Notes under the pieces: model-generated | The model's database searches: none | Seen by the model: only the letters and a program-made list of their open reading frames with translations | What the model was told of the DNA's origin: nothing | In this document: positions 1-64,000 of the stretch, one piece after another | Position numbering within the stretch: the first letter of the stretch is position 1 | Layout of the letters: each line of letters starts with the position of its first letter | Translations under genes and position numbers: made by a program | Source: Clostridium sp. Cult3 | GTDB taxonomy: Bacteria; Bacillota; Clostridia; Tissierellales; Tepidimicrobiaceae | Assembly (NCBI RefSeq): GCF_021655115.1 | Contig: NZ_PPXY01000008.1 | Span: 1-64,000, forward strand | Length of the DNA: 64,000 nt | Direction of reading: 5' to 3'

Positions 1-52
1 ACTGGTCCACCTTTAAAATATAATACCCCTATGAATAACTTTTTAGGGGGAG

Positions 53-409
53 ATGGAAGGTGATAAGACTGGACCAAAAAGCAGAAATATTAATGAAATC
101 GATATTGATAATATGTCTGGTCATTTTAGAATATGTTTATTCGATAGTAAAAACTTTGGAAAAGGAATAGGGACTGAAGCTACCAAAATGACTTTAAAAT
201 TTGGATTTGAAGAATTAAATTTACACAGAATTGAATTAGAAGTGTTTTCCTTTAATGAGAGAGGATATAGAGCATATAAGCGTGTGGGGTTTGTAGAAGA
301 AGGAAGAAAGAGAGAAGCAATATTTATTGAAGGAAAATACCACGATATTATAATGATGGGGATTCTCCAAGATGAATTTCTTAATCAAAAGAATGATTTG
401 AAGTTTTAG
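53..409 (+). pseudogene. GNAT acetyltransferase, N-terminally truncated
   Basis: The 118 codons encode the C-terminal part of a RimJ/RimL-type GCN5-related N-acetyltransferase. The acetyl-CoA loop reads GKGIGTEA (about residues 37-44), followed by the family's LHRIELEVFSFNERGYRAYKRVGF-like block, here split as LHRIELEVFSFN and RAYKRVGFVEEG. Members of this family are usually 160-190 aa and begin with a substrate-binding region that is missing here. The upstream bases in this frame carry stops at 14, 32 and 44, so the missing part is not encoded in frame inside the window. A GGGGGAG sequence precedes the ATG, so a short protein could still be made, but the simplest reading is a decayed or frameshifted gene. 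The window edge prevents checking the 5' part. Confidence 0.6.
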
Positions 410-463
410 CTAATGACACATAAATCTTATTATATAAACTAGAAAGAAAGGAGGGTTATAATA

Positions 464-1155
464 ATGAAGAGAAAGCCAGATAAAGTTACAAAATTTTAGA
501 GGATTTTACTAAATCCTATATTAAGAAAACAGAAGGTTTAGTAGATTTTAAATTTGGATTCAAAGTTGATGAAGATTTTTATATAGTTGATATTAGGGAA
601 GATGGGACCTTTGACATAAGTAAATCCGATGAAATATTAGAAATATTTAGTTTTGTTACAGATACAAATACTCTAAAAAGAATATATTCAAAAGAAATGT
701 CAGCCATGACAGCTATGGGTAGGGAATATTGGAGTGACAAAACCCCATTAGATTTTATAAATTTAGAAAAAATACCAGAAAATATTAATATATTTAAATT
801 TATTTTTAGCTATTTTATTTTAGACCAACCAGAAAAAATTAAATTAGGAAAAGAACATGCACGAATTGTTCATGGTGGATATACTATTCCCATAGTTTAT
901 GATGAGGGGCTCCGAACTGGATGGTATAGAGTTGAAAAAGGTATGATTATTAATGAAGAAGAAAACCAACAAACAAATCCTTTTCCAACATTAGTTATTG
1001 CTATAAAAGGTAAAGGACAAGTTAAAATAGGTGATAAAGAGTATAGTTTTGAAGATGGATATGCCTATTATATAGATAAAAATGTTCACCATAGTTTCTG
1101 GACTGATGAAGAAGAATTAGAATTTATCATTATTATGTACGGTGAAGGAGCATAA
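464..1155 (+). pseudogene. Cupin-domain protein, interrupted by a -1 frameshift
   Basis: A strong GGAGG site precedes ATG 464, but that frame stops at 497 (TAG) after 11 codons. The next frame is open from 484 to the stop at 1153 and reads on as coherent protein (ILEDFTKSYIKKTEG, then a C-terminal cupin fold). Restoring one A in the AAAA run at 490-493 joins the two frames into one protein of about 229 residues. The C-terminal 80 residues are cupin-like: glycine-rich strands around LVIAIKGKGQVKIGDKEYSF and then HHSFW. Function is unknown. The frameshift may be a real mutation or a homopolymer sequencing error. An internal ATG at 697 would give only the last 152 residues and lacks a good ribosome site. 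Confidence 0.65.
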
Positions 1156-1252
1156 ATGGGGCTGCTTAGATAGCCCTTATATATCAATTTCTACAATCAG
1201 AGTCTTTTTTTACTCCACTGAATGCATAAAAAAACTTAAATATTGATACATC

Positions 1253-1281
1253 AAAACCCCTTGATTTCAAGGGGTTTTTTT
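1253..1281 (+). terminator. Rho-independent terminator after the cupin gene
   Basis: A 9-bp stem, AACCCCTTG (1255-1263) and CAAGGGGTT (1268-1276), with a 4-nt loop is followed by a T run. It lies about 100 bases past the cupin stop. Confidence 0.85.
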
Positions 1282-1489
1282 ATTTTTGTATTTAGCAGGT
1301 TTTAAAAAGTAATAAAAGTTCCTACAAAATGTATATTATAAGTTTTTTTAAAAAAATAAAATTAATGATTTTGGAATACAGATATTTATGTTAAAATTAA
1401 TTCTGTAAACGATATTTTGTTTATATTATAACAAACTAATCATGTTTGCAAATAAAAATTGATTAGAATTAAATTTAGGGAGAGATAAA

Positions 1490-1660
1490 ATGAGCGAAAG
1501 GACAAAGTCTTTTATTATAAATACATTTTTGTTAATTTTATTTTACTTTTTTATTGGGAAAGAATTTGGTATTAAAACCATATATGCAGCGTTCATTTTG
1601 TCACCTATGGTTGGAATACTAGAAAAATTATGTCCAATTAAACAATCATTGATGCAGTAA
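1490..1660 (+). CDS. Small membrane protein, 56 aa, unknown function
   Basis: ATG 1490 follows a purine-rich ribosome site (TTAGGGAGAG) at suitable spacing, and the frame stops at TAA 1658. The product begins MSERTKSFIINTF and has a hydrophobic segment (about residues 8-22, rich in F, I and L), then a second moderately hydrophobic stretch (about 32-46). It looks like a two-helix small membrane protein. I do not recognise a family. It sits alone between the cupin terminator and the sigma-factor gene, in a poorly conserved-looking stretch. Evidence that it is real is the ribosome site plus the membrane-like composition. Confidence 0.45.
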   Translation: MSERTKSFIINTFLLILFYFFIGKEFGIKTIYAAFILSPMVGILEKLCPIKQSLMQ

Positions 1661-1774
1661 TGCATTAGGGACGGTTCTTTTTGCATAAGGGTTCAGATCA
1701 AACTGTTTCCAATCAAAGATAGTTGTTATCCCTGAAAAGTTTTCAAAAAAGCTATCTAAAGGGGACAACCCCAT
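1646..1774 (-). repeat. Possible REP/RAYT-type repeat remnant with a short reverse ORF
   Basis: The stretch around 1665-1690 contains TAGGGACGGTTCTTTTTGCA, which resembles dispersed repeats associated with REP-associated tyrosine transposases in Firmicutes. On the reverse strand a 42-codon frame (1774 to 1646) reads MGLSPLDSFFENFSG and ends near KRTVPNALLHQ, which looks like a protein tail rather than random sequence. No transposase is present. I regard this as a mobile-element scar. The match is from memory of the motif, not from a search. Confidence 0.3.
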
Positions 1775-1806
1775 AATTAAAGAATGAATAGTTTTTAAAA
1801 ATTTAT

Positions 1807-1832
1807 TGTAAGATAATTAGAGTCTGTGCGTC
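1807..1832 (+). promoter_or_regulatory. Candidate ECF-type promoter of the sigma-factor operon
   Basis: TGTAAG (1807-1812) and CGTC (1829-1832) are separated by 16 bp, which resembles the TGTAAC/CGTC elements used by many ECF sigma factors. The predicted start would fall just before the ribosome site at 1841. This would allow autoregulation by the encoded sigma factor. Confidence 0.35.
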
Positions 1833-1853
1833 TTATATATAGGAGGTGAAAAA

Positions 1854-2336
1854 GTGACCGAATTAGAAAGCCTATATAGAGTTTATTTTCAAGATGTATA
1901 TTTTTACATATTAGGTTTGTCAAAAGATGAGCATATAGCTGAAGATATTACCTCTGAAGCTTTTATTAAAGCTATTAAATCTATTGATACCTTTAAGGGA
2001 AATTGTGATATTAGAGTGTGGTTATGTCAAATTGCAAAAAATTGTTATTATTCCTATCTACGGAAAAACAAAAAACTTCTATTTACAGATAAGGAACCAG
2101 AGCATGTAAGTGAACTTAACATAGAACAATCAATTGTCTCTAAAGAGGATTCGATAAAAATCCATGAAATTTTACATAAGCTTAAAGAGCCATATAAAGA
2201 GGTGTTTTCACTACGTGTATTTAGTGAGTTAAGCTTCAAACAAATAGGATATCTCTTTGGGAAAAATGAAAATTGGGCCTGTGTCACTTATCACCGTGCT
2301 AGAAAGAAAATTCAAGAAGAAATGGAGGAGTATTAA
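1854..2336 (+). CDS. ECF-family RNA polymerase sigma factor
   Basis: A 160-aa sigma-70 family protein. The N-terminal region 2 reads YRVYFQDVYFYILGLS and AEDITSEAFIKAIKSIDTF, the core-binding and -10 recognition helices. The C-terminal region 4 has the helix-turn-helix LSFKQIGYLFGKNENWACVTYHRARKKI. Length and two-domain layout are those of ECF (group 4) sigma factors. The start is GTG 1854 behind AGGAGG. It overlaps the next gene by one base (TAATG), so it is translationally coupled to its zinc-finger anti-sigma partner. A CGTC-type promoter upstream suggests autoregulation. The signal it responds to is unknown. Confidence 0.9.
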   Translation: MTELESLYRVYFQDVYFYILGLSKDEHIAEDITSEAFIKAIKSIDTFKGNCDIRVWLCQIAKNCYYSYLRKNKKLLFTDKEPEHVSELNIEQSIVSKEDSIKIHEILHKLKEPYKEVFSLRVFSELSFKQIGYLFGKNENWACVTYHRARKKIQEEMEEY

Positions 2337-3232
2337 TGAAAATTACATGTAATGTAATTGAAGATCTCTTGCCTTTATACGTAGAAGGACTTACAAGTGA
2401 TGATACTCGAGTTCTTGTAGAAGAACATCTTAAAACATGTATAGACTGTAGAAAACAGTTTGAATTAATTGAAAACCCTAAGGAAATTCCAATGGATACT
2501 AATGTAGAGCCATTTAAAAGGGTAGAAAGGAAGCTTTTTCGGGAACGAATTCAGATAATTGCTTTAACTATTACTTTAGTTTTAATAATTGTAATAACCA
2601 GTATAGCCTATCTTACATCTCCAAAATATCTGCCTTATTCTAGTGATATTATGTCCTTGACTGAACATGAGGACGGTAAAGTTATCATTACATTTGATGA
2701 TGAAGTAGCTGGGTATGATATTAATAGACATGAGGCAGATAATAAGGAAGGTTATGTCTATCATTTAACTACTTGGAATACTATTTGGAATCAAGATATT
2801 TTTAAGAATAATGCACAAAGCATTATATTGAATCCAGATGGGGAGAAGGTTGTAGCAGTATACTATTATTCTACTGATGGAACGGGGGACATTTTAATTC
2901 ATGGAAAGGATTTACTCGAAGGTGGTGGCGTAGTTACTTTACCTAGATTAGTTCTTGCATATTATTTTCTGTTAGCTATATTGCTGGCAATTTTGTTTGG
3001 AATTTTACTTTATAGGTATCGTAAGGAAGACAAAAGAAAATATGTATTGGAAAAGATTTTGCTATTACCCATATCCTATATCCTTGGACATTTTTGCATT
3101 AAAGGTTTTACAACTTCCTCATACTCAGCACAACGGGATTTCTTCGCAATTTTATTGTTGATGATTCCAATCTATTTCCTGTTTCTCCTTGCTATTAATT
3201 TTTATAGGAGAACAAAGAAGAGAAGAGGATGA
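2336..3232 (+). CDS. Anti-sigma factor, zinc-finger (zf-HC2) type, membrane protein
   Basis: The 298-aa product starts with a zf-HC2 anti-sigma domain: C5, then HLKTCIDC near residue 32, giving the HxxxCxxC signature. A membrane helix at about residues 75-95 (ALTITLVLIIVITSIAYL) follows. Next comes an extracytoplasmic region of about 100 residues, then three further hydrophobic segments near the C-terminus (AYYFLLAILLAILFGILL; LLLPISYILGHF; AILLLMIPIYFLFLLA). The cytoplasmic zinc finger should hold the upstream sigma factor inactive until the outer domain senses a signal. The gene is coupled to the sigma gene by a one-base overlap. The extra C-terminal helices are larger than in minimal RsiW-like proteins, and the ligand is unknown. 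Confidence 0.8.
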   Translation: MKITCNVIEDLLPLYVEGLTSDDTRVLVEEHLKTCIDCRKQFELIENPKEIPMDTNVEPFKRVERKLFRERIQIIALTITLVLIIVITSIAYLTSPKYLPYSSDIMSLTEHEDGKVIITFDDEVAGYDINRHEADNKEGYVYHLTTWNTIWNQDIFKNNAQSIILNPDGEKVVAVYYYSTDGTGDILIHGKDLLEGGGVVTLPRLVLAYYFLLAILLAILFGILLYRYRKEDKRKYVLEKILLLPISYILGHFCIKGFTTSSYSAQRDFFAILLLMIPIYFLFLLAINFYRRTKKRRG

Positions 3233-3257
3233 GCTAGGCTAGCCATCTTGGGGAATA

Positions 3258-3298
3258 AAAGTAGGGAATGATATTGGAGGCTCATTCCCTACTTTATT
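3258..3298. terminator. Bidirectional terminator between anti-sigma and vWA genes
   Basis: GTAGGGAATGA (3261-3271) pairs with TCATTCCCTAC (3282-3292), flanked by A-rich and T-rich runs on the two sides. It lies between two convergent genes and can serve both. Confidence 0.8.
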
Positions 3299-3894
3299 TA
3301 TTTTTTCCTATAATCTTTTCTCATCTCCGATACACTATCATGTACAACATCATACATGTGCTGAACGCCAGATTCTGAAGCTTCAAAGCTATAGGCATTG
3401 TTCTTGTGAATGCCAATATTATCTGCTTCTTTCCCAGTATCGATATTTGCACCAAGAAATATGAATTTCCAATCATATTTTTCCTGTTGATGCTTTATAA
3501 GCTGCTTTATCTTCTTATAAGTAAATTCATGGCTTGAATTTTCCATACCATCTGTTGTTATAATAAATATAATTTGGCCTGGTTTTTCATCTTCATTTGT
3601 TTTTGCTAATCTATGATTTACATCTACGATGGTTTTACCAACTGCATCTAGGAGGGCTGTACTGCCTCTTACATAATATTCCTTATCCGTTAGTTTTATT
3701 TCATTAGCATCAACGTCATTCCATAGTATTTCATATTCATGGTCAAATAGAACTGTTGTCACTATGGTCTTCCCTTTTAATCGTTTTTGCTTGTCAATAA
3801 AAGCATTAAATCCACCAATGGTATCATCTTCAAGGCCAGCCATGGATCCACTTCTATCTAGAAGAAAAATGATTTCTGTTAAATTTGTATCCAT
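3298..3894 (-). CDS. von Willebrand factor A-domain protein (TerY-like)
   Basis: A single vWA domain of 198 aa. The metal-ion adhesion site is complete: DRSGS near the N-terminus, the threonine in GSTALLDAVG, and the aspartate in TTDGMENS. TerY-like cytoplasmic vWA proteins have this size and sequence style. They usually work with kinases, phosphatases or ADP-ribose-handling proteins in stress-linked systems. I chose ATG 3894 because AAAGGAT lies 5-10 bases upstream; the longer frame to 3948 has no ribosome site and encodes unrelated hydrophobic residues. The gene diverges from the HTH gene at 3990 with under 100 bases between them, so they probably share control. Confidence 0.85.
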   Translation of the reverse strand: MDTNLTEIIFLLDRSGSMAGLEDDTIGGFNAFIDKQKRLKGKTIVTTVLFDHEYEILWNDVDANEIKLTDKEYYVRGSTALLDAVGKTIVDVNHRLAKTNEDEKPGQIIFIITTDGMENSSHEFTYKKIKQLIKHQQEKYDWKFIFLGANIDTGKEADNIGIHKNNAYSFEASESGVQHMYDVVHDSVSEMRKDYRKK

Positions 3895-3954
3895 ACTTAT
3901 CATCCTTTCGATTTTACTATATAATATAATATAACAGAACATATCCATTATTTG

Positions 3955-3971
3955 GTCGCTTGATAAGCGAC
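3955..3971. promoter_or_regulatory. Inverted repeat in the shared vWA/HTH promoter region
   Basis: GTCGCTT (3955-3961) and AAGCGAC (3965-3971) form a perfect 7-bp inverted repeat with a 3-bp centre. It lies between the two divergent starts and 18 bases before ATG 3990. It could be an operator for the HTH protein or a short hairpin in its leader. Confidence 0.4.
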
Positions 3972-3989
3972 ATTTAGGAGTGGGGCTTT

Positions 3990-4481
3990 ATGCTTGATAA
4001 GAAACTTTTGTATGAATTACAAGAATATATAGATATTCATGTAAAAGAGGATAAAACTGAGTATTGCGAAAGTATGATACATCTTGATAAAATTCAATAT
4101 GGAGAAGTACAAAAAGGTAAAATAAAGGATTTTATAAAGAACAAACGTAAGCCAAAATTTAATGAAATACTGTTTAATTTTATTGATGAAAAAGGTAGAA
4201 CTGACTCAGAAGTTTACAAAAGAGCAGGAATTGACCGAAGACACTTTTCAAAGATACGATCTAATCCAGACTATTGCATTGGGAAAAACTCAGCTATTGC
4301 TCTTGCATTAGCTCTTGAACTAAATAAGAAGGAAACAGAAGAGCTATTGGGTGCAGCTGGTTATACTTTGTCAGATAGCGATATATTCGATCTAGTAATT
4401 CAATTTTGTATAGAGAAAAAAATATATAATATAGATGATGTTAATGAAGTTTTAGATTATTTAAATTTAAAGGTACTTTAA
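3990..4481 (+). CDS. HTH-domain protein of the type paired with macro/vWA proteins
   Basis: A 163-aa protein. Residues about 60-163 form a conserved helical domain: FNEILFNFIDEKGRTDSEVY, then RAGIDRRHFSKIRSNPDY, then ALALALELNKKETEELLGAAGY. This reads as an XRE-like DNA-binding or adaptor fold. I know the same domain as the C-terminal part of Firmicutes macro-domain (ADP-ribose) proteins. Here the macro domain is absent and is replaced by about 55 charged residues of unknown fold. The gene diverges from a vWA gene across a short region with an inverted repeat. It may be the regulator of the pair, or the remaining half of a vWA/macro stress module. ATG 3990 follows TAGGAG. Confidence 0.6.
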   Translation: MLDKKLLYELQEYIDIHVKEDKTEYCESMIHLDKIQYGEVQKGKIKDFIKNKRKPKFNEILFNFIDEKGRTDSEVYKRAGIDRRHFSKIRSNPDYCIGKNSAIALALALELNKKETEELLGAAGYTLSDSDIFDLVIQFCIEKKIYNIDDVNEVLDYLNLKVL

Positions 4482-4649
4482 AGGTATTATCTAGTTTTTG
4501 CGGAAACTAAAGATAAGTATAAAGGTCTTTAGTTATAGCAGAAGCAATAACTTTAGAGTATTGTTTATCATTATATTAATGTAAAATAATTAAACTAGAC
4601 AAATAAGTAAGCAAGTTAGTGCCGGGGATGGATACTTGTTCAATTGCTA
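4482..4649. other. AT-rich intergenic stretch before the psuK promoter
   Basis: No coding frame with a ribosome site was seen. Only a weak TAGTTT/AAACTA inverted repeat near 4490-4508 stands out, and it lacks a T run. Confidence 0.4.
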
Positions 4650-4678
4650 TTGACAAATATAAAAAATAATTTTATGAT
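4650..4678 (+). promoter_or_regulatory. Sigma-A promoter of psuK-psuG
   Basis: TTGACA (4650-4655) and TATGAT (4673-4678) are separated by exactly 17 bp, close to consensus. The start of transcription would be near 4685, about 40 bases before the psuK ATG. Confidence 0.8.
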
Positions 4679-4725
4679 AAAACAAACAATAGCTTATAAT
4701 CTAAGCAAACATTAAGGAGTTTCAT

Positions 4726-5814
4726 ATGACTAGAAGGGAAGAAGAAATACTAAAACTAATTTCTAAAAATCCAATGATATCCCAAAGGGAGGTTGCAGAA
4801 AGATTGGGAATTTCTAGATCTTCTGTAGCTGTTCACATTACTAATCTAATGAAAAAGGGATATATTTTAGGGAGAGGTTATATTGTGAAAGATAAACCTT
4901 ATATAACCATAGTTGGAGGCGCCAATGTAGATATCATAGGTTTGCCCTATAAAAAGCTCAGAATGAAAGATTCTAATCCAGGTAATACTACCATATCTTT
5001 AGGTGGAGTTGGAAGGAATATAGGAGAAAACTTGAGTAGGCTTGGAATAGATACTAGGCTCATTACTGTTTTAGGTAATGATATCTATGGTAAGACTATA
5101 GTAGAAGAAGGGATAAAAATAGGGCTAGATATGTCAGAGTCCTTAATCCTTTTAGGGGAGGAAACATCTACCTACATAGCTATATTAGATGAAATAGGAG
5201 ATATGAACTTGGCTATTTCGTCTATGGATATATTTGAACAGATGACTATATCCTTCATTCAAGAAAAAAAGGATCTCATAGAGAATTCCACCCTTTGTAT
5301 AGTAGATACCAATATACCTGGAGAAGTTCTGGAATATATTGTGTTGAATTTCAATGTGGATTTCTTTTTGGATACGGTATCTACGACAAAAGCAGAAACG
5401 GTTAAGGATATGCTAGGCTATTTCCATACGATAAAGCCAAATAAGTTGGAGGCTGAAATACTATCGGGAATGGAAATAATAGATAATGGGGATTTGAAAA
5501 AAGTAGCTAGTTATTTCATAGATATGGGAGTTAAAAGGGTATTTATTACTTTAGGGGAAGATGGAGTATATTACCGTGATAGAAAAAAGGAGTTACATAT
5601 GAAATCACCTGAGATATCTATTATAAATGCCACTGGTGCAGGGGATGCTTTTATGGCAGGACTAGCCTATTCCTATTTCAATGGATTAGATACAGAAAGC
5701 ACTATAAAATTTTCTATAGGAGCATCAATTGTAACTTTAGAAAACGAAAATACCATAAATCAAAATATATCGGTAGAAAATATTGAGAAAAGAATAAAGG
5801 AGTTGGGACTATAA
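4726..5814 (+). CDS. psuK: Pseudouridine kinase with N-terminal winged helix
   Basis: A 362-aa PfkB-family sugar kinase. Residues about 1-55 are a winged helix-turn-helix ([21 protein letters not shown], split here as [20 protein letters not shown]). The rest is the kinase: [12 protein letters not shown] near residue 60, [15 protein letters not shown], and the C-terminal PfkB signature [13 protein letters not shown] near residue 300 with the catalytic aspartate. PsuK phosphorylates pseudouridine to pseudouridine 5'-phosphate. The assignment over other PfkB kinases rests on the overlapping downstream psuG. The fused HTH suggests the kinase may regulate its own operon, as seen in other DNA-binding PfkB kinases. 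No pseudouridine transporter is adjacent. The start ATG 4726 follows AAGGAG and a strong promoter. Confidence 0.85.
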
Positions 5815-6734
5815 TGAAAAAAAATATGGATATTAAGGAAGAGGTAATGAAGGCTTTAGAAGAAGGGAAACCAGTAGTGGCTTTGGAATCTACCATTATA
5901 TCCCATGGAATGCCCTATCCTCAAAATGTAAAAACTGCAATGGAAGTAGAAAAGATAATAAGGGACAGGGGAGCAATTCCAGCTACCATTGCTATATTAG
6001 AAGGAAGAATAAAAGTGGGTTTAAATGAAGAGGAGATTGAATATCTAGGAAAGGCAAAGAATGTACACAAAGTCAGTAGAAGGGATCTACCTTTTATCCT
6101 ATCCAAGGGTTTAAATGGTGCTACCACTGTAGCTTCTACTATGATTATAGCTAATTTAGCAGGTATAAAGGTGTTTGTCACAGGAGGTATAGGTGGGGTT
6201 CATAGAGGAGCAGAGAAGACCTTTGATATATCCGCAGATTTGCAGGAATTAGCCCACACCAATGTGACAGTAGTTTGTGCAGGAGCCAAATCCATACTGG
6301 ATTTAGGTCTTACTTTAGAATATTTAGAGACCTTTGGAGTCCCTGTTGTAGGATTTAAAACCCATGAGTTTCCTGCTTTTTTTACTAGAAAAAGTGGATT
6401 TAGCGTAGACTATCAGGTAGAAGGGGAAGAGGAGTTGGCTAAAGCCATAAAGATTAAATGGGATTTAGGATTAGATGGGGGAATTGTAGTGGCCAATCCA
6501 ATACCTAAAGAATATGAGATGGACATTAATATAATTGATCAGGCGATAAAAGATGCCTTAAAGGAGGCAGACACCAAAGGAATAACAGGTAAAGAGGTAA
6601 CCCCTTTTCTACTAGACAAGGTAAAGAATATCACTGAAGGAAGAAGCTTAAAGTCCAATATAGAGTTAGTATATAATAATGCATTGGTAGGAGCTAATCT
6701 AGCTGTGGAATTAGAAAAATTGTATAGGTTGTAA
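5814..6734 (+). CDS. psuG: Pseudouridine-5'-phosphate glycosidase
   Basis: A 306-aa protein with family hallmarks: [16 protein letters not shown] at about residues 24-39, [23 protein letters not shown], and a glycine-rich core [20 protein letters not shown]. It is full length for PsuG. The enzyme breaks the C-C glycosidic bond of pseudouridine 5'-phosphate reversibly to give ribose 5-phosphate and uracil, using a manganese-bound active site. Its ATG overlaps the psuK stop by one base (TAATG), so the two-step pathway is translationally coupled. It lets the cell recycle pseudouridine from RNA turnover. Confidence 0.95.
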
Positions 6735-6774
6735 CTAGTAGTATGCCATCCTATTTCTACTTTTGCCCAATTTT

Positions 6775-6783
6775 TGATATAAT
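6775..6783 (+). promoter_or_regulatory. Extended -10 promoter of the nitroreductase gene
   Basis: TG-A-TATAAT is a full extended -10. No good -35 is present at the usual distance. It lies 38 bases before ATG 6821. Confidence 0.55.
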
Positions 6784-6820
6784 ATAGGCAATAATAATAT
6801 TATTATAGGGGGTATATATA

Positions 6821-7327
6821 ATGGATGTTTTATCAGCGATTGAAGGTAGAAGAAGTATTAGAAAATATAGTAATAAGTCTGTTGAAGAAGAAAAACTGCT
6901 AAAGGTTTTAGAGGCAGCTAGGCTTTCACCATCGGCAAGAAATCGACAGGAGTGGAAATTCATTGTTGTAAGAGATGATAAAACAAGGGAAGAGCTTACT
7001 GAAGCCATAGGTCAACCATTTGTTGGAGAAGCTCCAATAATTTTAGTTTGCTGTGGTACGGAATCAGAAGGGGTCATGAGAGGTGGTCAGCCAAGATATA
7101 CTGTTGATTTATCTATTGCTACTGCATATATGATATTAGAAGCATATGAGCAAGGATTAGGAACTTGTTGGCTAGGTAGTTATGATGAAGGAAAAGTCAA
7201 GGAAGTTTTAGATATTCCAGAAGGAGTAAGAGTAGTTTCCATAACTCCATTAGGATATCCCGATGAATCACCCTCACCTAGGCCAAGGAAAGAGCTTGAT
7301 GAGATCGTAAGTTATGATAGGTTCTAA
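6821..7327 (+). CDS. Nitroreductase-family FMN protein
   Basis: A 168-aa compact nitroreductase. The N-terminal FMN-binding signature reads [13 protein letters not shown], followed by [21 protein letters not shown]. The C-terminal half has [17 protein letters not shown] and the final [11 protein letters not shown] motif. These enzymes are homodimeric NAD(P)H-dependent flavoproteins that reduce nitro groups, quinones or similar acceptors. The natural substrate cannot be told from sequence. It is preceded by its own extended -10 promoter and GGGGG ribosome site. At 168 aa it belongs to the short clostridial group of the family. Confidence 0.85.
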
Positions 7328-7370
7328 TAGTTAATATATTATATTAAAACAAAAGAAAAGAGGTGTGCCA

Positions 7371-7940
7371 GTGGAAAAGAAAGCTCCTACAAGGAGAGAA
7401 GCTTTTGAGCTTTTAAAGAAATACAATAATAGTGAAAGTTTAATAAAACATGCCTTAGCTGTAGAAGCTGTTATGGTACATTTTGCAGAACTACTAGGAG
7501 AAGAAGATATAGAGAAATGGGGGATTATAGGTCTTGTACATGATTTGGACTATGAGATGTATCCAGAAGAACATTGTAAGAGGACCGAAGAGATACTAGA
7601 AGAGGAAAATTGGCCAGAGGATTATATTAGGGCTATAATGAGTCATGGATGGAAAATATGTACCGATGTAGAGCCTATAGAGACAATGGAAAAGGTGTTA
7701 TATACCGTTGACGAATTAACAGGGCTAATAAATGCCACTGCATTAATGCGTCCTACTGGGATATCTGATATGAAGGTAAAATCAGTAAAGAAAAAATGGA
7801 AGGATAAATCCTTTGCAGCTGGAGTAAATAGGGAAATAATTGCAGAAGGTGCAGAAATCCTTGGAATGGATTTAAACCAAGTCATTACAGAAACCATTGA
7901 AGGCATGAAGAAAGTGGCGGAAGAAATCGGGCTGAAGTAA
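7371..7940 (+). CDS. HD-domain phosphohydrolase-like protein
   Basis: A 189-aa protein of the HDIG group: a histidine in LIKHALAVEAVM, the HD pair in GLVHDLDYEMYP, a further histidine in EEHCKRTEEI, and IMSHGW. This gives the metal-binding pattern of HD phosphohydrolases. The substrate is unknown. Family members often act on nucleotides or phosphorylated small molecules. I chose GTG 7371 because AAAGAGG lies seven bases upstream; the GTG at 7365 is almost inside that ribosome site. It follows the nitroreductase by about 40 bases and may be co-transcribed with it. Confidence 0.75.
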   Translation: MEKKAPTRREAFELLKKYNNSESLIKHALAVEAVMVHFAELLGEEDIEKWGIIGLVHDLDYEMYPEEHCKRTEEILEEENWPEDYIRAIMSHGWKICTDVEPIETMEKVLYTVDELTGLINATALMRPTGISDMKVKSVKKKWKDKSFAAGVNREIIAEGAEILGMDLNQVITETIEGMKKVAEEIGLK

Positions 7941-7984
7941 ATGTGATATAGAATAAATATAAGTATATAAAGGGAGGATATGAA

Positions 7985-8248
7985 ATGATATTATATGCAG
8001 CAATTTTAGAGACTATAGATCCTGAAAAGGATGCTGAAGTATTAGATGAGCACAAAGCATACCTTAATAGATATATTGATGAAGGTAAAATATATGCTAA
8101 AGGACCATTTACAGATCATAGTGGTGGTCTAATAATTTACAATGTGGAAACTATTGATGAAGCCAAATCCATAATAGAAAAGGATCCAGTAATAAGAGAA
8201 AAATCTAGAACCTATAAACTAAAGGAATGGAGAAGCAATATAGAATAA
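7985..8248 (+). CDS. YciI-like protein
   Basis: An 87-aa YCII-domain protein (dimeric alpha-beta barrel). Visible marks are DEHKAYLNRYIDEGKIYAKG, with the conserved histidine, and GPFTDHSGGLIIYNVETIDE with the conserved Asp-His and glycine pair. Function is uncertain. The family includes small-molecule lyase/hydrolase-like and substrate-binding proteins. AGGGAGG precedes ATG 7985. It ends the transcription unit, followed directly by a long hairpin terminator. Confidence 0.8.
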   Translation: MILYAAILETIDPEKDAEVLDEHKAYLNRYIDEGKIYAKGPFTDHSGGLIIYNVETIDEAKSIIEKDPVIREKSRTYKLKEWRSNIE

Positions 8249-8256
8249 ATTTGAAC

Positions 8257-8292
8257 AATACACCTTAAGGATGTCCTTAAGGTGTATTATTT
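8257..8292. terminator. Terminator after the YciI gene
   Basis: A 15-bp perfect inverted repeat, AATACACCTTAAGGA (8257-8271) and TCCTTAAGGTGTATT (8274-8288), is followed by a short T-rich stretch. The T tract is modest. Confidence 0.7.
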
Positions 8293-8326
8293 GTTAGTTT
8301 TACCTCTTCTTTAGCCTACCAGTTTA

Positions 8327-8335
8327 TGCTATAAT
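8327..8335 (+). promoter_or_regulatory. Extended -10 promoter of the M20 hydrolase gene
   Basis: TG-C-TATAAT ends only four bases before the ATG at 8340, so transcription starts at or after that ATG. This supports the downstream TTG 8373 as the real start codon. Confidence 0.6.
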
Positions 8336-8372
8336 ATTAATGTATATTAGGTATAAACAGGAGGGAACTTGG

Positions 8373-9554
8373 TTGGAAAATAGCTATTTAATCTCTAAGG
8401 TTTCCGAAATAGAAGACTGGGTAATAAGTATTAGAAGGGATTTTCACCAGTTTCCAGAGTTAGGAATGGAAGAGTATAGAACTAGGGATAGGATTGTTGA
8501 ATATTTAATAGAAATGGATATCGACCATTACATTGTAGCAAATACTGGAGTGGTAGGTATAATAAGAGGTAGAGAGTCTGGTAAGACGGTAGCCTTAAGG
8601 GCTGATATAGATGCCCTACCTATAGATGATAAGAAGGAAGTTCCTTATAGATCTAGGATAGAAGGAAAGATGCATGCCTGTGGGCACGACGCCCATACAG
8701 CCATATTGCTAGGAGTAGCAAGGATTTTAAAGGATATGGAAGAAGATATAAAGGGCAATGTAAAACTATTATTCCAACCAGCAGAAGAAACTGTAGGAGG
8801 GGCATTGCCTATGATTGAAGGGGGAGTATTGGAGAACCCCTATGTAGATGGAGTATTTGGTCTTCATGTAGACAATAGCCTTAAAACAGGGCAAATAGGT
8901 ATCAAATATGGTCAAATGAAGGCTGCCTCCGATATGATTAAAATAATCATACATGGGAAAAATAGTCATGGAGCCTATCCTCAAAATGGAATAGATGCTA
9001 TTTCCATAGCAGGACAAGTAATAGTAGCATTACAGACTATAGTAAGTAGAAACGTGGATCCTAGATCTTCAGCAGTGGTGACCCTTGGTACAATCGAAGG
9101 AGGATATGCTAGAAATATAATTGCGGATAAGGTGGAGATGGCAGGTATAGTTAGAACCTTAGATGAAAATGCCAGGGATTTAGTAATACATAAGGTAAAA
9201 ACTATAGTTGAAGATATTCCAAAAGCTATGGGAGGTCATGGCGAACTCATAAGGACAGAAAGCTACACTGCTTTGCTCAATGATGATTCTATGGTAGATA
9301 TAGTTAAGAAGAATGGAGTAAAGCTTTTAGGAATGGAAAATGTATATGAAATGCCCTATCCTAGCTATGGAGTAGAGGACTTTGCATATTTTACAGAAGA
9401 AAGGCCGGCAGTTTTTTTCCATTTAGGCTCAGGTAATGAACAAAAGGGAATTATACATAGTGGTCATACCCCTTACTTCGATATAGATGAGGAATGTTTA
9501 TCAAGAGGCATACTATTACAAGTAGCAAATGTTCTAGAATTTTTAGATGACTAA
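8373..9554 (+). CDS. M20-family amidohydrolase / peptidase
   Basis: A 393-aa M20D-type amidohydrolase (N-acyl-amino-acid or indole-acetyl-amino-acid hydrolase group). Zinc-site motifs are RRDFHQFPELGMEEY near the N-terminus, ALRADIDALPI, MHACGHDAHTAILLG, FQPAEE, and GVEDFAYF with a late histidine in HSGHTPYF. These metalloenzymes cleave N-acyl amino acids or small peptides in the cytoplasm. The start is TTG 8373, seven bases after CAGGAGGG. The ATG at 8340 lacks a ribosome site and sits beside the -10 box. Specificity cannot be decided here. Confidence 0.88.
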   Translation: MENSYLISKVSEIEDWVISIRRDFHQFPELGMEEYRTRDRIVEYLIEMDIDHYIVANTGVVGIIRGRESGKTVALRADIDALPIDDKKEVPYRSRIEGKMHACGHDAHTAILLGVARILKDMEEDIKGNVKLLFQPAEETVGGALPMIEGGVLENPYVDGVFGLHVDNSLKTGQIGIKYGQMKAASDMIKIIIHGKNSHGAYPQNGIDAISIAGQVIVALQTIVSRNVDPRSSAVVTLGTIEGGYARNIIADKVEMAGIVRTLDENARDLVIHKVKTIVEDIPKAMGGHGELIRTESYTALLNDDSMVDIVKKNGVKLLGMENVYEMPYPSYGVEDFAYFTEERPAVFFHLGSGNEQKGIIHSGHTPYFDIDEECLSRGILLQVANVLEFLDD

Positions 9555-9576
9555 ATATGTTTTAGGAGGTTTTAAT

Positions 9577-11268
9577 ATGAATCATTTAGAAAAATACAAC
9601 TATTGGTTAAAGGATGGATACTTTGATGAAGATACTAAAAGGGAGTTAGAGTCCATAAAAGGCGATGATAAGGAAATATTGGATAGATTTCATACGGATT
9701 TAACCTTTGGGACGGCAGGATTAAGAGGAAAAATTGGTGCCGGTACTAATAGGATGAATAGATACACTGTATCTTTAGCTACTCAAGGCTTAGCTGATAC
9801 CATTAAAAGTAGGGGAAAAGATGCTATGAATAGAGGTGTAGCTATTGCTTATGACGTAAGACATTTTTCCAAGGATTTTGCTGAAATTGCCGCTGGCGTA
9901 TTAGCAGCTAATGGAATAAGGGTATACCTATTTGATGATATAAGGCCTACCCCATTACTATCCTATACTATTAGGAGATTAGGCACTATTTCCGGTATAG
10001 TAATTACAGCTAGTCACAACCCTAAGGATTATAATGGATATAAAGTATATTGGGAAGAAGGTTCCCAAATACTCGATGATATAGCAGATGAAATTCTTAA
10101 CAATATTAATCATGTAGGGGACTTTTCCAATATTAAGCTTATAGACCTAGAAGAAGGGGTAGATAAGGGTTTAATAAAATACATAGGAAAGGAAATAGAT
10201 GACGAATATGTAGAGAAGGTAAAAGCCCTTGCATTAAATGAAAATATTGATAAAGATATAAAAATCGTATATACTCCTTTGAATGGTACAGGTAATAAAT
10301 TGGTTAGGAGAGTTTTAAGAGAAAGAGGCTTTACCAACGTTATTGTAGTACCAGAACAGGAAAATCCAGATCCAGATTTTACTACAGTAGGTTATCCAAA
10401 CCCAGAGGATATAAAGGCCTTTGACTATGCCAAGAAATTAGGTAAGGAAAAGGAGGCAGATATATTGATAGCTACGGACCCAGATTGTGATAGGGTAGCT
10501 TGCATGGTCAAAGATTCCAGTGGGGAATATATAGCTTTAAATGGTAATCAAACGGGAGCCCTGTTGGTAAACTATATATTGTCATCTAGACATAGGGACA
10601 ATACTATACCTAAAAATGCAGCTATAGTTAAATCCATAGTAACAGGGGATTTAAGCAAGGCTATAGCTGAAAACTATAAGGTAGCTACCATAGAAGCTCT
10701 CACTGGCTTTAAAAATATATGTGGAAAGGCTAACGAATTTGACAGGAGTGGTGAATACACCTTCATAATGGGTTATGAGGAGAGCATTGGATATGTTTAC
10801 GATACAATGGTAAGAGATAAGGACGGCGTTATTTCTTCTATGCTAATAGCGGAGATGGCAGCATATTATAAGACCCAAGGGAAAACCCTATTAGATGAGC
10901 TAGAAGATATATATAAGGAATATGGTTATTATTTTGAGAAGCTTATTTCCATAGTATTAGAAGGTATAGAAGGAAGTCATAGAATTGGAAGAATAATGGA
11001 TTCCTTTAGAGATAGACCTATTACTAATATAGATGACATGAAACTTATAAAAACTATAGATTATTTGAAAGATGAAACAGGAAATCCAAAATCCAATGTT
11101 TTAAAATATTACTTTGACGATGGTTCCTGGTATGCAGTAAGGCCTTCAGGTACAGAACCAAAGATAAAGGTATATATCTATTCTAGAGATGGGGATAGAA
11201 AATCTTCACAAAATAAGATAAAGGCTATAGAAAAAGCTACCATGGATAGGATTGAATCAATAGAATAA
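9577..11268 (+). CDS. pgcA: Phosphoglucomutase / phosphohexomutase (PgcA-like)
   Basis: A 563-aa alpha-D-phosphohexomutase. The N-terminal LTFGTAGLRGKIGAG precedes the phosphoserine loop TASHNPKDYNGYKVYW near residue 147, the metal site ATDPDCDRVA near residue 305, and the phosphate loop RPSGTEPKIKVY near residue 522. Length matches the Firmicutes PgcA/GlmM-like phosphoglucomutase group. It interconverts glucose 6-phosphate and glucose 1-phosphate, and possibly mannose phosphates. Downstream lie a sugar-nucleotide transferase and a cyclic glucan synthase, which would use products derived from glucose 1-phosphate. The start ATG 9577 follows TAGGAGGT. Confidence 0.9.
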   Translation: MNHLEKYNYWLKDGYFDEDTKRELESIKGDDKEILDRFHTDLTFGTAGLRGKIGAGTNRMNRYTVSLATQGLADTIKSRGKDAMNRGVAIAYDVRHFSKDFAEIAAGVLAANGIRVYLFDDIRPTPLLSYTIRRLGTISGIVITASHNPKDYNGYKVYWEEGSQILDDIADEILNNINHVGDFSNIKLIDLEEGVDKGLIKYIGKEIDDEYVEKVKALALNENIDKDIKIVYTPLNGTGNKLVRRVLRERGFTNVIVVPEQENPDPDFTTVGYPNPEDIKAFDYAKKLGKEKEADILIATDPDCDRVACMVKDSSGEYIALNGNQTGALLVNYILSSRHRDNTIPKNAAIVKSIVTGDLSKAIAENYKVATIEALTGFKNICGKANEFDRSGEYTFIMGYEESIGYVYDTMVRDKDGVISSMLIAEMAAYYKTQGKTLLDELEDIYKEYGYYFEKLISIVLEGIEGSHRIGRIMDSFRDRPITNIDDMKLIKTIDYLKDETGNPKSNVLKYYFDDGSWYAVRPSGTEPKIKVYIYSRDGDRKSSQNKIKAIEKATMDRIESIE

Positions 11269-11282
11269 TATGTAAAATTATT

Positions 11283-11324
11283 AAAGCCTTCATTTTGGCA
11301 CTTAGCTAAGATGAAGGCTTTTAT
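11283..11324 (+). terminator. Terminator after the phosphohexomutase gene
   Basis: AAAGCCTTCAT (11283-11293) pairs with ATGAAGGCTTT (11311-11321), followed by TTATT. The loop is 17 nt, so termination may be partial. Confidence 0.65.
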
Positions 11325-11382
11325 TATGTATAATTTATACAATATTTCACAAAATACTCTTGTATAAGTATTTTATGGAGGA

Positions 11383-13812
11383 GTGATTACAATCAAAGGA
11401 GTTATTATGTCAGGAGGAATGGGTACTAGGCTTAGACCTCTTACTTGTCAATTGCCAAAACCAATGGTACCTATTTTCAATAAACCAGTTATGGAATATG
11501 GTATCGATCTTTTAAAGGAACATGGAATACATGATATAGCTGTTACCTTACACTACCTTCCTAACAAAATAATGGAGTATTTTGATGATGGAAAGGAGTT
11601 TGATGTTAATCTTAAATATTATATTGAAAATGAGCCCTTAGGTACTGGTGGTAGCGTAAAAAATGCCCAGGAATTTCTAGATAGTACTTTTATTGTTATA
11701 AGTGGAGATGCTTTCACCAATATAGATTTAACAAAAGCCTATGAATTCCATAGGGAAAAAGGTTCTAAAGCCACATTGGTTTTAAAAAGGGAGCCAATTC
11801 CATTAGAATACGGAGTAGTTATTACTGATGATTATGGAAGAATCATAAGGTTTTTAGAGAAACCTAGCTGGGGAGAGGTTTTTAGCGATACTATCAATAC
11901 GGGGATTTATATATTGGAACCAGAGGTGCTAGATTACTATAACAAGGGAGATAATTTTGATTTTAGTAAGGATTTATTTCCCCGCCTATTAAAGGATGAT
12001 ATACCTATGTACGGTTATGTAGCAGAGGAGTATTGGTGTGATGTAGGCGATCTATCTACCTATATAGAAACCCATGTTGATATTTTTTCTGATACTAGAG
12101 AACATTATTTACTAGGAAGGGAAAAACATGAGCAAATCTGGATAGAAAGAGGTACTACTATAGAAAAAGGTGCAAAGTTACATCCTCCTCTATACATAGG
12201 TAAAAATTCTTTGATAAGGGAAGGGGCTATTATAGAACCCTACACAGTAATTGGGAACAACTGTGTAATAAACAGAGGCACTTCCATCAAGAGGAGTATA
12301 TTATGGGACAATGTAAACATTGGAGAAAACTGTGAAATAAGAAAATCTGTCATATGTAATCATGTTTATTTAGATAGCCGCAGTAGGCTATTTGAGGGAG
12401 TAGTGGTAGGTGCCCATTCTAAAATATATCAGGATACTACCATAAAACCTGATGTCAAGATATGGCCCTATAAGACTGTAGATAAAACTGTTACGGTAAA
12501 GGACAATTTAATATGGAGGGATGCAGCTAACAAGAAACTGTTTGGATATAGGAATATATCAGGGATATTTAATCAAAATATAACTCTAGAGATGGCTGTT
12601 AGTTTAGGTACTGCTTTTGCCACTATTATGGAGCCGGGAGGAAGTTATATAGTCAGTAGTGATGAACACAATTTGTCTAAATCTATGAAGTATTCAATAA
12701 TATCTGGTGTGCTTTCAACGGGTAGCCAGGTTATCGATATAGATTATAGCACTATACCTATATGTAGATTTGGAATTAGATACTTTAGTAGCCATGGGGG
12801 AATACATATAAGTTCTCATGGGGAGGATGATATATATATAGAGTTTTTAGATGAAAAAGGAGTTAATATCGATAAAAATAAGAGGAGAAAAATTGAAAAC
12901 TCTATTGTAATAGGGGATTTTAAAAGATGCTCTGGTGATGACATTAAGGACATAGTGAAAGTACAAAATTTTTCCAAGGTTTATTTTAGCGGAGGAAAAA
13001 CTCACTTAAAGAACATAGAAAAGATCAAAAATATAAGACCTAAATTGATCATAGCATCCCCCTCAAAAAATATTTGCAAATTGGCGGAAGAGTATTTAAA
13101 AGGGATAGGCTGTAAGGTAAGAACACTGCCCTACAGGAATGGACTGACCATGGAGGATATAGGAAGTATGGTGTTAGAGGAGGATGGGGACTTAGGAATA
13201 CTATATTCTAGGGATGGGGAAAGGATAGCACTAACAGATGGGTTTAACAATGTCCAGGATGAAAAATACCATCTATTAACCTTGAGCTTAGGTTTTAAGT
13301 CTGGGGATTTGAAGGAGGCAGTTATTCCCTATAATTTCCCAAGGATTATAGAGAAGATAGCAGATGAGTATAAAGCCTACATTAACTATAGTAAATCCAA
13401 TATATCGGATATTATTGGCACTATGGTAGATAAAAACATATCCACTCAATATATACTAAATTTTGACGGAATTTGGGCTACTGGAAAAATAATAGATTAT
13501 CTTGTAGGTGAAGATATTGCTTTAAATAAGTTGGTACAACAGTTGCCTGAGTACTATTATCTAAAAAAGGAGATCTCCTGCAAATGGGACGATAAGGGCA
13601 ATATCCTTAGAAGACTAACTGAAGATAGACAACAGGGAATTGAGCTAATAGAAGGTGTTAGATTTATAGAGGATAGGGGATGGGCTATGATTGCTCCTGA
13701 TGAAGAAAAGCCAGTATTTAACCTATATATTGAAGGCTATGATGAAGAATATGCAGAGGAGCTATGGACCTTATATGATGACAAGATAAGAAAATTGATT
13801 AAAGGCTTTTAA
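11383..13812 (+). CDS. Sugar-1-phosphate nucleotidyltransferase fused to a degenerate phosphohexomutase domain
   Basis: An 809-aa three-part protein. Residues 1-230 are a nucleotidyltransferase (MSGGMGTRLRPLTCQLPKPM, then GTGGSVKNA and SGDAFTNIDL). Residues about 240-375 form a left-handed beta-helix of hexapeptide repeats (IGKNSLIREGAIIEPYTVIG). Residues about 390-809 resemble phosphomannomutase, but the active-site loop reads SSHGEDD instead of TASHNP, the DxDxDR metal loop reads SRDGER, and the RPSGTEP loop reads APDEEKP. The mutase part is therefore probably regulatory or structural. The nucleotide and sugar are uncertain (GDP-mannose or UDP-glucose type). GTG 11383 overlaps the GGAGGAG ribosome site; the family start would align nearer codon 4, so the exact start is uncertain. 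Confidence 0.8.
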   Translation: MITIKGVIMSGGMGTRLRPLTCQLPKPMVPIFNKPVMEYGIDLLKEHGIHDIAVTLHYLPNKIMEYFDDGKEFDVNLKYYIENEPLGTGGSVKNAQEFLDSTFIVISGDAFTNIDLTKAYEFHREKGSKATLVLKREPIPLEYGVVITDDYGRIIRFLEKPSWGEVFSDTINTGIYILEPEVLDYYNKGDNFDFSKDLFPRLLKDDIPMYGYVAEEYWCDVGDLSTYIETHVDIFSDTREHYLLGREKHEQIWIERGTTIEKGAKLHPPLYIGKNSLIREGAIIEPYTVIGNNCVINRGTSIKRSILWDNVNIGENCEIRKSVICNHVYLDSRSRLFEGVVVGAHSKIYQDTTIKPDVKIWPYKTVDKTVTVKDNLIWRDAANKKLFGYRNISGIFNQNITLEMAVSLGTAFATIMEPGGSYIVSSDEHNLSKSMKYSIISGVLSTGSQVIDIDYSTIPICRFGIRYFSSHGGIHISSHGEDDIYIEFLDEKGVNIDKNKRRKIENSIVIGDFKRCSGDDIKDIVKVQNFSKVYFSGGKTHLKNIEKIKNIRPKLIIASPSKNICKLAEEYLKGIGCKVRTLPYRNGLTMEDIGSMVLEEDGDLGILYSRDGERIALTDGFNNVQDEKYHLLTLSLGFKSGDLKEAVIPYNFPRIIEKIADEYKAYINYSKSNISDIIGTMVDKNISTQYILNFDGIWATGKIIDYLVGEDIALNKLVQQLPEYYYLKKEISCKWDDKGNILRRLTEDRQQGIELIEGVRFIEDRGWAMIAPDEEKPVFNLYIEGYDEEYAEELWTLYDDKIRKLIKGF

Positions 13813-13828
13813 TGAAAGGAAGAAGGAT

Positions 13829-16800
13829 ATGTGGCGAAGGTTCGACTTTAAAAAGAATAGAAATTCTATTGTTATAAAGGATATAGATTTAGATCGAGAT
13901 AGATTAGTAGAGCATGGAGAACAGATAGGTGAAATATATAAAACCAACAGAAAAGTTAATGTAAAGAGGTTTCTTAAAAATAGATTGGATGCTAGCTTCA
14001 AGGAAATTGAAGGAATTTATTTGTATTTTAATAAAAATACGGACAAAGAACTGCCGAAGGGAACAGAATGGCTTCTAGATAATTTTTACATAATCGAGTT
14101 AGTCTACAAACAATTGAAATTTAGTTTAAAAGATGAAAAAAACATGAGGGTAAGGATTATAGAAGGAGAACCATTAAAGGGCTACCCCTTGGTATATATC
14201 CTAGCACTAGAACTAATATCCCACTCAGGAGGCAATATTACAGAAGATAGCATTGAAGGATTTGTCAATGGATTTCAGAAGGAAGAAGTATTAACATTAG
14301 AGGAGATACACTATTTACCTACCTTTATTACCCTAGGTTTGATAGAGTATATTAGAGATATTTCATCAAACCTATTTCATACATATAAGATATGGGAAAA
14401 GGTTGAAGAAATCAATCTTGAAAAAAATCTAAAGGAGATCCTAGATGAAATACATGTCATAGACACTAGAAAAATAGAAAGGTTAGTAAGGAAAATAAGA
14501 GAAGAAGGTGAAAACCTTTCATGGGCATTAGAGGCCATTGATAGAAAATTAGACTATATAGGTTATAGTATCAAGACTATATTAGAAAGGGAATACATAC
14601 GTCAGTCTAAATACAAACTATCTTTAGGCTATGGCATAGGTTCCTTGAGGGATATTTCCTCCCTAAATTGGGAACGTATATTTGATACCTTATCTGTTGT
14701 TGAAAGTATATATAAGGCAGATCCTTTAGGTGTATATGAAAGTATGGATTTATCCTCTAAAGCTTATTATAGATATGAAACTCAAGTATTAGCAGAGCGG
14801 TTTAAAGTACAAGAGATCTTTTTATCCAAAAAGATATTAGAACTTGCAAAGTTAGAATGGGATAAGGGTTGCAGGGATAAAAAAGCCCATATTGGATATT
14901 ACATTCTAGATAGGGGGAGAGAAGAGCTTTTTAGTTTCTTTAAAAAAGAGAATAAGACCTATGGAGTCTATTTAGGGAAATATGCTTATTATTATTTCCC
15001 TATTATTTTACTATGGATTTGTGTAGCCTCCATACTAAGTTTATATGGTTATACTAGAGGAAACATCTACTGGGGTATACTAATTTTTATAATAATATCT
15101 ATACCCTTATTAACTATTTCTACAAATGTAGTTAACTACCTGTTTTCAAAAATGCATAGGCCTAGAATGCTTCCCAAATTGGACTTCAAAGGTGAAATTC
15201 CTGAAAAACATAGCACTTTTGTAGTCATCCCAACTTTACTACCTAGTGTAGATCGTGTTGAAGAACTGTTTAAAAACCTAGAAGTATATTATCTTTCTAA
15301 TAGGGAAGAGAATATTTATTTTGGAATAGTAGGGGATTTTAAGGACGGAGATAGTGAAGTAATAGAATCTGATGAAGAAATACTCAATAAGGGTATTGAA
15401 ATGGCACAGAAATTAAACGATAAGTATGGAAAGGGAAAGGAGATATTTTACTATCTCCATAGGAAAAGGATACATTCTAAAACTCAAGATAAATGGATGG
15501 GTTGGGAAAGAAAAAGGGGAGCTTTGGTAGAGCTTAATGAAATATTGTTGGGAGGGAAGAATACTAGTTTTAATACCATATCAGGAGATATAACCAAAAT
15601 ACAGGGAAAAATTAGTTATGTACTTACTTTAGATGCAGATACCAAACTGCCTATAGATGGGGCAAAGAAATTAATAGGCACCATAGCCCATCCATTGAAT
15701 AGGGCAGTAGTAGACGAAGAAAGAAATAGGGTAATAGAAGGGTATGGAATTATTCAGCCTAGAATGCTGATAGATATAGAAAGTAGCAACAAATCACTAT
15801 TTACTAGAATATTTGCAGGTGTAGGAGGAATAGATCCTTATAGTACTGCTACCTTTGATATATATCAGGATTTATTCGGAGAGGGAATATTTACAGGTAA
15901 AGGCATATATGATTTAAAAGCTTTTCAAAAATGCTTAGCTACTATTCCAGAAAACGCTGTATTAAGCCATGATCTATTAGAAGGTAGCTATATTAGGGCA
16001 GGTTTAGCTACAGATATAGGATTAGTTGATGGATACCCAGAGAAATACAGCTCCTATATTATGAGACAACACAGATGGGTTAGAGGGGATTGGCAATTGA
16101 TTAGATGGCTAAAAAAGCCATATAGTAATCATATAAATTCCCTTTCTAAATGGAAGATATTAGACAATATGAGAAGGAGCCTATTACCTATATTTTTACT
16201 ATTGACTTTTATTCTTGGTTTATCTTTGTTTCCAGGAAATACATCCATATGGTTAAGTCTCTCTATGGTTACATTGTTTCTACCTATTATCAATATGGGT
16301 TTAGATACCATATTATACAAAAGGTTTAAGATGCAAAAGGTGAAGTTAAATGGGGATCTTATCCTAGGGTACAAGACCTATTTATATCAAGGGATTTTAT
16401 CTTTGATGTTTTTGCCCCATGAGGCTAGGATGATGTTGGATGCAATAGGAAGAACTATCTATAGGGTATTTGTATCCAATAAAAACCTGTTGGAATGGAC
16501 AACAGCTTTTGATATGGAAAAAAGACTTGATAACAGTCTTTCCAGCTATATGAAGAGGATGAATGAAAATATTATTGTCTCTTTGCTATTACTTATTCTA
16601 ACCTATTTATTTAATCCAAATAGGCTCTGGATAAGTGGTGTAATTGCTTTATTGTGGTTAGTAGGGCCCTTAGTAGCCTACAATATCAGCAAAGAGGATG
16701 TAGAAACTATGGAAGTTGATGGAGAAAATTTGAAATTACTCTACGAGATTGGAAGGAAGACTTGGGAATATTATCAAACTTTTACCGACGAGAAGAACAA

Positions 16801-19800
16801 TTATCTTCCTCCCGATAATTTTCAGGAATATCCTTATAATGGAGTAGCCAACAGAACATCTCCTACTAATATAGGTTTTTACCTTTTAGCTATATTATCT
16901 AGTAGGGATTTAGGATTTATCACTACTGGGGAGATGGTGGACTTGGTAGGCCTTACCATAAACACTATGGAAAAGATGGAAAAATGGGAAGGGCATTTAT
17001 ATAATTGGTATAATACCGAGACCCTAGAACCCTTAATGCCAGTATTTGTATCGACAGTGGATAGTGGAAATTTAATATCTTATCTAATAGTATTAAAGGA
17101 AGGACTAAAGGAGTATGTTATAGGTCCTCTAGCTGATAGTGAATTAGACGAGGAACTAGTATTAAAAGCTATGGATTTAATAGATAGGATAGAAGGGCTA
17201 ATAGATGCTACTAAATTTTATCCCCTATATGATGCAACTAAAGATTTATTCTACATAGGTTACGATGTAGGAGAAAATAGGCCTTTGAAATCCTATTATG
17301 ATCTATTGGCCTCTGAAGCTAGGATTTCGTCCTATATCGCTATTTCTAGAAGAGAAGTGCCCTTAGAACATTGGAATAGACTAGGGAAATCTTTGATTAT
17401 GGAGAATGGGTATATATCGCTAGCTTCTTGGTCTGGCACCATGTTTGAATATTTGATGCCTACACTGTTACTGAAAAACTATAAAAACACCTTATTAGAT
17501 GAAACCTATAAAACATCTATCAGGATACAAAGAATCTATGGTAATTATCACAATATACCTTGGGGGATTTCAGAATCTGGTTTTTTCGCCTTTGATAGTC
17601 AGTTGAACTACCAGTATAAGGCCTTTGGAGTGCCAGCTTTAGGTTTTAAGCGAGAATTGAAAGATGAATTGGTAGTATCCCCATATTCTACCTTTTTAGC
17701 CCTGAAATTTGATTATAAGGAGGCATTTAAAAATATTAGTAAGCTTGAAAAGGAAGGATTAGAAGGTCCATATGGGTTTTATGAAGCCATAGATTATACC
17801 GATTGGAGATTACCTATTCATATGGATAGGGGAATTGTAAAATCCTATATGAGCCATCACCAGGGGATGATATTCATTGCCATAAACAACTTCATAAATA
17901 AGGATATAATGATAGATAGATTCCATAGGGATCCTCAGATGAGATGTGGTGAACTATTATTACAAGAAAAAATTCCTATAAACCCCATTATATCTAAGGA
18001 AAAAGAAAGCTTAGAAGAAATAAGAGTAATACCTAAAAAAGAATTACAATGGAAGAGTAGGGTATATTCAAAAGAGCATCTATCTAAAATAAAGTGTCAT
18101 ATGCTATCTTCAAGTACCTACTCTGTAATGATAAACAATAGAGGGGAGGGCTTTTCTAAGGATCAGGATATATTTATTAACCGATGGAGAAAAGACTATC
18201 TGTCTACTCCCTATGGGCAATTTATATATATAAAGGATGTAGCTAACAATGGTATATGGTCTACCGCCTATGCCCCCGTATATAAGGAGCCGGATCTATA
18301 TGAAGTAGAGTTTTCCAATTATAAAGCTAGATTTTATAGAAGGGATGATGATATAGAGACTATAATGGATATATTTCTTCTCCCAGAGGAACTAGGGGAA
18401 ATTAGAAAGGTAATCTTAAAAAATAGCGGAGATAGGGAAGCTATATTAGAAACCACAAGCTATTTTGAAACCACGGGTTCCACTATGGATTCAGATTTAG
18501 CTCACCCTGCTTTTAACAATCTATTTGTTAAAACAGAAGTCTTAGAGGAGCAACATGGAATATTATCCTATAGGAGGAAAAGGGAGGATAGGCTTCAGGA
18601 TTATTGGGTTGTCCATGGCATGAAGTCCTTCCTTGAGGAGGAATATAGATTTCAATATGAAACTAGTAGAGCAAACTTTATAGGAAGGGGGAACTCATTA
18701 AAAAGACCAAAGGGAATTGTTAAGGGTCTTAGCAATACAACAGGGGTAGTACTAGATCCTATTATGAGTCTAAGCACTAAAATAAAATTACAGCCTAATG
18801 AAGAAAAGGAAGTATACTATATAACTGCTTTAACCCATAGTAGACAGGAAGCTATTGATATACTGAAAAAATATTCTACTAAGGAGAACATTAAACGGGC
18901 TATAGACCTTTCGAAGACTAAAAGTCAGACGGAAATAGGGTACTTAAATTTAAATCACCAAGATGTGGAATTTTACGAAGAGTTATTACCCTATTTATTC
19001 TATATAGATGAAAATACTAAGTTTACGTATGAATATTTGCTAAAAAGGAATGTAAAAGGTAAAGAAGGTTTATGGGCTCAGGGTATATCAGGGGATAATC
19101 CTATAGTTTTAATTGCCATTAAATCCATAGAGGGAATAGAAACTGTCATAAAGTTAATAGATGCCCACGAATATTGGTCTTATAAGGGGCTAAAAGTAGA
19201 TTTAGTCATATTAAATGAAGATGAAAGCATTTATTATCAACCGTTATTTGAAAATATAAGGGAGATAGTATATAGCAAGAGAGGAAACGTAGTGGATATT
19301 CCTGGAGGAATATTTATTAGGAATAAGAATACCCTTACAGAGGAGGACGAATTCCTATTATATAAATGGTCTAGACTTGTCATTAAAGCTGAGAGAGGAA
19401 TAGTTACAAAAATCAAAGATGAAGAGGAAATACCTAATAAGAAATTTAATGAGAATTTAGAAGTGTACCCAGTAAGCACAAAGAACTTGAAATTAAATTA
19501 CTTTAATGGATATGGAGGATTTTCTAATGGAGGTAAAGAGTACATCATTAGATTGACTAAGGGTTTAAATACCCCATTACCCTGGATAAATGTAATTGCA
19601 AATAAAGAGTTTGGGTTTATAGTAGACGAATTAGGTACAGGGTTTAGTTGGTGTCAAAATAGCAGGGAAAACAAATTGACCCCTTGGTATAATGACCCCC
19701 TGGTGGGGAAATCTGGAGAAATAATATACATAATGGATGAATACACGGGAGAAGTGTTTACTATTACACCATATCCTATCAGAGATGAAAATGATTATAT

Positions 19801-21907
19801 AATTACCCATGGCCAAGGCTATACCTGCTTTTCTCACGAGAGCCATGGTATAGAACAAAAACTTACCATGTTTACTCCTATGGAAGATAATATAAAGATA
19901 AACCTAATTAGCTTAAAAAATCAAACGGCAAGAGATAGAAATATAAGTTTAGTCTACTATATTAGGCCAGTGTTGGGGGTAACAGATGAAGAGACGGAAA
20001 ATCTATTGGAAACCGGCATAAAGGAAGAGACAATGTTTATAAACAACTCTACTAATAGTGAGTTTAAAGATAGTACAATTTTTATGGGTACATCTGAGAA
20101 GTTGCAGTCCTATACTGGTGATAGGAAGGAGTTTTTAGGGAATTTTCCTTCCTATGAAAATCCAGATGGACTTAAAAGGGAAAGATTGTCCAATACAGTA
20201 GGTATGGGATATAACCCATGTGGTGCTATTAAAATAAATATAAATATCCCTCCAAAATCTGAAAAAGAAATAGTTTTTTTATTAGGAGAGGAGAAGGATT
20301 TAGATAGGGGACTTAGTCTTATTAACAAATACACCAATATCCAAAGGGCAAAGGAAGCTTTAGAAGATGCTAAAGCTTTTTGGGATGGTATATTGTCAAA
20401 GATTCAGATACAAACTCCAGATAAGACCATGGACTATATGATGAATAACTGGCTAATATATCAAACTATAGTATGTAGAATATGGGGAAGGGCAGGTTTT
20501 TATCAAGTGGGAGGAGCTTTTGGAGCTAGGGATCAGATGCAAGACGTGGTAAATGCCCTTTACCATATACCAGAAAAGACTAGGAAGCAAATTGTTAGAA
20601 ATTGTAAACATCAATATGAAGAGGGAGATATCCAACACTGGTGGCATCCTATACCAGATAGTGAGGTTCACAAGGGGATTAGGAGTAGATATTCTGATGA
20701 TTTACTTTGGCTACCTTTAGGGGTGGCAGAATATGTGTTGGTAACAGGGGATGACAGTATACTTAAGGAGAAGGTACCTTTTATAGAAAGTCCCATATTA
20801 AAGGAAACTGAATATGAAAGATATGAGGTTCCAAAGCTGTCTGAAGAAGTAGGAACTGTGTATGAACATTGTATTAGATCCATTGAAAAATCCTTAAACT
20901 TTGGGGAAAGAGGTTTACCACTTATGGGGGGAGGAGATTGGAATGATGGCATGAATAAGGTAGGATACAAGGGAAAGGGTGAGTCTGTATGGTTAGCTTG
21001 GTTTTTAGCTACAGTCCTTAAAGCTTTCATTCCTATTTGTGAAAGGGTAGGGGATATAGATAGAGCTAAAAAATATGAAGTTATAATACTTGAGTTAAAG
21101 AAGTCTATAGAAGCCAATGCTTGGGATGGAGAGTGGTATAAGAGAGCATTTTTTGATGATGGTAGTCCTATAGGTTCTAAGGAGAATAGCGAATGTAGAA
21201 TAGATTCCATATCCCAATCTTGGTCAGTTATTTCAAACTTGGGGGATAGGAAAAGGGCAGAGACAGCATTAGCATCGGTAGAAAAATATTTAGTAGATAA
21301 AGAATCAGGTATTGTGGCTTTATTGACACCTGCTTTCGATAATACAGAATTGGATCCAGGATATATAAAATCTTATGTACCAGGAGTAAGGGAAAATGGA
21401 GGCCAGTATACTCATGGAGCAACTTGGGTTATTAAAGCTTTTGCCATGTTAGGAGAGGGAGATAAGGCTTATGGATTATTTAGTATGATAAACCCAATTA
21501 ACCATTCTAGAACTTTCATAGAATGCGCCACTTACAAGGTAGAACCCTATGTGGTAGCAGCTGATGTATATACTAATCCTCAACATCTAGGGAGAGGGGG
21601 CTGGACTTGGTATACTGGTTCATCTGGTTGGATGTATAAAGTAGGTCTAGAAGATATATTAGGATTTAGGGTAGAAAAGGATAAGTTATTCTTGGATCCA
21701 TGTATACCTAAAAATTGGGAAGGATTTAGTATAAAATATAGATATAAAAACACTGAATATAATATAGAAATAAAAAACCCCTGTAAGGTAAATAGGGGAG
21801 TAAGTAGTATAATAGTAGACGGGGTAACTATAGATAAAGACTATATTAGTCTGATTGACGATAAAGTAAAGCATTTTGTTGCAGTGGAGTTAGGAAACAA
21901 GGGATAA
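13829..21907 (+). CDS. Cyclic beta-1,2-glucan synthase homologue (GT84 + GH94)
   Basis: A 2692-aa giant enzyme with the layout of NdvB/ChvB/Cgs. Hydrophobic segments lie near residues 385-445, 785-835 and 910-955. A GT84 glycosyltransferase sits between the first two, with DAD at about residues 602-604 (TLDADTKLPIDG), SHDLLEGSYIRAG, and the RQHRW motif near 748. A glucoamylase-like domain follows (about 1010-1450, SESGFFAFDSQLNYQYKAFG). Carbohydrate-binding and GH94 domains come next, with the catalytic aspartate in GGGDWNDGMNKVG near residue 2370. Such enzymes polymerise glucose from UDP-glucose, trim and cyclise it, and yield cyclic glucans. They are best known in Rhizobiales; length and domain order match. 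It follows the nucleotidyltransferase by 16 bases, so the two are an operon. No dedicated exporter is adjacent. Confidence 0.85.
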   Translation: MWRRFDFKKNRNSIVIKDIDLDRDRLVEHGEQIGEIYKTNRKVNVKRFLKNRLDASFKEIEGIYLYFNKNTDKELPKGTEWLLDNFYIIELVYKQLKFSLKDEKNMRVRIIEGEPLKGYPLVYILALELISHSGGNITEDSIEGFVNGFQKEEVLTLEEIHYLPTFITLGLIEYIRDISSNLFHTYKIWEKVEEINLEKNLKEILDEIHVIDTRKIERLVRKIREEGENLSWALEAIDRKLDYIGYSIKTILEREYIRQSKYKLSLGYGIGSLRDISSLNWERIFDTLSVVESIYKADPLGVYESMDLSSKAYYRYETQVLAERFKVQEIFLSKKILELAKLEWDKGCRDKKAHIGYYILDRGREELFSFFKKENKTYGVYLGKYAYYYFPIILLWICVASILSLYGYTRGNIYWGILIFIIISIPLLTISTNVVNYLFSKMHRPRMLPKLDFKGEIPEKHSTFVVIPTLLPSVDRVEELFKNLEVYYLSNREENIYFGIVGDFKDGDSEVIESDEEILNKGIEMAQKLNDKYGKGKEIFYYLHRKRIHSKTQDKWMGWERKRGALVELNEILLGGKNTSFNTISGDITKIQGKISYVLTLDADTKLPIDGAKKLIGTIAHPLNRAVVDEERNRVIEGYGIIQPRMLIDIESSNKSLFTRIFAGVGGIDPYSTATFDIYQDLFGEGIFTGKGIYDLKAFQKCLATIPENAVLSHDLLEGSYIRAGLATDIGLVDGYPEKYSSYIMRQHRWVRGDWQLIRWLKKPYSNHINSLSKWKILDNMRRSLLPIFLLLTFILGLSLFPGNTSIWLSLSMVTLFLPIINMGLDTILYKRFKMQKVKLNGDLILGYKTYLYQGILSLMFLPHEARMMLDAIGRTIYRVFVSNKNLLEWTTAFDMEKRLDNSLSSYMKRMNENIIVSLLLLILTYLFNPNRLWISGVIALLWLVGPLVAYNISKEDVETMEVDGENLKLLYEIGRKTWEYYQTFTDEKNNYLPPDNFQEYPYNGVANRTSPTNIGFYLLAILSSRDLGFITTGEMVDLVGLTINTMEKMEKWEGHLYNWYNTETLEPLMPVFVSTVDSGNLISYLIVLKEGLKEYVIGPLADSELDEELVLKAMDLIDRIEGLIDATKFYPLYDATKDLFYIGYDVGENRPLKSYYDLLASEARISSYIAISRREVPLEHWNRLGKSLIMENGYISLASWSGTMFEYLMPTLLLKNYKNTLLDETYKTSIRIQRIYGNYHNIPWGISESGFFAFDSQLNYQYKAFGVPALGFKRELKDELVVSPYSTFLALKFDYKEAFKNISKLEKEGLEGPYGFYEAIDYTDWRLPIHMDRGIVKSYMSHHQGMIFIAINNFINKDIMIDRFHRDPQMRCGELLLQEKIPINPIISKEKESLEEIRVIPKKELQWKSRVYSKEHLSKIKCHMLSSSTYSVMINNRGEGFSKDQDIFINRWRKDYLSTPYGQFIYIKDVANNGIWSTAYAPVYKEPDLYEVEFSNYKARFYRRDDDIETIMDIFLLPEELGEIRKVILKNSGDREAILETTSYFETTGSTMDSDLAHPAFNNLFVKTEVLEEQHGILSYRRKREDRLQDYWVVHGMKSFLEEEYRFQYETSRANFIGRGNSLKRPKGIVKGLSNTTGVVLDPIMSLSTKIKLQPNEEKEVYYITALTHSRQEAIDILKKYSTKENIKRAIDLSKTKSQTEIGYLNLNHQDVEFYEELLPYLFYIDENTKFTYEYLLKRNVKGKEGLWAQGISGDNPIVLIAIKSIEGIETVIKLIDAHEYWSYKGLKVDLVILNEDESIYYQPLFENIREIVYSKRGNVVDIPGGIFIRNKNTLTEEDEFLLYKWSRLVIKAERGIVTKIKDEEEIPNKKFNENLEVYPVSTKNLKLNYFNGYGGFSNGGKEYIIRLTKGLNTPLPWINVIANKEFGFIVDELGTGFSWCQNSRENKLTPWYNDPLVGKSGEIIYIMDEYTGEVFTITPYPIRDENDYIITHGQGYTCFSHESHGIEQKLTMFTPMEDNIKINLISLKNQTARDRNISLVYYIRPVLGVTDEETENLLETGIKEETMFINNSTNSEFKDSTIFMGTSEKLQSYTGDRKEFLGNFPSYENPDGLKRERLSNTVGMGYNPCGAIKININIPPKSEKEIVFLLGEEKDLDRGLSLINKYTNIQRAKEALEDAKAFWDGILSKIQIQTPDKTMDYMMNNWLIYQTIVCRIWGRAGFYQVGGAFGARDQMQDVVNALYHIPEKTRKQIVRNCKHQYEEGDIQHWWHPIPDSEVHKGIRSRYSDDLLWLPLGVAEYVLVTGDDSILKEKVPFIESPILKETEYERYEVPKLSEEVGTVYEHCIRSIEKSLNFGERGLPLMGGGDWNDGMNKVGYKGKGESVWLAWFLATVLKAFIPICERVGDIDRAKKYEVIILELKKSIEANAWDGEWYKRAFFDDGSPIGSKENSECRIDSISQSWSVISNLGDRKRAETALASVEKYLVDKESGIVALLTPAFDNTELDPGYIKSYVPGVRENGGQYTHGATWVIKAFAMLGEGDKAYGLFSMINPINHSRTFIECATYKVEPYVVAADVYTNPQHLGRGGWTWYTGSSGWMYKVGLEDILGFRVEKDKLFLDPCIPKNWEGFSIKYRYKNTEYNIEIKNPCKVNRGVSSIIVDGVTIDKDYISLIDDKVKHFVAVELGNKG

Positions 21908-21932
21908 GATATCTTATCCCTTGTTTTTTAAT
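21896..21932. terminator. Bidirectional terminator between glucan synthase and hemerythrin genes
   Basis: A perfect palindrome, AACAAGGGATAAGAT (21896-21910) and its complement (21911-21925), spans both stop codons and is followed by a T run on the plus strand. Confidence 0.85.
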
Positions 21933-22417
21933 CTTGAAAACAGTATATCCCTTTCCAAATGATTATGGTCTAATATATTAGCTTCTAAGTCTTTTAATTT
22001 TTTATAAGCTTTATCATAGGTAGGACAACCATCTTCTGGAGCTTTATATCCGTTGGTTATTTCCCTTAATTCTTTTAGCATACTTTTCGTTTCTTCTTCT
22101 ATAGCTTCTAGTTCATCAATGCTATAAAATATTTCATCTAACAGTTCTTTTGAAGGCCTTCTATCATAATATTTTATAACAGGAAAGATGTTGGTCTCCT
22201 GTTTTATCATATGTTGAATTAAGTTGATTTGAATTATATGAAATATTCTATGAACTTTTAAAAGCTCCTTATGATCCTGCCCATGAACTTTTAAAATAGT
22301 AGTAGTTAGCATACTAAGTTGGGTCATTTCCTTTTTGAAATATTTATGGTGTTTCTCCACTATATGATTTACCATATAGGTAAAGGATCTATTGTTCCAA
22401 TCAGTTTTCTTTTCCAT
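21914..22417 (-). CDS. Hemerythrin-domain protein (Ric/YtfE-like)
   Basis: A 167-aa four-helix protein with histidines and acidic residues at di-iron spacing: VNHIVEKHHKYFKKEM at the N-terminus, VHRIFHIIQINLIQHMIKQE in the middle, and LDHNHLERDILF near the C-terminus. This matches the HHE/hemerythrin fold of iron-sulfur repair proteins (Ric/YtfE/ScdA), without the N-terminal ScdA domain. Such proteins protect anaerobes from nitric oxide and oxygen damage. Three ATGs lie in a row behind GGAGGT; the third (22417) has the best spacing. A perfect FNR-type box lies about 60 bases upstream, which supports a redox or NO-response role. Confidence 0.7.
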   Translation of the reverse strand: MEKKTDWNNRSFTYMVNHIVEKHHKYFKKEMTQLSMLTTTILKVHGQDHKELLKVHRIFHIIQINLIQHMIKQETNIFPVIKYYDRRPSKELLDEIFYSIDELEAIEEETKSMLKELREITNGYKAPEDGCPTYDKAYKKLKDLEANILDHNHLERDILFSRLKNKG

Positions 22418-22476
22418 CATCATACCTCCAAGTTTAAGTTTTAATTATAGTTTACCAATAATCATAGAGAAAATAT

Positions 22477-22490
22477 TTGATTTATATCAA
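22477..22490. promoter_or_regulatory. FNR/CRP-family operator TTGAT-N4-ATCAA
   Basis: TTGAT TTAT ATCAA is an exact match to the FNR/DNR consensus. On the minus strand a TATAAT lies at 22449-22444. The box centre is about 46 bp upstream of the predicted start, near the activating position. The divergent MATE gene starts 119 bases to the right. Confidence 0.55.
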
Positions 22491-22608
22491 AAAGTAGCTT
22501 TGAAACCCTAATATATTTTCTGAATATCTATTCAAATGTGGAAAAATATGATAGAATCATAAATATTAACGCAAAAAACAATAGGGGTATTTGACTGGGG
22601 GATTTATT

Positions 22609-23973
22609 ATGAAATATATAAATAAAGATAAAGGTTTTTATGGAGAAATGATATCTATAGCTTTACCTATAACATTACAAAACTTAATTGCATCATCAGT
22701 TAACATGTTGGATACTTTGATGATTACCAGCTTGGGGCAGGAAAGTCTTGCTGCAGTAGGGCTTGCAAACCAAGTTTTTTTCTTTTATGCAGTGACTATA
22801 TTTGGAGTAGCTACAGGTTCCTCCGTATTTATCTCTCAGTTTTGGGGGAAAAAGGATATCAAGAATATAAGAAAAATAATAGGATTATCCCTAACCATTA
22901 GTGGTATTATAGGTGTTATATTTACATTGGGAGGATTGTTAATACCTGATAGGATAATGATGATATTTAGCAAAGATATAGAGGTAATAGAATTAGGATC
23001 GGAGTATTTAAGAATAGTTGCCTTTAGCTATATAATTACGGGATTTAGTTCTACCTATGCTATTGCGTCTAGAAGTATTGGACAAGCCAAAATGCCAATG
23101 GTGGTAAGCTTAGTATCTTTTGTATCCAATGGAGTATTGAACTACTTGTTTATATTTGGTAAGCTAGGTTTTCCGGCATTAGGAATAAAAGGTGCGGCTT
23201 ATGGTACATTAATAGCCAGATTGATAGAGATAGTCCTGATACTATATTCTATATATTCAGATGATGGTCCATTAGCTGGTAATCTAAAGGAAATGACCCA
23301 ATGGAACAAGGATTTTGCAAAAAGATATTTTAACACTGCTTATCCAGTTATAATAAGCGAAGCGCTTTGGTCTTTAGGAACTGTATTTTATTCTATAGCT
23401 TATGCAAAAATAGGAACAGAAGCTACTGCAGCAGTTCAAATATTAAACACGGTGCAAAATGTGTTTATGGTTATGACAAGGGGCTTAGCAAATGCTTGTA
23501 CTGTAATGGTTGGTAGTAGGATTGGGGCTGGTGAAGAGGACTTAGCTATTGATTATGCTAATAGGTTTTTGAGACTATCTGTTGTGTTAGGATTAGGTTT
23601 AGGGGGTATACTATATTTTGGGTCGGATGTCATACTCAAGGTATTTAGAAATTTGACACCAGAACTATATGCTACATCAAAAAAATCATTAACAGTATTA
23701 TCTTTATTTTTCTTTATTAAGGTATTTAACGCAACTATGATGGTAGGTGTTTTTCGTGGTGGTGGAGATACTAAATTTTCTATGTTATTGGAAATGGGGG
23801 CCGTGTGGTTTGTTGGAGTGCCGTTAGCTTTTTTAGGTGCAACGGTTTTTAAACTTCCACTACATCAGGTATTAGTTTTAGTATATATGGATGAAGCGGT
23901 TACAGCCATAGTTGGATTACCTAGAATAGTTTCAAAAAAGTGGGTAAAAAATGTAATTCAGGATATGGGTTAA
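22609..23973 (+). CDS. MATE-family multidrug/cation efflux transporter
   Basis: A 454-aa membrane protein with twelve predicted helices in two repeats. It begins GEMISIALPITLQNLIASSV followed by NMLDTLMITSLGQESLAAVG, the DinF/NorM-type N-terminal signature. The second half opens similarly (YPVIISEALWSLGTVFYSIA). MATE proteins export organic cations or metabolites in exchange for sodium or protons. The substrate is not predictable. ATG 22609 follows GGGGGA at seven bases; a TTG at 22591 has no better site. A second, distinct MATE gene lies at 27356. Confidence 0.9.
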   Translation: MKYINKDKGFYGEMISIALPITLQNLIASSVNMLDTLMITSLGQESLAAVGLANQVFFFYAVTIFGVATGSSVFISQFWGKKDIKNIRKIIGLSLTISGIIGVIFTLGGLLIPDRIMMIFSKDIEVIELGSEYLRIVAFSYIITGFSSTYAIASRSIGQAKMPMVVSLVSFVSNGVLNYLFIFGKLGFPALGIKGAAYGTLIARLIEIVLILYSIYSDDGPLAGNLKEMTQWNKDFAKRYFNTAYPVIISEALWSLGTVFYSIAYAKIGTEATAAVQILNTVQNVFMVMTRGLANACTVMVGSRIGAGEEDLAIDYANRFLRLSVVLGLGLGGILYFGSDVILKVFRNLTPELYATSKKSLTVLSLFFFIKVFNATMMVGVFRGGGDTKFSMLLEMGAVWFVGVPLAFLGATVFKLPLHQVLVLVYMDEAVTAIVGLPRIVSKKWVKNVIQDMG

Positions 23974-23985
23974 TAAGTGAAAATG

Positions 23986-24010
23986 GAAGCTTTTTAAGCT
24001 TCTTTTTTAT
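23986..24010 (+). terminator. Terminator after the first MATE gene
   Basis: GAAGCTT (23986-23992) and AAGCTTC (23996-24002) with a 3-nt loop are followed by TTTTTTAT. Confidence 0.85.
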
Positions 24011-24073
24011 TTGATTTTTTAAATTTATTATTATAAAATTCTACTTAAGGTCAATATTTGAAGGAGGGTAGCT

Positions 24074-24643
24074 ATGGAGCTTTTGAAACAAAGGATATTA
24101 AAAGATGGTACCTTGGAAGAGGGCAATATATTAAAGGTAGATAGTTTTTTAAACCATCAATTAGATGTAGAATTGCTTAACGAGATTGGAAAAGAGCTAA
24201 AGAGACGATTTAGCAGAGAGAAAATTGATAAAATTCTAACGATTGAGACTTCAGGCATTGCTATTGCTGTAATTGCAGCACAATATTTCCACGTACCAGT
24301 GGTATTTGCAAGGAAGACCGATTCTAAGACTATGGATAAGGATATATATGAAAGTACCGTATATTCTTACACTAAAGAAAAAAATTATACTATAAGAGTA
24401 GCTAAAAGATTTTTAGAAAAGGGAGAAAATATATTATTAATCGATGATTTTCTAGCTAGAGGAAGGGCTATGGAAGGATTAATAGAGATATTGAGGCAAA
24501 GTGATTGTAATTTGGCAGGAATAGGTATAGTAATAGAAAAGGGTTTTCAGGAAGGCGGGAAAAACCTAAGGGATAGGGGTATCAAATTGGAATCCTTGGC
24601 AATTATCGATGAATCTATGGATGGTGAAATTACTTTTATGTAA
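24074..24643 (+). CDS. xpt: Xanthine phosphoribosyltransferase
   Basis: A 189-aa type I phosphoribosyltransferase of full Xpt length. The N-terminus [20 protein letters not shown] and [15 protein letters not shown] are typical, and the PRPP-binding motif is [14 protein letters not shown] near residues 128-139. The enzyme salvages xanthine to XMP in the cytoplasm. ATG 24074 follows GGAGG. In many Firmicutes xpt is under a purine riboswitch; the 70-base leader between the upstream terminator and this gene is too short and lacks the motif. No pbuX transporter follows. Confidence 0.92.
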
Positions 24644-24962
24644 ATATTAGTTGTTTTAATTATATTGAATATAGAAAAGGGTTGTGGTATATTAAATGTA
24701 TAACGTTATTGTTAAATATATGACAATTTATCATAATGCTTGAAGAATATATCGATTATTTGGGTTATGATTATAAAAAGAGTGGATAGTGCATAGGTGA
24801 AATATTGATTTTATCTATGCCTATGAGCATGTTTACAAAGGTTATTAATAATTAAATCATATTAATAAACTAGCTATTAGTCATATAAATAACTATTCTT
24901 TAATATTTACAAAAAATGCTGTATAATTAAAATGACAATATTATGTGAGGGAGGAGTTATAA
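24644..24962. other. Intergenic region upstream of nfnA
   Basis: This 319-base stretch has no supported gene. It holds a 13-bp hairpin at 24791-24820 and a TATAAT at 24922-24927 that probably serves nfnA. A TTTACA at 24906-24911 is too close (10 bp) to act as its -35. Confidence 0.5.
24791..24820. other. Stable hairpin of unknown role
   Basis: GCATAGGTGAAAT (24791-24803) pairs along all 13 positions with ATTTTATCTATGC (24808-24820), counting two G-U pairs, around an ATTG loop. No T run follows, so it is not a standard terminator. On the plus strand the RNA would be more stable than on the minus strand. Confidence 0.4.
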
Positions 24963-25811
24963 TTGTACAAAATTGTAGAGAAAAAAGAACTTGCCCCTAA
25001 TATCTATTCTATGGATGTTTTAGCTCCAAGGGTAGCAGAATCTGCAAAGCCAGGTCAGTTTGTAATTGTAATAACTGACGAAGCAGGGGAACGAATTCCT
25101 TTAACCATTTGTGACTTTGACAAGGAAAGAGGAACTGTCAACATAGTTATTCAAGCTATGGGTTGTTCTACAAAGAAAATGGTTGCATATGATGAAGGCG
25201 ACTATTTTAGAGATTTTGTAGGTCCTTTAGGAAAACCTTCTGAGTATGTTAACGAAGACATTGAAGAAGTAAAGAAGAAAAAATATCTATTTGTAGCAGG
25301 TGGAGTTGGAACAGCTCCTGTATATCCTCAGGTAAGATGGTTCCACGAAAATGGCATCGATGTAGATGTAATAGTTGGTGCTAAGACTAAGGACTTGGTA
25401 ATTCTTGAGGACAAAATAAAGGAGGTAGCAGGCAATCTATATATAGCTACTGATGACGGTAGTTATGGATTTAATGGTATGGTAACTGGGCTTATAGAGG
25501 ATTTAGTAGAAAACCAAGGTAAGGAATACGACTATTGTATAGCCATTGGACCTATGATAATGATGAAATTCGTAGCTCTTCTTACTGAAAAGCTTGGAAT
25601 CAAAACTGTAGTTAGCCTTAATCCAATAATGGTAGATGGTACAGGCATGTGTGGAGCTTGTAGAGTCACTGTAGGAAATGAAACTAAGTTTGCTTGTGTA
25701 GACGGTCCAGAATTTGATGGTCATCTTGTAGATTTTGATGAAGCATTGAAGAGACAAACCCAATACAAAGAAGAGGAATGTGAGTTAGACAAACAAGGAG
25801 GTGCCAAATAA
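24963..25811 (+). CDS. nfnA: NfnAB bifurcating transhydrogenase, small subunit
   Basis: A 282-aa FAD/NAD and 2Fe-2S protein of the dihydroorotate-dehydrogenase electron-transfer type. An FAD-binding beta-barrel (residues 1-100, PGQFVIVI and RIPLTICDFD) is followed by an NAD-binding lobe (VAGGVGTAPVYPQVRWF). The 2Fe-2S cysteines lie in GTGMCGACRVTVG and FACVDGPEFDGH near residues 229-245. Paired with NfnB it forms NADH-dependent reduced ferredoxin:NADP oxidoreductase, which couples NADH, NADPH and ferredoxin by flavin bifurcation in anaerobes. The start is TTG 24963 behind GGGAGGAG. It overlaps nfnB by one base. Confidence 0.9.
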   Translation: MYKIVEKKELAPNIYSMDVLAPRVAESAKPGQFVIVITDEAGERIPLTICDFDKERGTVNIVIQAMGCSTKKMVAYDEGDYFRDFVGPLGKPSEYVNEDIEEVKKKKYLFVAGGVGTAPVYPQVRWFHENGIDVDVIVGAKTKDLVILEDKIKEVAGNLYIATDDGSYGFNGMVTGLIEDLVENQGKEYDYCIAIGPMIMMKFVALLTEKLGIKTVVSLNPIMVDGTGMCGACRVTVGNETKFACVDGPEFDGHLVDFDEALKRQTQYKEEECELDKQGGAK

Positions 25812-27202
25812 TGGATAGATTTACGAGAGTACCTATTGCAGAACAAGACCCAAAGGTAAGAGCAACTAATTTTGATGAAGTTTGCCTAGGTTATACTGAA
25901 GAAGAAGCTATGGCAGAGGCTAAAAGATGTTTAAATTGTAAACATCATCCTTGTGTAGGAAATTGTCCTGTAAGCATTCATATACCAAGATTTATTAAAC
26001 ATATAGCTGAAGGAGAATTTGAAGAAGCAGCACATGTTCTTGCAGAATATACAGCTCTTCCTGCAGTTTGTGGTAGAGTATGTCCTCAGGAAGAACAGTG
26101 TGAACAGGTATGCGTTCTTGGAAAGAAAGGGGATGCTGTATCTATAGGTAAGCTTGAAAGATTTGCTGCAGATTGGGCTAGAGAACATGATGTTGTAGTT
26201 GGCAAGACTAAGGAAAAGAATGGTCATAAAGTAGCGGTTATAGGTTCAGGTCCTGCGGGAATCACTTGTGCTGGTGATTTGGCCAAAGAAGGTTATGATG
26301 TAACCATATTTGAAGCTTTACACGAGCCAGGCGGAGTTTTGGTATACGGCATTCCAGAGTTTAGGCTTCCAAAGGAAAAAGTTGTTAAACATGAAATAGA
26401 AAACCTAAAGAATTTAGGTGTTAAGATAGAAACCAATGTTATCATAGGTAGAACTGTAACTATAGATGAATTAATGAATGAGGAAGGGTTTGAAGCTGTA
26501 TTCGTAGGTTCGGGTGCAGGACTTCCTAAGTTTATGGGAATACCTGGAGAAAATTTAAATGGAGTTTTCTCAGCAAACGAATTCCTAACTAGGAACAATC
26601 TTATGAAAGCTTTTAGAGAAGACTATGATACACCTATTAAAGTTGGAGAAAAAGTTGCAGTAATAGGTGGAGGAAACGTAGCTATGGACGCAGCTAGGAC
26701 AGCTTTAAGATTAGGTGCTGAAGTTTGGATAGTATATAGAAGAACAGAAGAGGAACTTCCTGCTAGAGTGGAAGAAGTTCATCACGCAAAAGATGAAGGT
26801 ATTAAATTTGAATTATTGACTAGCCCTGTGGAAATAATAGGCAACGAAGATGGTTGGGTGAAGGGCATTAGATGCCAGAGAATGGAATTAGGTGAACCAG
26901 ATGCTTCAGGTAGAAGAAGACCTATGCCTATAGAAGGCTCAGAATTCGAATTTGATGTTGATACGGTTATCATGGCTTTAGGTACATCACCAAATCCACT
27001 AATTCCAGCAACTACCCAAGGCCTTGAAATAAATAACAAAGGCTGTATAGTAACAGATGAAAACGGACAAACCTCAAGAGAAGGTGTATTTGCAGGAGGA
27101 GATGCCGTAACTGGTGCTGCAACTGTAATCCTTGCTATGGGAGCTGGAAAACAAGCTGCCGTTGGCATTGATAAATATATCAAAGAGAAATACGATAAGT
27201 AA
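25811..27202 (+). CDS. nfnB: NfnAB bifurcating transhydrogenase, large subunit (GltD-like)
   Basis: A 463-aa flavoprotein of the glutamate synthase small-subunit type. The N-terminal region carries cysteines for two 4Fe-4S clusters (AKRCLNCKHHPCVGNCPVSI, split into RCLNCKHHPC and GNCPV; then AVCGRVCPQEEQCEQVC). An FAD-binding Rossmann motif is KVAVIGSGPAGITCAGDLA, an NADPH-binding one VAVIGGGNVAMDAARTALRL, and the C-terminal FAD contact EGVFAGGDAVTGAATVI. No glutamate synthase large subunit is present. The partner is NfnA, with a one-base ATG overlap. This identifies NfnB rather than GltD. It balances NADPH for biosynthesis against ferredoxin and NADH in fermentation. Confidence 0.92.
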   Translation: MDRFTRVPIAEQDPKVRATNFDEVCLGYTEEEAMAEAKRCLNCKHHPCVGNCPVSIHIPRFIKHIAEGEFEEAAHVLAEYTALPAVCGRVCPQEEQCEQVCVLGKKGDAVSIGKLERFAADWAREHDVVVGKTKEKNGHKVAVIGSGPAGITCAGDLAKEGYDVTIFEALHEPGGVLVYGIPEFRLPKEKVVKHEIENLKNLGVKIETNVIIGRTVTIDELMNEEGFEAVFVGSGAGLPKFMGIPGENLNGVFSANEFLTRNNLMKAFREDYDTPIKVGEKVAVIGGGNVAMDAARTALRLGAEVWIVYRRTEEELPARVEEVHHAKDEGIKFELLTSPVEIIGNEDGWVKGIRCQRMELGEPDASGRRRPMPIEGSEFEFDVDTVIMALGTSPNPLIPATTQGLEINNKGCIVTDENGQTSREGVFAGGDAVTGAATVILAMGAGKQAAVGIDKYIKEKYDK

Positions 27203-27217
27203 TATTTCATACAAGAG

Positions 27218-27260
27218 AGACTATAAATTATTCCTAGGAATAGTTTATAGTCTTTTATTT
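27218..27260 (+). terminator. Terminator after nfnB
   Basis: GACTATAAA (27219-27227) pairs with TTTATAGTC (27244-27252), with an inner ATTCCTAGGAAT palindrome, followed by TTTTATTTT. Confidence 0.85.
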
Positions 27261-27288
27261 TATATGTAATATATTTATAATGTGGAAT

Positions 27289-27316
27289 TTGATTTATATT
27301 AAATTTGTGCTATAAT
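27289..27316 (+). promoter_or_regulatory. Promoter of the second MATE gene
   Basis: TTGATT (27289-27294) and TATAAT (27311-27316) are 16 bp apart, and TG-C precedes the -10 as an extended element. Confidence 0.65.
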
Positions 27317-27355
27317 GTTTAGGGTATCGAAATTATTTATAAGAGGTGGTCATTT

Positions 27356-28723
27356 ATGGATGAGGCCTGTAATAAAAAGGCAACTCGGGATATAGTATTA
27401 AAAACAGCAGGACCTGTCTTAATAGAGGTTTTTTTAGGAACTCTATTTGGAATGGTTGATATGATGATGCTAGGTAGGATAACTGATCCAGGCGAAGCTG
27501 CAGCATCTATTGCAGCAGTAGGGATTACTAACCAACTGGTGTTCATAGCTCTATCCCTTGTTCAATCCTTAAATGTAGGAGCAACAGCTATGGTTGCTCG
27601 ATATGTAGGGGCTAAAAGAGAGGATAGGATAGAGTCTGTAGTTAGACATGTAATCTTATTAACACAAGTTTTATTGGTATTGCCTATTTTTATTTTAGGT
27701 TTGTTGTATACTGATGAAATAATGAAGCTCATAGGCGCTCATCAGGACACGCTAATGTATGGAAGGAATTATTTTAAGGTTATTATTATTGGCCTAATAT
27801 TTCAAGCTTTTAACTTTTCTATCTATGCAGTATTGAGAGGAGCAGGAGATACTAAAACTCCTATGAATATTAATTTAAAGGTTAATACTTTGAACGTAAT
27901 TGGCAATGCTGTACTTATTTATGGGCTGTTTGGATTTCCAAGATTGGGAGTAACAGGTGCTGGAATATCTACATCCCTTTCTCAAATGATTGCAACTTTA
28001 ATGTTGTTAAGACATATCTTCAAGAAAAATACTATTATTCAGATTAACTTGAGGAATAGATTCAAATTTGATAAAGATATTATATATAATTTGATTAAAA
28101 TAGGAGTGCCTGCTTCTTTAGAGCAGATAGCTTTCAGAGCGGGAATTTTAATATTTGTACGAATTGTTTCTTCACTAGGTACAGTAGCCTATGCTACCCA
28201 TCAGATTTGCTTAAACATATCAGGTCTTTCTTTTACTCCAGGACAAGCCTTTGGGATAGCCGCTTCTTCTCTAACAGGGAGAAGCTTAGGAGCAGATGAT
28301 CCGGATAGAGCAGAAGAATACATCAAAACTAGCAGAAGAATCGGAGCTATTATAGCTACTATAGTAGGAGTAATATTTTTCTTTTTTGGATCCTTTATAG
28401 CTAGTCTATATACCAAGAATCCAGAAGTTATAGAAGAAGCAGCTAAGATACTAAAAGTAATTGCTATAATTCAGCCTTTTCAATCCTCCCAATTAATAAT
28501 AGCTGGAGGTTTGAGAGGAGCAGGTGATACGGTTTGGACTTTAGTAGCTATATTCTTCAGCGTATTGGTAGTAAGGGTAGTATTGGCATATCTTTTTATA
28601 ATAGTCTTAGGACTAGGCTTAATAGGTGCATGGTATGCTATGTTTTGTGATCAGCTTGTCAGATGGGCATTAATAAAGTTTAGGTTCAATACTGATAAAT
28701 GGAAGTATATTAGCATTAGATAA
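27356..28723 (+). CDS. MATE-family efflux transporter
   Basis: A 455-aa twelve-helix MATE protein. The first repeat begins LKTAGPVLIEVFLGTLFGMV and then DMMMLGR; a central FNFSIYAVLRGAGDTKTPM and the second-repeat GGLRGAGDTVWTL are the family's loop signatures. It is more like the NorM/YdhE-type clostridial MATEs than the protein at 22609, with which it shares only family-level features. It should export cationic or xenobiotic compounds using an ion gradient. AGAGGTGG precedes ATG 27356, behind its own promoter. A long palindrome ends the unit. Confidence 0.9.
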   Translation: MDEACNKKATRDIVLKTAGPVLIEVFLGTLFGMVDMMMLGRITDPGEAAASIAAVGITNQLVFIALSLVQSLNVGATAMVARYVGAKREDRIESVVRHVILLTQVLLVLPIFILGLLYTDEIMKLIGAHQDTLMYGRNYFKVIIIGLIFQAFNFSIYAVLRGAGDTKTPMNINLKVNTLNVIGNAVLIYGLFGFPRLGVTGAGISTSLSQMIATLMLLRHIFKKNTIIQINLRNRFKFDKDIIYNLIKIGVPASLEQIAFRAGILIFVRIVSSLGTVAYATHQICLNISGLSFTPGQAFGIAASSLTGRSLGADDPDRAEEYIKTSRRIGAIIATIVGVIFFFFGSFIASLYTKNPEVIEEAAKILKVIAIIQPFQSSQLIIAGGLRGAGDTVWTLVAIFFSVLVVRVVLAYLFIIVLGLGLIGAWYAMFCDQLVRWALIKFRFNTDKWKYISIR

Positions 28724-28740
28724 TATTACAATTATGTTAC

Positions 28741-28790
28741 AAATAACTATCTTTTTTGGTGCCTGGCACCAAAAAAGATAGTTATTTTTT
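28741..28790. terminator. Long palindrome, bidirectional terminator (REP-like core)
   Basis: A perfect 23-bp inverted repeat (28741-28763 and 28765-28787) is centred on GGTGCCTGGCACC and flanked by A and T runs. It overlaps the stop codon of the minus-strand gene and lies 18 bases after the MATE stop. It can terminate both genes. The GGTGCCTGGCACC core resembles dispersed intergenic palindromes in Firmicutes. Confidence 0.8.
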
Positions 28791-29828
28791 TATTTCTTCA
28801 TTGATATTTGTAGCAAATCTATAGGCTTTTTCTTCAATATTGGGCACTTTGTTTATTGCACCTCTATCATTAGCTACTTCCATCAAACAAAAGTAAGGTG
28901 GTAATCTGAAGGTTTTATTTATACTTAGGCTACTGATTAGCTGTTTAGCTAGGGCATCCCCACCAGAGTGGCCAGATACTATAATGGAAAATAGGGTTTT
29001 GTCGTAAAATTTAGTTTTTCTAAACAGGGCTGTTAATCTATTGATAAGGGCAACGGTATTAGCAGAAATCATATCATTGTAGTTAGGGCATATAAATATT
29101 ATGGCGTCTGCTTTTTGTATTGCTGGGTAGACTTGTTCTACTACTATGCCCCCATAGAAACATTTATTTTGCATACCATAATGTTTACAGGTTTTATATG
29201 GACAGCCTTTACAATCCATTATATTTCCATTTCCTATATTGATCTCTTCTATACTTCCCTTTAGATATATTTTGACCATATCCCAAAGGGTCAGTGTATT
29301 AGAGGTTCTTCTATTGCTAGAGTGAAGGGCTAGAATATTAGGATTATCTATTTTAGCTATCCTATTTTTGACAAACCTTTTACCTAATTTTTCACATAGG
29401 TATAAGCATATTTCATCTAGTGGCATATTATATATTTTTTTTAAGGCTATAAAATTGTCTAAATTTCCTGTAGCTTCAACTATTGGTCTACCTTGAAATC
29501 TACATCCCAATAAATTGGCTTGGAACATAATGGATTGAGCTGCTGTTTTGGTAAATAGCTGATAATTGCTATGGATTAAAATTATGGATTCCGACCCTAA
29601 TAGGGAGTTATTTCCTCGGTGGAATAGTTCTATAAATATATCATTAAGATTGTTACTCATACCAGTTACTGGAAGCTCCACTGCAAATATGATTTTACTA
29701 TTTTGTAAATTAGGCAAATCCTTAGCTTTTTCAATTACTTGGAAATTAATATTCTCAAGGGTTACCTCTATCATCTTTTCTAGAAAAGATGAAGGTTTTT
29801 CCGGCAATATTAGATAATATTTTCTCAT
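28782..29828 (-). CDS. NADPH-dependent FMN reductase-like protein with N-terminal extension
   Basis: A 348-aa protein. Residues about 165-348 have a flavodoxin/FMN-reductase fold: NILALHSSNRRTSNTLTL (phosphate loop region), a cysteine cluster CKGCPYKTCKHYGMQNKC, and AIIFICPNYNDMISANTVAL followed by LFSIIVSGHSGGDALAKQL. The first 160 residues (beginning MRKYYLILPEKPSSF) match no family I recognise. The last gene of a minus-strand operon, it overlaps the upstream dehydrogenase gene by four bases (ATGA), so they are translationally coupled. A redox role is likely, acting on the product of the coupled dehydrogenase or on the metabolite handled by the 1612-aa protein. The cysteines suggest an iron-sulfur cluster or redox disulfide. 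Confidence 0.6.
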   Translation of the reverse strand: MRKYYLILPEKPSSFLEKMIEVTLENINFQVIEKAKDLPNLQNSKIIFAVELPVTGMSNNLNDIFIELFHRGNNSLLGSESIILIHSNYQLFTKTAAQSIMFQANLLGCRFQGRPIVEATGNLDNFIALKKIYNMPLDEICLYLCEKLGKRFVKNRIAKIDNPNILALHSSNRRTSNTLTLWDMVKIYLKGSIEEINIGNGNIMDCKGCPYKTCKHYGMQNKCFYGGIVVEQVYPAIQKADAIIFICPNYNDMISANTVALINRLTALFRKTKFYDKTLFSIIVSGHSGGDALAKQLISSLSINKTFRLPPYFCLMEVANDRGAINKVPNIEEKAYRFATNINEEIKK

Positions 29829-31075
29829 ATTATTTTCACTAGCCTTTCATAGGTAGCCTTTATTTTACCAAATAAATTTGGAGGTAGATTTAACTGTTCT
29901 AGCTCTAATTGTCCACCTTTTAATCTACATTTGGAACCCATATAGGCTTCCCCCATATAGGTAGAGCCATAGAACCAATCCTGTTTTATGGTTGCAATTA
30001 TAGATAATGCTCCAGAAGATAGGCTTGGGGCTACATAGGGTTTAAATCCAAAACTTCTTACCACCTTATTGGCCTTTAAGGTTTTCTCCGTTAGGTATTG
30101 GGATAGCTTTTCATCATAATTATCTATGCTATTGGCTACTATCAGACCTTTGCCGTGGGGTCCAAAAACTCTTCCCTGATCTAAATAGTGGAGGGTTTCC
30201 TGGGACTTTTCTGCATAGAAACAAGCTCGGCCGTTCATAACTCCCAATCCATAGCCTATTATTCTATCCGAGGGTATCCCCTTAAAATCCATATTCTCTT
30301 TTTTATCCTTATTGCTCTCTAAAAAAACCACTTTACATAATAGATCCACCGGATCCGATACTACTGCAAATATTCCCTTAAAGGCTTTTTCCCTTGCCAG
30401 TATAGCATATTCCTTTATGATTTCTGAATTGGATTTAAACTGTGCCATTCTCACATCTTCCACTGGACTTCCTACAGGAGGTATGCCCTTGGAGGCACAG
30501 AATATGAACATATTACAATCAAACAATTGGCTTTCGTCTAAGGGCTTTACCGGTGGAAAAGCTTTTTCGTCAAAGGGAATTCTAATTTGGTTCAGTTCGT
30601 AAATCCACCTATTTAAACGATGGGGATTTCTATCGTATAGACCAATTTCCCCTATACAATCTCCACCTAAAAGCCTTAAACCTATGGCTAAGGTACTGCC
30701 TACATCTCCAAGGGCCAGTAGATTGACTTTCCACTTTTTTTCCCTATTAAAATCTAAAACCTCTTCCCAATTTGGATATTTAGTATTAATGGAGATAACC
30801 AGACCTTCATGAATTCTTTCTAATATCCAATAGGGGATTTTATCGGAATAATCCTCATTATCTTGTAGCAATAGGTGAATCCCTTCTTCCTCATTAAATA
30901 AGAGCTTAGGGCTGTTTACTAAGAAACTTCTTCTAGATATTTTAGGATCTAAACTATTCAAAAAATATAGTTTATCCCTATTATCCTTTACATCCTTCTC
31001 ATCTATTTTTTTCAAATCAGTATATTCTTGAAAAGAAAAAAGGTATTTACCCTTATATCTATAAAAATAAATCAT
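29825..31075 (-). CDS. Lactate/malate dehydrogenase-like protein, altered active site
   Basis: A 416-aa protein. The first 120 residues are a lysine- and aspartate-rich extension. From about residue 130 a Rossmann fold begins (VNLLALGDVGSTLAIGLRLL), with LYDRNPHRLNRW as the NAD-ribose loop. Catalytic features of the LDH/MDH family can be traced: an arginine in RMAQFKSNSEIIKEYA, the usual NPVD as DPVDLL, and the proton-relay histidine in GPHGKG near residue 307. The loop LDSAR of true LDHs reads VMNGRACF here. The substrate is therefore probably neither lactate nor malate. It lies 17 bases after the 1612-aa gene and overlaps the flavodoxin-fold gene by four bases. Confidence 0.65.
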   Translation of the reverse strand: MIYFYRYKGKYLFSFQEYTDLKKIDEKDVKDNRDKLYFLNSLDPKISRRSFLVNSPKLLFNEEEGIHLLLQDNEDYSDKIPYWILERIHEGLVISINTKYPNWEEVLDFNREKKWKVNLLALGDVGSTLAIGLRLLGGDCIGEIGLYDRNPHRLNRWIYELNQIRIPFDEKAFPPVKPLDESQLFDCNMFIFCASKGIPPVGSPVEDVRMAQFKSNSEIIKEYAILAREKAFKGIFAVVSDPVDLLCKVVFLESNKDKKENMDFKGIPSDRIIGYGLGVMNGRACFYAEKSQETLHYLDQGRVFGPHGKGLIVANSIDNYDEKLSQYLTEKTLKANKVVRSFGFKPYVAPSLSSGALSIIATIKQDWFYGSTYMGEAYMGSKCRLKGGQLELEQLNLPPNLFGKIKATYERLVKII

Positions 31076-31092
31076 GTACTCACCACTTTCTT

Positions 31093-34000
31093 TTAGCGAT
31101 TGATTATATTTTCAAGCCTTTTCAGATGCTCTAAATCCATTTCAATACAAGTGGAAGGTTTTAAGTTTCTATAGTCCATGGCTATATAGGTATCAGGTTT
31201 TCTTGGCGATACTAAAACTTCACCTAATCCCCACAGGGTTAAATTTTTTTCATTTATATCCTGATAGGCTTTTTCTATTATTTTAAATATATGGTATCCA
31301 TTCATCAGACAAGTTTTGGATAAATTGTATATGGCATTAGGAGAAGTATTCTTAATAAATCTAGGTGAAACATAGGGAAGTATTAAGTTTATGCTAGGTA
31401 TTAGATAGTCGTCTATATCATTTCCTCTAAGGACCATATCCCCACCGATAAATGGATATTGGGCACTTTCGTTAAACCATAGTTTTAAATTTGGCACGAA
31501 ATAAGCACTATCTACTTGTATATTTTTAATCTTTCCTATTTCTTTGCCTCTACCGGTAAGTATACCAACTATTATCTTATTGATTTCTATTTTAGCTTCC
31601 CTAAGTATAGGTTCTATTACACTTAATCTATAGCCTTTGTGGAGTAGATCATCAACTAGTATTACTGGTCTATTAAAGGAACGTAGTACTTTTGCTTGAT
31701 TTTCTAAGCTTAAATAATTGGGAAAGGCTTGAATTGTAAAATCCGTAATACTAGGATTAAATATCTTCTCCGTATGCATGGTTTTAGTTACTGTATTAGG
31801 TAGTATGGTGCCGTTTAGTATGGAGCCAAAGGGCACACACATATTAGAGCCTAGAGTTTTATTTTTTTCTTGTACTATAGGAACTTGGTTAGCATCACAT
31901 ATCTTTTGAATCAATTTACTATATATCATGTCCCTATTAAAGGATAGGAGCAATTGGCCAGGATAAAGATTAGATAAAGCCTTTTTTAGTTCCTTCCTAG
32001 TTTCGTAGATGACTTCTTTTACCTTAATATCTTCATCATATGGAGGCTTCAACAGATTTTCCAAATCCTGGTTCAAAGTCATCGGATTGTTCATATCCAC
32101 TATAAATATAGGGGTATGGTTGTAGGTAAAAGGAGTTTTAACAAATCCTTGTAAGGGTAGATTTTCTTCTAGATACAGTTCACTTCCATAGGTCAATCTG
32201 TTTTTAAAAATCCCATAGTTATAATCGAAAGCTATACAATGGGCTAGGGTTTCATTTAAAACTGCCTCCATTAGATATTCATCCATATCTCTGCTATATA
32301 TGCCTGAAATGATGACCAATTTGCCTTTAGAATGATTCCTCAGATACTGTGTAATATGGGTGTATTCAAATTCATCGAATAGACTTCCGCTTTTTACCCA
32401 ATAAAAAGTTGAAAGTCCCAGTATACTATTATCTTTAGCATCCTTTACTAGGAGTAGATTTGGTTCAAGTTTTTCCCTCAATTCCAAAATAGCCTCTATG
32501 TTTATTCCTCGATTGAACTCTTCATATATATATTGGATTAATTTGTCATCTATTCTATTTACTATTTCAGTTTCTAAGGTTTTAGTTTGTACTAGCCTTT
32601 TATACTGAGGTTCTCTTAAATATAGTCCATATTTATATATATATTGTTGCGTTAATGGATCCATTTGTTTTGAAATATCCCTGTTTAAATCTATAGACTC
32701 CCTGATTTGAGTGGAGCTTATATCCTCGTATTGAGGGGGAAGGGATAGCATCAATACTTCCCCCTTGAGGGCTTTTAGCCTTTTATTAAGTATTAGTTCA
32801 TCTCCTTCTTTAGATTGGAGGCTTTTTCTGTGGAATATTATATGGGGAAATTGTATTAACATTCCATCTTTATCATAGGCAGATGCATTAACCAATACAT
32901 CTGTTCCTATTACCATGTAGACTTTTCTATTTGGAAACAAATCCTTTAATGTCCTTAGGTCTTTATCGTTACTGATGTTTATTGGTATTTCGCTAGGGAA
33001 TAGATATATATCATTTTCGTGAGCAATAGTCATATTGATTATGTTCCTTCTGTATCTATGAGGTTGGGTTCTCTTTGACCAGGAAAACTCATCCACTGCT
33101 AGATATACCTCGTAACCTTGATTCCTTATTTCTATGGCAATCTCTTTATGACTTAAGGAAAAAGGATCGAAGCTACCAGGAAAAAAGGCAATAGAGCTCT
33201 TTTCTTTCCCTTTAATGCTGCCATAGTTGAATTCATAATCGGAAATAAATCTATATATATGGTTTAAAGAAGCAGAGTTGATTAGAAACAGAAACTCATC
33301 ATCTTCTTTTTGGGCCAATAGAGTCAATATCTTTTTTCCCATCAATGAAAATATTTGCTCCTTTTCTATTAGTAACAATTTATTGGAGTTGAATAAATGA
33401 CTACCAATAATTCTGAAGGCCTCTGTTTTTATTTCCTTGTCAAAGGAAGCTATGCCACTTAATAGTATACCTAACAAACGATTTAGTCGTTCTTCTGTAG
33501 TATTTTTATCTTCTTTAAATCGTTTACCATATTGGGGATAGTTTTCAATACATACTCCAGTAGTCTTTAAAAGGAGGAACACTACTTGGGTATTAGATTG
33601 TCTTATTTTTTCTTCAAAGTCATCTATTACTTCATCCAATTCCATAGGTGGTAGGTACAGAATCAATTGGCCTAAATAATTAGGTATATATTTAGTAAAT
33701 TGATAATTTTGCATCTCCAAAGCTCTTAGTAGTTCTACACATATATCATTTCTTTCTCCAAATGTTAAAAAATCAAATATATTTAATAAGGTATGCCCCG
33801 CATAATTGCGTACTTTTTCAATAGCACTTACCTTAAGTAGATTGCAGAAATGCATTCCAGTATGAAGGCCAATTGTATTAGGAGATTTTTTTACTTGATC
33901 ATATAGAATGTCAATATTTACTTTTTTATTCATCCAGTCGGTAGCAGTCTTTAGATTCTTTAGAAAAATCTCCGGTATATTCTCTTCATCTTTTTTATAA

Positions 34001-35931
34001 TTATCTTCTAAAACCTTAAGTATATGCATTTCCATTTTTAGTTTACAAGCTAGCTTGTATTTCAGGTAATTTTCTGCTGGGTAAGGGGAGGCGACTATAT
34101 TTTTCAAAATCCATTTTTCTAGCAGTTTAATAAAATGAGCACTACTCTTAAGCTCTTCAAATATTTCATCTATGATATCCAAGGTAGTAAGTCTGATTTC
34201 TAGATGATTGGAATTTAATTGATTGAATATATATGTATGCAATCTTTTTAGATCCTCTTGGTCTAAATGATATACCGGAATATATTTTATGGTTTGGGAT
34301 AAGTAAAGCTGCCCTGTTGTTGATATATTGGAGTAGTCATCATAGTATTTCATCAAAACCTTTGAGTATTTTTCATAGCTTTCTACATGGGAGTTATAGA
34401 ATAGGGATTTTATAATGGTTTTAAGATTGTATTGCCATTCAATAGGAGATTCTGCTATTTTATGATCTGGATATAAAATATGGTTTAATAGGTCTTCTAA
34501 TATTTTTTCGCTAGATTTTTGTGGATCTTTTCTTTTTATGGATTTGGGTATTTCTTTTCTATATTCTTCATCGTATTGACTGATTAATAATCCAATCAAT
34601 TCAGCGGCTTCTTTTCTAATATCCTCCTCCTTGTGAAACAACAAATCCCCTAAAAAATGTAAGGTGGTTATCTTTTGTTTTTGGGTTAAGTAGGTAGAAT
34701 ACTCGTAGAATATCTGGAGGTACATCCTTAACTTTCTCCAATTGTATTCACTTCTAGCTGTATCCAACAAATTATTAAAGCTGGTGTCGTCTAATAGTTT
34801 TGCCATCAAATCTATATTGTGTTCAATAGAAAAGTATTTAATATGTTCTACTACTTGTTCATGGTCCATTAATGAGAAGTGAGCTTCTTTATTAAGGGGA
34901 TTAATCTGATTTTCAAGGCTAGTATCTACTCCTAAATATATCATATAATCTTCAAAATCCTTTAATTTCCTATATACTTTTTCGTATCTTTGCTCCTTTT
35001 TTTCGTCTACATTGTCAAGTTTATTTAGTATCACATCATAGGCTTCTTCTAAGGAGTATATGTGCATCTTATATTCCTTATCTATCCTCTTGTTTTTTAC
35101 TCGGAAGTCTGCATATATTAATACCAAGGATTCTAAGGGCAAGTTTTCTAACTCTAGATCCCAAGTAGAATGATTGGTGGCAATATGACCTATTTTTTCT
35201 ATGCCTAATTGGTTAAACCACTGTTCCGTATAATAATAATGGAGATAGGGTACCCGGTGGATTTCATCCTGGCTAACCCCATATTTCCCAATATCATGTC
35301 CTAATCCTGCCCCAACTACTATGCTCAAGTCTATAGGTAAATCCATTTTGTTTAATTGTCGACCAATGTATAGGCTAAGATAATTTACACCTACTACATG
35401 TTCTAAAGTATTGTGGCCCGTTAGGTATAAATCCATCTTCATCAGTTCATATATCCATTTATTTAAAAATCCATCTTTAAACTTCAAGTATTCAGGAAGT
35501 AATTTAGCCTTTTGTTCTTCTTCAGCAGTTAATATGCTAATAGGGTATTTATTTAAGAAGCTATTTTCATCATAGGTTATTTCCCCTTTGGAAAAAATCC
35601 TCAGGACATTCAAATAAAATAGGACTAAAGGATGTAGTTCTTCATTGAAATACCTAGTAACCCTTTCAGGATAAGATAGACTAAGAGTCCAATCGTATAT
35701 ATATTGAAGCCAATCTGTGCTACTTACATTCCAATATTTAGTATAGAGTGGATGAAGCAAATCCATTAAAACTAGGGCATCATATTCATTATTAAAAACT
35801 ATATCCTTTAGAGAGGCCTTGAAAGTTTCACCTTTGATCCTATGGGCCAAATCTTCTTTAAACTTCCACATATACTCCTTTTTTAATTCACCCAAAATAC
35901 TCCCATATATTTTGTTATAAGCCTTAATCAT
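31093..35931 (-). CDS. Giant HD / NadD-like nucleotidyltransferase / phosphoribosyltransferase fusion
   Basis: A 1612-aa cytoplasmic protein with no signal peptide. Residues about 170-290 form an HD domain (EHVVGVNYLSL, GLGHDIGKYGVSQ, IATNHSTWD). Residues about 370-900 are helical and look like HEAT/ARM repeats. Residues about 915-1090 are a cytidylyltransferase-type fold (FFPGSFDPFSLSHKEIA, MVIGTDVLVNAS, ISSTQIRESI) resembling NadD, but the HxGH motif is reduced to SLSH. Residues about 1110-1300 are unassigned, possibly GNAT-like. Residues about 1330-1530 contain a phosphoribosyltransferase with the PRPP motif VILVDDLLHKGYR near residue 1427. ATG 35931 overlaps the sdaAA stop (ATGA), behind GAGGAGG. 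A role in an unusual nucleotide or cofactor is inferred, not shown. Confidence 0.7.
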   Translation of the reverse strand: MIKAYNKIYGSILGELKKEYMWKFKEDLAHRIKGETFKASLKDIVFNNEYDALVLMDLLHPLYTKYWNVSSTDWLQYIYDWTLSLSYPERVTRYFNEELHPLVLFYLNVLRIFSKGEITYDENSFLNKYPISILTAEEEQKAKLLPEYLKFKDGFLNKWIYELMKMDLYLTGHNTLEHVVGVNYLSLYIGRQLNKMDLPIDLSIVVGAGLGHDIGKYGVSQDEIHRVPYLHYYYTEQWFNQLGIEKIGHIATNHSTWDLELENLPLESLVLIYADFRVKNKRIDKEYKMHIYSLEEAYDVILNKLDNVDEKKEQRYEKVYRKLKDFEDYMIYLGVDTSLENQINPLNKEAHFSLMDHEQVVEHIKYFSIEHNIDLMAKLLDDTSFNNLLDTARSEYNWRKLRMYLQIFYEYSTYLTQKQKITTLHFLGDLLFHKEEDIRKEAAELIGLLISQYDEEYRKEIPKSIKRKDPQKSSEKILEDLLNHILYPDHKIAESPIEWQYNLKTIIKSLFYNSHVESYEKYSKVLMKYYDDYSNISTTGQLYLSQTIKYIPVYHLDQEDLKRLHTYIFNQLNSNHLEIRLTTLDIIDEIFEELKSSAHFIKLLEKWILKNIVASPYPAENYLKYKLACKLKMEMHILKVLEDNYKKDEENIPEIFLKNLKTATDWMNKKVNIDILYDQVKKSPNTIGLHTGMHFCNLLKVSAIEKVRNYAGHTLLNIFDFLTFGERNDICVELLRALEMQNYQFTKYIPNYLGQLILYLPPMELDEVIDDFEEKIRQSNTQVVFLLLKTTGVCIENYPQYGKRFKEDKNTTEERLNRLLGILLSGIASFDKEIKTEAFRIIGSHLFNSNKLLLIEKEQIFSLMGKKILTLLAQKEDDEFLFLINSASLNHIYRFISDYEFNYGSIKGKEKSSIAFFPGSFDPFSLSHKEIAIEIRNQGYEVYLAVDEFSWSKRTQPHRYRRNIINMTIAHENDIYLFPSEIPINISNDKDLRTLKDLFPNRKVYMVIGTDVLVNASAYDKDGMLIQFPHIIFHRKSLQSKEGDELILNKRLKALKGEVLMLSLPPQYEDISSTQIRESIDLNRDISKQMDPLTQQYIYKYGLYLREPQYKRLVQTKTLETEIVNRIDDKLIQYIYEEFNRGINIEAILELREKLEPNLLLVKDAKDNSILGLSTFYWVKSGSLFDEFEYTHITQYLRNHSKGKLVIISGIYSRDMDEYLMEAVLNETLAHCIAFDYNYGIFKNRLTYGSELYLEENLPLQGFVKTPFTYNHTPIFIVDMNNPMTLNQDLENLLKPPYDEDIKVKEVIYETRKELKKALSNLYPGQLLLSFNRDMIYSKLIQKICDANQVPIVQEKNKTLGSNMCVPFGSILNGTILPNTVTKTMHTEKIFNPSITDFTIQAFPNYLSLENQAKVLRSFNRPVILVDDLLHKGYRLSVIEPILREAKIEINKIIVGILTGRGKEIGKIKNIQVDSAYFVPNLKLWFNESAQYPFIGGDMVLRGNDIDDYLIPSINLILPYVSPRFIKNTSPNAIYNLSKTCLMNGYHIFKIIEKAYQDINEKNLTLWGLGEVLVSPRKPDTYIAMDYRNLKPSTCIEMDLEHLKRLENIINR

Positions 35932-36794
35932 AAAATCCTCCTCTTTAGATTCTCCCCTGTTGGAGTTGCTGCTACACCACCTAAGGCGGTTTCTCGCAAG
36001 GATTCAGGCATGGCTTTGCCAACTTTATACATAGCATCTACCACTTCATCAAAAGGAACCATCGATTTAACCCCTGCTAAAGCTAAATCAGCTGAAACTA
36101 GGGCATTGACAACCCCTGAAGCATTGCGTAATGCACAAGGAAACTCAACTAATCCTGCTATAGGATCGCAAACTAGGCCCATAATGTTTATTAAGGCAAA
36201 GGATGCTGCATTAAAACAGGCTTCTACACTACCGCCTACCATTTCTACTATGGAAGCAGCTGCCATACTACTTGCAACACCACATTCAGCTTGACAACCT
36301 CCCTCAGCTCCTGATATAGTAGCGTTTTTAGCTACGATTTCACCTATACCTGCGGCAGTGAACAATCCGTGAATCATATCTTCATGGGATAGTTGAAATC
36401 TATCCTTTACGGTAAGGATAGCACTAGGCAATATTCCTGATGCACCAGCAGTAGGAGCTGCTACAATTTTACCCATTGAAGCATTAACTTCTGAAGTAGA
36501 CAAGGCTTTTGCCATAGCAGAGTTAATTAATTGGCCACTGATGGTATTACCTCTATTTTTATAGTCCTCCATCTTTTTAGCATCGCCACCGCTAAGCCTA
36601 CTAACTGAAACAATCTCTTTATCTAAAGCTGTATTAGCTGAATTTATCATAGTATCTAGTACTAAATTCATACTATCCATGAGCTCTTCATAGGATACGT
36701 TGCTCTCTTCTATTTCTTTTTCTATAACGATTTCCCATATCTTCTTGTTTTGTGTTTTACATAAGTTTATAAGCTCCGAACCTTTATTAAACAT
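35928..36794 (-). CDS. sdaAA: L-serine dehydratase, iron-sulfur type, alpha subunit
   Basis: A 288-aa subunit of the oxygen-sensitive 4Fe-4S serine dehydratase. Marks are SRLSGGDAKKMEDYKNRG (about residues 63-80), VAAPTAGASGILPSAIL, the cysteines in EGGCQAECGVASSMAA, and LVCDPIAGLVEFPCALRNAS. The enzyme deaminates L-serine to pyruvate and ammonia. It works with the beta subunit encoded four bases upstream. Its stop overlaps the start of the 1612-aa fusion gene. It is a main entry of amino-acid carbon in clostridial fermentation. Confidence 0.95.
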   Translation of the reverse strand: MFNKGSELINLCKTQNKKIWEIVIEKEIEESNVSYEELMDSMNLVLDTMINSANTALDKEIVSVSRLSGGDAKKMEDYKNRGNTISGQLINSAMAKALSTSEVNASMGKIVAAPTAGASGILPSAILTVKDRFQLSHEDMIHGLFTAAGIGEIVAKNATISGAEGGCQAECGVASSMAAASIVEMVGGSVEACFNAASFALINIMGLVCDPIAGLVEFPCALRNASGVVNALVSADLALAGVKSMVPFDEVVDAMYKVGKAMPESLRETALGGVAATPTGENLKRRIL

Positions 36795-36798
36795 TTAC

Positions 36799-37467
36799 TT
36801 ACCTCCCTATGGGATTAATACCCGTAATATATATGATTTCATCTAAATTTGATATATTTTCAATTATTTTATCCTCTATAGGATTATCAATTTCCATTAC
36901 CATAGTTGCAATTTTTCCTTCTCTGGATACCTTCATAGTAGCTATATTTTTATTTTCTTTAGCCAGTATGGAACTGATTCTACTAATGGAACCTTTTTGA
37001 TCCATGTATCTAATTAGGATTGTTGGGTAGTTGCCTGAGAATGTGACCTTGTTCCCATTTATATTAGTAATCAATATATTTCCTCCACCGATGGATGAAC
37101 CAATTATATAGTAATCATCTTTATCTTTATAGGAAAAAACTATTTTAACTGTATTTGGATGTTCATATCCTAAATCTTTTTCAACGAATTCAATTTCTAT
37201 CCCTTTTTCTTTAGCAATATTTAAAGATTCTCTAATTCTTTCATCGGAAGGTTCCATTCCCAAAATTCCTGCTACTAAAGCCCTGTCTGTACCATGGCCC
37301 TTATAGGTTTTAGCAAAGGAGCCGTGAAGATAGAAGGTAACTTTAATAAAGGAATCATCTGCAATCTCCTTTGCCATCTTACCTAATCTTGCAGCTCCAG
37401 CAGTATGGGAACTGGAAGGTCCAATCATAACAGGGCCTAGAATGTCAAAAACACTATAATCTTTCAT
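36799..37467 (-). CDS. sdaAB: L-serine dehydratase, iron-sulfur type, beta subunit
   Basis: A 222-aa beta subunit. The N-terminal substrate and cluster region reads VFDILGPVMIGPSSSHTAGA. The C-terminal 75 residues form an ACT domain (TILIRYMDQKGSISRISSIL, then NIATMKVSREGKIATMVMEI), which in this family can regulate activity by serine. The start ATG 37467 follows GAGGAGGG. The frame continues to 37482, but that start overlaps the ribosome site. First gene of the five-gene minus-strand operon. Confidence 0.95.
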   Translation of the reverse strand: MKDYSVFDILGPVMIGPSSSHTAGAARLGKMAKEIADDSFIKVTFYLHGSFAKTYKGHGTDRALVAGILGMEPSDERIRESLNIAKEKGIEIEFVEKDLGYEHPNTVKIVFSYKDKDDYYIIGSSIGGGNILITNINGNKVTFSGNYPTILIRYMDQKGSISRISSILAKENKNIATMKVSREGKIATMVMEIDNPIEDKIIENISNLDEIIYITGINPIGR

Positions 37468-37524
37468 TTCATCCCTCCTCATCTTTATTAGTGTATTAAT
37501 TTTAGCATTTAATCAAAAATTAAG

Positions 37525-37552
37525 CAATAAAAATAGGAGGGCTAGCCTCCTA
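37525..37552 (-). terminator. Terminator after the cis-prenyltransferase gene
   Basis: On the minus strand TAGGAGG and CCTCCTA (37533-37551) form a 7-bp stem over a short GC-rich loop and are followed by TTTTTATT. It overlaps the end of the gene and separates it from sdaAB. Confidence 0.7.
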
Positions 37553-38186
37553 AGGTAATATCCTGCTGGTCATACCATTTTAGAGCATCATAAAAATGTT
37601 CGGGTCGGAAATCTGGCCAATAATCATCGATAATATAGAAATCAGAATAAACTGATTGTAAAGGTGGGAATCCACTGAGTCTTCTCCTACCTCCCCAGCG
37701 AATAATAAGATCTACTCTTGAGATATCCCTGGATTTAATTAATTCAGTTATACTAGGGCTTTCTTTAGGAGAAGAAAAGTAATCCTTTAAATCCCATTGC
37801 CAACCGTAATTGACAAGGAAGTTTACCTTCATTCCTCCCGAGCCAAATACTTGCCTTCTTAGAGAGAAGGGTATTAAGCTCTTCGGGAACATATCCGATT
37901 CAGTATTTCCAACTACCAGCAGTTCTGCATTTTCTTTCGATAGCAGCTTGACTGCATCAACACAGGCTTTGGTAAAGGCAAGTCTTTGTACTCTAGGTCG
38001 TTTTGTGTTATCCACGGTAAATCCATAATAGGTAATCTCCTTTATTCCTTCTTTTTCACATAATTTAAATACTTCCAACCCAGGTTCTAAGCCTTCTTTA
38101 TAGCCTTTTTCTTTGCTTAATCCATTTTCCATTGCCCATCTTCTGTTACCATCTGGTATAATACCTATATGATTAGGTATTCTCAT
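37542..38186 (-). CDS. Variant cis-prenyltransferase (UppS family)
   Basis: A 214-aa member of the undecaprenyl diphosphate synthase family, shorter than the usual 230-250. The catalytic aspartate is in IIPDGNRRWAMENGL. The block YGFTVDNTKRP replaces the usual YAFSSENWNRP. The C-terminal RWGGRRRLSGFPPLQSVYSDF replaces RTGGEQRLSNFLLWQSAYSE, so the magnesium-binding glutamate is an arginine. The HKAG histidine is a tyrosine (YKEG). Cis-prenyltransferases chain isopentenyl diphosphate units onto an allylic primer. This one probably makes a different chain length or has lost normal catalysis, and is unlikely to be the main UppS. It is a single-gene unit with its own terminator. Confidence 0.75.
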   Translation of the reverse strand: MRIPNHIGIIPDGNRRWAMENGLSKEKGYKEGLEPGLEVFKLCEKEGIKEITYYGFTVDNTKRPRVQRLAFTKACVDAVKLLSKENAELLVVGNTESDMFPKSLIPFSLRRQVFGSGGMKVNFLVNYGWQWDLKDYFSSPKESPSITELIKSRDISRVDLIIRWGGRRRLSGFPPLQSVYSDFYIIDDYWPDFRPEHFYDALKWYDQQDITLGG

Positions 38187-38267
38187 TTCTCAACCTCCCT
38201 CGTATAGCTTAGTTCATATTATTGCCATTTAGGGGAAAATAATTCAAAGCTTTCAAAGGGAACATAT

Positions 38268-38666
38268 TTATTTGTTGTTTGCCTGATTAACAATAATATA
38301 AATACCGAATACTATGAGAAGTATTGGCCAATACTTTCCGATGTTCATGAATTTGAATGCAAACTGGGGCCATATAACCTTTGCTAACATAACTCCACCT
38401 ACAATAATCAATGCAAGGCCTATAAACAAGGGTGTATTACTGGTGTTAATACTATTATTTCCATTTTGATATATTACACCATCATCCTCAGGAATTATTA
38501 AAGCACAGATTAAATAGGCTAAAAAACCTGGCCCTCCAGGCATAAAGGATAACAATACCCAAACTATACGTACTACTACTGGATCTATATTGAAATACTC
38601 CCCTACGCCACCACAGACTCCTGCTATTATCCTATCGTTACTAGAGCGTTTTAATTTTTTTCCCAT
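38268..38666 (-). CDS. PspC-domain envelope stress protein
   Basis: A 132-aa membrane protein. The first 60 residues are a PspC domain (LKRSSNDRIIAGVCGGVGEY and FNIDPVVVRIVWVLLSFMPG). A second pair of hydrophobic segments follows (FIGLALIIVGGVMLAKVIW and WPILLIVFGIYIIVN), as in LiaF/LiaI-like proteins. Such proteins sense or counter membrane stress. The start ATG 38666 follows AAGGAGGG; the TTG upstream in frame lies over the ribosome site. No pspA-like gene is beside it. Confidence 0.85.
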   Translation of the reverse strand: MGKKLKRSSNDRIIAGVCGGVGEYFNIDPVVVRIVWVLLSFMPGGPGFLAYLICALIIPEDDGVIYQNGNNSINTSNTPLFIGLALIIVGGVMLAKVIWPQFAFKFMNIGKYWPILLIVFGIYIIVNQANNK

Positions 38667-38800
38667 ATAATCCCTCCTTATCAATCCTATATTATCAGAT
38701 ATCCATCAAAAATTAAATAGAAACCATAGGATTAATTGTTCACATTAGTGGAGGTTTGTGATAACATTTATGTGGATAGAATAAAAGTTGGAGGGCTACT

Positions 38801-39238
38801 ATGTATAATATATTTTCCTTAATATTTAAATATATATTTATCATAATAATTTACATGTTTATACTTAGCATAATACGCTTGATATATCTAGACATCAAAG
38901 GAATAGATACCAGTTCTATGGATAATAGCATATATCTAAAGTTAATCAATAGAAAAGATTCTTTGCCCTTTAAAGTGAAGGAATACTATCCATTAGATGG
39001 GCAAATATCCTTAGGTAGAGGGAACGATAATCAAATTGTATTGAAAGATCCCTATATTTCTAAAAGACATTTAATAATAGTAGAGGATGAGGGGAATTTT
39101 TACCTAGAGGATTTAAACAGCTCTAATGGAACTTATCTAAATGGAGATAGGATAATGGATGTAGTAGAATTAAAAAATGGAGATACAATAAGGGTTGGAC
39201 AAGTAGAGTTTCTATACGTAAATAGGGAGCAGGGATAA
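38801..39238 (+). CDS. Membrane-anchored FHA-domain protein
   Basis: A 145-aa protein with one N-terminal membrane helix (residues about 5-30, FSLIFKYIFIIIIYMFILSI). Residues about 65-140 are a forkhead-associated domain: ISLGRGNDNQIVLKDPYISK and RHLIIVEDEGNFYLEDL, then NSSNGTYLNGDRI. FHA domains bind phosphothreonine peptides. The gene leads an operon with a RodA/FtsW polymerase and a class B PBP. This mirrors the actinobacterial fhaB-rodA-pbpA arrangement, where FHA proteins link Ser/Thr kinases to cell-wall growth. A kinase is not encoded here. GGAGGG precedes ATG 38801. Confidence 0.85.
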   Translation: MYNIFSLIFKYIFIIIIYMFILSIIRLIYLDIKGIDTSSMDNSIYLKLINRKDSLPFKVKEYYPLDGQISLGRGNDNQIVLKDPYISKRHLIIVEDEGNFYLEDLNSSNGTYLNGDRIMDVVELKNGDTIRVGQVEFLYVNREQG

Positions 39239-39242
39239 AGTG

Positions 39243-40490
39243 ATGTTAAATAAAAAAGTTAGCTACAAGGTACCAAGGAACCTATTGGTATTGTTTGAAC
39301 TGATGGCTTTATTATTATTATTTGTATATGATAGGGAAAATATTGACAAATTTACATTGGTATCGGGTATTAGTCTAATATTTATGATATATATATCCAA
39401 TTTCATATTGCTTCGTATATCAACTGGAGACAACTATATATTCTTAATAGTAACTATGCTCATAAGTATTGGTGTGGTAATGATATATAGAATTGATTCA
39501 ACTTTAGGCATGAAACAGGTAATTTGGGCAGGTATGGGTATTACTATATTTTTCATAACCTATTTGTTAGTAAAGAGAATAAAGGGTTGGGAGAATTGGG
39601 CTAACTTGTATGTAATTGCCTCTATTGGACTATTTCTTATGACTTTAATACTAGGAACTAGGAAAAAAGGTTCTATCAATTGGATTCAATTAGGTAGATT
39701 TAGCTTTCAACCAACAGAGATAATAAAAATATTGATGATATTTCTTATCAGTGCTTATTATACCAATTATGAAATATATAAGGAGAAAAAGTATGGATCT
39801 TATTACCTTATGGGGATTATATATGTGTTTATTGGATTTTTATTTTTACAGAGGGATCTAGGTACAGTATTAATTTTTTATACTATATTTTTAGCTCTTC
39901 AGTTTATATATGAGGAAAACAGAAAGTTAATACTATACAATGTTTTGTTTTTTACTATAAGCGGCATAGCTGGATTCTTTTTATTCGATCATGTGAGGGT
40001 TCGTTTTGAAATCTGGATAAACCCTTGGAAATATATTGACAACAAAGGCTATCAAATAACTCAATCCTTATTTGCTATAGCCACAGGAGGCTTCTTTGGA
40101 ACTGGGATTGGGAGAGGACATCCAGATTTTATACCTGAAGTCCATACGGATTTTATTTTCTCTGCAATATGTGAGGAGATGGGAATATTTACAGGTATAG
40201 GTATTATAATGTTATTTCTGATATTGGTATATAGAGGCTTTAAAATTGCAATAAATCAGAGGAATAAATTTTTCCGGATAGTGGCATTGGGTATCAGTAT
40301 ACTATTTGGAATTCAATCCTTCATAATATTTGGAGGAGTTCTTAAGATGATTCCTCTTACTGGGATTACTATACCGTTTGTTAGTTATGGGGGTAGTTCG
40401 ATGATTTCCAGCTTCATAGCTTTGGGAATTCTTCAGGTAGCCTCAGAGGAGTTGGATGTGGAGGAGAAAGATTATGGAGAAGGAGCTTAA
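39243..40490 (+). CDS. RodA/FtsW/SpoVE-family peptidoglycan glycosyltransferase
   Basis: A polytopic SEDS protein of 415 aa with ten or so membrane helices. Signature stretches are GTRKKGSINWIQLGRFSFQP followed by TEIIKILMIF, then FLQRDLGTVLIFY, GYQITQSLFAIATGGFFGTG, and the C-terminal TGITIPFVSYGGSSMISSFI. SEDS proteins polymerise lipid II in complex with a class B PBP. The next gene is exactly such a PBP, with overlapping ends. ATG 39243 is preferred; GTG 39240 is also possible behind GGAGCAGGGA. I cannot say whether it serves elongation, division or sporulation. Confidence 0.9.
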   Translation: MLNKKVSYKVPRNLLVLFELMALLLLFVYDRENIDKFTLVSGISLIFMIYISNFILLRISTGDNYIFLIVTMLISIGVVMIYRIDSTLGMKQVIWAGMGITIFFITYLLVKRIKGWENWANLYVIASIGLFLMTLILGTRKKGSINWIQLGRFSFQPTEIIKILMIFLISAYYTNYEIYKEKKYGSYYLMGIIYVFIGFLFLQRDLGTVLIFYTIFLALQFIYEENRKLILYNVLFFTISGIAGFFLFDHVRVRFEIWINPWKYIDNKGYQITQSLFAIATGGFFGTGIGRGHPDFIPEVHTDFIFSAICEEMGIFTGIGIIMLFLILVYRGFKIAINQRNKFFRIVALGISILFGIQSFIIFGGVLKMIPLTGITIPFVSYGGSSMISSFIALGILQVASEELDVEEKDYGEGA

Positions 40491-41877
40491 AAGAATTATA
40501 GCTATATTAATTGTAATCTGTATATTGTTTGTGAGTTTAATCGTTTATTTAAGCTATTTTCAGGTATTCAAGGCGGAAGCAGTAGTAAATAATAGTTACA
40601 ACAAACGATTGTGGATTAATGAGGAGAAAATACTTAGAGGGTCTATTATAGATAGAAATGGGAAAATACTAGCTTATAGCGAGAAGACTGGAGATACCTA
40701 TAAGCGATTATACAATTATGGCAATCTTTATAGCCATCTAATAGGCTATAGCTATAGGGAGTACGGTAAGGTTGGATTAGAATTGGAGTATAACAATATC
40801 TTGTTGAATATATCCGAAAGTACCCCTTTAAATGAATTAAAGAATATAGTAATACCCAACACGGAAGGGAATACTTTGAAACTTACCATAGATCACCATG
40901 TCCAAGAATACTCTAGAAATATGTTAAAGGGAAAAAAAGGGGCTGTAGTGGCTATGAATCCTACCACGGGGGAAATATACTCTATGGTTAGCGTGCCAGA
41001 TTTTAACCCATCTACCCTTAAGGAAAATTGGAACGATATTATGGAGGATGGAGATAGTCCATTCTTAAATAGGGCTACATCGGGACTATATACTCCTGGT
41101 TCAGTATTTAAAGTAATAACGACCATAGCTGCCTTGGAAACCCAAGGCTTGGATTTAGAATATGAGTGTAAAGGTAGTACCAAAATAGATGGATATGTTC
41201 TTAAAGATTATGGCGGTAAAGCTCATGGAAAGGTTAATCTAGAAGAGGCATTGGTAAGATCATGCAATAGTTATTTTGCAGAGAAAGGTGTAGAGATTGG
41301 TAAGGATAAAATAGGAGAAGTGGCTGATCGATTTATGATAAATAGGGCTATACCTTTCGATTTACCTACTGCTAAATCTACATTTCCCTATAAAGGTAAT
41401 ATTGGGAAAACCGATGTTGCTGCTGCAAGTATTGGTCAGGGAAAGGTATTGGTCACTCCCCTTAATATGGCAATGATAGCATCAGGTATTGCCAATAAAG
41501 GGGAAATAATGAAGCCAATATTGGTAAAGGAGGCTATTTCACCAGAAGGAAAGATAGTAAGGACAAACCATCCTGAAACCCTATCCAAGGGGATGGATAT
41601 ATTTGCTGCTAACGAAATAAAAAACATGATGGTAGAAGTAGTTAGAAGGGGTACTGGAACCAATGCAAGTATAAAAAATGTAAGGGTTGCAGGCAAAACA
41701 GGGACTGCAGAAAATCCATCAGGCAAAACCCATGCTTGGTTTATAGGATTTGCTCCAGCTGATGATCCTAAAATTGCTATAGCTGTTGTTTTGGAAGAGG
41801 ATGGTACAACTGGTGGAAAAACTGCAGCACCTATAGCAAGAAATATAATTATTGAAACATTAAATTCTATTAAATAA
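40474..41877 (+). CDS. Class B penicillin-binding protein (PbpA/PBP2-like)
   Basis: A 467-aa transpeptidase with one N-terminal membrane helix (IIAILIVICILFVSLIVYL). The pedestal region includes ILRGSIIDRNGKILAYSEK. The transpeptidase motifs are PGSVFKVITTIAAL (SxxK), SCNSYFAEKG (SxN) and AGKTGTAENP (KTG). It crosslinks peptidoglycan together with the SEDS polymerase encoded just upstream. ATG 40474 follows GTGGAGGAG inside the end of that gene, giving a 17-base overlap and likely translational coupling. The size is close to actinobacterial PbpA, which has the same gene neighbours. Confidence 0.92.
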   Translation: MEKELKRIIAILIVICILFVSLIVYLSYFQVFKAEAVVNNSYNKRLWINEEKILRGSIIDRNGKILAYSEKTGDTYKRLYNYGNLYSHLIGYSYREYGKVGLELEYNNILLNISESTPLNELKNIVIPNTEGNTLKLTIDHHVQEYSRNMLKGKKGAVVAMNPTTGEIYSMVSVPDFNPSTLKENWNDIMEDGDSPFLNRATSGLYTPGSVFKVITTIAALETQGLDLEYECKGSTKIDGYVLKDYGGKAHGKVNLEEALVRSCNSYFAEKGVEIGKDKIGEVADRFMINRAIPFDLPTAKSTFPYKGNIGKTDVAAASIGQGKVLVTPLNMAMIASGIANKGEIMKPILVKEAISPEGKIVRTNHPETLSKGMDIFAANEIKNMMVEVVRRGTGTNASIKNVRVAGKTGTAENPSGKTHAWFIGFAPADDPKIAIAVVLEEDGTTGGKTAAPIARNIIIETLNSIK

Positions 41878-41898
41878 TCAAAGAAAGGAGCTAAATAT

Positions 41899-43704
41899 AT
41901 GGTTAATGAAAAAAAGGTATTTAAGGATAGGAAAGACATTCCCACTGAATATACTTGGGATTTACAGTCCATGTATGCAGATAAAAAGGAGTGGGAGAAG
42001 GACTTAGAGGTTGTAGTCCGAAAAGCTGATGATTTTTTAGCCTATAAAGGAAAGGTTGGTGAATCTAGCGAAAGTCTGTTAAACGTGTTGAAAGACAGTA
42101 GTGAAATATATAGGATAATGTCCAAGGTATACTCCTATGCTAGTATGAAATTAGATGAGGATACCAGAGTTGGAGCTAATCAAGCATTATCAGATAGAGC
42201 ATTGGGAGCTTATGTACAGGTGGAAGAGAAAACTTCTTTCTTGGTGCCAGAAATACTACAAATAGACGAAGAAACATTAAAATTATATTATGAGGAAAAG
42301 GAAGAATTAAAGTTATATAAACAGTATTTAGACGATATATTAAGACAAAAAGACCATATTTTGTCTGCTAGGGAAGAAAATCTGTTGGCTCAAATGGGCG
42401 AGGTAGCTAATGCACCGCAACAGATATATTCTATGCTAAACAATGCTGATATCAAGTTTCCAACTATAAAAGATGACAAGGGTAATGAGGTAGAAATTAC
42501 TCAAGGTAATTTTATCCCCCTAATGGAGAGCAAGGATAGAAACGTACGAAAGGCAGCCTTTGAAGGTTTATATCACACCTATGAAAGCTTTAAAAATACC
42601 TATGCTCAAACCTTAAATGGTAATATCAAAAAAAATATATTTAATGCAAGGGTAAGGAACTATAATTCAAGCATAGAAGCATCTCTAGATAGGAACAATG
42701 TTCCCGTTTCTGTGTATGATAATTTGATTAAATCTGTTCATGATAATTTAGATAGTATGTATAAATATATGGATATAAGAAAAAGGGCTTTAGGGGTAAA
42801 TGAGTTACATATGTATGACTTGTATACTCCAATAGTAAAAGATGTGGAATTTAATATACCCTACGAAGATGGTCAACAACTGATATTAAAGGGACTGCAT
42901 CCATTAAAAGATGAATATTTAGACGTGGTTAAAGAGGGTTTTAATAGCCGTTGGATAGATGTATATGAAAATCCAGGGAAAAGGTCTGGAGCTTATTCAG
43001 GAGGAGCTTACGATTCAAAACCTTATATATTAACTAATTATCACAATACTTTAGATTCTGTATTTACCGTAGCTCATGAAATGGGTCATTCAGTACATTC
43101 TTATTTTTCAAGAAAGAATCAGCCCTTTATATATGGAGGATATAGTATATTTGTTGCAGAAGTAGCTTCTACAGCTAATGAAGCTTTATTGTTAGACCAT
43201 ATGCTTAAAAATGTAGATGATGAAGGTGAGAAATTATATCTACTCAATCATTATTTAGAACAATTTAGAACTACAGTATATAGACAAACTATGTTTGCAG
43301 AGTTTGAAAAGATCATATATGAGTATGCTGAAAAAGGTGGAGCGTTGACGGCTGATTATCTATCGGAAACCTATAAGGAGTTAAATGAAAAGTACTATGG
43401 ACCAAATATTATTGTAGATGATGAGATAGCTATTGAATGGGCTAGGATACCACATTTTTATTACAACTATTATGTGTTCCAATATGCTACAGGATTTTCT
43501 GCTGCTGTTTCCTTATCCCAACAAATATTGGAAGAAGGGGATACAGCAGTAGAAAGATATATAAACTTCTTAAAGAGTGGTAGTTCTGACTATCCTATTA
43601 ATGTTCTCAAGACAGCAGGGGTGGATATGACTACAGAAGAACCGGTAAACAGCGCTTTAAAGCTATTTGGAGAACTAGTGAATGAAATGGATAAACTAAT
43701 CTAG
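41899..43704 (+). CDS. pepF: Oligoendopeptidase F
   Basis: A 601-aa M3-family zinc metallopeptidase of standard length. The zinc site AHEMGHSVHSYFS lies near residue 393, with the third ligand in FVAEVASTANEALLLDH. The N-terminal helical lobe starts VFKDRKDIPTEYTWDLQSMY. It degrades peptides of about 7-17 residues in the cytoplasm and recycles amino acids. AAAGGAG precedes ATG 41899, 21 bases after the PBP stop, so read-through from the cell-wall operon is likely. A strong hairpin follows. Confidence 0.93.
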   Translation: MVNEKKVFKDRKDIPTEYTWDLQSMYADKKEWEKDLEVVVRKADDFLAYKGKVGESSESLLNVLKDSSEIYRIMSKVYSYASMKLDEDTRVGANQALSDRALGAYVQVEEKTSFLVPEILQIDEETLKLYYEEKEELKLYKQYLDDILRQKDHILSAREENLLAQMGEVANAPQQIYSMLNNADIKFPTIKDDKGNEVEITQGNFIPLMESKDRNVRKAAFEGLYHTYESFKNTYAQTLNGNIKKNIFNARVRNYNSSIEASLDRNNVPVSVYDNLIKSVHDNLDSMYKYMDIRKRALGVNELHMYDLYTPIVKDVEFNIPYEDGQQLILKGLHPLKDEYLDVVKEGFNSRWIDVYENPGKRSGAYSGGAYDSKPYILTNYHNTLDSVFTVAHEMGHSVHSYFSRKNQPFIYGGYSIFVAEVASTANEALLLDHMLKNVDDEGEKLYLLNHYLEQFRTTVYRQTMFAEFEKIIYEYAEKGGALTADYLSETYKELNEKYYGPNIIVDDEIAIEWARIPHFYYNYYVFQYATGFSAAVSLSQQILEEGDTAVERYINFLKSGSSDYPINVLKTAGVDMTTEEPVNSALKLFGELVNEMDKLI

Positions 43705-43713
43705 AAAACAAAG

Positions 43714-43770
43714 CCCTCCCTATCTGCCAGAATTATATTTTATAATTCTGAGCAAAAGGGAGGGGTAGTT
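43714..43770. terminator. Bidirectional terminator between pepF and nadK
   Basis: An outer stem CCCTCCC (43714-43720) and GGGAGGG (43758-43764) encloses an inner stem CAGAATTATA (43728-43737) and TATAATTCTG (43741-43750). A T run follows on the plus strand. Confidence 0.85.
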
Positions 43771-43771
43771 T

Positions 43772-44584
43772 TTATAAAAATTTACTTTTTAGATTGTTCC
43801 AATACATATTCCTATCGAAGTTTAATTTAGATATGGTCTTTTCTGGAATGGTAAAGTTAACTTCTGTAATATTGTCATATCTATATTCCATTCCATCTAC
43901 GATAATCAATATGGAATTTTCATACCTATATTCTGGCTTTATAGTTATTTCTATATCCCCAGGTATAACTGCACTGTTAGGTAGAGAACGATAAGCTCTT
44001 GAACTAATGGGGGATAGAGGAGTTAACTGTAAAGTCTTTAGAGAAGGATATATTATACTACCGCCACTAGAAAAGTTATACGCAGTACTTCCAACAGGGG
44101 TAGATATGATCATCCCGTCTCCGCAAAATTTTTCTAGATGATTACCATTCACAAACACTTCTAAATGTACTACTTTAGATTGAATGCCTTTTACCACTAT
44201 TTCATTTACGCCAAAAAGTTGAAAACAACTGTTTTTAGTACATACATCGGCTTTCACTAAAAAGATTTTTTCGACTACATAATCCTTTTGGATATATTTT
44301 TCTATAAAGGTATCAATATTTTCAGGCAGTATTTCCTGGAAAAAACCTAGATGGCCAGTGTTTATACCTACAAAAGGAATGTTAGTAAATTTATGCCGAT
44401 GAACTGCTCTTAAAAAGGCACCATCCCCGCCAACACAGATATTTAGTTCTGCATTATTATCGTATTTACTTGATACTTGAAAGCCTTTTGAATCCAATTT
44501 ATCAATTAACAATTTAGATGTTTTCTGTGATGCTGGATTATAATTAGAAATAACATTTATAATCCTATGATCTTTATTTGTCAA
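43772..44584 (-). CDS. nadK: NAD kinase
   Basis: A 270-aa NAD kinase. The diagnostic GGDGAFLRAVH appears near residue 50, NTGHLGFFQE follows, and the C-terminal catalytic region reads CGDGMIISTPVGSTAYNFSS and GGSIIYPSLKTLQLTP. It phosphorylates NAD to NADP. The start is TTG 44584, six bases after GGAGGGG. The ATG at 44608 has no ribosome site. It diverges from the rluA-type gene, with a short promoter region between. Confidence 0.92.
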   Translation of the reverse strand: MTNKDHRIINVISNYNPASQKTSKLLIDKLDSKGFQVSSKYDNNAELNICVGGDGAFLRAVHRHKFTNIPFVGINTGHLGFFQEILPENIDTFIEKYIQKDYVVEKIFLVKADVCTKNSCFQLFGVNEIVVKGIQSKVVHLEVFVNGNHLEKFCGDGMIISTPVGSTAYNFSSGGSIIYPSLKTLQLTPLSPISSRAYRSLPNSAVIPGDIEITIKPEYRYENSILIIVDGMEYRYDNITEVNFTIPEKTISKLNFDRNMYWNNLKSKFL

Positions 44585-44629
44585 AAAGTTCCCCTCCAAA
44601 CTATCCATGGTTTAAATATTTTATGTATT

Positions 44630-44638
44630 TGGTATAAT
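44630..44638 (+). promoter_or_regulatory. Extended -10 promoter of the rluA-type gene
   Basis: TG-G-TATAAT lies 50 bases before ATG 44688. No convincing -35. A TATAAT on the opposite strand (44657-44652) could serve nadK. Confidence 0.5.
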
Positions 44639-44687
44639 TATTTGTAGTTATATTATACAACAAAAGACATAATATTTGGAGGTACAA

Positions 44688-45584
44688 ATGGATTTATTAA
44701 AAGAAAGCGAAAATATAGTATTATTCAATGTAGGACATGGCGGAAAGACATTGGAAGAGTTTTTGTATAGCCATCAAATATCTGGTAGATTGTTTAGAAG
44801 GCTATATAGGGAAAAAAATCTACTTATCAATGGAGATTTTAAGGGGAAAAAAACAATTCTAGAGCCAGGGGATATAGTATCTATGATAATTGAGGAAGAG
44901 GAGAATAATACTCCTCCAGAGCCCATGCCCCTAGATATTATATATGAAGATATGGATCTATTGGTATTAAACAAAAAGCCCTTTGTAGTAGTTCATCCTA
45001 CTAAAAGCCATCAACAAAATACTCTATCCAATGGTATAGCCAATTATTTTAAGGATAAAGATATCAAAAGGAAAATTAGGTTTGTAAACAGATTGGATAT
45101 GAATACCTCAGGTATATTAATAGTAGCTAAATCTTCCTTTGCTCACCAACAGATGGCTTTACAATTTGAGGATAATCAGGTTGAGAAAAGGTATATAGCA
45201 GTAGTTTCGGGTTTAGTGGAAAAGGATGAAGATATAATAGACTTACCAATTGGAAAAGAAGAAGAAAAAAGCACTAAAAAAGTAGTTACTAAGAGAGGAA
45301 AGAAAGCAATAACTAAATATAGGGTGGTGGAAAGGTATAGGGCTGCTACTTTATTAGATATACAGATATATACTGGAAGGTCTCATCAGATAAGGGTTCA
45401 TTTAAATCATATTGGTCATCCCATCATTGGAGATACATTGTATCATGAACCTAGCAAATATATAGAAAGGCAGGCTTTACATTCCTATTATTTGAAACTG
45501 AAGTTGCCAAGAAGCAAGGAATTGGTAAAGTTTAGAGCAGAATTGCCCCAGGATATGAAGAGGCTAACAGAATATTTAGGATGA
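44688..45584 (+). CDS. RluA-family pseudouridine synthase
   Basis: A 298-aa protein. An S4-like RNA-binding region (about residues 15-80, KTLEEFLYSHQISGRLFRRL) is followed by the synthase domain. The catalytic aspartate is in NRLDMNTSGILIVAKS near residue 135, with TGRSHQIRVHLNHIGHPIIG further on. It isomerises uridine to pseudouridine in rRNA or tRNA. The exact target (RluC-, RluD- or YlyB-like) cannot be decided. ATG 44688 follows TTGGAGG. Confidence 0.9.
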   Translation: MDLLKESENIVLFNVGHGGKTLEEFLYSHQISGRLFRRLYREKNLLINGDFKGKKTILEPGDIVSMIIEEEENNTPPEPMPLDIIYEDMDLLVLNKKPFVVVHPTKSHQQNTLSNGIANYFKDKDIKRKIRFVNRLDMNTSGILIVAKSSFAHQQMALQFEDNQVEKRYIAVVSGLVEKDEDIIDLPIGKEEEKSTKKVVTKRGKKAITKYRVVERYRAATLLDIQIYTGRSHQIRVHLNHIGHPIIGDTLYHEPSKYIERQALHSYYLKLKLPRSKELVKFRAELPQDMKRLTEYLG

Positions 45585-45620
45585 TTAGTTAAAGTTCTTT
45601 AACTAATCATCCTTTTTTTC
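45581..45620 (+). terminator. Terminator after the rluA-type gene
   Basis: A 14-bp perfect inverted repeat (45581-45594 and 45597-45610) overlaps the stop codon and is followed by CCTTTTTTTC. Confidence 0.9.
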
Positions 45621-46235
45621 AACAATTTTAGAGCCTTCTAACTTATTCATAACTCCTAATAATTTGGCCATATCCTTTATCTTTTTCTTTTCTTCTTCAT
45701 CTTTACCTTCCATTAAGGGTTCCACCAGATCAAATAATTTACTTGGGTTATTTAAGCTATCTGGATTGGATATTAAAGTTTGTAGGCTATTAAATATAGC
45801 TTTATATTTATCTATATTTATTATTATATTCAATATGTTGCCTACATTTTGAACATCCTCTTTAGGGAACTCCTTTTGAATGGTATTAACTATGTAACTC
45901 AACCTTTCCATATTATTTTCCACAGGTACTGGGGTATCAATATAGGAAATATCTGAGGCTTTGATAAATTCCGTTGTCTCATAAAGCCTTATAACTTTTT
46001 CAGTAATGAATAAAGATTTGTTCAAAGGGAGTATAAGCTCTTCGGGGAAAAAAGGACCTATTTTTTTCATGATTTTTATCTTTTCCTTAGTGTATGGGAT
46101 GTTTAAGTTTATAACCCTATCTTCAGATAAATTAGACACTCTTTTTCCACTACTAGGTGAACTACCTAATATATCGTTTATTTTTGTACTAGCTAATAAA
46201 TATAATAATAGCAAAACTATTCCACTACCCATCAT
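45603..46235 (-). CDS. Unknown protein with N-terminal membrane anchor
   Basis: A 210-aa protein beginning with a hydrophobic helix (GSGIVLLLLYLLASTKI) that acts as signal anchor. The rest is soluble and helical, with repeated amphipathic stretches (YIVNTIQKEFPKEDVQNVGN, then YKAIFNSLQTLISNP) and an acidic, lysine-rich tail (EGKDEEEKKKIKDMAKLLG). I recognise no family. AGGAGG precedes ATG 46235. It is a monocistronic minus-strand gene between the rluA-type gene and the small acidic protein. A sporulation or envelope role is possible but unsupported. Confidence 0.65.
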   Translation of the reverse strand: MMGSGIVLLLLYLLASTKINDILGSSPSSGKRVSNLSEDRVINLNIPYTKEKIKIMKKIGPFFPEELILPLNKSLFITEKVIRLYETTEFIKASDISYIDTPVPVENNMERLSYIVNTIQKEFPKEDVQNVGNILNIIINIDKYKAIFNSLQTLISNPDSLNNPSKLFDLVEPLMEGKDEEEKKKIKDMAKLLGVMNKLEGSKIVEKKDD

Positions 46236-46366
46236 TAGACCTCCTAGTATTTAAATGTATACTATTTTATTTTATGCAGTGATTTTAATAAATGTTACAA
46301 AATTATTTGGTAATATTATTTAGCAAAAGCACATAGATTAGACTAGAATATATGGGAGGTGTTCAT

Positions 46367-46648
46367 GTGAGCAAAGAAGATAATATAAAAAAAGCCCTAG
46401 AAGAATTTCAGGATTTTACCCCTACAGAGGGGCAGATAGAGAAAATAGAAACTCTTAAAGACATTTATGCAGACAAATCTGATGAAGAAATATTCTTTGA
46501 GATTATTAGGATTAATGAGGATATGGAAAAGGAGATGACTGAGGAAGAATATGAAGAAATATTTGAAAAGCTAAACAGCATAAGACCATTACTCAACGAA
46601 GAACAATTGCAGAAATTGGATAGAATATTATATATATTAGGTAAATAG
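46367..46648 (+). CDS. Small acidic helical protein, unknown function
   Basis: A 93-aa strongly acidic protein, MSKEDNIKKALEEFQDFTP then YADKSDEEIFFEIIRINEDM and MTEEEYEEIFEKLNSIRPLL. It appears all helical with no membrane segment. I do not recognise the family. GTG 46367 follows GGGAGGTG at good spacing; the ATG at 46352 in frame lacks one. It precedes the ftsH-type gene by about 110 bases. Confidence 0.65.
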   Translation: MSKEDNIKKALEEFQDFTPTEGQIEKIETLKDIYADKSDEEIFFEIIRINEDMEKEMTEEEYEEIFEKLNSIRPLLNEEQLQKLDRILYILGK

Positions 46649-46759
46649 GAGGGCGCTGTTAGGGCTCTCCTACTTTCTCTTGGTAAAATTTGAAATGGAC
46701 AAGGCTAATAACAGATGCTATAATTTTAATAGGATTATGTAAACCAGGAGGAAACAGAT

Positions 46760-48514
46760 ATGAAAATAGATATGAAAACAAAATTACTCATAGTTTTAGT
46801 TTTATCCATAGCTTTATTCTCTATCCTATATTCTTATATGAATAGAAATAGGGGGTATGATGAAATTCCCTATAAGCTGTTCTTAAGCCATGTAGAAAAA
46901 GGTTTAGTGGAAGAGATGGAGTTAAATGAAAAGCCAAAGCTTATGGGTAAATTAAAGAATGGGGAAGAATTTATCACCGATAATCCTCGAACAGAAAATT
47001 TCAAAGAGTATCTATTATTATACAATGTTAAGGTGATAGAAGGAGAAGAAACAAATATATTAGGTCAAGGCATTAGCTTTATTCTTTTCCTTTTAGGAAT
47101 TGGTATTGTGGCCTATATAATTAACAAAAATGGTTCCAAACAAGTAGAGAAAGAAATGGCCTATATGTTGGAGATGGATATGGAGGATAGTCCGTCAGCT
47201 AGAATTACTTTTGATGATGTGGCTGGGAATGAAGAGGCGAAAGAATCCCTAAAGGAACTGGTAGATTTTATTAAAAATCCAGATAAATATGCTAAATATG
47301 GTGCTAGACTGCCAAGGGGAGTATTGCTATATGGGCCTCCTGGTACGGGGAAAACCTTATTAGCTAAGGCAGTGGCTGGAGAGGCTAAGGTTCCTTTTTA
47401 TGCTGTATCAGGCTCGGATTTCATCCAAGTTTATGCTGGCCTCGGTGCTAGTAGGATAAGAGAGTTATTTAAAAATGCCAAAGAGGATGGTAAAAGTGTA
47501 ATATTCATAGATGAAATCGACGCACTAGGCAAAAAACGTAAAGGCGCTGGCAACCATAGCGGCAGTGAAGAGGGGGATAGGACCCTAAATGCATTATTGA
47601 CTGAGATGTCAGGATTTAAAGGTAATGAAGGTATAATAGTAATGGCAGCAACAAATAGAGCAGATACTTTAGACGAAGCATTATTGAGGCCAGGGAGATT
47701 TGATAGGCAAATAGAAGTAGGTCTCCCTGACGTAAATGCGAGACTTTCTATACTAAAACTTCATAGTAAGAATAAACCTTTATCAAAAAATGTAGATTTA
47801 AAAAAGATAGCTTTAGAAACAGTGTATTTTAGTGGTGCTAAACTAGAAAATCTGTTGAATGAGTCTGCTATGTTAGCAGCGAGGAAAAGGGATAAACATA
47901 TAACTATGGAACATATTAATAAGGCCTATTATACCGTACTAGTTGGAGAAGAAAAAAAGGATAGAAGTAGCATATCCTTAGAAGATAAGAAGATTACAGC
48001 TTTCCATGAAGCAGGTCATGCTTTGGTGGCAAAGAAAGCCTCGAAGTTAAACCGAGTGACTAAAGTAAGTATTATTCCAAGTACTAAAGGTATGGGAGGA
48101 TTTAGTTTAAACCTTCCCCCAGATAAAATGTATCAGACTAAAAAGGATATAATAACCAATATAAAAGTAGCCTTAGGTGGTAGGGCAGCAGAGGAGCTAG
48201 TATTTGGTAAGGATAATATTACTACAGGAGCATCCTCTGATCTTCAAAAAGCTACGGAGATGACCATATCAATGATAGGATCCTATGGTATGGATGATGA
48301 AGTCGGATTAATTAATTACGATGTAATTTTGAACAGCAATTTAAATACGGATGTATCACTAATGGAAAGGACTAGGGATATGTTGGAAAGTTTATACGGT
48401 GAAACTAAGGAAATATTAGAGGTAAATCGATACTATTTGTATCAAATGGCAAATATGCTATTGGAAAAAGAATCTTTGAGTGAAGAGGAAATAGATAAAA
48501 TCCTTGCTAGTTAA
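46760..48514 (+). CDS. ftsH: FtsH-family ATP-dependent zinc metalloprotease
   Basis: A 584-aa membrane protease. Two N-terminal helices ([19 protein letters not shown] and [18 protein letters not shown]) flank a short extracytoplasmic domain. The AAA domain has Walker A GPPGTGKT near residue 193, Walker [15 protein letters not shown], and the second region [20 protein letters not shown]. The pore loop is [12 protein letters not shown] rather than the common FVxMFVGVGASR. The peptidase site is HEAGHALV near residue 416. It degrades membrane and regulatory proteins. At 584 aa it is shorter than usual FtsH (610-650), mainly in the C-terminal tail, and may be a paralogue. Confidence 0.88.
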
Positions 48515-48545
48515 AAAATTACCATTAAAAACTTTTATCCATTAC

Positions 48546-48574
48546 TTGAACAATATATAAATTAGGGTTATAAT
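48546..48574 (+). promoter_or_regulatory. Sigma-A promoter of 6S RNA
   Basis: TTGAAC (48546-48551) and TATAAT (48569-48574) are separated by exactly 17 bp. The predicted RNA 5' end is near 48581. Confidence 0.8.
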
Positions 48575-48580
48575 ATGAGT

Positions 48581-48757
48581 AGACCATATTTCTGCGGTGT
48601 ACGTTAACCCAAATAATTCAACCGACATAGAGTACACGGGAGTTCGGGTTCAGCAGTGTAGAGTAGGCCTTAAATGGAAGCTCAAAGCTGTTGGCAGGGC
48701 ACCCACCTTGTGAGAGGCGGGTGTGAATTAATTGGGAGGACGGCACTGCGGTAATAG
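48581..48757 (+). ncRNA. ssrS: 6S RNA
   Basis: A non-coding transcript of about 177 nt, before a terminator. Its ends pair as the 6S closing stem: CTGCGGTGT (48592-48600) with GCACTGCGG (48743-48751), all nine positions paired when G-U is allowed. The body is GC-richer than the surroundings, with helices such as CACCC (48708-48712) with GGGTG. The order of blocks (CAGTGTAGAGTAGGCC, GGCAGGGC, GGACGGCACTGC) matches clostridial 6S RNAs as I remember them. 6S RNA mimics an open promoter and holds sigma-A RNA polymerase. A consensus promoter and a terminator frame it. Not tmRNA (no tag frame) and not RNase P. Confidence 0.8.
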
Positions 48758-48792
48758 AAAACCCTTAGGTTTGAACCTAAGGGTTTTTTGCT
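48758..48792 (+). terminator. Terminator of 6S RNA
   Basis: A 13-bp stem, AAACCCTTAGGTT (48759-48771) and AACCTAAGGGTTT (48774-48786), is followed by a T run. Confidence 0.92.
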
Positions 48793-48863
48793 GGTCTTTT
48801 GTATATTATCCTCCCTTAAGTTTAATACTAAAAGCATATATAGATTAAGGGAGATGTGTTAAT

Positions 48864-49106
48864 ATGAGAACCATATGTCCTCTATGTAATGGGCTATATG
48901 AGGTTGATTATTACTGTATAGATTGCAATACTATCATGGTAGATAAAGGCCCTATGGTTAACTATATGGATGACTATAGTCCTTATCTATTAGATGATAT
49001 AACTCATCTAGTAGATGGGGCAAAAAGGGACGAATGTGTTCATATATATCAATGCCCAGAATGTAATAAAGATCTGGCTTATTCTATTGAAAGGAAGAGA
49101 ATTTAA
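48864..49106 (+). CDS. Small zinc-ribbon-like protein
   Basis: An 80-aa protein with three CxxC pairs: CPLCNG at residue 5, CIDCN near 18, and CPECNK near 70. The pairs can make one or two zinc ribbons. The middle part is acidic (MDDYSPYLLDDITHLVDGA). Function unknown. AAGGGAGATG precedes ATG 48864. Its stop overlaps the stop of the convergent PHP gene, TTAA at 49103-49106, without room for a terminator between. Confidence 0.7.
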   Translation: MRTICPLCNGLYEVDYYCIDCNTIMVDKGPMVNYMDDYSPYLLDDITHLVDGAKRDECVHIYQCPECNKDLAYSIERKRI

Positions 49107-49903
49107 GCTATATGAATAGGGTATTTTTTTCTCTCCTTATAGATATATATATATTTAAAGCCAAGTTCTTTTAATAGTTTTTCTACCTCTTTATAATCAT
49201 ATCCTATGAATTCAGGATTGTGGGCATCGGAGCCAATAGTTAATATTTCTCCTCCTAGGCTCCTATAAAGCTCTAATATGTCAACCTTAGGGTGATAATA
49301 ATCTAAACCATATTTTATGCCACCAGTATTGATTTCTATCCCCTTACCCATTTCAATAATTAATTTTAATATTTTTTTAACAATAGATTTATATTTATCA
49401 AAATCAGGCAAAGTAGAATAATCTTCAAAGTATCTATCGATGTAGTCTATATGGCCTATTACATCAAAATTATCAAACACTTCGATACACCGGTATAGAT
49501 ATTCATAGTATTCAACTAATGCATCTATAGGTTTTTTATTATAGGTAAAATTGTCTAAATGTATATCTTTTCCTTCAATAGAATGTATACTCATCAATAC
49601 AAAATCGAAGGGATTGTTTTCGATGAGTTCATTATACCTTTTATTGAGATGAGGTTGCATTCCAATTTCAACTCCAGCTAGTATTTCAATATCCTTTTTA
49701 TATTTATACTTAACTTGTTTTACCTTCCTGAAATAATCACTAGTTCTAAAGTCCATATCTATCCTATTTTCGGTAATGTCATAATCTACATGGTCGGTAA
49801 AACAAATACTTTTCATATTTTTGTTGATTGCTTCTACTACCATTTCTTCCATCAAATACTTACAATCCATTGAAAAATCACTGTGGACATGGAAATCGTA
49901 CAT
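49103..49903 (-). CDS. PHP-domain phosphatase (histidinol-phosphatase-like)
   Basis: A 266-aa PHP-fold protein. Metal ligands appear in MYDFHVHSDFSMDC at the N-terminus, ICFTDHVDYD, LAGVEIGMQ, LMSIHSIEGKD, VIGHIDYIDRY and TIGSDAHNPEFIG. This matches HisK/HisJ-type histidinol phosphatase, the penultimate step of histidine synthesis. No other his genes are nearby, so a different phosphoester substrate is possible. ATG 49903 follows GAGGTG. The gene is not linked in operon to the ABC pair beyond it. Confidence 0.82.
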   Translation of the reverse strand: MYDFHVHSDFSMDCKYLMEEMVVEAINKNMKSICFTDHVDYDITENRIDMDFRTSDYFRKVKQVKYKYKKDIEILAGVEIGMQPHLNKRYNELIENNPFDFVLMSIHSIEGKDIHLDNFTYNKKPIDALVEYYEYLYRCIEVFDNFDVIGHIDYIDRYFEDYSTLPDFDKYKSIVKKILKLIIEMGKGIEINTGGIKYGLDYYHPKVDILELYRSLGGEILTIGSDAHNPEFIGYDYKEVEKLLKELGFKYIYIYKERKKYPIHIA

Positions 49904-49967
49904 ATTCAACACCTCTATTTTATTAATTTAGACTATTTTACTCTAAAATTCTCATTAAGTAAAGAGC

Positions 49968-51989
49968 CTAAGCTTCATAAAAAGATTCTTTATATTGGAG
50001 CTTATATAGATCATAATAGACCCCTTCTTTTTCCAGAAGTTCCTGATGATTACCCATCTCTTGAATAACTCCATTCTTTAACACTATAATTTTGTCTGAA
50101 TTTTGGATAGTTGACAGTCTATGGGCTACAGCAATGGTAGTTCGTCCTTCGATTAATTTGGAAAGAGCATCTTGTATTAATAGTTCTGTTTCAGTATCAA
50201 TACTAGAGGTAGCTTCATCTAATATTAATATGCTAGGATTGAAAGCCAATGTTCTCGCAAAGGCTAACAATTGTCTTTCTCCAGCTGATAAGGTGGCGCC
50301 TCTTTCCATGACTGGTTCATCATATTTTTCAGGTAGCTTCTCGATAAAATGATGAGCATTGACATATTTAGCTATCCTTTCAATATCTTCATCAGAAACA
50401 TAGTGATTATTTAATCTAATATTGTCTTTAATGGTTCCGGTAAATAAGAACACATCTTGTAGTACCACACCAATATGTTTTCTTAGCTCAAATTTATCAT
50501 ATTCCTTGATATTTACTCCATCTATCAATATCTCTCCCTTTTGTATATCATAAAATCTGGTAATCAAATTGATAATGGAGGATTTTCCTGCACCGGTAGC
50601 TCCTACGAAAGCCACTACTTCACCGGGATTAATAGTAAAGTTTACATCTTTTAATACCCAATTTTCCTCTTCGTAGGCGAACCAAACGTTTTTAAATTCT
50701 ATCTTTCCTTTAAAATTTCTAATGGGCACTGGGTCTTTTGCATCTTCTATTTGAGCATCTTCGTCTAGAATCATAAATATTCTTTCGCTAGAAGCCATAG
50801 CTGCTTGAAGGATATTATACTTTTCAGTTAGATCCATTATTGGCTGAAAAAACTTTTGTAGATAATCTATAAAGGCGTATAGAACTCCAAATTCAATATA
50901 CCCAGAAATAACTTGACCACTACCATAGTATATTAAAATTGCTAATCCTAAGGATCGGATTACTTCAATAGATGGTCTAAAAATAGCATGTATATTGACT
51001 TGCCTCTTGGCAGTATTCAAATAAGCAGTGTTTATTTCATCAAATTGTTTAGATATTTTCTCTTCTTTTTTAAATATTTGAATGGTTTTCATGCCTGTAA
51101 TATTTTCATTTAGAGTCGAATTAATCTTAGCCAACTGAACTCGACCTAATCTATATACTTCCCTAATTTTCTTCCTAAATATGATGGAAGCCAAAAGTAT
51201 CAAAGGAATCAGAGAAAAAGAGATTAAGGCCAATCTATAGTTCATCTTAAGCATAACTATTACTATACCAACCAAAATAAATACATCTTTAAATAGATTA
51301 ACTAGAACTCCTGTATACATCTCATTTAAAGTTTCTGTATCGTTAGTTACTCTAGTTACTAATCGACCAACAGGATTTTGATCAAAATATGCCACGGATA
51401 GGGATTGAATATGGGAATACAAATCCTGTCTAATGTTAAATACTATCCTTTGACTAGTATAATTCAATATATATACTTGCAAATAGTTTAAGAAGAAAGC
51501 TATTATGATAGCTATTAGGAATAGTATACCTATTTTAGTAATTCCATCAATATCTTTTTTTATAAAGTTTTCATAATCAGCCTTTGATAGAGAAACACCT
51601 TTAGATAAATCGGTTTCACCATAGTCTATCAAATAATATTTATTATCCTCTTTGGTCAACATCTTTGTTGGCTTATCTGATAGCCTATTTATATCCTCCT
51701 CACTTAATTTATCCAGTCGTATATATTTTTTGTCGTTAAAGACTGTGCCTTCAATGGGTTCAGATATACTAACTTCATACATAGGTTTTTTATATCCATT
51801 TAAATAGTCATCTATAGTTACCTTTAACAGATAAGGTCTAAGAAGCTCTAAGCCAGTAATGATCATCATAAGTATTACAGTAATGGCTAGATAGTGCCAA
51901 TAGGGTTTTGCATATTTTAGTAATCGTTTCATCAATTTAGAGTCATAAGCTTTACCAACAACTTCATCGTCGTGATAGTTTTTACCCAT
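49968..51989 (-). CDS. ABC exporter subunit (BmrD/YheH-like half)
   Basis: A 673-aa half-transporter: six membrane helices followed by an ATPase. Between helices 1 and 2 there is an extra outer domain of about 75 residues (KKYIRLDKLSEEDINRLSD and neighbours), typical of BmrD/YheH. The ATPase has GATGAGKSS, the signature as LSAGERQ rather than LSGGQ, and LILDEATSSID with the catalytic glutamate. It pairs with the half-transporter encoded one base upstream (51991-53754) to form a heterodimeric drug or lipid exporter. The non-canonical signature belongs to the degenerate ATP site. ATG 51989 follows AAAGGAGGG. Confidence 0.9.
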   Translation of the reverse strand: MGKNYHDDEVVGKAYDSKLMKRLLKYAKPYWHYLAITVILMMIITGLELLRPYLLKVTIDDYLNGYKKPMYEVSISEPIEGTVFNDKKYIRLDKLSEEDINRLSDKPTKMLTKEDNKYYLIDYGETDLSKGVSLSKADYENFIKKDIDGITKIGILFLIAIIIAFFLNYLQVYILNYTSQRIVFNIRQDLYSHIQSLSVAYFDQNPVGRLVTRVTNDTETLNEMYTGVLVNLFKDVFILVGIVIVMLKMNYRLALISFSLIPLILLASIIFRKKIREVYRLGRVQLAKINSTLNENITGMKTIQIFKKEEKISKQFDEINTAYLNTAKRQVNIHAIFRPSIEVIRSLGLAILIYYGSGQVISGYIEFGVLYAFIDYLQKFFQPIMDLTEKYNILQAAMASSERIFMILDEDAQIEDAKDPVPIRNFKGKIEFKNVWFAYEEENWVLKDVNFTINPGEVVAFVGATGAGKSSIINLITRFYDIQKGEILIDGVNIKEYDKFELRKHIGVVLQDVFLFTGTIKDNIRLNNHYVSDEDIERIAKYVNAHHFIEKLPEKYDEPVMERGATLSAGERQLLAFARTLAFNPSILILDEATSSIDTETELLIQDALSKLIEGRTTIAVAHRLSTIQNSDKIIVLKNGVIQEMGNHQELLEKEGVYYDLYKLQYKESFYEA

Positions 51990-51990
51990 A

Positions 51991-53754
51991 TTATCCCTCC
52001 TTTGAATCTCCATAAATTTTTTCTTCTAGTAGTTGTTTTTCATGTAGATATTTATACAATCCGTCGTATTCTAATAAAGACTCATGATTTCCTCGCTCTA
52101 TTATTTTACCTTCATCTAATACGATGATTTTGTCGGCATCTTTCACCGTAGATATTCTATGGCTAATGATTATAGTAGTTTTTTTACCCATTATATTTTC
52201 TAGATTATTAAGGATTCTTTCTTCTGTTTCAGTATCAACGCTGGATAAACTATCATCTAATATCAGTATTGGAGCATCTTTTGCTATGGCCCGAGCTATT
52301 GCCACCCTCTGTTTTTGACCACCGGATAAGGTGACACCCCTTTCTCCTAAAACAGTATCGAATCCATTAGGAAATTCAACTATATTATCATAAACTTCTG
52401 CTATCTTTGATGCGGTAATCATCTGTTCATTAGAGATTTCATTGTCAAATGCAAAACCTATATTATCCCTTATAGATGAAGAAAATAGAAAATTATCTTG
52501 GGGTACATAGCTGATATTCTCTCGCAATGATTTTATCTGAATATCTTTAATATCTACACCGTCTAATAGAATAGTACCCCTATCTATTTCATAAAGTCTC
52601 AATAGTAAATTTACTACTGAGGTTTTGCCGCTACCAGTTCTACCGACGATAGCTAATGTTTCTCCCTCTTCAATGGTAAAATTAATATCCTCTAATATAT
52701 AGGATTCACTTTTAGGGTATTTAAAATATACATCTTTAAATTCAACTTTTCCCTTAGCTTTTACTATAGGAATAGCATTGCTGGAATCGACTATCTCAGG
52801 TTCTTCTTCTAATATGGTATTTATTCTTTCCATTGAGGCAATACCTCTTTGAATCAGGTTAATAACCCAACCTATAGCCATCATAGGCCAGATTAGCAAA
52901 CTTAAGTAGTTATTAAAAGCTATGAAATCCCCTAAGGATATGGTATCCAACATTACTAGCCTACCTCCATAAACTATTACTACCAAGAAACTAATGGAAG
53001 CAACAAATTGTACTAGAGGATGAAATATACCAGATATTTTTACTAGCTCCATATTCTTATATAAATTATTTTCATTTGCTGTAGTAAATTCATCTAAGGC
53101 TAGTTTTTCTTGAACAAAAGATTTAATAACACGAATTCCTGCAAAGTTCTCCCTGGTGGTATCTGTAAAATCAGAAAAGGCCTCTTGAACCGATAAAAAT
53201 CTTCTATATATTATCTTCCCAAACCTTCCTACTGTGATAGTAATAAAAGGCAAGGTCAAAAGTGCAATTATGGTTAATTTTATATTGGTGGTTCTAGCCA
53301 TCATTATAATAGACAATATGGTTAAAAATACGGCGTCTACAAACATTAATATGCCTTGACCCAATGAAGCTCGTACCGCATTAATATCATTAGTAGCATG
53401 AGCCATTAAATCACCAGTACTATGGGTATTATAATAATTAGGCGATAGAGTTAGTAGATGATTAAACAACATGTCCCTCAGATGGTATTCTAGTTTTCGC
53501 GAGGTTCCGAATATATATATTCTCCAAAAATATCGGCCAATAGCAATTATTAAGCCGGTCAATAATATAAGAAAACTATATTTAATTACTCCTTGAAAAG
53601 TTAATAGCCCCCCTTGAAGGAGATTTGTAACCTTTCTAAGAATTTGGGGCACTATGAGTTGTACCGTGTCAATTAGTATTAACCACACAACTCCAATTAC
53701 ATAGTTTAATCTGTGTTCCCTAAAAAAGTCTTTAAGTGTACTAAAAGTTTTCAT
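51991..53754 (-). CDS. ABC exporter subunit (BmrC/YheI-like half)
   Basis: A 587-aa half-transporter with six membrane helices and one ATPase. Walker A is GRTGSGKTS, the signature is canonical LSGGQKQR, but Walker B reads LILDDSLSSVD, with aspartate instead of the catalytic glutamate. This is the hallmark of the BmrC/LmrC-type partner whose own site does not hydrolyse efficiently. Together with the following gene it makes one normal and one degenerate ATP site. TAGGAGGT precedes ATG 53754. Both genes form a two-gene unit. The substrate is not predictable; drugs or lipids are usual. Confidence 0.9.
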   Translation of the reverse strand: MKTFSTLKDFFREHRLNYVIGVVWLILIDTVQLIVPQILRKVTNLLQGGLLTFQGVIKYSFLILLTGLIIAIGRYFWRIYIFGTSRKLEYHLRDMLFNHLLTLSPNYYNTHSTGDLMAHATNDINAVRASLGQGILMFVDAVFLTILSIIMMARTTNIKLTIIALLTLPFITITVGRFGKIIYRRFLSVQEAFSDFTDTTRENFAGIRVIKSFVQEKLALDEFTTANENNLYKNMELVKISGIFHPLVQFVASISFLVVIVYGGRLVMLDTISLGDFIAFNNYLSLLIWPMMAIGWVINLIQRGIASMERINTILEEEPEIVDSSNAIPIVKAKGKVEFKDVYFKYPKSESYILEDINFTIEEGETLAIVGRTGSGKTSVVNLLLRLYEIDRGTILLDGVDIKDIQIKSLRENISYVPQDNFLFSSSIRDNIGFAFDNEISNEQMITASKIAEVYDNIVEFPNGFDTVLGERGVTLSGGQKQRVAIARAIAKDAPILILDDSLSSVDTETEERILNNLENIMGKKTTIIISHRISTVKDADKIIVLDEGKIIERGNHESLLEYDGLYKYLHEKQLLEEKIYGDSKEG

Positions 53755-54126
53755 AGATACCTCCTAAATAATAATATTTCGATACTCAAAATAATAACTA
53801 CAATTTATATTATAAAGGAAAATAAATTTATTTAAAGGGTAAAAGTTATTTAATAGGGAAAATAAAAACTTTTCTATCAATTAGCCACATCTAATTAACA
53901 TATATAAACACAACTTCATAAAAGTTACAAATAATACATTTCAAAGTGATTGTATCAAGGATTTCAATTAGTAACGGCTTGTTTAAAAGACTAAGTCCAG
54001 GGTATCCTATATCTAACTTTGAATGGGGTATCCTGGGAGGTTCTACCCTAAATATTTAATTTACGAAGGATAAATAGAAGGATATTTAGATAACGTGGTG
54101 AATTATATATATAGGAGGTAGATAGT
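53755..54126. other. Divergent intergenic region with a structured element
   Basis: This 372-base stretch separates the divergent ABC and GDPD genes. No coding frame was supported. The left part is very AT-rich and should hold the ABC promoter. The right part contains a long hairpin (53997-54036) and the GGAGG of the GDPD gene. Confidence 0.5.
53997..54036 (+). other. Structured leader element upstream of the GDPD gene
   Basis: CCAGGGTATCC (53997-54007) pairs along 11 positions with GGGTATCCTGG (54026-54036) when two G-U pairs are allowed. The loop is 18 nt. It is followed by GAGGTTCTACCC. No T run follows. It resembles a riboswitch or cis-regulatory RNA leader, but I could not match it to a known class. 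Confidence 0.4.
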
Positions 54127-54858
54127 ATGAAAGATATCATAATCTATGGTCATAGAGGGGCATCAAAGTACGCACCTGAAAACACCTTTTCAGCTTATAA
54201 TAAGGCAATTGATATGGGAGCAGATGGAATTGAAATAGACGTTCACAAAAGCAAAGATGGACATCTAATAGTTTGTCATGATGAAAGGGTAGATAGAACA
54301 ACAGATGGCGAGGGTTTTATAAAGGATTTAACCTTAGAGGAAATCAAAAAGTTGGATGCTGGTAGATGGTTTTCTGAAGAGTTTAGAGGTGAAAGAATTC
54401 CTCTACTGGATGAGGTACTTAAGTTTGTTAAGGGTAATAACCTATTGTTAAATATTGAGATAAAAAATGGACCTATATTTTATGATGAAATAGAAGAAGA
54501 TATAGTAAAGGCAGTTAGGGCTTATGATCTAGTGGAGAATACTATTATATCTTCTTTCAATCATTATAGCCTAGCTTATATTAAAAATATTGATAAACAA
54601 TTTAAGACTGGTATACTATATATAGCAGGAATGATAGAACCCTGGGATTACGCAAGAAAAGTAGGTGCATCCTATATACATCCGTTATACCTAACTATCA
54701 ATAAAGAAGTGGTCCAAGAAAGTCAGGACAATGGTATTATGGTAAATCCCTTTACCGTAAATAGGGAGGAAGAGATTAAATTGATGAAATCCTTTAACGT
54801 GGATAGTATTATTACAGATTGCCCAGATATATGTAAAAAGGTATTTAATATTCAATAG
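54127..54858 (+). CDS. Glycerophosphodiester phosphodiesterase
   Basis: A 243-aa cytoplasmic GDPD (UgpQ-like), with no signal peptide. The N-terminal catalytic motif IYGHRGASKYAPENTFSAY and EIDVHKSKDGHLIVCHD give the HR and E-D metal residues; NIEIKNG follows. It hydrolyses deacylated phospholipid diesters to glycerol 3-phosphate and alcohol. AGGAGGT precedes ATG 54127. It is followed 19 bases later by a lipid-kinase-like gene, so the pair suggests phospholipid turnover. A structured leader upstream may regulate it. Confidence 0.92.
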   Translation: MKDIIIYGHRGASKYAPENTFSAYNKAIDMGADGIEIDVHKSKDGHLIVCHDERVDRTTDGEGFIKDLTLEEIKKLDAGRWFSEEFRGERIPLLDEVLKFVKGNNLLLNIEIKNGPIFYDEIEEDIVKAVRAYDLVENTIISSFNHYSLAYIKNIDKQFKTGILYIAGMIEPWDYARKVGASYIHPLYLTINKEVVQESQDNGIMVNPFTVNREEEIKLMKSFNVDSIITDCPDICKKVFNIQ

Positions 54859-54877
54859 CTATGAAAGGTTGATGTAG

Positions 54878-55765
54878 ATGAAAAATGCGAAAATTATATG
54901 TAATCCATCTTCTGGGAGACAAATTATCCAAAGAAAGATAGATTATTTGATCAGCTTATTAATAAACGAAGGCTATACTGTATCTAAATTTAATACTGAA
55001 AAAAAAGATGATGCGATGCTAGAAACAATAAAATCCTGCAATGAGGATTGGGATTTTATTGTAGCATGTGGTGGAGATGGCACAGTAAATGAAGTAGCAA
55101 AGGGCATTACGAAAAGTCAAAGAAAACTTCCTGTAGCTATCCTTTCAGCTGGTACAGTTAATGATTTTGCGAATCATATGGGATTGCCAAAAAACATGGA
55201 TGAATTTTTCCAAATGATTAAAAATGAAAATATAAAGGATGTTGATTTGGGGAAAGTAAATGATGAGTACTTTGTGAATGTGGCAGCTAGTGGGCTTTTA
55301 ACTAATGTAGGCTATCAAGTACAACCTGAGGCCAAGGCTTTGTTAGGGAGGATGGCCTACTATATCGAAGGGATTAGGGAGATTCCCAAACAAAAATTTG
55401 AACCCTTTAGGGTGTGTTTTGAGTCTGAAGAATACACAAAGGAAGAAGATATTCTGCTTTTTTTAATATCCAATAGTGCTTCAATAGGTGGTTTTAAAAG
55501 GCTAGCTCCCGATGCTAGTGTATCTGATGGGTACTTAGATGTGGTTATAATTAGAAAATCAGAGGTGGGGGATTTGGCTCAAATATTCATTAATATATTC
55601 AAAGGTGAACATGTACATCATCCAAATGTTAAATACTTTAAGACTAAAAAGCTTAAAGTTCATACAGAAGAGGAGATTACGATAGACATAGATGGTGAAT
55701 ATGGAGGTGTATTGCCAGCAGTCTTTGAAGTTATTTCTAATCAGTTTAAGATATTTGTACCTTAG
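54878..55765 (+). CDS. Diacylglycerol-kinase-family lipid kinase (DgkB/YegS-like)
   Basis: A 295-aa soluble lipid kinase. KIICNPSSGRQIIQRK opens the fold, the nucleotide loop GGDGTVNEVAKG lies near residue 68, and PVAILSAGTVNDFANHMG follows, as in DgkB, YegS and BmrU. The C-terminal lobe has SDGYLDVVII. Such enzymes phosphorylate diacylglycerol or related lipids at the membrane and recycle lipid head-group turnover products. It is probably co-transcribed with the GDPD gene. The ribosome site is weak (AAAGGTTGATG). Confidence 0.88.
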   Translation: MKNAKIICNPSSGRQIIQRKIDYLISLLINEGYTVSKFNTEKKDDAMLETIKSCNEDWDFIVACGGDGTVNEVAKGITKSQRKLPVAILSAGTVNDFANHMGLPKNMDEFFQMIKNENIKDVDLGKVNDEYFVNVAASGLLTNVGYQVQPEAKALLGRMAYYIEGIREIPKQKFEPFRVCFESEEYTKEEDILLFLISNSASIGGFKRLAPDASVSDGYLDVVIIRKSEVGDLAQIFINIFKGEHVHHPNVKYFKTKKLKVHTEEEITIDIDGEYGGVLPAVFEVISNQFKIFVP

Positions 55766-55866
55766 ACCTTTTATTTTGAAACTTAAATTAGCTTTGGTTA
55801 TTAGGATTGAAATGGTAAAAGCGTAACGACAATATTAATTTAGACAAATGGTTTGGAGGAGATGTT

Positions 55867-56310
55867 TTGAAGGGAAAAAACCTATGTGAAAGTGTAGCTG
55901 GTATTGAAAAACATTTAAGGAGAATTGATTATATTATCAGATTAAAAGGTAGGGAAATATTGAAGGATTTTAATATTACAATACCCCAATTTACTGCATT
56001 GCAAATTCTTATCTATAATGGAGATTTGACTATTGGAGAATTAAGCCAAAAGATGGGATTAGCATGCAGTACTATTACAGATTTAATAGACCGAATGGAG
56101 AACAATCAATTAGTAGTAAGAAAAAAGGATCAAAAGGATAAAAGAGTTGTTAGGATAGAGGTTTTACCTATTGGATACGAAATCGTAGAAAAGGTGCTAG
56201 AAGAAAGAATCCGATTTTTAGAATCAAAGATGAAAGGATTATCTGAACAAGAAAAAGCTGCCTTAGATGAAGGACTTGAATCTTTATACAATGTAATGAA
56301 ACAGAACTAA
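55867..56310 (+). CDS. MarR-family transcriptional regulator
   Basis: A 147-aa winged-helix regulator. The DNA-binding core reads LTIGELSQKMGLACSTITDL, then IDRMENNQLVVRKKDQKDKR as the wing, with a helical dimer region at both ends. The start is TTG 55867 behind GGAGGAG. It lies 60 bases before the giant sensor gene and may share a transcript with it. Its ligand and targets are unknown. Confidence 0.9.
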   Translation: MKGKNLCESVAGIEKHLRRIDYIIRLKGREILKDFNITIPQFTALQILIYNGDLTIGELSQKMGLACSTITDLIDRMENNQLVVRKKDQKDKRVVRIEVLPIGYEIVEKVLEERIRFLESKMKGLSEQEKAALDEGLESLYNVMKQN

Positions 56311-56375
56311 AATAATTATTTAGTGTACCTTTCCATCGATTATCAAACAATTTCAAGGAATAAAGGGGAATGGCT

Positions 56376-59300
56376 ATGAAGTTAATAGACAATAGATACA
56401 AGGTTGATAAAGTTTTAGAAGACTCCCTATATGGTAGTATTTATAAAGTGACGGATTTTTGGGATAATGATAAGGAGTTACTCATGAAGCTTTATAATAG
56501 TGAAAAACAAGGGAATGTTATCTCCTATTTTACCGAAAATTTTATAACCTTATCTATGATAGAGCATAAGTTCTTATTAGCTAGTGGCCAATTCAATATA
56601 ATAAAAACCATAGATAGGAAAAAGGTAAACATTAAACAATATTACTCAACGATGGAGTATACGGAAGCACCAAGCCTTGATGAAATCAATATGGAATTAA
56701 GCTTAAAGGATAGATTAAATATAATACTACAGATATGTACTGTTTTAGATTTTATACACCATAGAGGATTAGTGTATAAATATTTAAGTCCTTCAAATAT
56801 ATTTTTATTGGAAGATATGAGTATCAAGATAATGGATTTAGCAACTATATATGAAAGAACTATTAATAAACACTATGACGATTTAACCAGATATTTTATA
56901 GCTCCGGAAGTACTATTGGAGCACGAAGATACAGTTGATATAAATGCAGACAAATATTCTCTAGGAATGATGTTCATATATCTTTTTGCGGAGAATTTCT
57001 ATAGTTTTGACGACAGCCAGATTAAATATAAAGACCATTTCCATCTAGATGATGGACAATTAAAATTTTTAGACAATACTATAATCAATTTAACTAGAAA
57101 AAATCCAGCAACTAGAAACTGTTCTCTAAGGGACATTATCCAAGATATCAATAAGATATTTCATATGAACTATAGATATGATCTGGTTAAAGAAAGAGGT
57201 ATATTAAATTTCCAAACTAAAATAGTTGGAAGGGAAAGGGAAATAGATACTATTCTTTCTATTGATGAGAACATTTTTAACAATAAATATAATAATAAAT
57301 TGGTATTGGTAAAAGGTGATACTGGATTAGGTAAAACTAGATTTTTAAAGGAAATTAATTATATATTGAGGATGAAAGGTAGGGATGTTTATCAGACAGA
57401 GATTATTGAAAATGACAATATGGCATTGAAGCCTATAGAAAATATATTGCGTCAAACCGTCAAAGATACACCTAGTCACATAATGAGTAAATATGGCAGG
57501 GAACTGGCTAGGATCCTACCAGAATTAAAATATATGCTAGATATAGAATCCTATCCTACTATAGGAGAGGACAGGGAAAGATTAAGATTATTTGATAGGA
57601 TAACTAGCTACTTAGAGGAATTTTCTAAAGACAAACCCATCTACCTAATCATAGATGATGTAGATAATTGCGATCTTCAGTTTTTATTTTTATTGGACTT
57701 TATCTTCAAGTCATTAAACAAGGGTAGTATAGTGCTGATATTGGCCTTTAATGAAAACAAGATCCCTGATAATTCTATTGAAGAGGATATTATCAATAGA
57801 TGGAACAATCAGCAAGAGGTAGAAAAAATAAGAATTACCAATTTGGGTCTGTCGGAGATAGGTGAGTTTATTCAATATATATTGGGAATAAGCTATAAAC
57901 CCTTGAAATTTTCCGCAGTTATGCTAAAAGAAAGTCAAGGAAATCCAAGATATATTGAGTATATGATGAAGGACATGTATGCAACGGAGGAGCTATATTT
58001 GAGCTCAGAAGGCTATTGGGAAATAAAAACTCAGAAGTATTCAGATATTTACTTTCCATCAAGTATGGATGAAGTATTGAATAGCCAAATTCATCGTATG
58101 AAAAGGGAGCACCGAGAAATTCTAGAAATCATATCCATATACAATAGTTCCATCTCAAAGAATACTTTGCTAAGTACGTTGGATATGAATAGGGATGAAA
58201 TAAACAACAACCTAAAAGAACTTGTTACAATGAGATTGCTAGATGAAAGAGTTGCCGATTGGGGTTATAGTTATAGTATAATAAATGTTCAACTAAAGCG
58301 TCTCATCTATCATCAGATCCCACAAGAAGAAAGGATGCGTCTTCATAGCAAAGTAGCTAAGCTATTAGAAGATAGCTATTCTAGTGATCTTAGTCCAATA
58401 TTAGATGAGCTGGCCTATCATTTGATGTCTTCAAACCAGAAGGGAAAAGCCTTAGAATATATAGTTAAGGAGGCTGAGAGGCTTGGTGTCTATAGTTCTC
58501 AATCTACGATTCTATGGGAAGAGGCCTATGAAATAGCAAAGGGACAGGATTCTGAATACAAGTTAATAATTTTAGAGAATCTTGGAAAAGTCTATTCCAT
58601 TAGGGGACAAAATGATAAGGCATTAACCATTTATAAGGAATTATTTGAATATGGACAGAGATTAGGAAAGCTTGAACAGTCTATTGCTGCAAGAATTGGA
58701 ATAGGAGATATACATCTAAAGAGAAACTATACAGATTTAGCATTAAAAGAAGCTGAAGCAACTATGGAACTATCTAAGAAACATAATTGTGTGGATAAAC
58801 TAGTCCAATCCTCCATACTATATAATAAAATACTATTAGACAGCGGTAAATTTGATGAAGTAAAAAGTAATATGAGGGAGCTGCTGGAAACAAGTCTTAA
58901 CAATGGATTGGATAAACATTTAGGAAATATATTTAATCTTATGGGACTAAGCGAGTACTATATAGGAAATTTGGATAAGGCGATTATTAATTATGAGAAG
59001 AGCATTGAATGTTTTAAGCAGACGGAAGATTTTATAGACTCAACTAAACCTATGAATAATATAGCTAATATATATTCCCAACACGGTGAAATATCAAAGG
59101 CCATGGAGTATTATGAAGAGGGATTGAATATAGTTGAAAGATATGGAGTTCTAAATGCAAAGCTGTTTTTTTTGAATAATATAGGATCTATTTATGTAAT
59201 GATCCATGATTATGAAAAGGCAAAAAAGTATATAGAAGAAGCTAGGACGACAGCCATTGAAGTAGAAGATGCCAATGTAGAGTTTTTGACTAATATAAAT

Positions 59301-61763
59301 TTAGGTTTAATACATTTATATATTGGAGACTATGAGCAAAGCTATAATTATTATACAGTGTTAAATGAGAAATATTCCAGTAACAAAGGGTTTAGTTATG
59401 AAGTAACCAGTTATTACTATAATTTTTTAGGTGAATTTTATTATATCTTTGGAAAATGGGATAAAGCCCTAGAGTATACCAATAAATCTATTAGAGCTTA
59501 TAAGGATTTTAATACTGTAGAACTATTAGTGTCAAAGGCTAGGATTATTTTAATTCGGTACTTTATGGATGGAATATATGATAAGGATTCTATTGAGGAG
59601 TTAAGATCAGAATTAAAGGATAGAAAATTGAATTATGATAGAAGGGATGCTTTAATTAATATGGCTATTATCCCTTATTTAGAAGCTGACTATGAATTTT
59701 TATTGGACATTCTAGAGGAGGATATTGAACTTAAGGAAAAGTACTCAGCTCCTATGTTAGATTATAAGAACAAGATATTATTATATGGTATGGGCTATGA
59801 TGAGTACAGCTTTGAAAATTTAATAAAAGTACAGGAGAATATGAAAAAACACCATTTGGCCCACATAGATATGTATGCAAACATCCTTTTAGGGTTTAAA
59901 TTTTCTAAAGATAACAAACCTTATCAAGCAATAAACTATCTATTAGAAGCTTTAGATCTAATATATAGGTTAATCAAGAATATCCCAGATAAAGATCTTC
60001 AGATGAGCTATATTAAAAAACATATGGGGGACGATATTAAACGTAAAATAGCTGAAACAATCAATAGAAACTTAGGTGTAGAAGTAGATTGTGTTTATCT
60101 GGATGATATAGTTTTAGAGAAGAATATTGAAGGATATTTTGACTATAGGTCCCTAATTAGTTTGATAGATGAAGATGACTTTAGAAGGATTACGGAACTA
60201 AGCTATCCTTCTGATGAAATTGGGGATATTGCCAATATAGAAACCATGATGTCAAAATTGACATCGGATTATGAGTATAATATAAATATTATACTTAAGT
60301 ATCTAGCAAAGGAGACCTTAGCACAAAAGGGATATATATTGATTTACGATGAGGAAAAGAGAAAATATTTGCCTACTGCTAGCTTAGACGATAATTTGAA
60401 CTGGTTGCCTAATGAAAATTTATTATCCCTTGCAAATAGATATGAAAGAGGAATATTAATCAATAACAATCTGCAGCCTAATATCGTGGGACTATATAGG
60501 GAGTTTCTCCCTAGAGATACTAGAGCATTAATTTGCATCCCAATTATGGCAATTAAAGGGGAAAATACTTTTTTAGAACGAGAGCGGCGACAAAAACAAG
60601 GGTTTAGTAGTCAAAGGATTGAAGGGTACATATATTTAGAAACCGGTAGAGTATTTAATCGATTCGATAATAAAAGATATAAATTAGCCAACTCATTATC
60701 TCAAGTACTATATATAAACATAGAAAACTATAAATTGAAAATATTATCAACCATCGATAAATTGACTGGTACCTACACTAGGAAATATTTTGAATCTGAA
60801 TTTAATAGAATATTTGATGAAGCTAGACGAAATGATGAAACTTTTGCCTTGCTTATGTTGGATATAGATAGGTTTAAAAACATTAACGACACTTATGGTC
60901 ATAGAAAAGGGGATGAAGTTTTAAATAAGATGGGGCAATGTCTCATGAAAGGCGTTAGAAAGACGGATGTAGTAGCTAGGTATGGAGGAGAAGAGTTTAT
61001 AGTAATCCTTAGAAATGTCAACCGGAAAGAAGCTGTAAATATTGGAGAAAAGATCAGAACTAATATCCAGAGCATTAGGATTCCTGGCGTAGAGGACTCT
61101 ATCACCGTAAGTATTGGGATATCTCAATTTCCAAAGCATAGCCAATTCAAAGAGGAATTAATAGAAAAGGCTGATCAAGCATTATACAGTGCAAAAGAAA
61201 AAGGCAGAAACAGAGTTAAAGTTTGGGGTACACATTTAGACAACACTTTGAACAGAGTAGATAGATTGGCAGGTATATTGTCTGGAAATATTAATCAAGA
61301 CCAAAGAAATATATTAGCATTATTAGATGTTATAGATCTAACTAAAGGCAATATGAAAAGAGATGATAAGATATTCGAATTTTTAGGTAGACTAATAGAA
61401 ACTGTGGAAGGGGAGTTTGCTACTTTAATAGAACTAGATGAAAACAATAAACAAAAGAACATTTATTCCCGTTCTAGACTAAATCAAGAATGGGTATGTC
61501 AACCTATAATAAATCAGATTATAGTAGAAAGGGTTATTGCCAACAGGAAAGGTGAATTTTTAATAGATTGGGATAGTATATATGATACGGATTTAGTATT
61601 AGAAACTCCTAATTGGCAATCGGTTATTGTTTTACCTATAGAATTTGAAGGGGAGATCAAGGGGATAGTTTATATTTCAGTGCCATTAAGGGAAAAGGAG
61701 TTTGACTACAATTATTATAATATGGCTAAAGCATTGTGTGGTATTGTTTCAGCTATGATATAG
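56376..61763 (+). CDS. Pseudokinase-AAA-TPR-GAF-diguanylate cyclase-GAF giant sensor
   Basis: A 1795-aa cytoplasmic protein. Residues about 6-265 are a Ser/Thr kinase fold, with a lysine in ELLMKLYN and the DFG region as MDLAT, but HRDLKPxN reads YKYLSPSN, so the catalytic aspartate is missing. Residues about 285-640 are an AAA/STAND ATPase (Walker A GDTGLGKT near 315, Walker B IYLIIDDVD near 425). Residues about 690-1150 are TPR-like repeats (YYIGNLDKAIINYEKSIECF). A GAF-like domain spans about 1270-1450. The GGDEF domain follows (about 1460-1620), with GGEEF near 1537 and an inhibitory RxxD five residues before it. A second GAF ends the protein. It should make cyclic di-GMP under control of its input domains. 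ATG 56376 follows AAAGGGG. Confidence 0.85.
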   Translation: MKLIDNRYKVDKVLEDSLYGSIYKVTDFWDNDKELLMKLYNSEKQGNVISYFTENFITLSMIEHKFLLASGQFNIIKTIDRKKVNIKQYYSTMEYTEAPSLDEINMELSLKDRLNIILQICTVLDFIHHRGLVYKYLSPSNIFLLEDMSIKIMDLATIYERTINKHYDDLTRYFIAPEVLLEHEDTVDINADKYSLGMMFIYLFAENFYSFDDSQIKYKDHFHLDDGQLKFLDNTIINLTRKNPATRNCSLRDIIQDINKIFHMNYRYDLVKERGILNFQTKIVGREREIDTILSIDENIFNNKYNNKLVLVKGDTGLGKTRFLKEINYILRMKGRDVYQTEIIENDNMALKPIENILRQTVKDTPSHIMSKYGRELARILPELKYMLDIESYPTIGEDRERLRLFDRITSYLEEFSKDKPIYLIIDDVDNCDLQFLFLLDFIFKSLNKGSIVLILAFNENKIPDNSIEEDIINRWNNQQEVEKIRITNLGLSEIGEFIQYILGISYKPLKFSAVMLKESQGNPRYIEYMMKDMYATEELYLSSEGYWEIKTQKYSDIYFPSSMDEVLNSQIHRMKREHREILEIISIYNSSISKNTLLSTLDMNRDEINNNLKELVTMRLLDERVADWGYSYSIINVQLKRLIYHQIPQEERMRLHSKVAKLLEDSYSSDLSPILDELAYHLMSSNQKGKALEYIVKEAERLGVYSSQSTILWEEAYEIAKGQDSEYKLIILENLGKVYSIRGQNDKALTIYKELFEYGQRLGKLEQSIAARIGIGDIHLKRNYTDLALKEAEATMELSKKHNCVDKLVQSSILYNKILLDSGKFDEVKSNMRELLETSLNNGLDKHLGNIFNLMGLSEYYIGNLDKAIINYEKSIECFKQTEDFIDSTKPMNNIANIYSQHGEISKAMEYYEEGLNIVERYGVLNAKLFFLNNIGSIYVMIHDYEKAKKYIEEARTTAIEVEDANVEFLTNINLGLIHLYIGDYEQSYNYYTVLNEKYSSNKGFSYEVTSYYYNFLGEFYYIFGKWDKALEYTNKSIRAYKDFNTVELLVSKARIILIRYFMDGIYDKDSIEELRSELKDRKLNYDRRDALINMAIIPYLEADYEFLLDILEEDIELKEKYSAPMLDYKNKILLYGMGYDEYSFENLIKVQENMKKHHLAHIDMYANILLGFKFSKDNKPYQAINYLLEALDLIYRLIKNIPDKDLQMSYIKKHMGDDIKRKIAETINRNLGVEVDCVYLDDIVLEKNIEGYFDYRSLISLIDEDDFRRITELSYPSDEIGDIANIETMMSKLTSDYEYNINIILKYLAKETLAQKGYILIYDEEKRKYLPTASLDDNLNWLPNENLLSLANRYERGILINNNLQPNIVGLYREFLPRDTRALICIPIMAIKGENTFLERERRQKQGFSSQRIEGYIYLETGRVFNRFDNKRYKLANSLSQVLYINIENYKLKILSTIDKLTGTYTRKYFESEFNRIFDEARRNDETFALLMLDIDRFKNINDTYGHRKGDEVLNKMGQCLMKGVRKTDVVARYGGEEFIVILRNVNRKEAVNIGEKIRTNIQSIRIPGVEDSITVSIGISQFPKHSQFKEELIEKADQALYSAKEKGRNRVKVWGTHLDNTLNRVDRLAGILSGNINQDQRNILALLDVIDLTKGNMKRDDKIFEFLGRLIETVEGEFATLIELDENNKQKNIYSRSRLNQEWVCQPIINQIIVERVIANRKGEFLIDWDSIYDTDLVLETPNWQSVIVLPIEFEGEIKGIVYISVPLREKEFDYNYYNMAKALCGIVSAMI

Positions 61764-61793
61764 ATTAAAGAACTATATATAATTCCAATAATA

Positions 61794-61802
61794 TGATATA
61801 AT
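61794..61802 (+). promoter_or_regulatory. Extended -10 promoter of the LacI-family gene
   Basis: TG-A-TATAAT lies 52 bases before ATG 61854, just after the sensor gene. Confidence 0.55.
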
Positions 61803-61853
61803 CAAGTAATATGAATTAACTATCGTAATAAATATTAGAAGAGGTGGATTATT

Positions 61854-62861
61854 ATGTCAGCAACGATAAAGGATGTAGCAAAGCTGGCTGGAGTATCTAT
61901 ATCTACAGTATCTAGAGTAATAAACAATTCTAAGCCCGTCAGTCCAGAAGTACGAAGAAAGGTAATAGATGCTATAGACGAACTTGGATATAAGCCTAAT
62001 CAGGTTGCAAGGAGTCTAGTTACTAAGAAATCAAATCTAATAGGAGTAATAGTGACGGATATTGGAAACTCTTATATAGCACAGATGATACGTGGAATAG
62101 AAGAAGTGGGACGAATGTACAACTACGATATTCTTTTATCTAGTAGCTACGGAAGCCCAAAAACAGAAATGAAATTTGCAGAGCTATTAAGAAGTAAACA
62201 AGTTGAGGGAATCATATTAATATCTGAAACTATCAATAAAGAGGTGATAGCTCAGATAGAAGGTTTTAATATACCTTTTGTATATCTAAACAAATTCTAC
62301 AGGATTTTAAATTTACCCTCTGTATCAATTGATAATTATGAAGCAGGTACTATGATGACAAGGTATCTATTGGAACTAGGTCATCAAAATATACTATATA
62401 TAACATCCAACGAAGATCAATCAGGATCAGTAGAAGAATATAAGATAAAAGGATATAAGAATGCTATGAGAGAGTCGGGAAAAGATGAGTTAATACTATC
62501 AACAGAAGATTGTACCATAGAAGATGGATATAATGTAGGAGATACTTTAAGAAGACTGATGGAACAAAAAGGTGTAACAGCAACATTTTGCTGTCAGGAT
62601 GAAATAGCTATAGGTCTTATCAACTATTGTTATGATAACAATATAAAAGTTCCAGAAGACATATCCATATGTGGGTACGGAGATACTAAAATTGCTTCCG
62701 TATATAGACCAGGCCTTACTACCATTAAGGAACCCTATTATGATATAGGTGCAGTTGCCATTAGAAGAATCATCAAGGAATTAGAAGGTGAAAAAATAGA
62801 GGAAAATAACACTCTTTTACCAATTCAGATGATTGAAAGAGAAAGTTGTAAGGGCATTTAG
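61854..62861 (+). CDS. LacI-family regulator (CcpA-like)
   Basis: A 335-aa regulator. The N-terminal HTH reads TIKDVAKLAGVSISTVSRVI followed by the hinge helix PNQVARSLVTKKSN. The periplasmic-binding-protein-like sensor domain follows (IGVIVTDIGNSYIAQMIRGI). It has the length and style of CcpA and related clostridial regulators, but I cannot assign CcpA itself. The effector is probably a sugar or phosphosugar. It has its own extended -10 promoter and AGAGGTGG ribosome site. Confidence 0.9.
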   Translation: MSATIKDVAKLAGVSISTVSRVINNSKPVSPEVRRKVIDAIDELGYKPNQVARSLVTKKSNLIGVIVTDIGNSYIAQMIRGIEEVGRMYNYDILLSSSYGSPKTEMKFAELLRSKQVEGIILISETINKEVIAQIEGFNIPFVYLNKFYRILNLPSVSIDNYEAGTMMTRYLLELGHQNILYITSNEDQSGSVEEYKIKGYKNAMRESGKDELILSTEDCTIEDGYNVGDTLRRLMEQKGVTATFCCQDEIAIGLINYCYDNNIKVPEDISICGYGDTKIASVYRPGLTTIKEPYYDIGAVAIRRIIKELEGEKIEENNTLLPIQMIERESCKGI

Positions 62862-62896
62862 TATTATTTGTATCTAACTAAAGTGGTGGTGTTTAC

Positions 62897-63463
62897 ATGA
62901 GAGTTTTTGTGGCTTTAGATTTTGATGAAAATTTAAAAAGAAAACTATATGATATAGGAAGTCTAGTAAAGGCTAATGCTTCAAGGGGAAGCTGGGTAAA
63001 GAAAGAAAACTTTCATTTGACTTTAAAGTTTCTAGGTGAAATAGATGAGTCTCAAGTTGAATCCATAGGGAATCTTCTTGAAGTTGTTTCTTCCAGTTAC
63101 TCTGCTATATCCCTAAAATTAGATGATCTAGGATTTTTTAACAAAAGAAAAGGTGAATACGGCGTAATTTGGTTAGGAATAGAAGGAGATGTTGATAGAT
63201 TAAACAAAATATATGATATAATAGAAGATGATATGGAACCTTTAGGATTTAGAAAGGAAAGAAGACCTTTTAAGCCCCACATTACCTTGGGCAGGAGGGT
63301 GGTACTAGATAAGCCCTTTATCCAAATTCAACAGCTAGCAGATAAAAATCTTGACTATGATTTTTTGCTAGATAAATTAGTTCTTATGAGAAGTGAGGAG
63401 ATCATGGGTAAGAGAATATATACTCCAGTAAAATCCTATAGATTGAAGAATGACCACAGATAG
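62897..63463 (+). CDS. thpR: RNA 2',3'-cyclic phosphodiesterase
   Basis: A 188-aa 2H phosphoesterase. Both active-site tetrapeptides are present: FHLTLKFLGEI near residue 40 and PHITLGRRV near residue 127. MRVFVALDFDENLKRKL is the usual N-terminus. It opens 2',3'-cyclic phosphates on RNA ends and is the LigT/ThpR protein. It follows the LacI-family gene by 35 bases and ends at a clear terminator. Confidence 0.9.
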   Translation: MRVFVALDFDENLKRKLYDIGSLVKANASRGSWVKKENFHLTLKFLGEIDESQVESIGNLLEVVSSSYSAISLKLDDLGFFNKRKGEYGVIWLGIEGDVDRLNKIYDIIEDDMEPLGFRKERRPFKPHITLGRRVVLDKPFIQIQQLADKNLDYDFLLDKLVLMRSEEIMGKRIYTPVKSYRLKNDHR

Positions 63464-63482
63464 CATCTGTGGCTTTTTTATA
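63453..63482 (+). terminator. Terminator after thpR
   Basis: CCACAGAT (63454-63461) and ATCTGTGG (63465-63472) with a 3-nt loop are followed by CTTTTTTAT. The left arm overlaps the end of the gene. Confidence 0.9.
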
Positions 63483-63541
63483 CACTTTATTTAGATAATG
63501 TGTGAAATCAATACAACAATAATTCTTAGGAGGTAACAGAT

Positions 63542-64000
63542 ATGAACAAGGTATTAATAGACGGAAATAGTCTAACCTTAGAGGACTTTGTCAATGTAAT
63601 AAGGAATAATTATACTGTTGAGCTAACAGAACAGGCAGTAAAAAAAGTTGAGAAATCTAGACAGATAGTTGATAGATTTGTAAAAGACGAAAAAGTAGTA
63701 TATGGGATAACCACGGGCTTTGGAAAGTTTAGTGACGTACACATATCAAAGGAGCAGACTAAAACTTTGCAGAGGAATCTAATTATTAGTCATGCTTGTG
63801 GTGTAGGCCAACCGCTAGACGAAGAAGTTGTAAGAGGAATTATGCTTCTTAGGGCTAATGCGCTAGCTAAGGGATATTCTGGTATTAGACTGTCTACTTT
63901 AAACACACTAATAGATATGTTAAACAAAGGGGTACACCCTTTAATCCCCGAAAAAGGCTCTTTAGGAGCCAGTGGTGACTTAGCTCCTTTGTCCCATATG
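63542..64000 (+). CDS. hutH: Histidine ammonia-lyase, 3' end beyond the window
   Basis: The first 153 codons of HutH, open to the window end. The N-terminus MNKVLIDGNSLTLEDFVNVI is typical, VVYGITTGFGKFSDVHI is the family substrate loop near residue 58, and GSLGASGDLAPLSHM near residue 140 contains the Ala-Ser-Gly triad that cyclises to the MIO prosthetic group. The enzyme deaminates histidine to urocanate, the first step of histidine use. GGAGGT lies before ATG 63542. The full length should be near 510 aa. Further hut genes probably follow outside the window. Confidence 0.95.
   Translation, partial: MNKVLIDGNSLTLEDFVNVIRNNYTVELTEQAVKKVEKSRQIVDRFVKDEKVVYGITTGFGKFSDVHISKEQTKTLQRNLIISHACGVGQPLDEEVVRGIMLLRANALAKGYSGIRLSTLNTLIDMLNKGVHPLIPEKGSLGASGDLAPLSHM

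Follow-up and report, generated by a model that had tools for sequence, protein, structure and literature searches.

The closest described relatives of the locus analysed here combine a nucleotidyltransferase with an HD hydrolase. In Firmicutes and mycoplasmas, NadD-YqeK fusions or operons bring together a NadD-type nucleotidyltransferase and an HD hydrolase, and there is a published case of a single polypeptide whose NadD and HD domains synthesise and degrade dinucleotides of the NaAD type (PMC9426524). The bifunctional Rel/SpoT (p)ppGpp enzymes likewise hold a synthetase and an HD hydrolase in one large chain, together with possible sensor domains. Among oxidoreductases, the nearest systems are the L-lactate and malate dehydrogenases, with an NAD-binding fold, substrate arginines and a catalytic histidine, and the NADPH-dependent FMN reductases and iron-sulfur flavoproteins, with an FMN-binding flavodoxin fold and a four-cysteine cluster.

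The window, that is, the whole stretch of 64,000 nucleotides analysed, contains five tightly spaced minus-strand genes, all of which were present as the preliminary description had stated. They run from sdaAB (36799-37482) through sdaAA (35928-36794), a giant multidomain protein of 1612 aa (31093-35931; ORF list, domain searches, homologues and model) and an LDH/MDH-like dehydrogenase of 416 aa (29825-31075) to a flavoprotein of 348 aa with an FMN_red/flavodoxin fold (28782-29828). The successive spacings are a gap of 4 bp, an overlap of 4 bp, a gap of 17 bp and an overlap of 4 bp. The gene sdaAB itself stood as described; its earlier end at 37467 is an alternative start codon, and the longer ORF extends to 37482. 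Pfam and NCBIfam searches backed the identities of sdaAA and sdaAB as L-serine dehydratase alpha (TIGR00718, 3e-116) and beta (TIGR00719, 3.1e-80). Further upstream, on the same strand, lies a short second cis-prenyltransferase (UppS-like, 214 aa, 37542-38186) that scored below the uppS cut-off.

The real unit at this locus is a cassette of three genes, encoding the giant, the LDH-like protein and the flavoprotein. Among 199 genomes of the order, the giant was found in 87, the LDH-like protein in 84, the flavoprotein in 83 and all three in 81 (Fisher's test, p < 1e-47). The neighbourhood and genome survey therefore settled a point that had been left to such a check: the three genes do travel together, with the full set in 81 of the 88 genomes holding any of them. 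The exceptions number seven: the closed genome G083, which has a giant and neither partner, and six assemblies in several contigs. Outside the order, in other orders and classes of the phylum, the unit is sporadic, and all eight genomes checked there contained the full set. Carriers amounted to 21 of 245 genomes in the class and 8 of 398 in the phylum, totals in which the order's own members are counted, and the cassette occurred in about 44% of the order's sampled genomes and about 2% of the phylum. The unit is common to many families of anaerobic Firmicutes; carriers include Mogibacterium-type rumen MAGs and Acetoanaerobium noterae.

Gene order was surveyed at 66 loci, 42 at first and then 24 from the class and phylum. 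The three genes were adjacent in the same order and orientation at all of the first 42 loci and at most of the further 24, the exceptions being L135, L136, L144, L150 and L152. At L135 and L136, an ammonium transporter and a three-piece glutamate synthase are inserted between the giant and LDH-like genes. L144 and L150 are solo second copies of the giant, with the LDH-like and flavoprotein genes elsewhere in those genomes, and at L152 the giant stands alone while the LDH-flavoprotein pair occupies another contig of the same genome. A profile search placed the flavoprotein gene of L143 directly after the LDH-like gene, and the two genes overlap by 4 bp in 38 of 59 loci. Co-inheritance in a fixed order is thus nearly without exception. 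Between the three proteins, correlations of homologue distances are 0.86-0.92, part of which follows from common ancestry alone. No paper on the three-gene unit was found in the literature searched, nor any described pathway with such a gene set, in agreement with the preliminary description.

That description had also coupled the cluster to serine use and had asked whether sdaA always accompanies it. It does not: sdaAA lies directly upstream in only 15 of 66 loci, from four families (f1, f5, f13 and f15) that belong to a single order, and at the remaining loci the cassette has different neighbours or none. A general link to serine dehydratase was therefore rejected, and sdaAA and sdaAB are regarded as lineage-specific operon partners in a local arrangement. 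Other neighbours recur as well. In nine families, the gene for the short cis-prenyltransferase precedes that of the giant on the same strand, with a canonical UppS elsewhere in the genome. In eight families, a convergent gene for a RelQ-type (p)ppGpp synthetase, encoded on the other strand, is found close to the cassette's 3' end (L076, L077, L079, L080, L083, L086, L087, L095 and L097), within 600 bp in six of nine cases. Glutamate dehydrogenase is found near the cassette in L143 and its relatives.

The giant is a genuine fusion. Homologues of full length, about 1570-1650 aa, were met throughout, which rules out misjoined ORFs. Profile searches, motifs and AlphaFold2 models together point to an HD domain, a NadD-like fold and a phosphoribosyltransferase (PRTase)-like domain with a PRPP-type motif on one chain. 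These three domains had been named before; a HEAT/ARM solenoid and a GNAT-like fold had been overlooked. The order along the chain is HD, solenoid, NadD-like, GNAT-like and PRTase-like, and no described counterpart of this order, spanning about 1600 residues, was found. The model of residues 1-900 (pLDDT 89.9) comprises the HD domain and the long solenoid; that of residues 900-1612 (pLDDT 89.7) comprises the NadD fold, the GNAT-like fold and a further alpha/beta domain with the PRPP-type motif. The solenoid (residues about 346-905, some 560 residues; 33217-34896) is all-helical and drew Foldseek matches to importin-alpha, PP2A-A and engineered repeat proteins. By sequence, no solved relative was found for the whole giant or for the flavoprotein; at profile level, NadD/CoaD structures are related to the NadD-like domain and LDH/MDH structures to the LDH-like protein.

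The HD domain and its conserved surround (residues about 171-345; 34897-35421) matched Pfam HD (3.8e-6, 27.6 bits against a cut-off of 22 bits) and carry the H...HD...H...H...D residue set of the HD phosphohydrolase superfamily. Conserved motifs in and around the domain are LEHV, GHDIGK, YLHYYYT, NHSTWDLELE and LIYADFR. Comparison with YqeK (COG1713) by hhalign gave a probability of 20% over 57 columns, with only four YqeK sequences compared.

For the NadD-like nucleotidyltransferase (residues about 912-1110; 32602-33198), several lines of evidence converge on the fold: a CTP_transf_like/NadD-like Pfam match (7.7e-9), profile-profile alignment with NadD over the full length (hhalign, 99.4%) and Foldseek, where the top matches among those listed were all NadD. 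TIGR00482 (NadD) matched at 3.4e-11 with 43.5 bits, below its curated cut-off of 112.45 bits. The domain's motifs are PG[ST]FDPFSLSH, DEFSWSK and ISSTxIR, so that the NadD fold and the ISSTxIR motif are both present. FDPFSLSH stands where NadD has FDPxHxGH, the first histidine of HxGH being replaced by serine or threonine, and the NadD signature SYT was not found in the domain. In the tree, the domain forms a clade separate from canonical NadD (support 100/100), and the source genome encodes a canonical NadD apart from the giant.

Compared with NadD-YqeK, then, the giant has an N-terminal HD domain without a convincing YqeK match, set off by the solenoid, and adds GNAT-like and PRTase-like parts. 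Compared with Rel/SpoT, its nucleotidyltransferase has the NadD/CoaD fold rather than that of a Rel synthetase, and no TGS or ACT domain was detected in it.

The GNAT-like fold (32044-32598) was recognised from Foldseek acetyltransferase matches (9evq and 4ua3, E about 3e-5 to 5e-5) and is apparently degenerate. It had no Pfam GNAT match, and the acetyl-CoA loop R/QxxGxG/A was not seen between the matching strand and helix when the sequence was read by eye with strand positions from the AlphaFold2 model. The type I PRTase-like domain (31312-32043) carries the PRPP-type motif VILVDDLLHKGYR, near-invariant across giants and with its two acids present. Pribosyltran (PF00156, gathering cut-off 26.3 bits) gave no match in the window giant itself; it matched 14 of 40 homologues (best E 2.7e-4), with the highest homologue score, 20.7 bits, below the cut-off. 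The profile match between the domain and the window's own xpt was weak. No PRTase appeared among the 50 Foldseek matches listed for residues 900-1612, and the assignment therefore rests on homologue matches, motif and strand-helix order. Five of the 71 giants have a changed acid pair, and all five retain both partners; the PRTase-like part may thus be non-catalytic.

The LDH-like protein matched Ldh_1_N (1.9e-7) and scored 28.4 bits against TIGR01771 (L-lactate dehydrogenase), far from the cut-off of 303.55 bits. Equivalent positions were read from alignments with LDH/MDH relatives. R209, R283 and H307, corresponding to the substrate arginines and catalytic histidine of L-lactate and malate dehydrogenases, are invariant in all 43 homologues. 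Unlike in those enzymes, the Asp168 position is Met280 and the Asn140 position Asp241, each in 43 of 43, and with methionine at Asp168 the Asp168-His195 pair of L-lactate dehydrogenase is absent. The first glycine of the GxGxxG loop is alanine in most members and an aspartate inside the loop is invariant (GDVG); most members, including that of the window, also have a 112-aa N-terminal extension.

The flavoprotein matched FMN_red (PF03358) at 5.9e-19, its 68.6 bits exceeding the gathering cut-off of 24, and contains an SxRxTSNT FMN loop. Four invariant cysteines, spaced CxxCx4Cx8C, would probably hold an Fe-S cluster. Iron-sulfur flavoproteins bind a [4Fe-4S] cluster through a compact cysteine motif with a different spacing, and the protein further departs from these and from the FMN reductases in an extra N-terminal domain of 160 aa.

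A pattern check on 71 aligned giants flagged eleven. L086 and L145 have truncated giant ORFs (976 and 882 aa) from which the HD part is absent. The giant ORF of L066 (1495 aa) is short of about 120 residues inside the NadD-like domain, and the flavoprotein ORF there has only 207 aa, reflecting either decay or an assembly fault. In L092, L147, L149, L151 and L154, the change is limited to the PRPP acid pair, and both partners are kept. The remaining three are solo copies: the giant of G083 (L160), a genome without LDH-like or flavoprotein genes, has neither the HD nor the NadD motifs, and those of L144 and L150 have lost ISSTxIR and kept HD, L150 also being without the PGxFDP motif. The HD and NadD-like motifs are present in every giant with two intact partners, as far as the motif is readable.

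We tentatively prefer to read the giant as an enzyme that both makes and breaks an adenylylated, NAD-like nucleotide and serves a dedicated oxidoreductase pair, a reading based on folds, motifs and co-inheritance and held at somewhat less than an even chance. It is preferred because it uses all conserved parts and has a published one-chain precedent in NadD plus HD. In this form, stripped of its link to serine, the earlier proposal of a cluster for making, repairing or recycling an unusual nucleotide or cofactor is still the best available. The NadD-like domain would adenylylate a mononucleotide related to, and not identical with, NaMN, giving an NAD-like dinucleotide; the PRTase-like domain could either supply this mononucleotide, by joining a base to PRPP, or act as a PRPP sensor. 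The HD domain would remove the dinucleotide or wrong products, by a logic like that of NadD-YqeK or Rel enzymes. The LDH-like protein, acting through a rewired 2-oxo-acid site, and the flavoprotein, passing electrons via FMN and the four-cysteine cluster, would use or regenerate the giant's product, and serine dehydratase would be a local add-on. The more specific version, in which the PRTase-like and NadD-like domains build a novel NAD-like dinucleotide, HD removes it and the two partners are its dedicated oxidoreductases, is on present evidence unlikely. Motif loss in the solo giants G083, L144 and L150 supports the make-and-break reading, by an argument drawn from three copies only. Counted against it are the missing HxGH histidine and SYT, the changed PRPP acid pair of five giants, the weak HD-YqeK match and the absence of NAD and PRPP riboswitches from the scanned loci. 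If it is right, the cassette points to a nucleotide or redox-cofactor pathway that has gone unrecognised, and offers a direct route to its metabolite.

The same domains could serve NAD damage control or proofreading, the giant destroying (HD) and rebuilding (NadD-like) faulty NAD(P) or NaAD analogues while its two partners deal with damaged nicotinamide rings or dead-end 2-hydroxy acids. Proofreading of this kind is an activity of the NadD-YqeK fusion of JCVI-Syn3A (PMC9426524), and both the joint conservation of the HD and NadD-like motifs and the retained LDH-type Arg/His set would fit. However, a repair system should be broadly distributed, which the cassette's frequencies in order and phylum do not bear out, and a canonical nadD is already at hand; we consider this explanation rather unlikely. 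Much the same standing is given to bifunctional signalling of the Rel kind, whereby the giant would make and hydrolyse a dinucleotide or Ap4A-type signal, the GNAT-like and PRTase-like parts would be sensors and the two partner proteins redox sensors or effectors. HD and nucleotidyltransferase share a chain as in Rel enzymes, the putative sensor parts look partly degenerate and a RelQ-type gene is nearby in eight families. Yet that gene is encoded on the other strand and was seen within the order only, and the invariant LDH-type catalytic residues exceed the needs of a pure sensor.

Neighbouring genes suggest other roles. sdaA in the window and its relatives, glutamate synthase and ammonium transporter at L135 and L136, and glutamate dehydrogenase around L143 would suit a 2-oxo-acid dehydrogenase system tied to serine, glutamate and ammonia enzymes; since each such neighbour is limited to a few families and most loci have none beside the cassette, an amino-acid nitrogen unit appears improbable. 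An accessory system for sporulation is very improbable: SpoIVA is also present in 61 of 84 LDH-like-positive genomes, but the cassette occurs without SpoIVA in 23 genomes and SpoIVA without the cassette in 29, a distribution that weakens this reading.

Phage, plasmid or defence origin was rejected, with no phage match and no PADLOC or PHROGs match. The lone match in the plasmid collection, NZ_CP154629.1 of Acetoanaerobium noterae (L159, 2.63 Mb), carries the cassette and appears to be a chromosome deposited under the label of a plasmid. Riboswitch control of the cassette was likewise set aside: across the window and 14 related loci, no Rfam match was linked to the cassette. Elsewhere in the window, a 6S RNA lies at 48586-48758 (Rfam RF00013, 87.5 bits), and L084 has a cobalamin riboswitch at 14875-15057, downstream of the cassette.

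Follow-up and report, generated by a model that had tools for sequence, protein, structure and literature searches.

A described group resembling the protein analyzed here is that of the CP1 pseudokinases, which are fused to a COG3899 ATPase and carry GAF or PAS domains (O'Boyle et al. 2025, PMC12599244). According to this review, about 40% of CP1 members are pseudokinases, every one of which is fused to COG3899; the group is reported mainly from cyanobacteria and proteobacteria and shows mixed activity, and bacterial pseudokinases are described as largely unexplored experimentally (PMC12599244). The review also covers pseudokinases with other chemistry and scaffold pseudokinases, for example, EssB/YukC. 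A 1,826-aa protein of Clostridium thermocellum, comprising a kinase, six TPRs, and a GGDEF domain, appears in an excerpt of a survey from 2005 (PMC1262709). In Candida Chk1, as outlined in an excerpt of the source, kinase-like, AAA_16, and GAF domains precede a histidine kinase, and deletion of the first two impairs function (PMC9069115).

A gene for a protein of this general type was found in the window, that is, the whole stretch of 64,000 nucleotides of Clostridium sp. Cult3 DNA that was analyzed. Like CP1 proteins, its product combines an N-terminal kinase fold with a predicted ATPase, which may be of the COG3899 type, and GAF domains and has no transmembrane region; of the joining of a kinase fold to a COG3899 ATPase that characterizes CP1, the window protein shows AAA_16 and TPR_MalT, as seen with Pfam models only. 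Unlike CP1, the window family belongs to Bacillota (Tissierellia), nearly all of its kinase heads are dead, and its output domain is GGDEF; the terms GGDEF and c-di-GMP had 0 occurrences in the review text (PMC12599244). The Clostridium thermocellum protein shares the kinase head, the TPRs, the GGDEF output, and a similar length, but in the excerpt it is treated as a kinase, and it was compared with the window family by description alone (PMC1262709). The "trifunctional" kinases of the fungal Chk1/Mak2/Mak3 type likewise place a kinase-like domain, AAA_16, and GAF before the output domain, but the output of these kinase-AAA-TPR-GAF proteins is a histidine kinase, and two of them (L208 and L209) have a canonical HRD motif. 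Proteins of the PknK and MalT-type STAND class resemble the window protein in having an ATPase with Walker A and GNP motifs and a TPR-like sensor region (matched by TPR_MalT), but instead of producing c-di-GMP they act on transcription or as kinases. Among the papers listed in searches of an open-access library, none dealt with the fusion of a pseudokinase to GGDEF, and none contained all five domain terms. The layout itself is not new, being a variant of the kinase-COG3899/AAA-TPR-GAF-output proteins. What is new is a dead-kinase lineage that spans the order, keeps its synteny, and is linked to c-di-GMP, together with an extra GAF domain after GGDEF.

The open reading frame (56370-61763, forward strand) is intact and free of internal stops; its product has 1797 aa if translation starts at the first ATG and about 1,795 aa if it starts at the ATG at 56376. 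The latter start, which had been chosen in a reading of the sequence only, is the better one, since a ribosome-binding box AAAGGGG lies about 7 nt upstream of it, a spacing that fits 56376 better than 56370, and the proteins of relatives open with MKL. Residue numbers given here count from 56370, and 2 should be subtracted for the 56376 start. The features of the locus are collected in Table 1.

Table 1. Features of the locus identified by sequence analysis or structure prediction, in window coordinates.
Feature	Position	Strand	Evidence
Diacylglycerol-kinase-like gene (DagK), conserved neighbour	54878..55765	+	ORF list; synteny
MarR-family regulator, directly upstream, conserved neighbour	55867..56310	+	ORF list; synteny
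Whole gene, pseudokinase-AAA/STAND-TPR-GAF-GGDEF-GAF, predicted diguanylate cyclase (first ATG alternative 56370)	56376..61763	+	Pfam; box spacing; full-length colinear relatives
Kinase-fold (pseudokinase) domain, residues 3-265	56376..57164	+	Pfam Pkinase; AF2 model; VIA against kinases
VAIK-type Lys40, kept	56487..56489	+	Alignment; 46/62 relatives
Degenerate catalytic loop YKYLSPSN, Tyr138 (56781-56783) at the HRD-Asp position	56775..56798	+	Alignment; Asp in 1/62 relatives
DFG-type Asp156 (MDLA), kept	56835..56837	+	Alignment; 46/62 relatives
AAA_16/STAND-type NTPase and the helical region after it, residues 283-700	57216..58469	+	Pfam AAA_16; conserved Walker A, GNP
Walker A, GDTGLGKT	57315..57338	+	Sequence, within the AAA_16 region
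TPR array, residues ~701-1250, putative input/sensor region	58470..60119	+	Pfam TPR_12, TPR_2, TPR_MalT
First GAF-like domain (weak sequence match), residues 1290-1455	60237..60734	+	GAF_2 14.5 bits; model aligned with DcsBis 4zmu
GGDEF diguanylate cyclase domain	60750..61214	+	Pfam; VIA against solved GGDEF domains
Product-inhibition (I-) site RKTD	60957..60968	+	RxxD in 50/51 motif-bearing family GGDEF domains
GGEEF active-site motif	60984..60998	+	51/53 family GGDEF matches: 49 GGEEF, 2 GGDEF
C-terminal GAF domain after GGDEF	61398..61760	+	GAF_2 below cut-off here, above it in ortholog L096
LacI-family regulator, directly downstream, conserved neighbour	61854..62861	+	ORF list; synteny

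The domain order proposed earlier, kinase, AAA, TPR, GAF, GGEEF, and GAF, was recovered with Pfam. Matches above the cut-offs were obtained for Pkinase (residues 21-258, 63.5 bits, cut-off 31.7), AAA_16 (residues 285-457, 45.2 bits, cut-off 32.6), TPR_12, and GGDEF (residues 1461-1615, 161.7 bits, cut-off 23.8), and in NCBIfam the GGDEF region matched the model of a diguanylate cyclase domain with 178.7 bits (cut-off 37.4). Both GAF domains scored below the GAF_2 cut-off of 28.6 in the window protein, the N-terminal one with 14.5 bits and the C-terminal one with 17 or 21.9 bits, depending on the scan; the C-terminal domain exceeded it in the Ornithinibacillus ortholog (38.2 bits). A model over the first GAF and GGDEF aligned with the diguanylate cyclase DcsBis (4zmu) over 282 residues with an rmsd of 11.1. 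DcsBis also has a sensor domain directly before GGDEF, but it is small (338 residues in the chain) and contains no kinase, ATPase, or TPR. In the fold comparison of the C-terminal GAF, the PDB matches listed were all taken up by GGDEF. STAND NTPases are recognized by a GxP motif, and the window protein has the AAA_16 P-loop with Walker A, a GNP motif (residues 524-526), and the subsequent TPR repeats. In the alignment, G316, G319, G321, K322, and G524-N525-P526 were invariant in 23/23 rows.

The catalytic loop of the kinase-fold domain reads Y136-K137-Y138-L139-S140-P141-S142-N143, and Tyr138 occupies the position of the HRD aspartate, the absence of which had been noted from the sequence. K40 and D156 of the MDLA motif are kept, also in agreement with that reading, while two of the three glycines of the glycine loop (EDSLYGSIY) are gone, and Asn57 is found in place of the αC glutamate. 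A substitute catalytic aspartate elsewhere in the loop, named earlier as an observation that would speak against a pseudokinase, was sought at residues 128-148 of the window protein, and none was present. The structure prediction that had been proposed along with an HMM scan gave a confident kinase fold (AF2 model of 283 residues from 19 aligned sequences, pLDDT 89.7, pTM 0.88). Its VIA Z score was 23.3 to WNK3 (244 residues, 3.0 Å) and 20.6 to S. aureus PknB, and all 50 Foldseek matches listed were protein-kinase structures. The model places the catalytic loop, as expected, between a long helix (110-129) and a strand (142-144; model numbering is the residue number minus 2). The domain thus combines a modeled bilobal kinase fold with the loss of a canonical catalytic residue, as in pseudokinases, and judged by its residues it is very probably catalytically dead.

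When 150 genomes from the order of the window were searched with a profile of the kinase and AAA regions, 62 gave a match (E<=1e-30), two of these (G069 and G098) through AAA-only matches in shorter frames. Named carriers include [Clostridium] ultunense, Tissierella simiarum, Sporosalibacterium faouarense, and Acetoanaerobium noterae, with outlying copies in Ornithinibacillus massiliensis and Treponema putidum. Among relatives from the same family, 17/19 matched over more than the kinase fold, the exceptions being G006 and G013. In a sample of the phylum, 6/398 genomes matched (E<=1e-60), two of them from the order of the window. Another two (G188 and G230) have the same GAF-GGDEF-GAF tail as the window family; the kinase head of G188 is dead, and the catalytic loop of G230 is lost to a contig edge. 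In the last two (G251 and G259), the HRD motif is canonical and the tail resembles a histidine kinase.

Residues were counted in the 62 relatives of the order, the window excluded. The HRD aspartate is missing in 61 of them and present in one (L182), which has no DFG aspartate. Aspartates near the loop occur at positions 142 (10 rows), 137 (2), 143 (2), 147 (4), and 148 (12). With the same alignment model, the HRD aspartate was found in 20/20 ordinary Bacillota kinases used as a control. It was also present in 43/48 aligned domains from other loci. Of the five domains without it, Ornithinibacillus and Treponema putidum contribute two copies each, and the fifth is from L098, a record of Tissierella apparently identical to L194 (G145) among the 62. 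By these alignments, the loss of the HRD aspartate is a property of the whole lineage and not of the window protein alone, and the pseudokinase prediction of the sequence-only reading is supported.

An unconventional but still catalytic domain would bind nucleotide via K40 and D156 and transfer phosphate with another base, or would catalyze a different reaction of the kind known from SelO and SidJ, for example, AMPylation or glutamylation. The retention of K40 (46/62), D156 (46/62), and N143 (43/62), jointly as "K--ND" in 26/62 relatives plus one that also has the αC glutamate, is consistent with such chemistry, and pseudokinases with other activities exist, as the review indicates (PMC12599244). 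However, the glycine-loop glycines are mostly gone in the relatives, the αC position is Asn in 41 and Glu in 12 of the 62, and the lysine and the DFG aspartate have each been lost in 16/62 while the gene was retained, so that no active-site set is common to all rows. We therefore consider a catalytic domain unlikely. Nor does the presence of K40 and the DFG aspartate imply ATP binding, because the glycine loop and the αC glutamate are degraded as well; their persistence in most relatives could reflect retained nucleotide binding or unrelated chemistry.

The pseudokinase domain is under purifying selection: its dN/dS in seven pairs of relatives was 0.073-0.240, compared with 0.070-0.144 for AAA and 0.038-0.163 for GGDEF in the same pairs. 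Its constraint is somewhat looser, since its value was the highest of six domains in 3/7 pairs (two with L051, and L050-L172). Per-position conservation of the kinase blocks was about that of the AAA blocks, except for residues 201-250. These data bear on the notion that the pseudokinase is a functionless relic heading for loss, the remainder being a normal STAND diguanylate cyclase. The degradation of all catalytic motifs, the tolerance of the lineage for the loss of Lys and Asp, and the top dN/dS values in three pairs would fit a relic, but dN/dS remained far below 1 in every pair, N57, Y136, G133, and P141 are conserved, and 22 of the 23 relatives examined at full length had frames longer than 1,700 aa (817 aa in G010), which makes a relic quite unlikely. 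Since the domain was kept through the evolution of the whole order despite its catalytic loss, a role in regulation or docking is probable.

Some frames are short, broken, or split. Only 999 aa are covered by the frame in G133 and in Tissierella simiarum (L161/L089), and an in-frame TAA lies near the gene start in G012 (L036). In Treponema putidum (L103:6001-12253), the first copy consists of two overlapping ORFs, pseudokinase-AAA-TPR followed by GAF-GGDEF-GAF, and next to it lies a broken second copy with its own pseudokinase ORF. Because of the frames of G012, G133, and Treponema putidum, the gene is not indispensable everywhere. In one genome, a pseudokinase frame of 270 aa (L199; G066:C2 ~1625457-1626155) stands alone, and a full-length copy is present at another locus.

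In a tree based on AAA only, 32 dead-family rows fell on one side of a branch with SH-aLRT 99, L118 having been dropped before counting, which is in line with a single origin of the family. When L118 was included in a mixture-model tree, this active-looking row was placed among the dead ones (branch 2.78), and the dead L206 stood beside the active side. A fast tree put the Treponema (L103), Acetoanaerobium (L200), and L096/L053 group rows on the active side with weak support of 76; rows with several matches were merged column-wise in that tree, so that L119, L123, and L125 may combine different modules. Two kinase-AAA-TPR-GAF proteins of other Bacillota, L235 and L236 (G294 and G168), have HGGIKPKN and HGGIKPHN at the catalytic loop. 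They lack the HRD aspartate and form a separate pair on the tree, outside the family, and within the wider group the aspartate was therefore lost at least twice, independently.

A diguanylate cyclase output had been regarded as unusual for such proteins, which was not supported. Kinase-AAA-TPR-GAF proteins with canonical HRD motifs and GGDEF occur in Bacillota (L234 and L238) and Actinomycetota (L127, L156, and L160), in addition to the 1,826-aa protein of Clostridium thermocellum (PMC1262709). The idea that only dead kinases are combined with a GGDEF output was likewise rejected. Among 111 rows, in which the HRD state was taken from one alignment column and histidine-kinase outputs were assigned by eye rather than scanned, 54 were dead with GGDEF, 37 active without it, 14 dead without it, and 6 active with it, L182 being one of the 6. 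Rows with low kinase or AAA coverage and the duplicates of G-series entries (L081-L095 and L098) were left out of this set. The 14 dead rows without GGDEF comprise 10 family rows with frames cut by contig ends, ends of the fetched stretches, or breaks, L184 with GGEEY, and the non-family rows L235, L236, and L239.

The GGDEF domain of the window protein keeps the GGEEF motif, the substrate and metal motifs FKNIND and GHRKGD, and the inhibitory RxxD site (RKTD), the last of which had been recognized as intact before. VIA Z scores of its model to solved GGDEF domains reached 25.0. GGDEF matches were found in 53/62 family ORFs; of the two that lack a GG(D/E)EF motif, L184 has GGEEY and L194 is cut. 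The protein is hence predicted from its motifs to be a c-di-GMP synthase, as the earlier assignment of a diguanylate cyclase output had it, and the label "c-di-GMP sensor" given to it at the same time should be dropped, c-di-GMP being the predicted product. The domain could instead serve as a c-di-GMP receptor or scaffold acting through RxxD, a site present in 50/51 motif-bearing domains, but GGEEF, FKxxND, and GHxxGD are kept as well, and receptor-only GGDEF domains are usually without GGEEF; this makes a non-synthetic role highly improbable.

The genome of the window strain contains the following components of c-di-GMP signaling: two GGDEF genes (one being the window gene and the other encoding a 481-aa protein with GGDEF), one EAL gene, one PilZ gene, and two c-di-GMP-I riboswitches. 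One riboswitch (G000:C5:85818-85909; L246:2819-2910) lies in a type IV pilus cluster just 5' of a pilin-like ORF, the pilin motif having been identified by eye. The second (L245:4308-4394, reverse strand; G000:C15:35307-35393) is preceded by an ORF that ends in LPKTG and followed by a transglutaminase-like one, both named by eye.

The adjoining genes are not c-di-GMP genes. The order DagK-MarR-X-LacI-HutH, where X is the gene in question, was observed in most of 38 loci, several families of the order among them, and this conserved neighborhood suggests vertical inheritance. The usual context is missing in G008 and L096; as these two also cluster in the tree, they suggest that a second subgroup of greater mobility exists. 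In Ornithinibacillus massiliensis (Bacillaceae; L096:5992-14102), two tandem gene copies stand outside the usual neighborhood, which looks like transfer.

The neighborhood also bears on a possible role in phage defense, in which a STAND protein would sense infection and answer with a cyclic dinucleotide. PADLOC reported weak similarity of the kinase part to the mad6 (66.2 bits) and PD-T4-6 models. However, these matches are confined to the kinase fold and extend neither to the whole protein nor to a defense context, the conserved DagK, MarR, LacI, and HutH surroundings are unlike those of mobile defense genes, and the GHxxGD and GGEEF motifs of ordinary c-di-GMP enzymes are kept. The chance that this is a defense protein is therefore slight in the extreme.

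The best reading, to which we assign a probability of about 0.6, is that of a predicted diguanylate cyclase of the STAND type whose regulation involves a kinase-fold domain without catalytic activity. GGDEF domains must dimerize for c-di-GMP synthesis, and STAND oligomerization and a sensor role of TPRs are known from families such as MalT. By analogy with MalT-like STAND proteins and scaffold pseudokinases like EssB/YukC, we infer the order of signaling, the oligomerization, and the role of the pseudokinase as follows. The protein would be cytosolic, and its TPR array and/or GAF domains would read a signal, either a ligand or a partner protein. ATP binding by the AAA_16/STAND module would then lead to self-association, bringing two GGDEF domains together, with the RxxD site providing product feedback. 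The N-terminal kinase fold would transfer no phosphate; as a fixed domain for regulation or docking, it would keep the STAND module inactive or offer it to a partner. The c-di-GMP formed may act via the single PilZ protein and the two c-di-GMP-I riboswitches of the genome. A more specific version, which we put forward as speculative and rather doubtful, makes the pseudokinase itself the signal receiver: having lost catalysis once and early in the lineage, it would be an allosteric module that uses its former ATP cleft to bind a nucleotide, a metabolite, or a partner and thereby switches the STAND ATPase that assembles GGDEF dimers. In that case, there would be a dedicated pseudokinase-gated c-di-GMP pathway, present order-wide and built on one of the only two GGDEF enzymes of the cell.

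For the STAND-type cyclase with a regulatory pseudokinase, the value of the system lies in a dead kinase fused in fixed order to a c-di-GMP output; as this output is easily assayed and the genome has only two GGDEF genes, the signaling role of the dead kinase can be tested directly. Should the STAND module be under the control of the pseudokinase, kinase-fold allostery would be linked to second-messenger synthesis; if the pseudokinase exerts no control, the protein would be a well-conserved, ordinary member of a known multi-domain group.

One genome of the same family (G006, 99% complete) has two c-di-GMP-I riboswitch matches above the gathering score, and in a scan of this genome GGDEF, EAL, PilZ, and an ortholog of the window gene were all absent. 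Its riboswitches are possibly orphans or respond to a different ligand.
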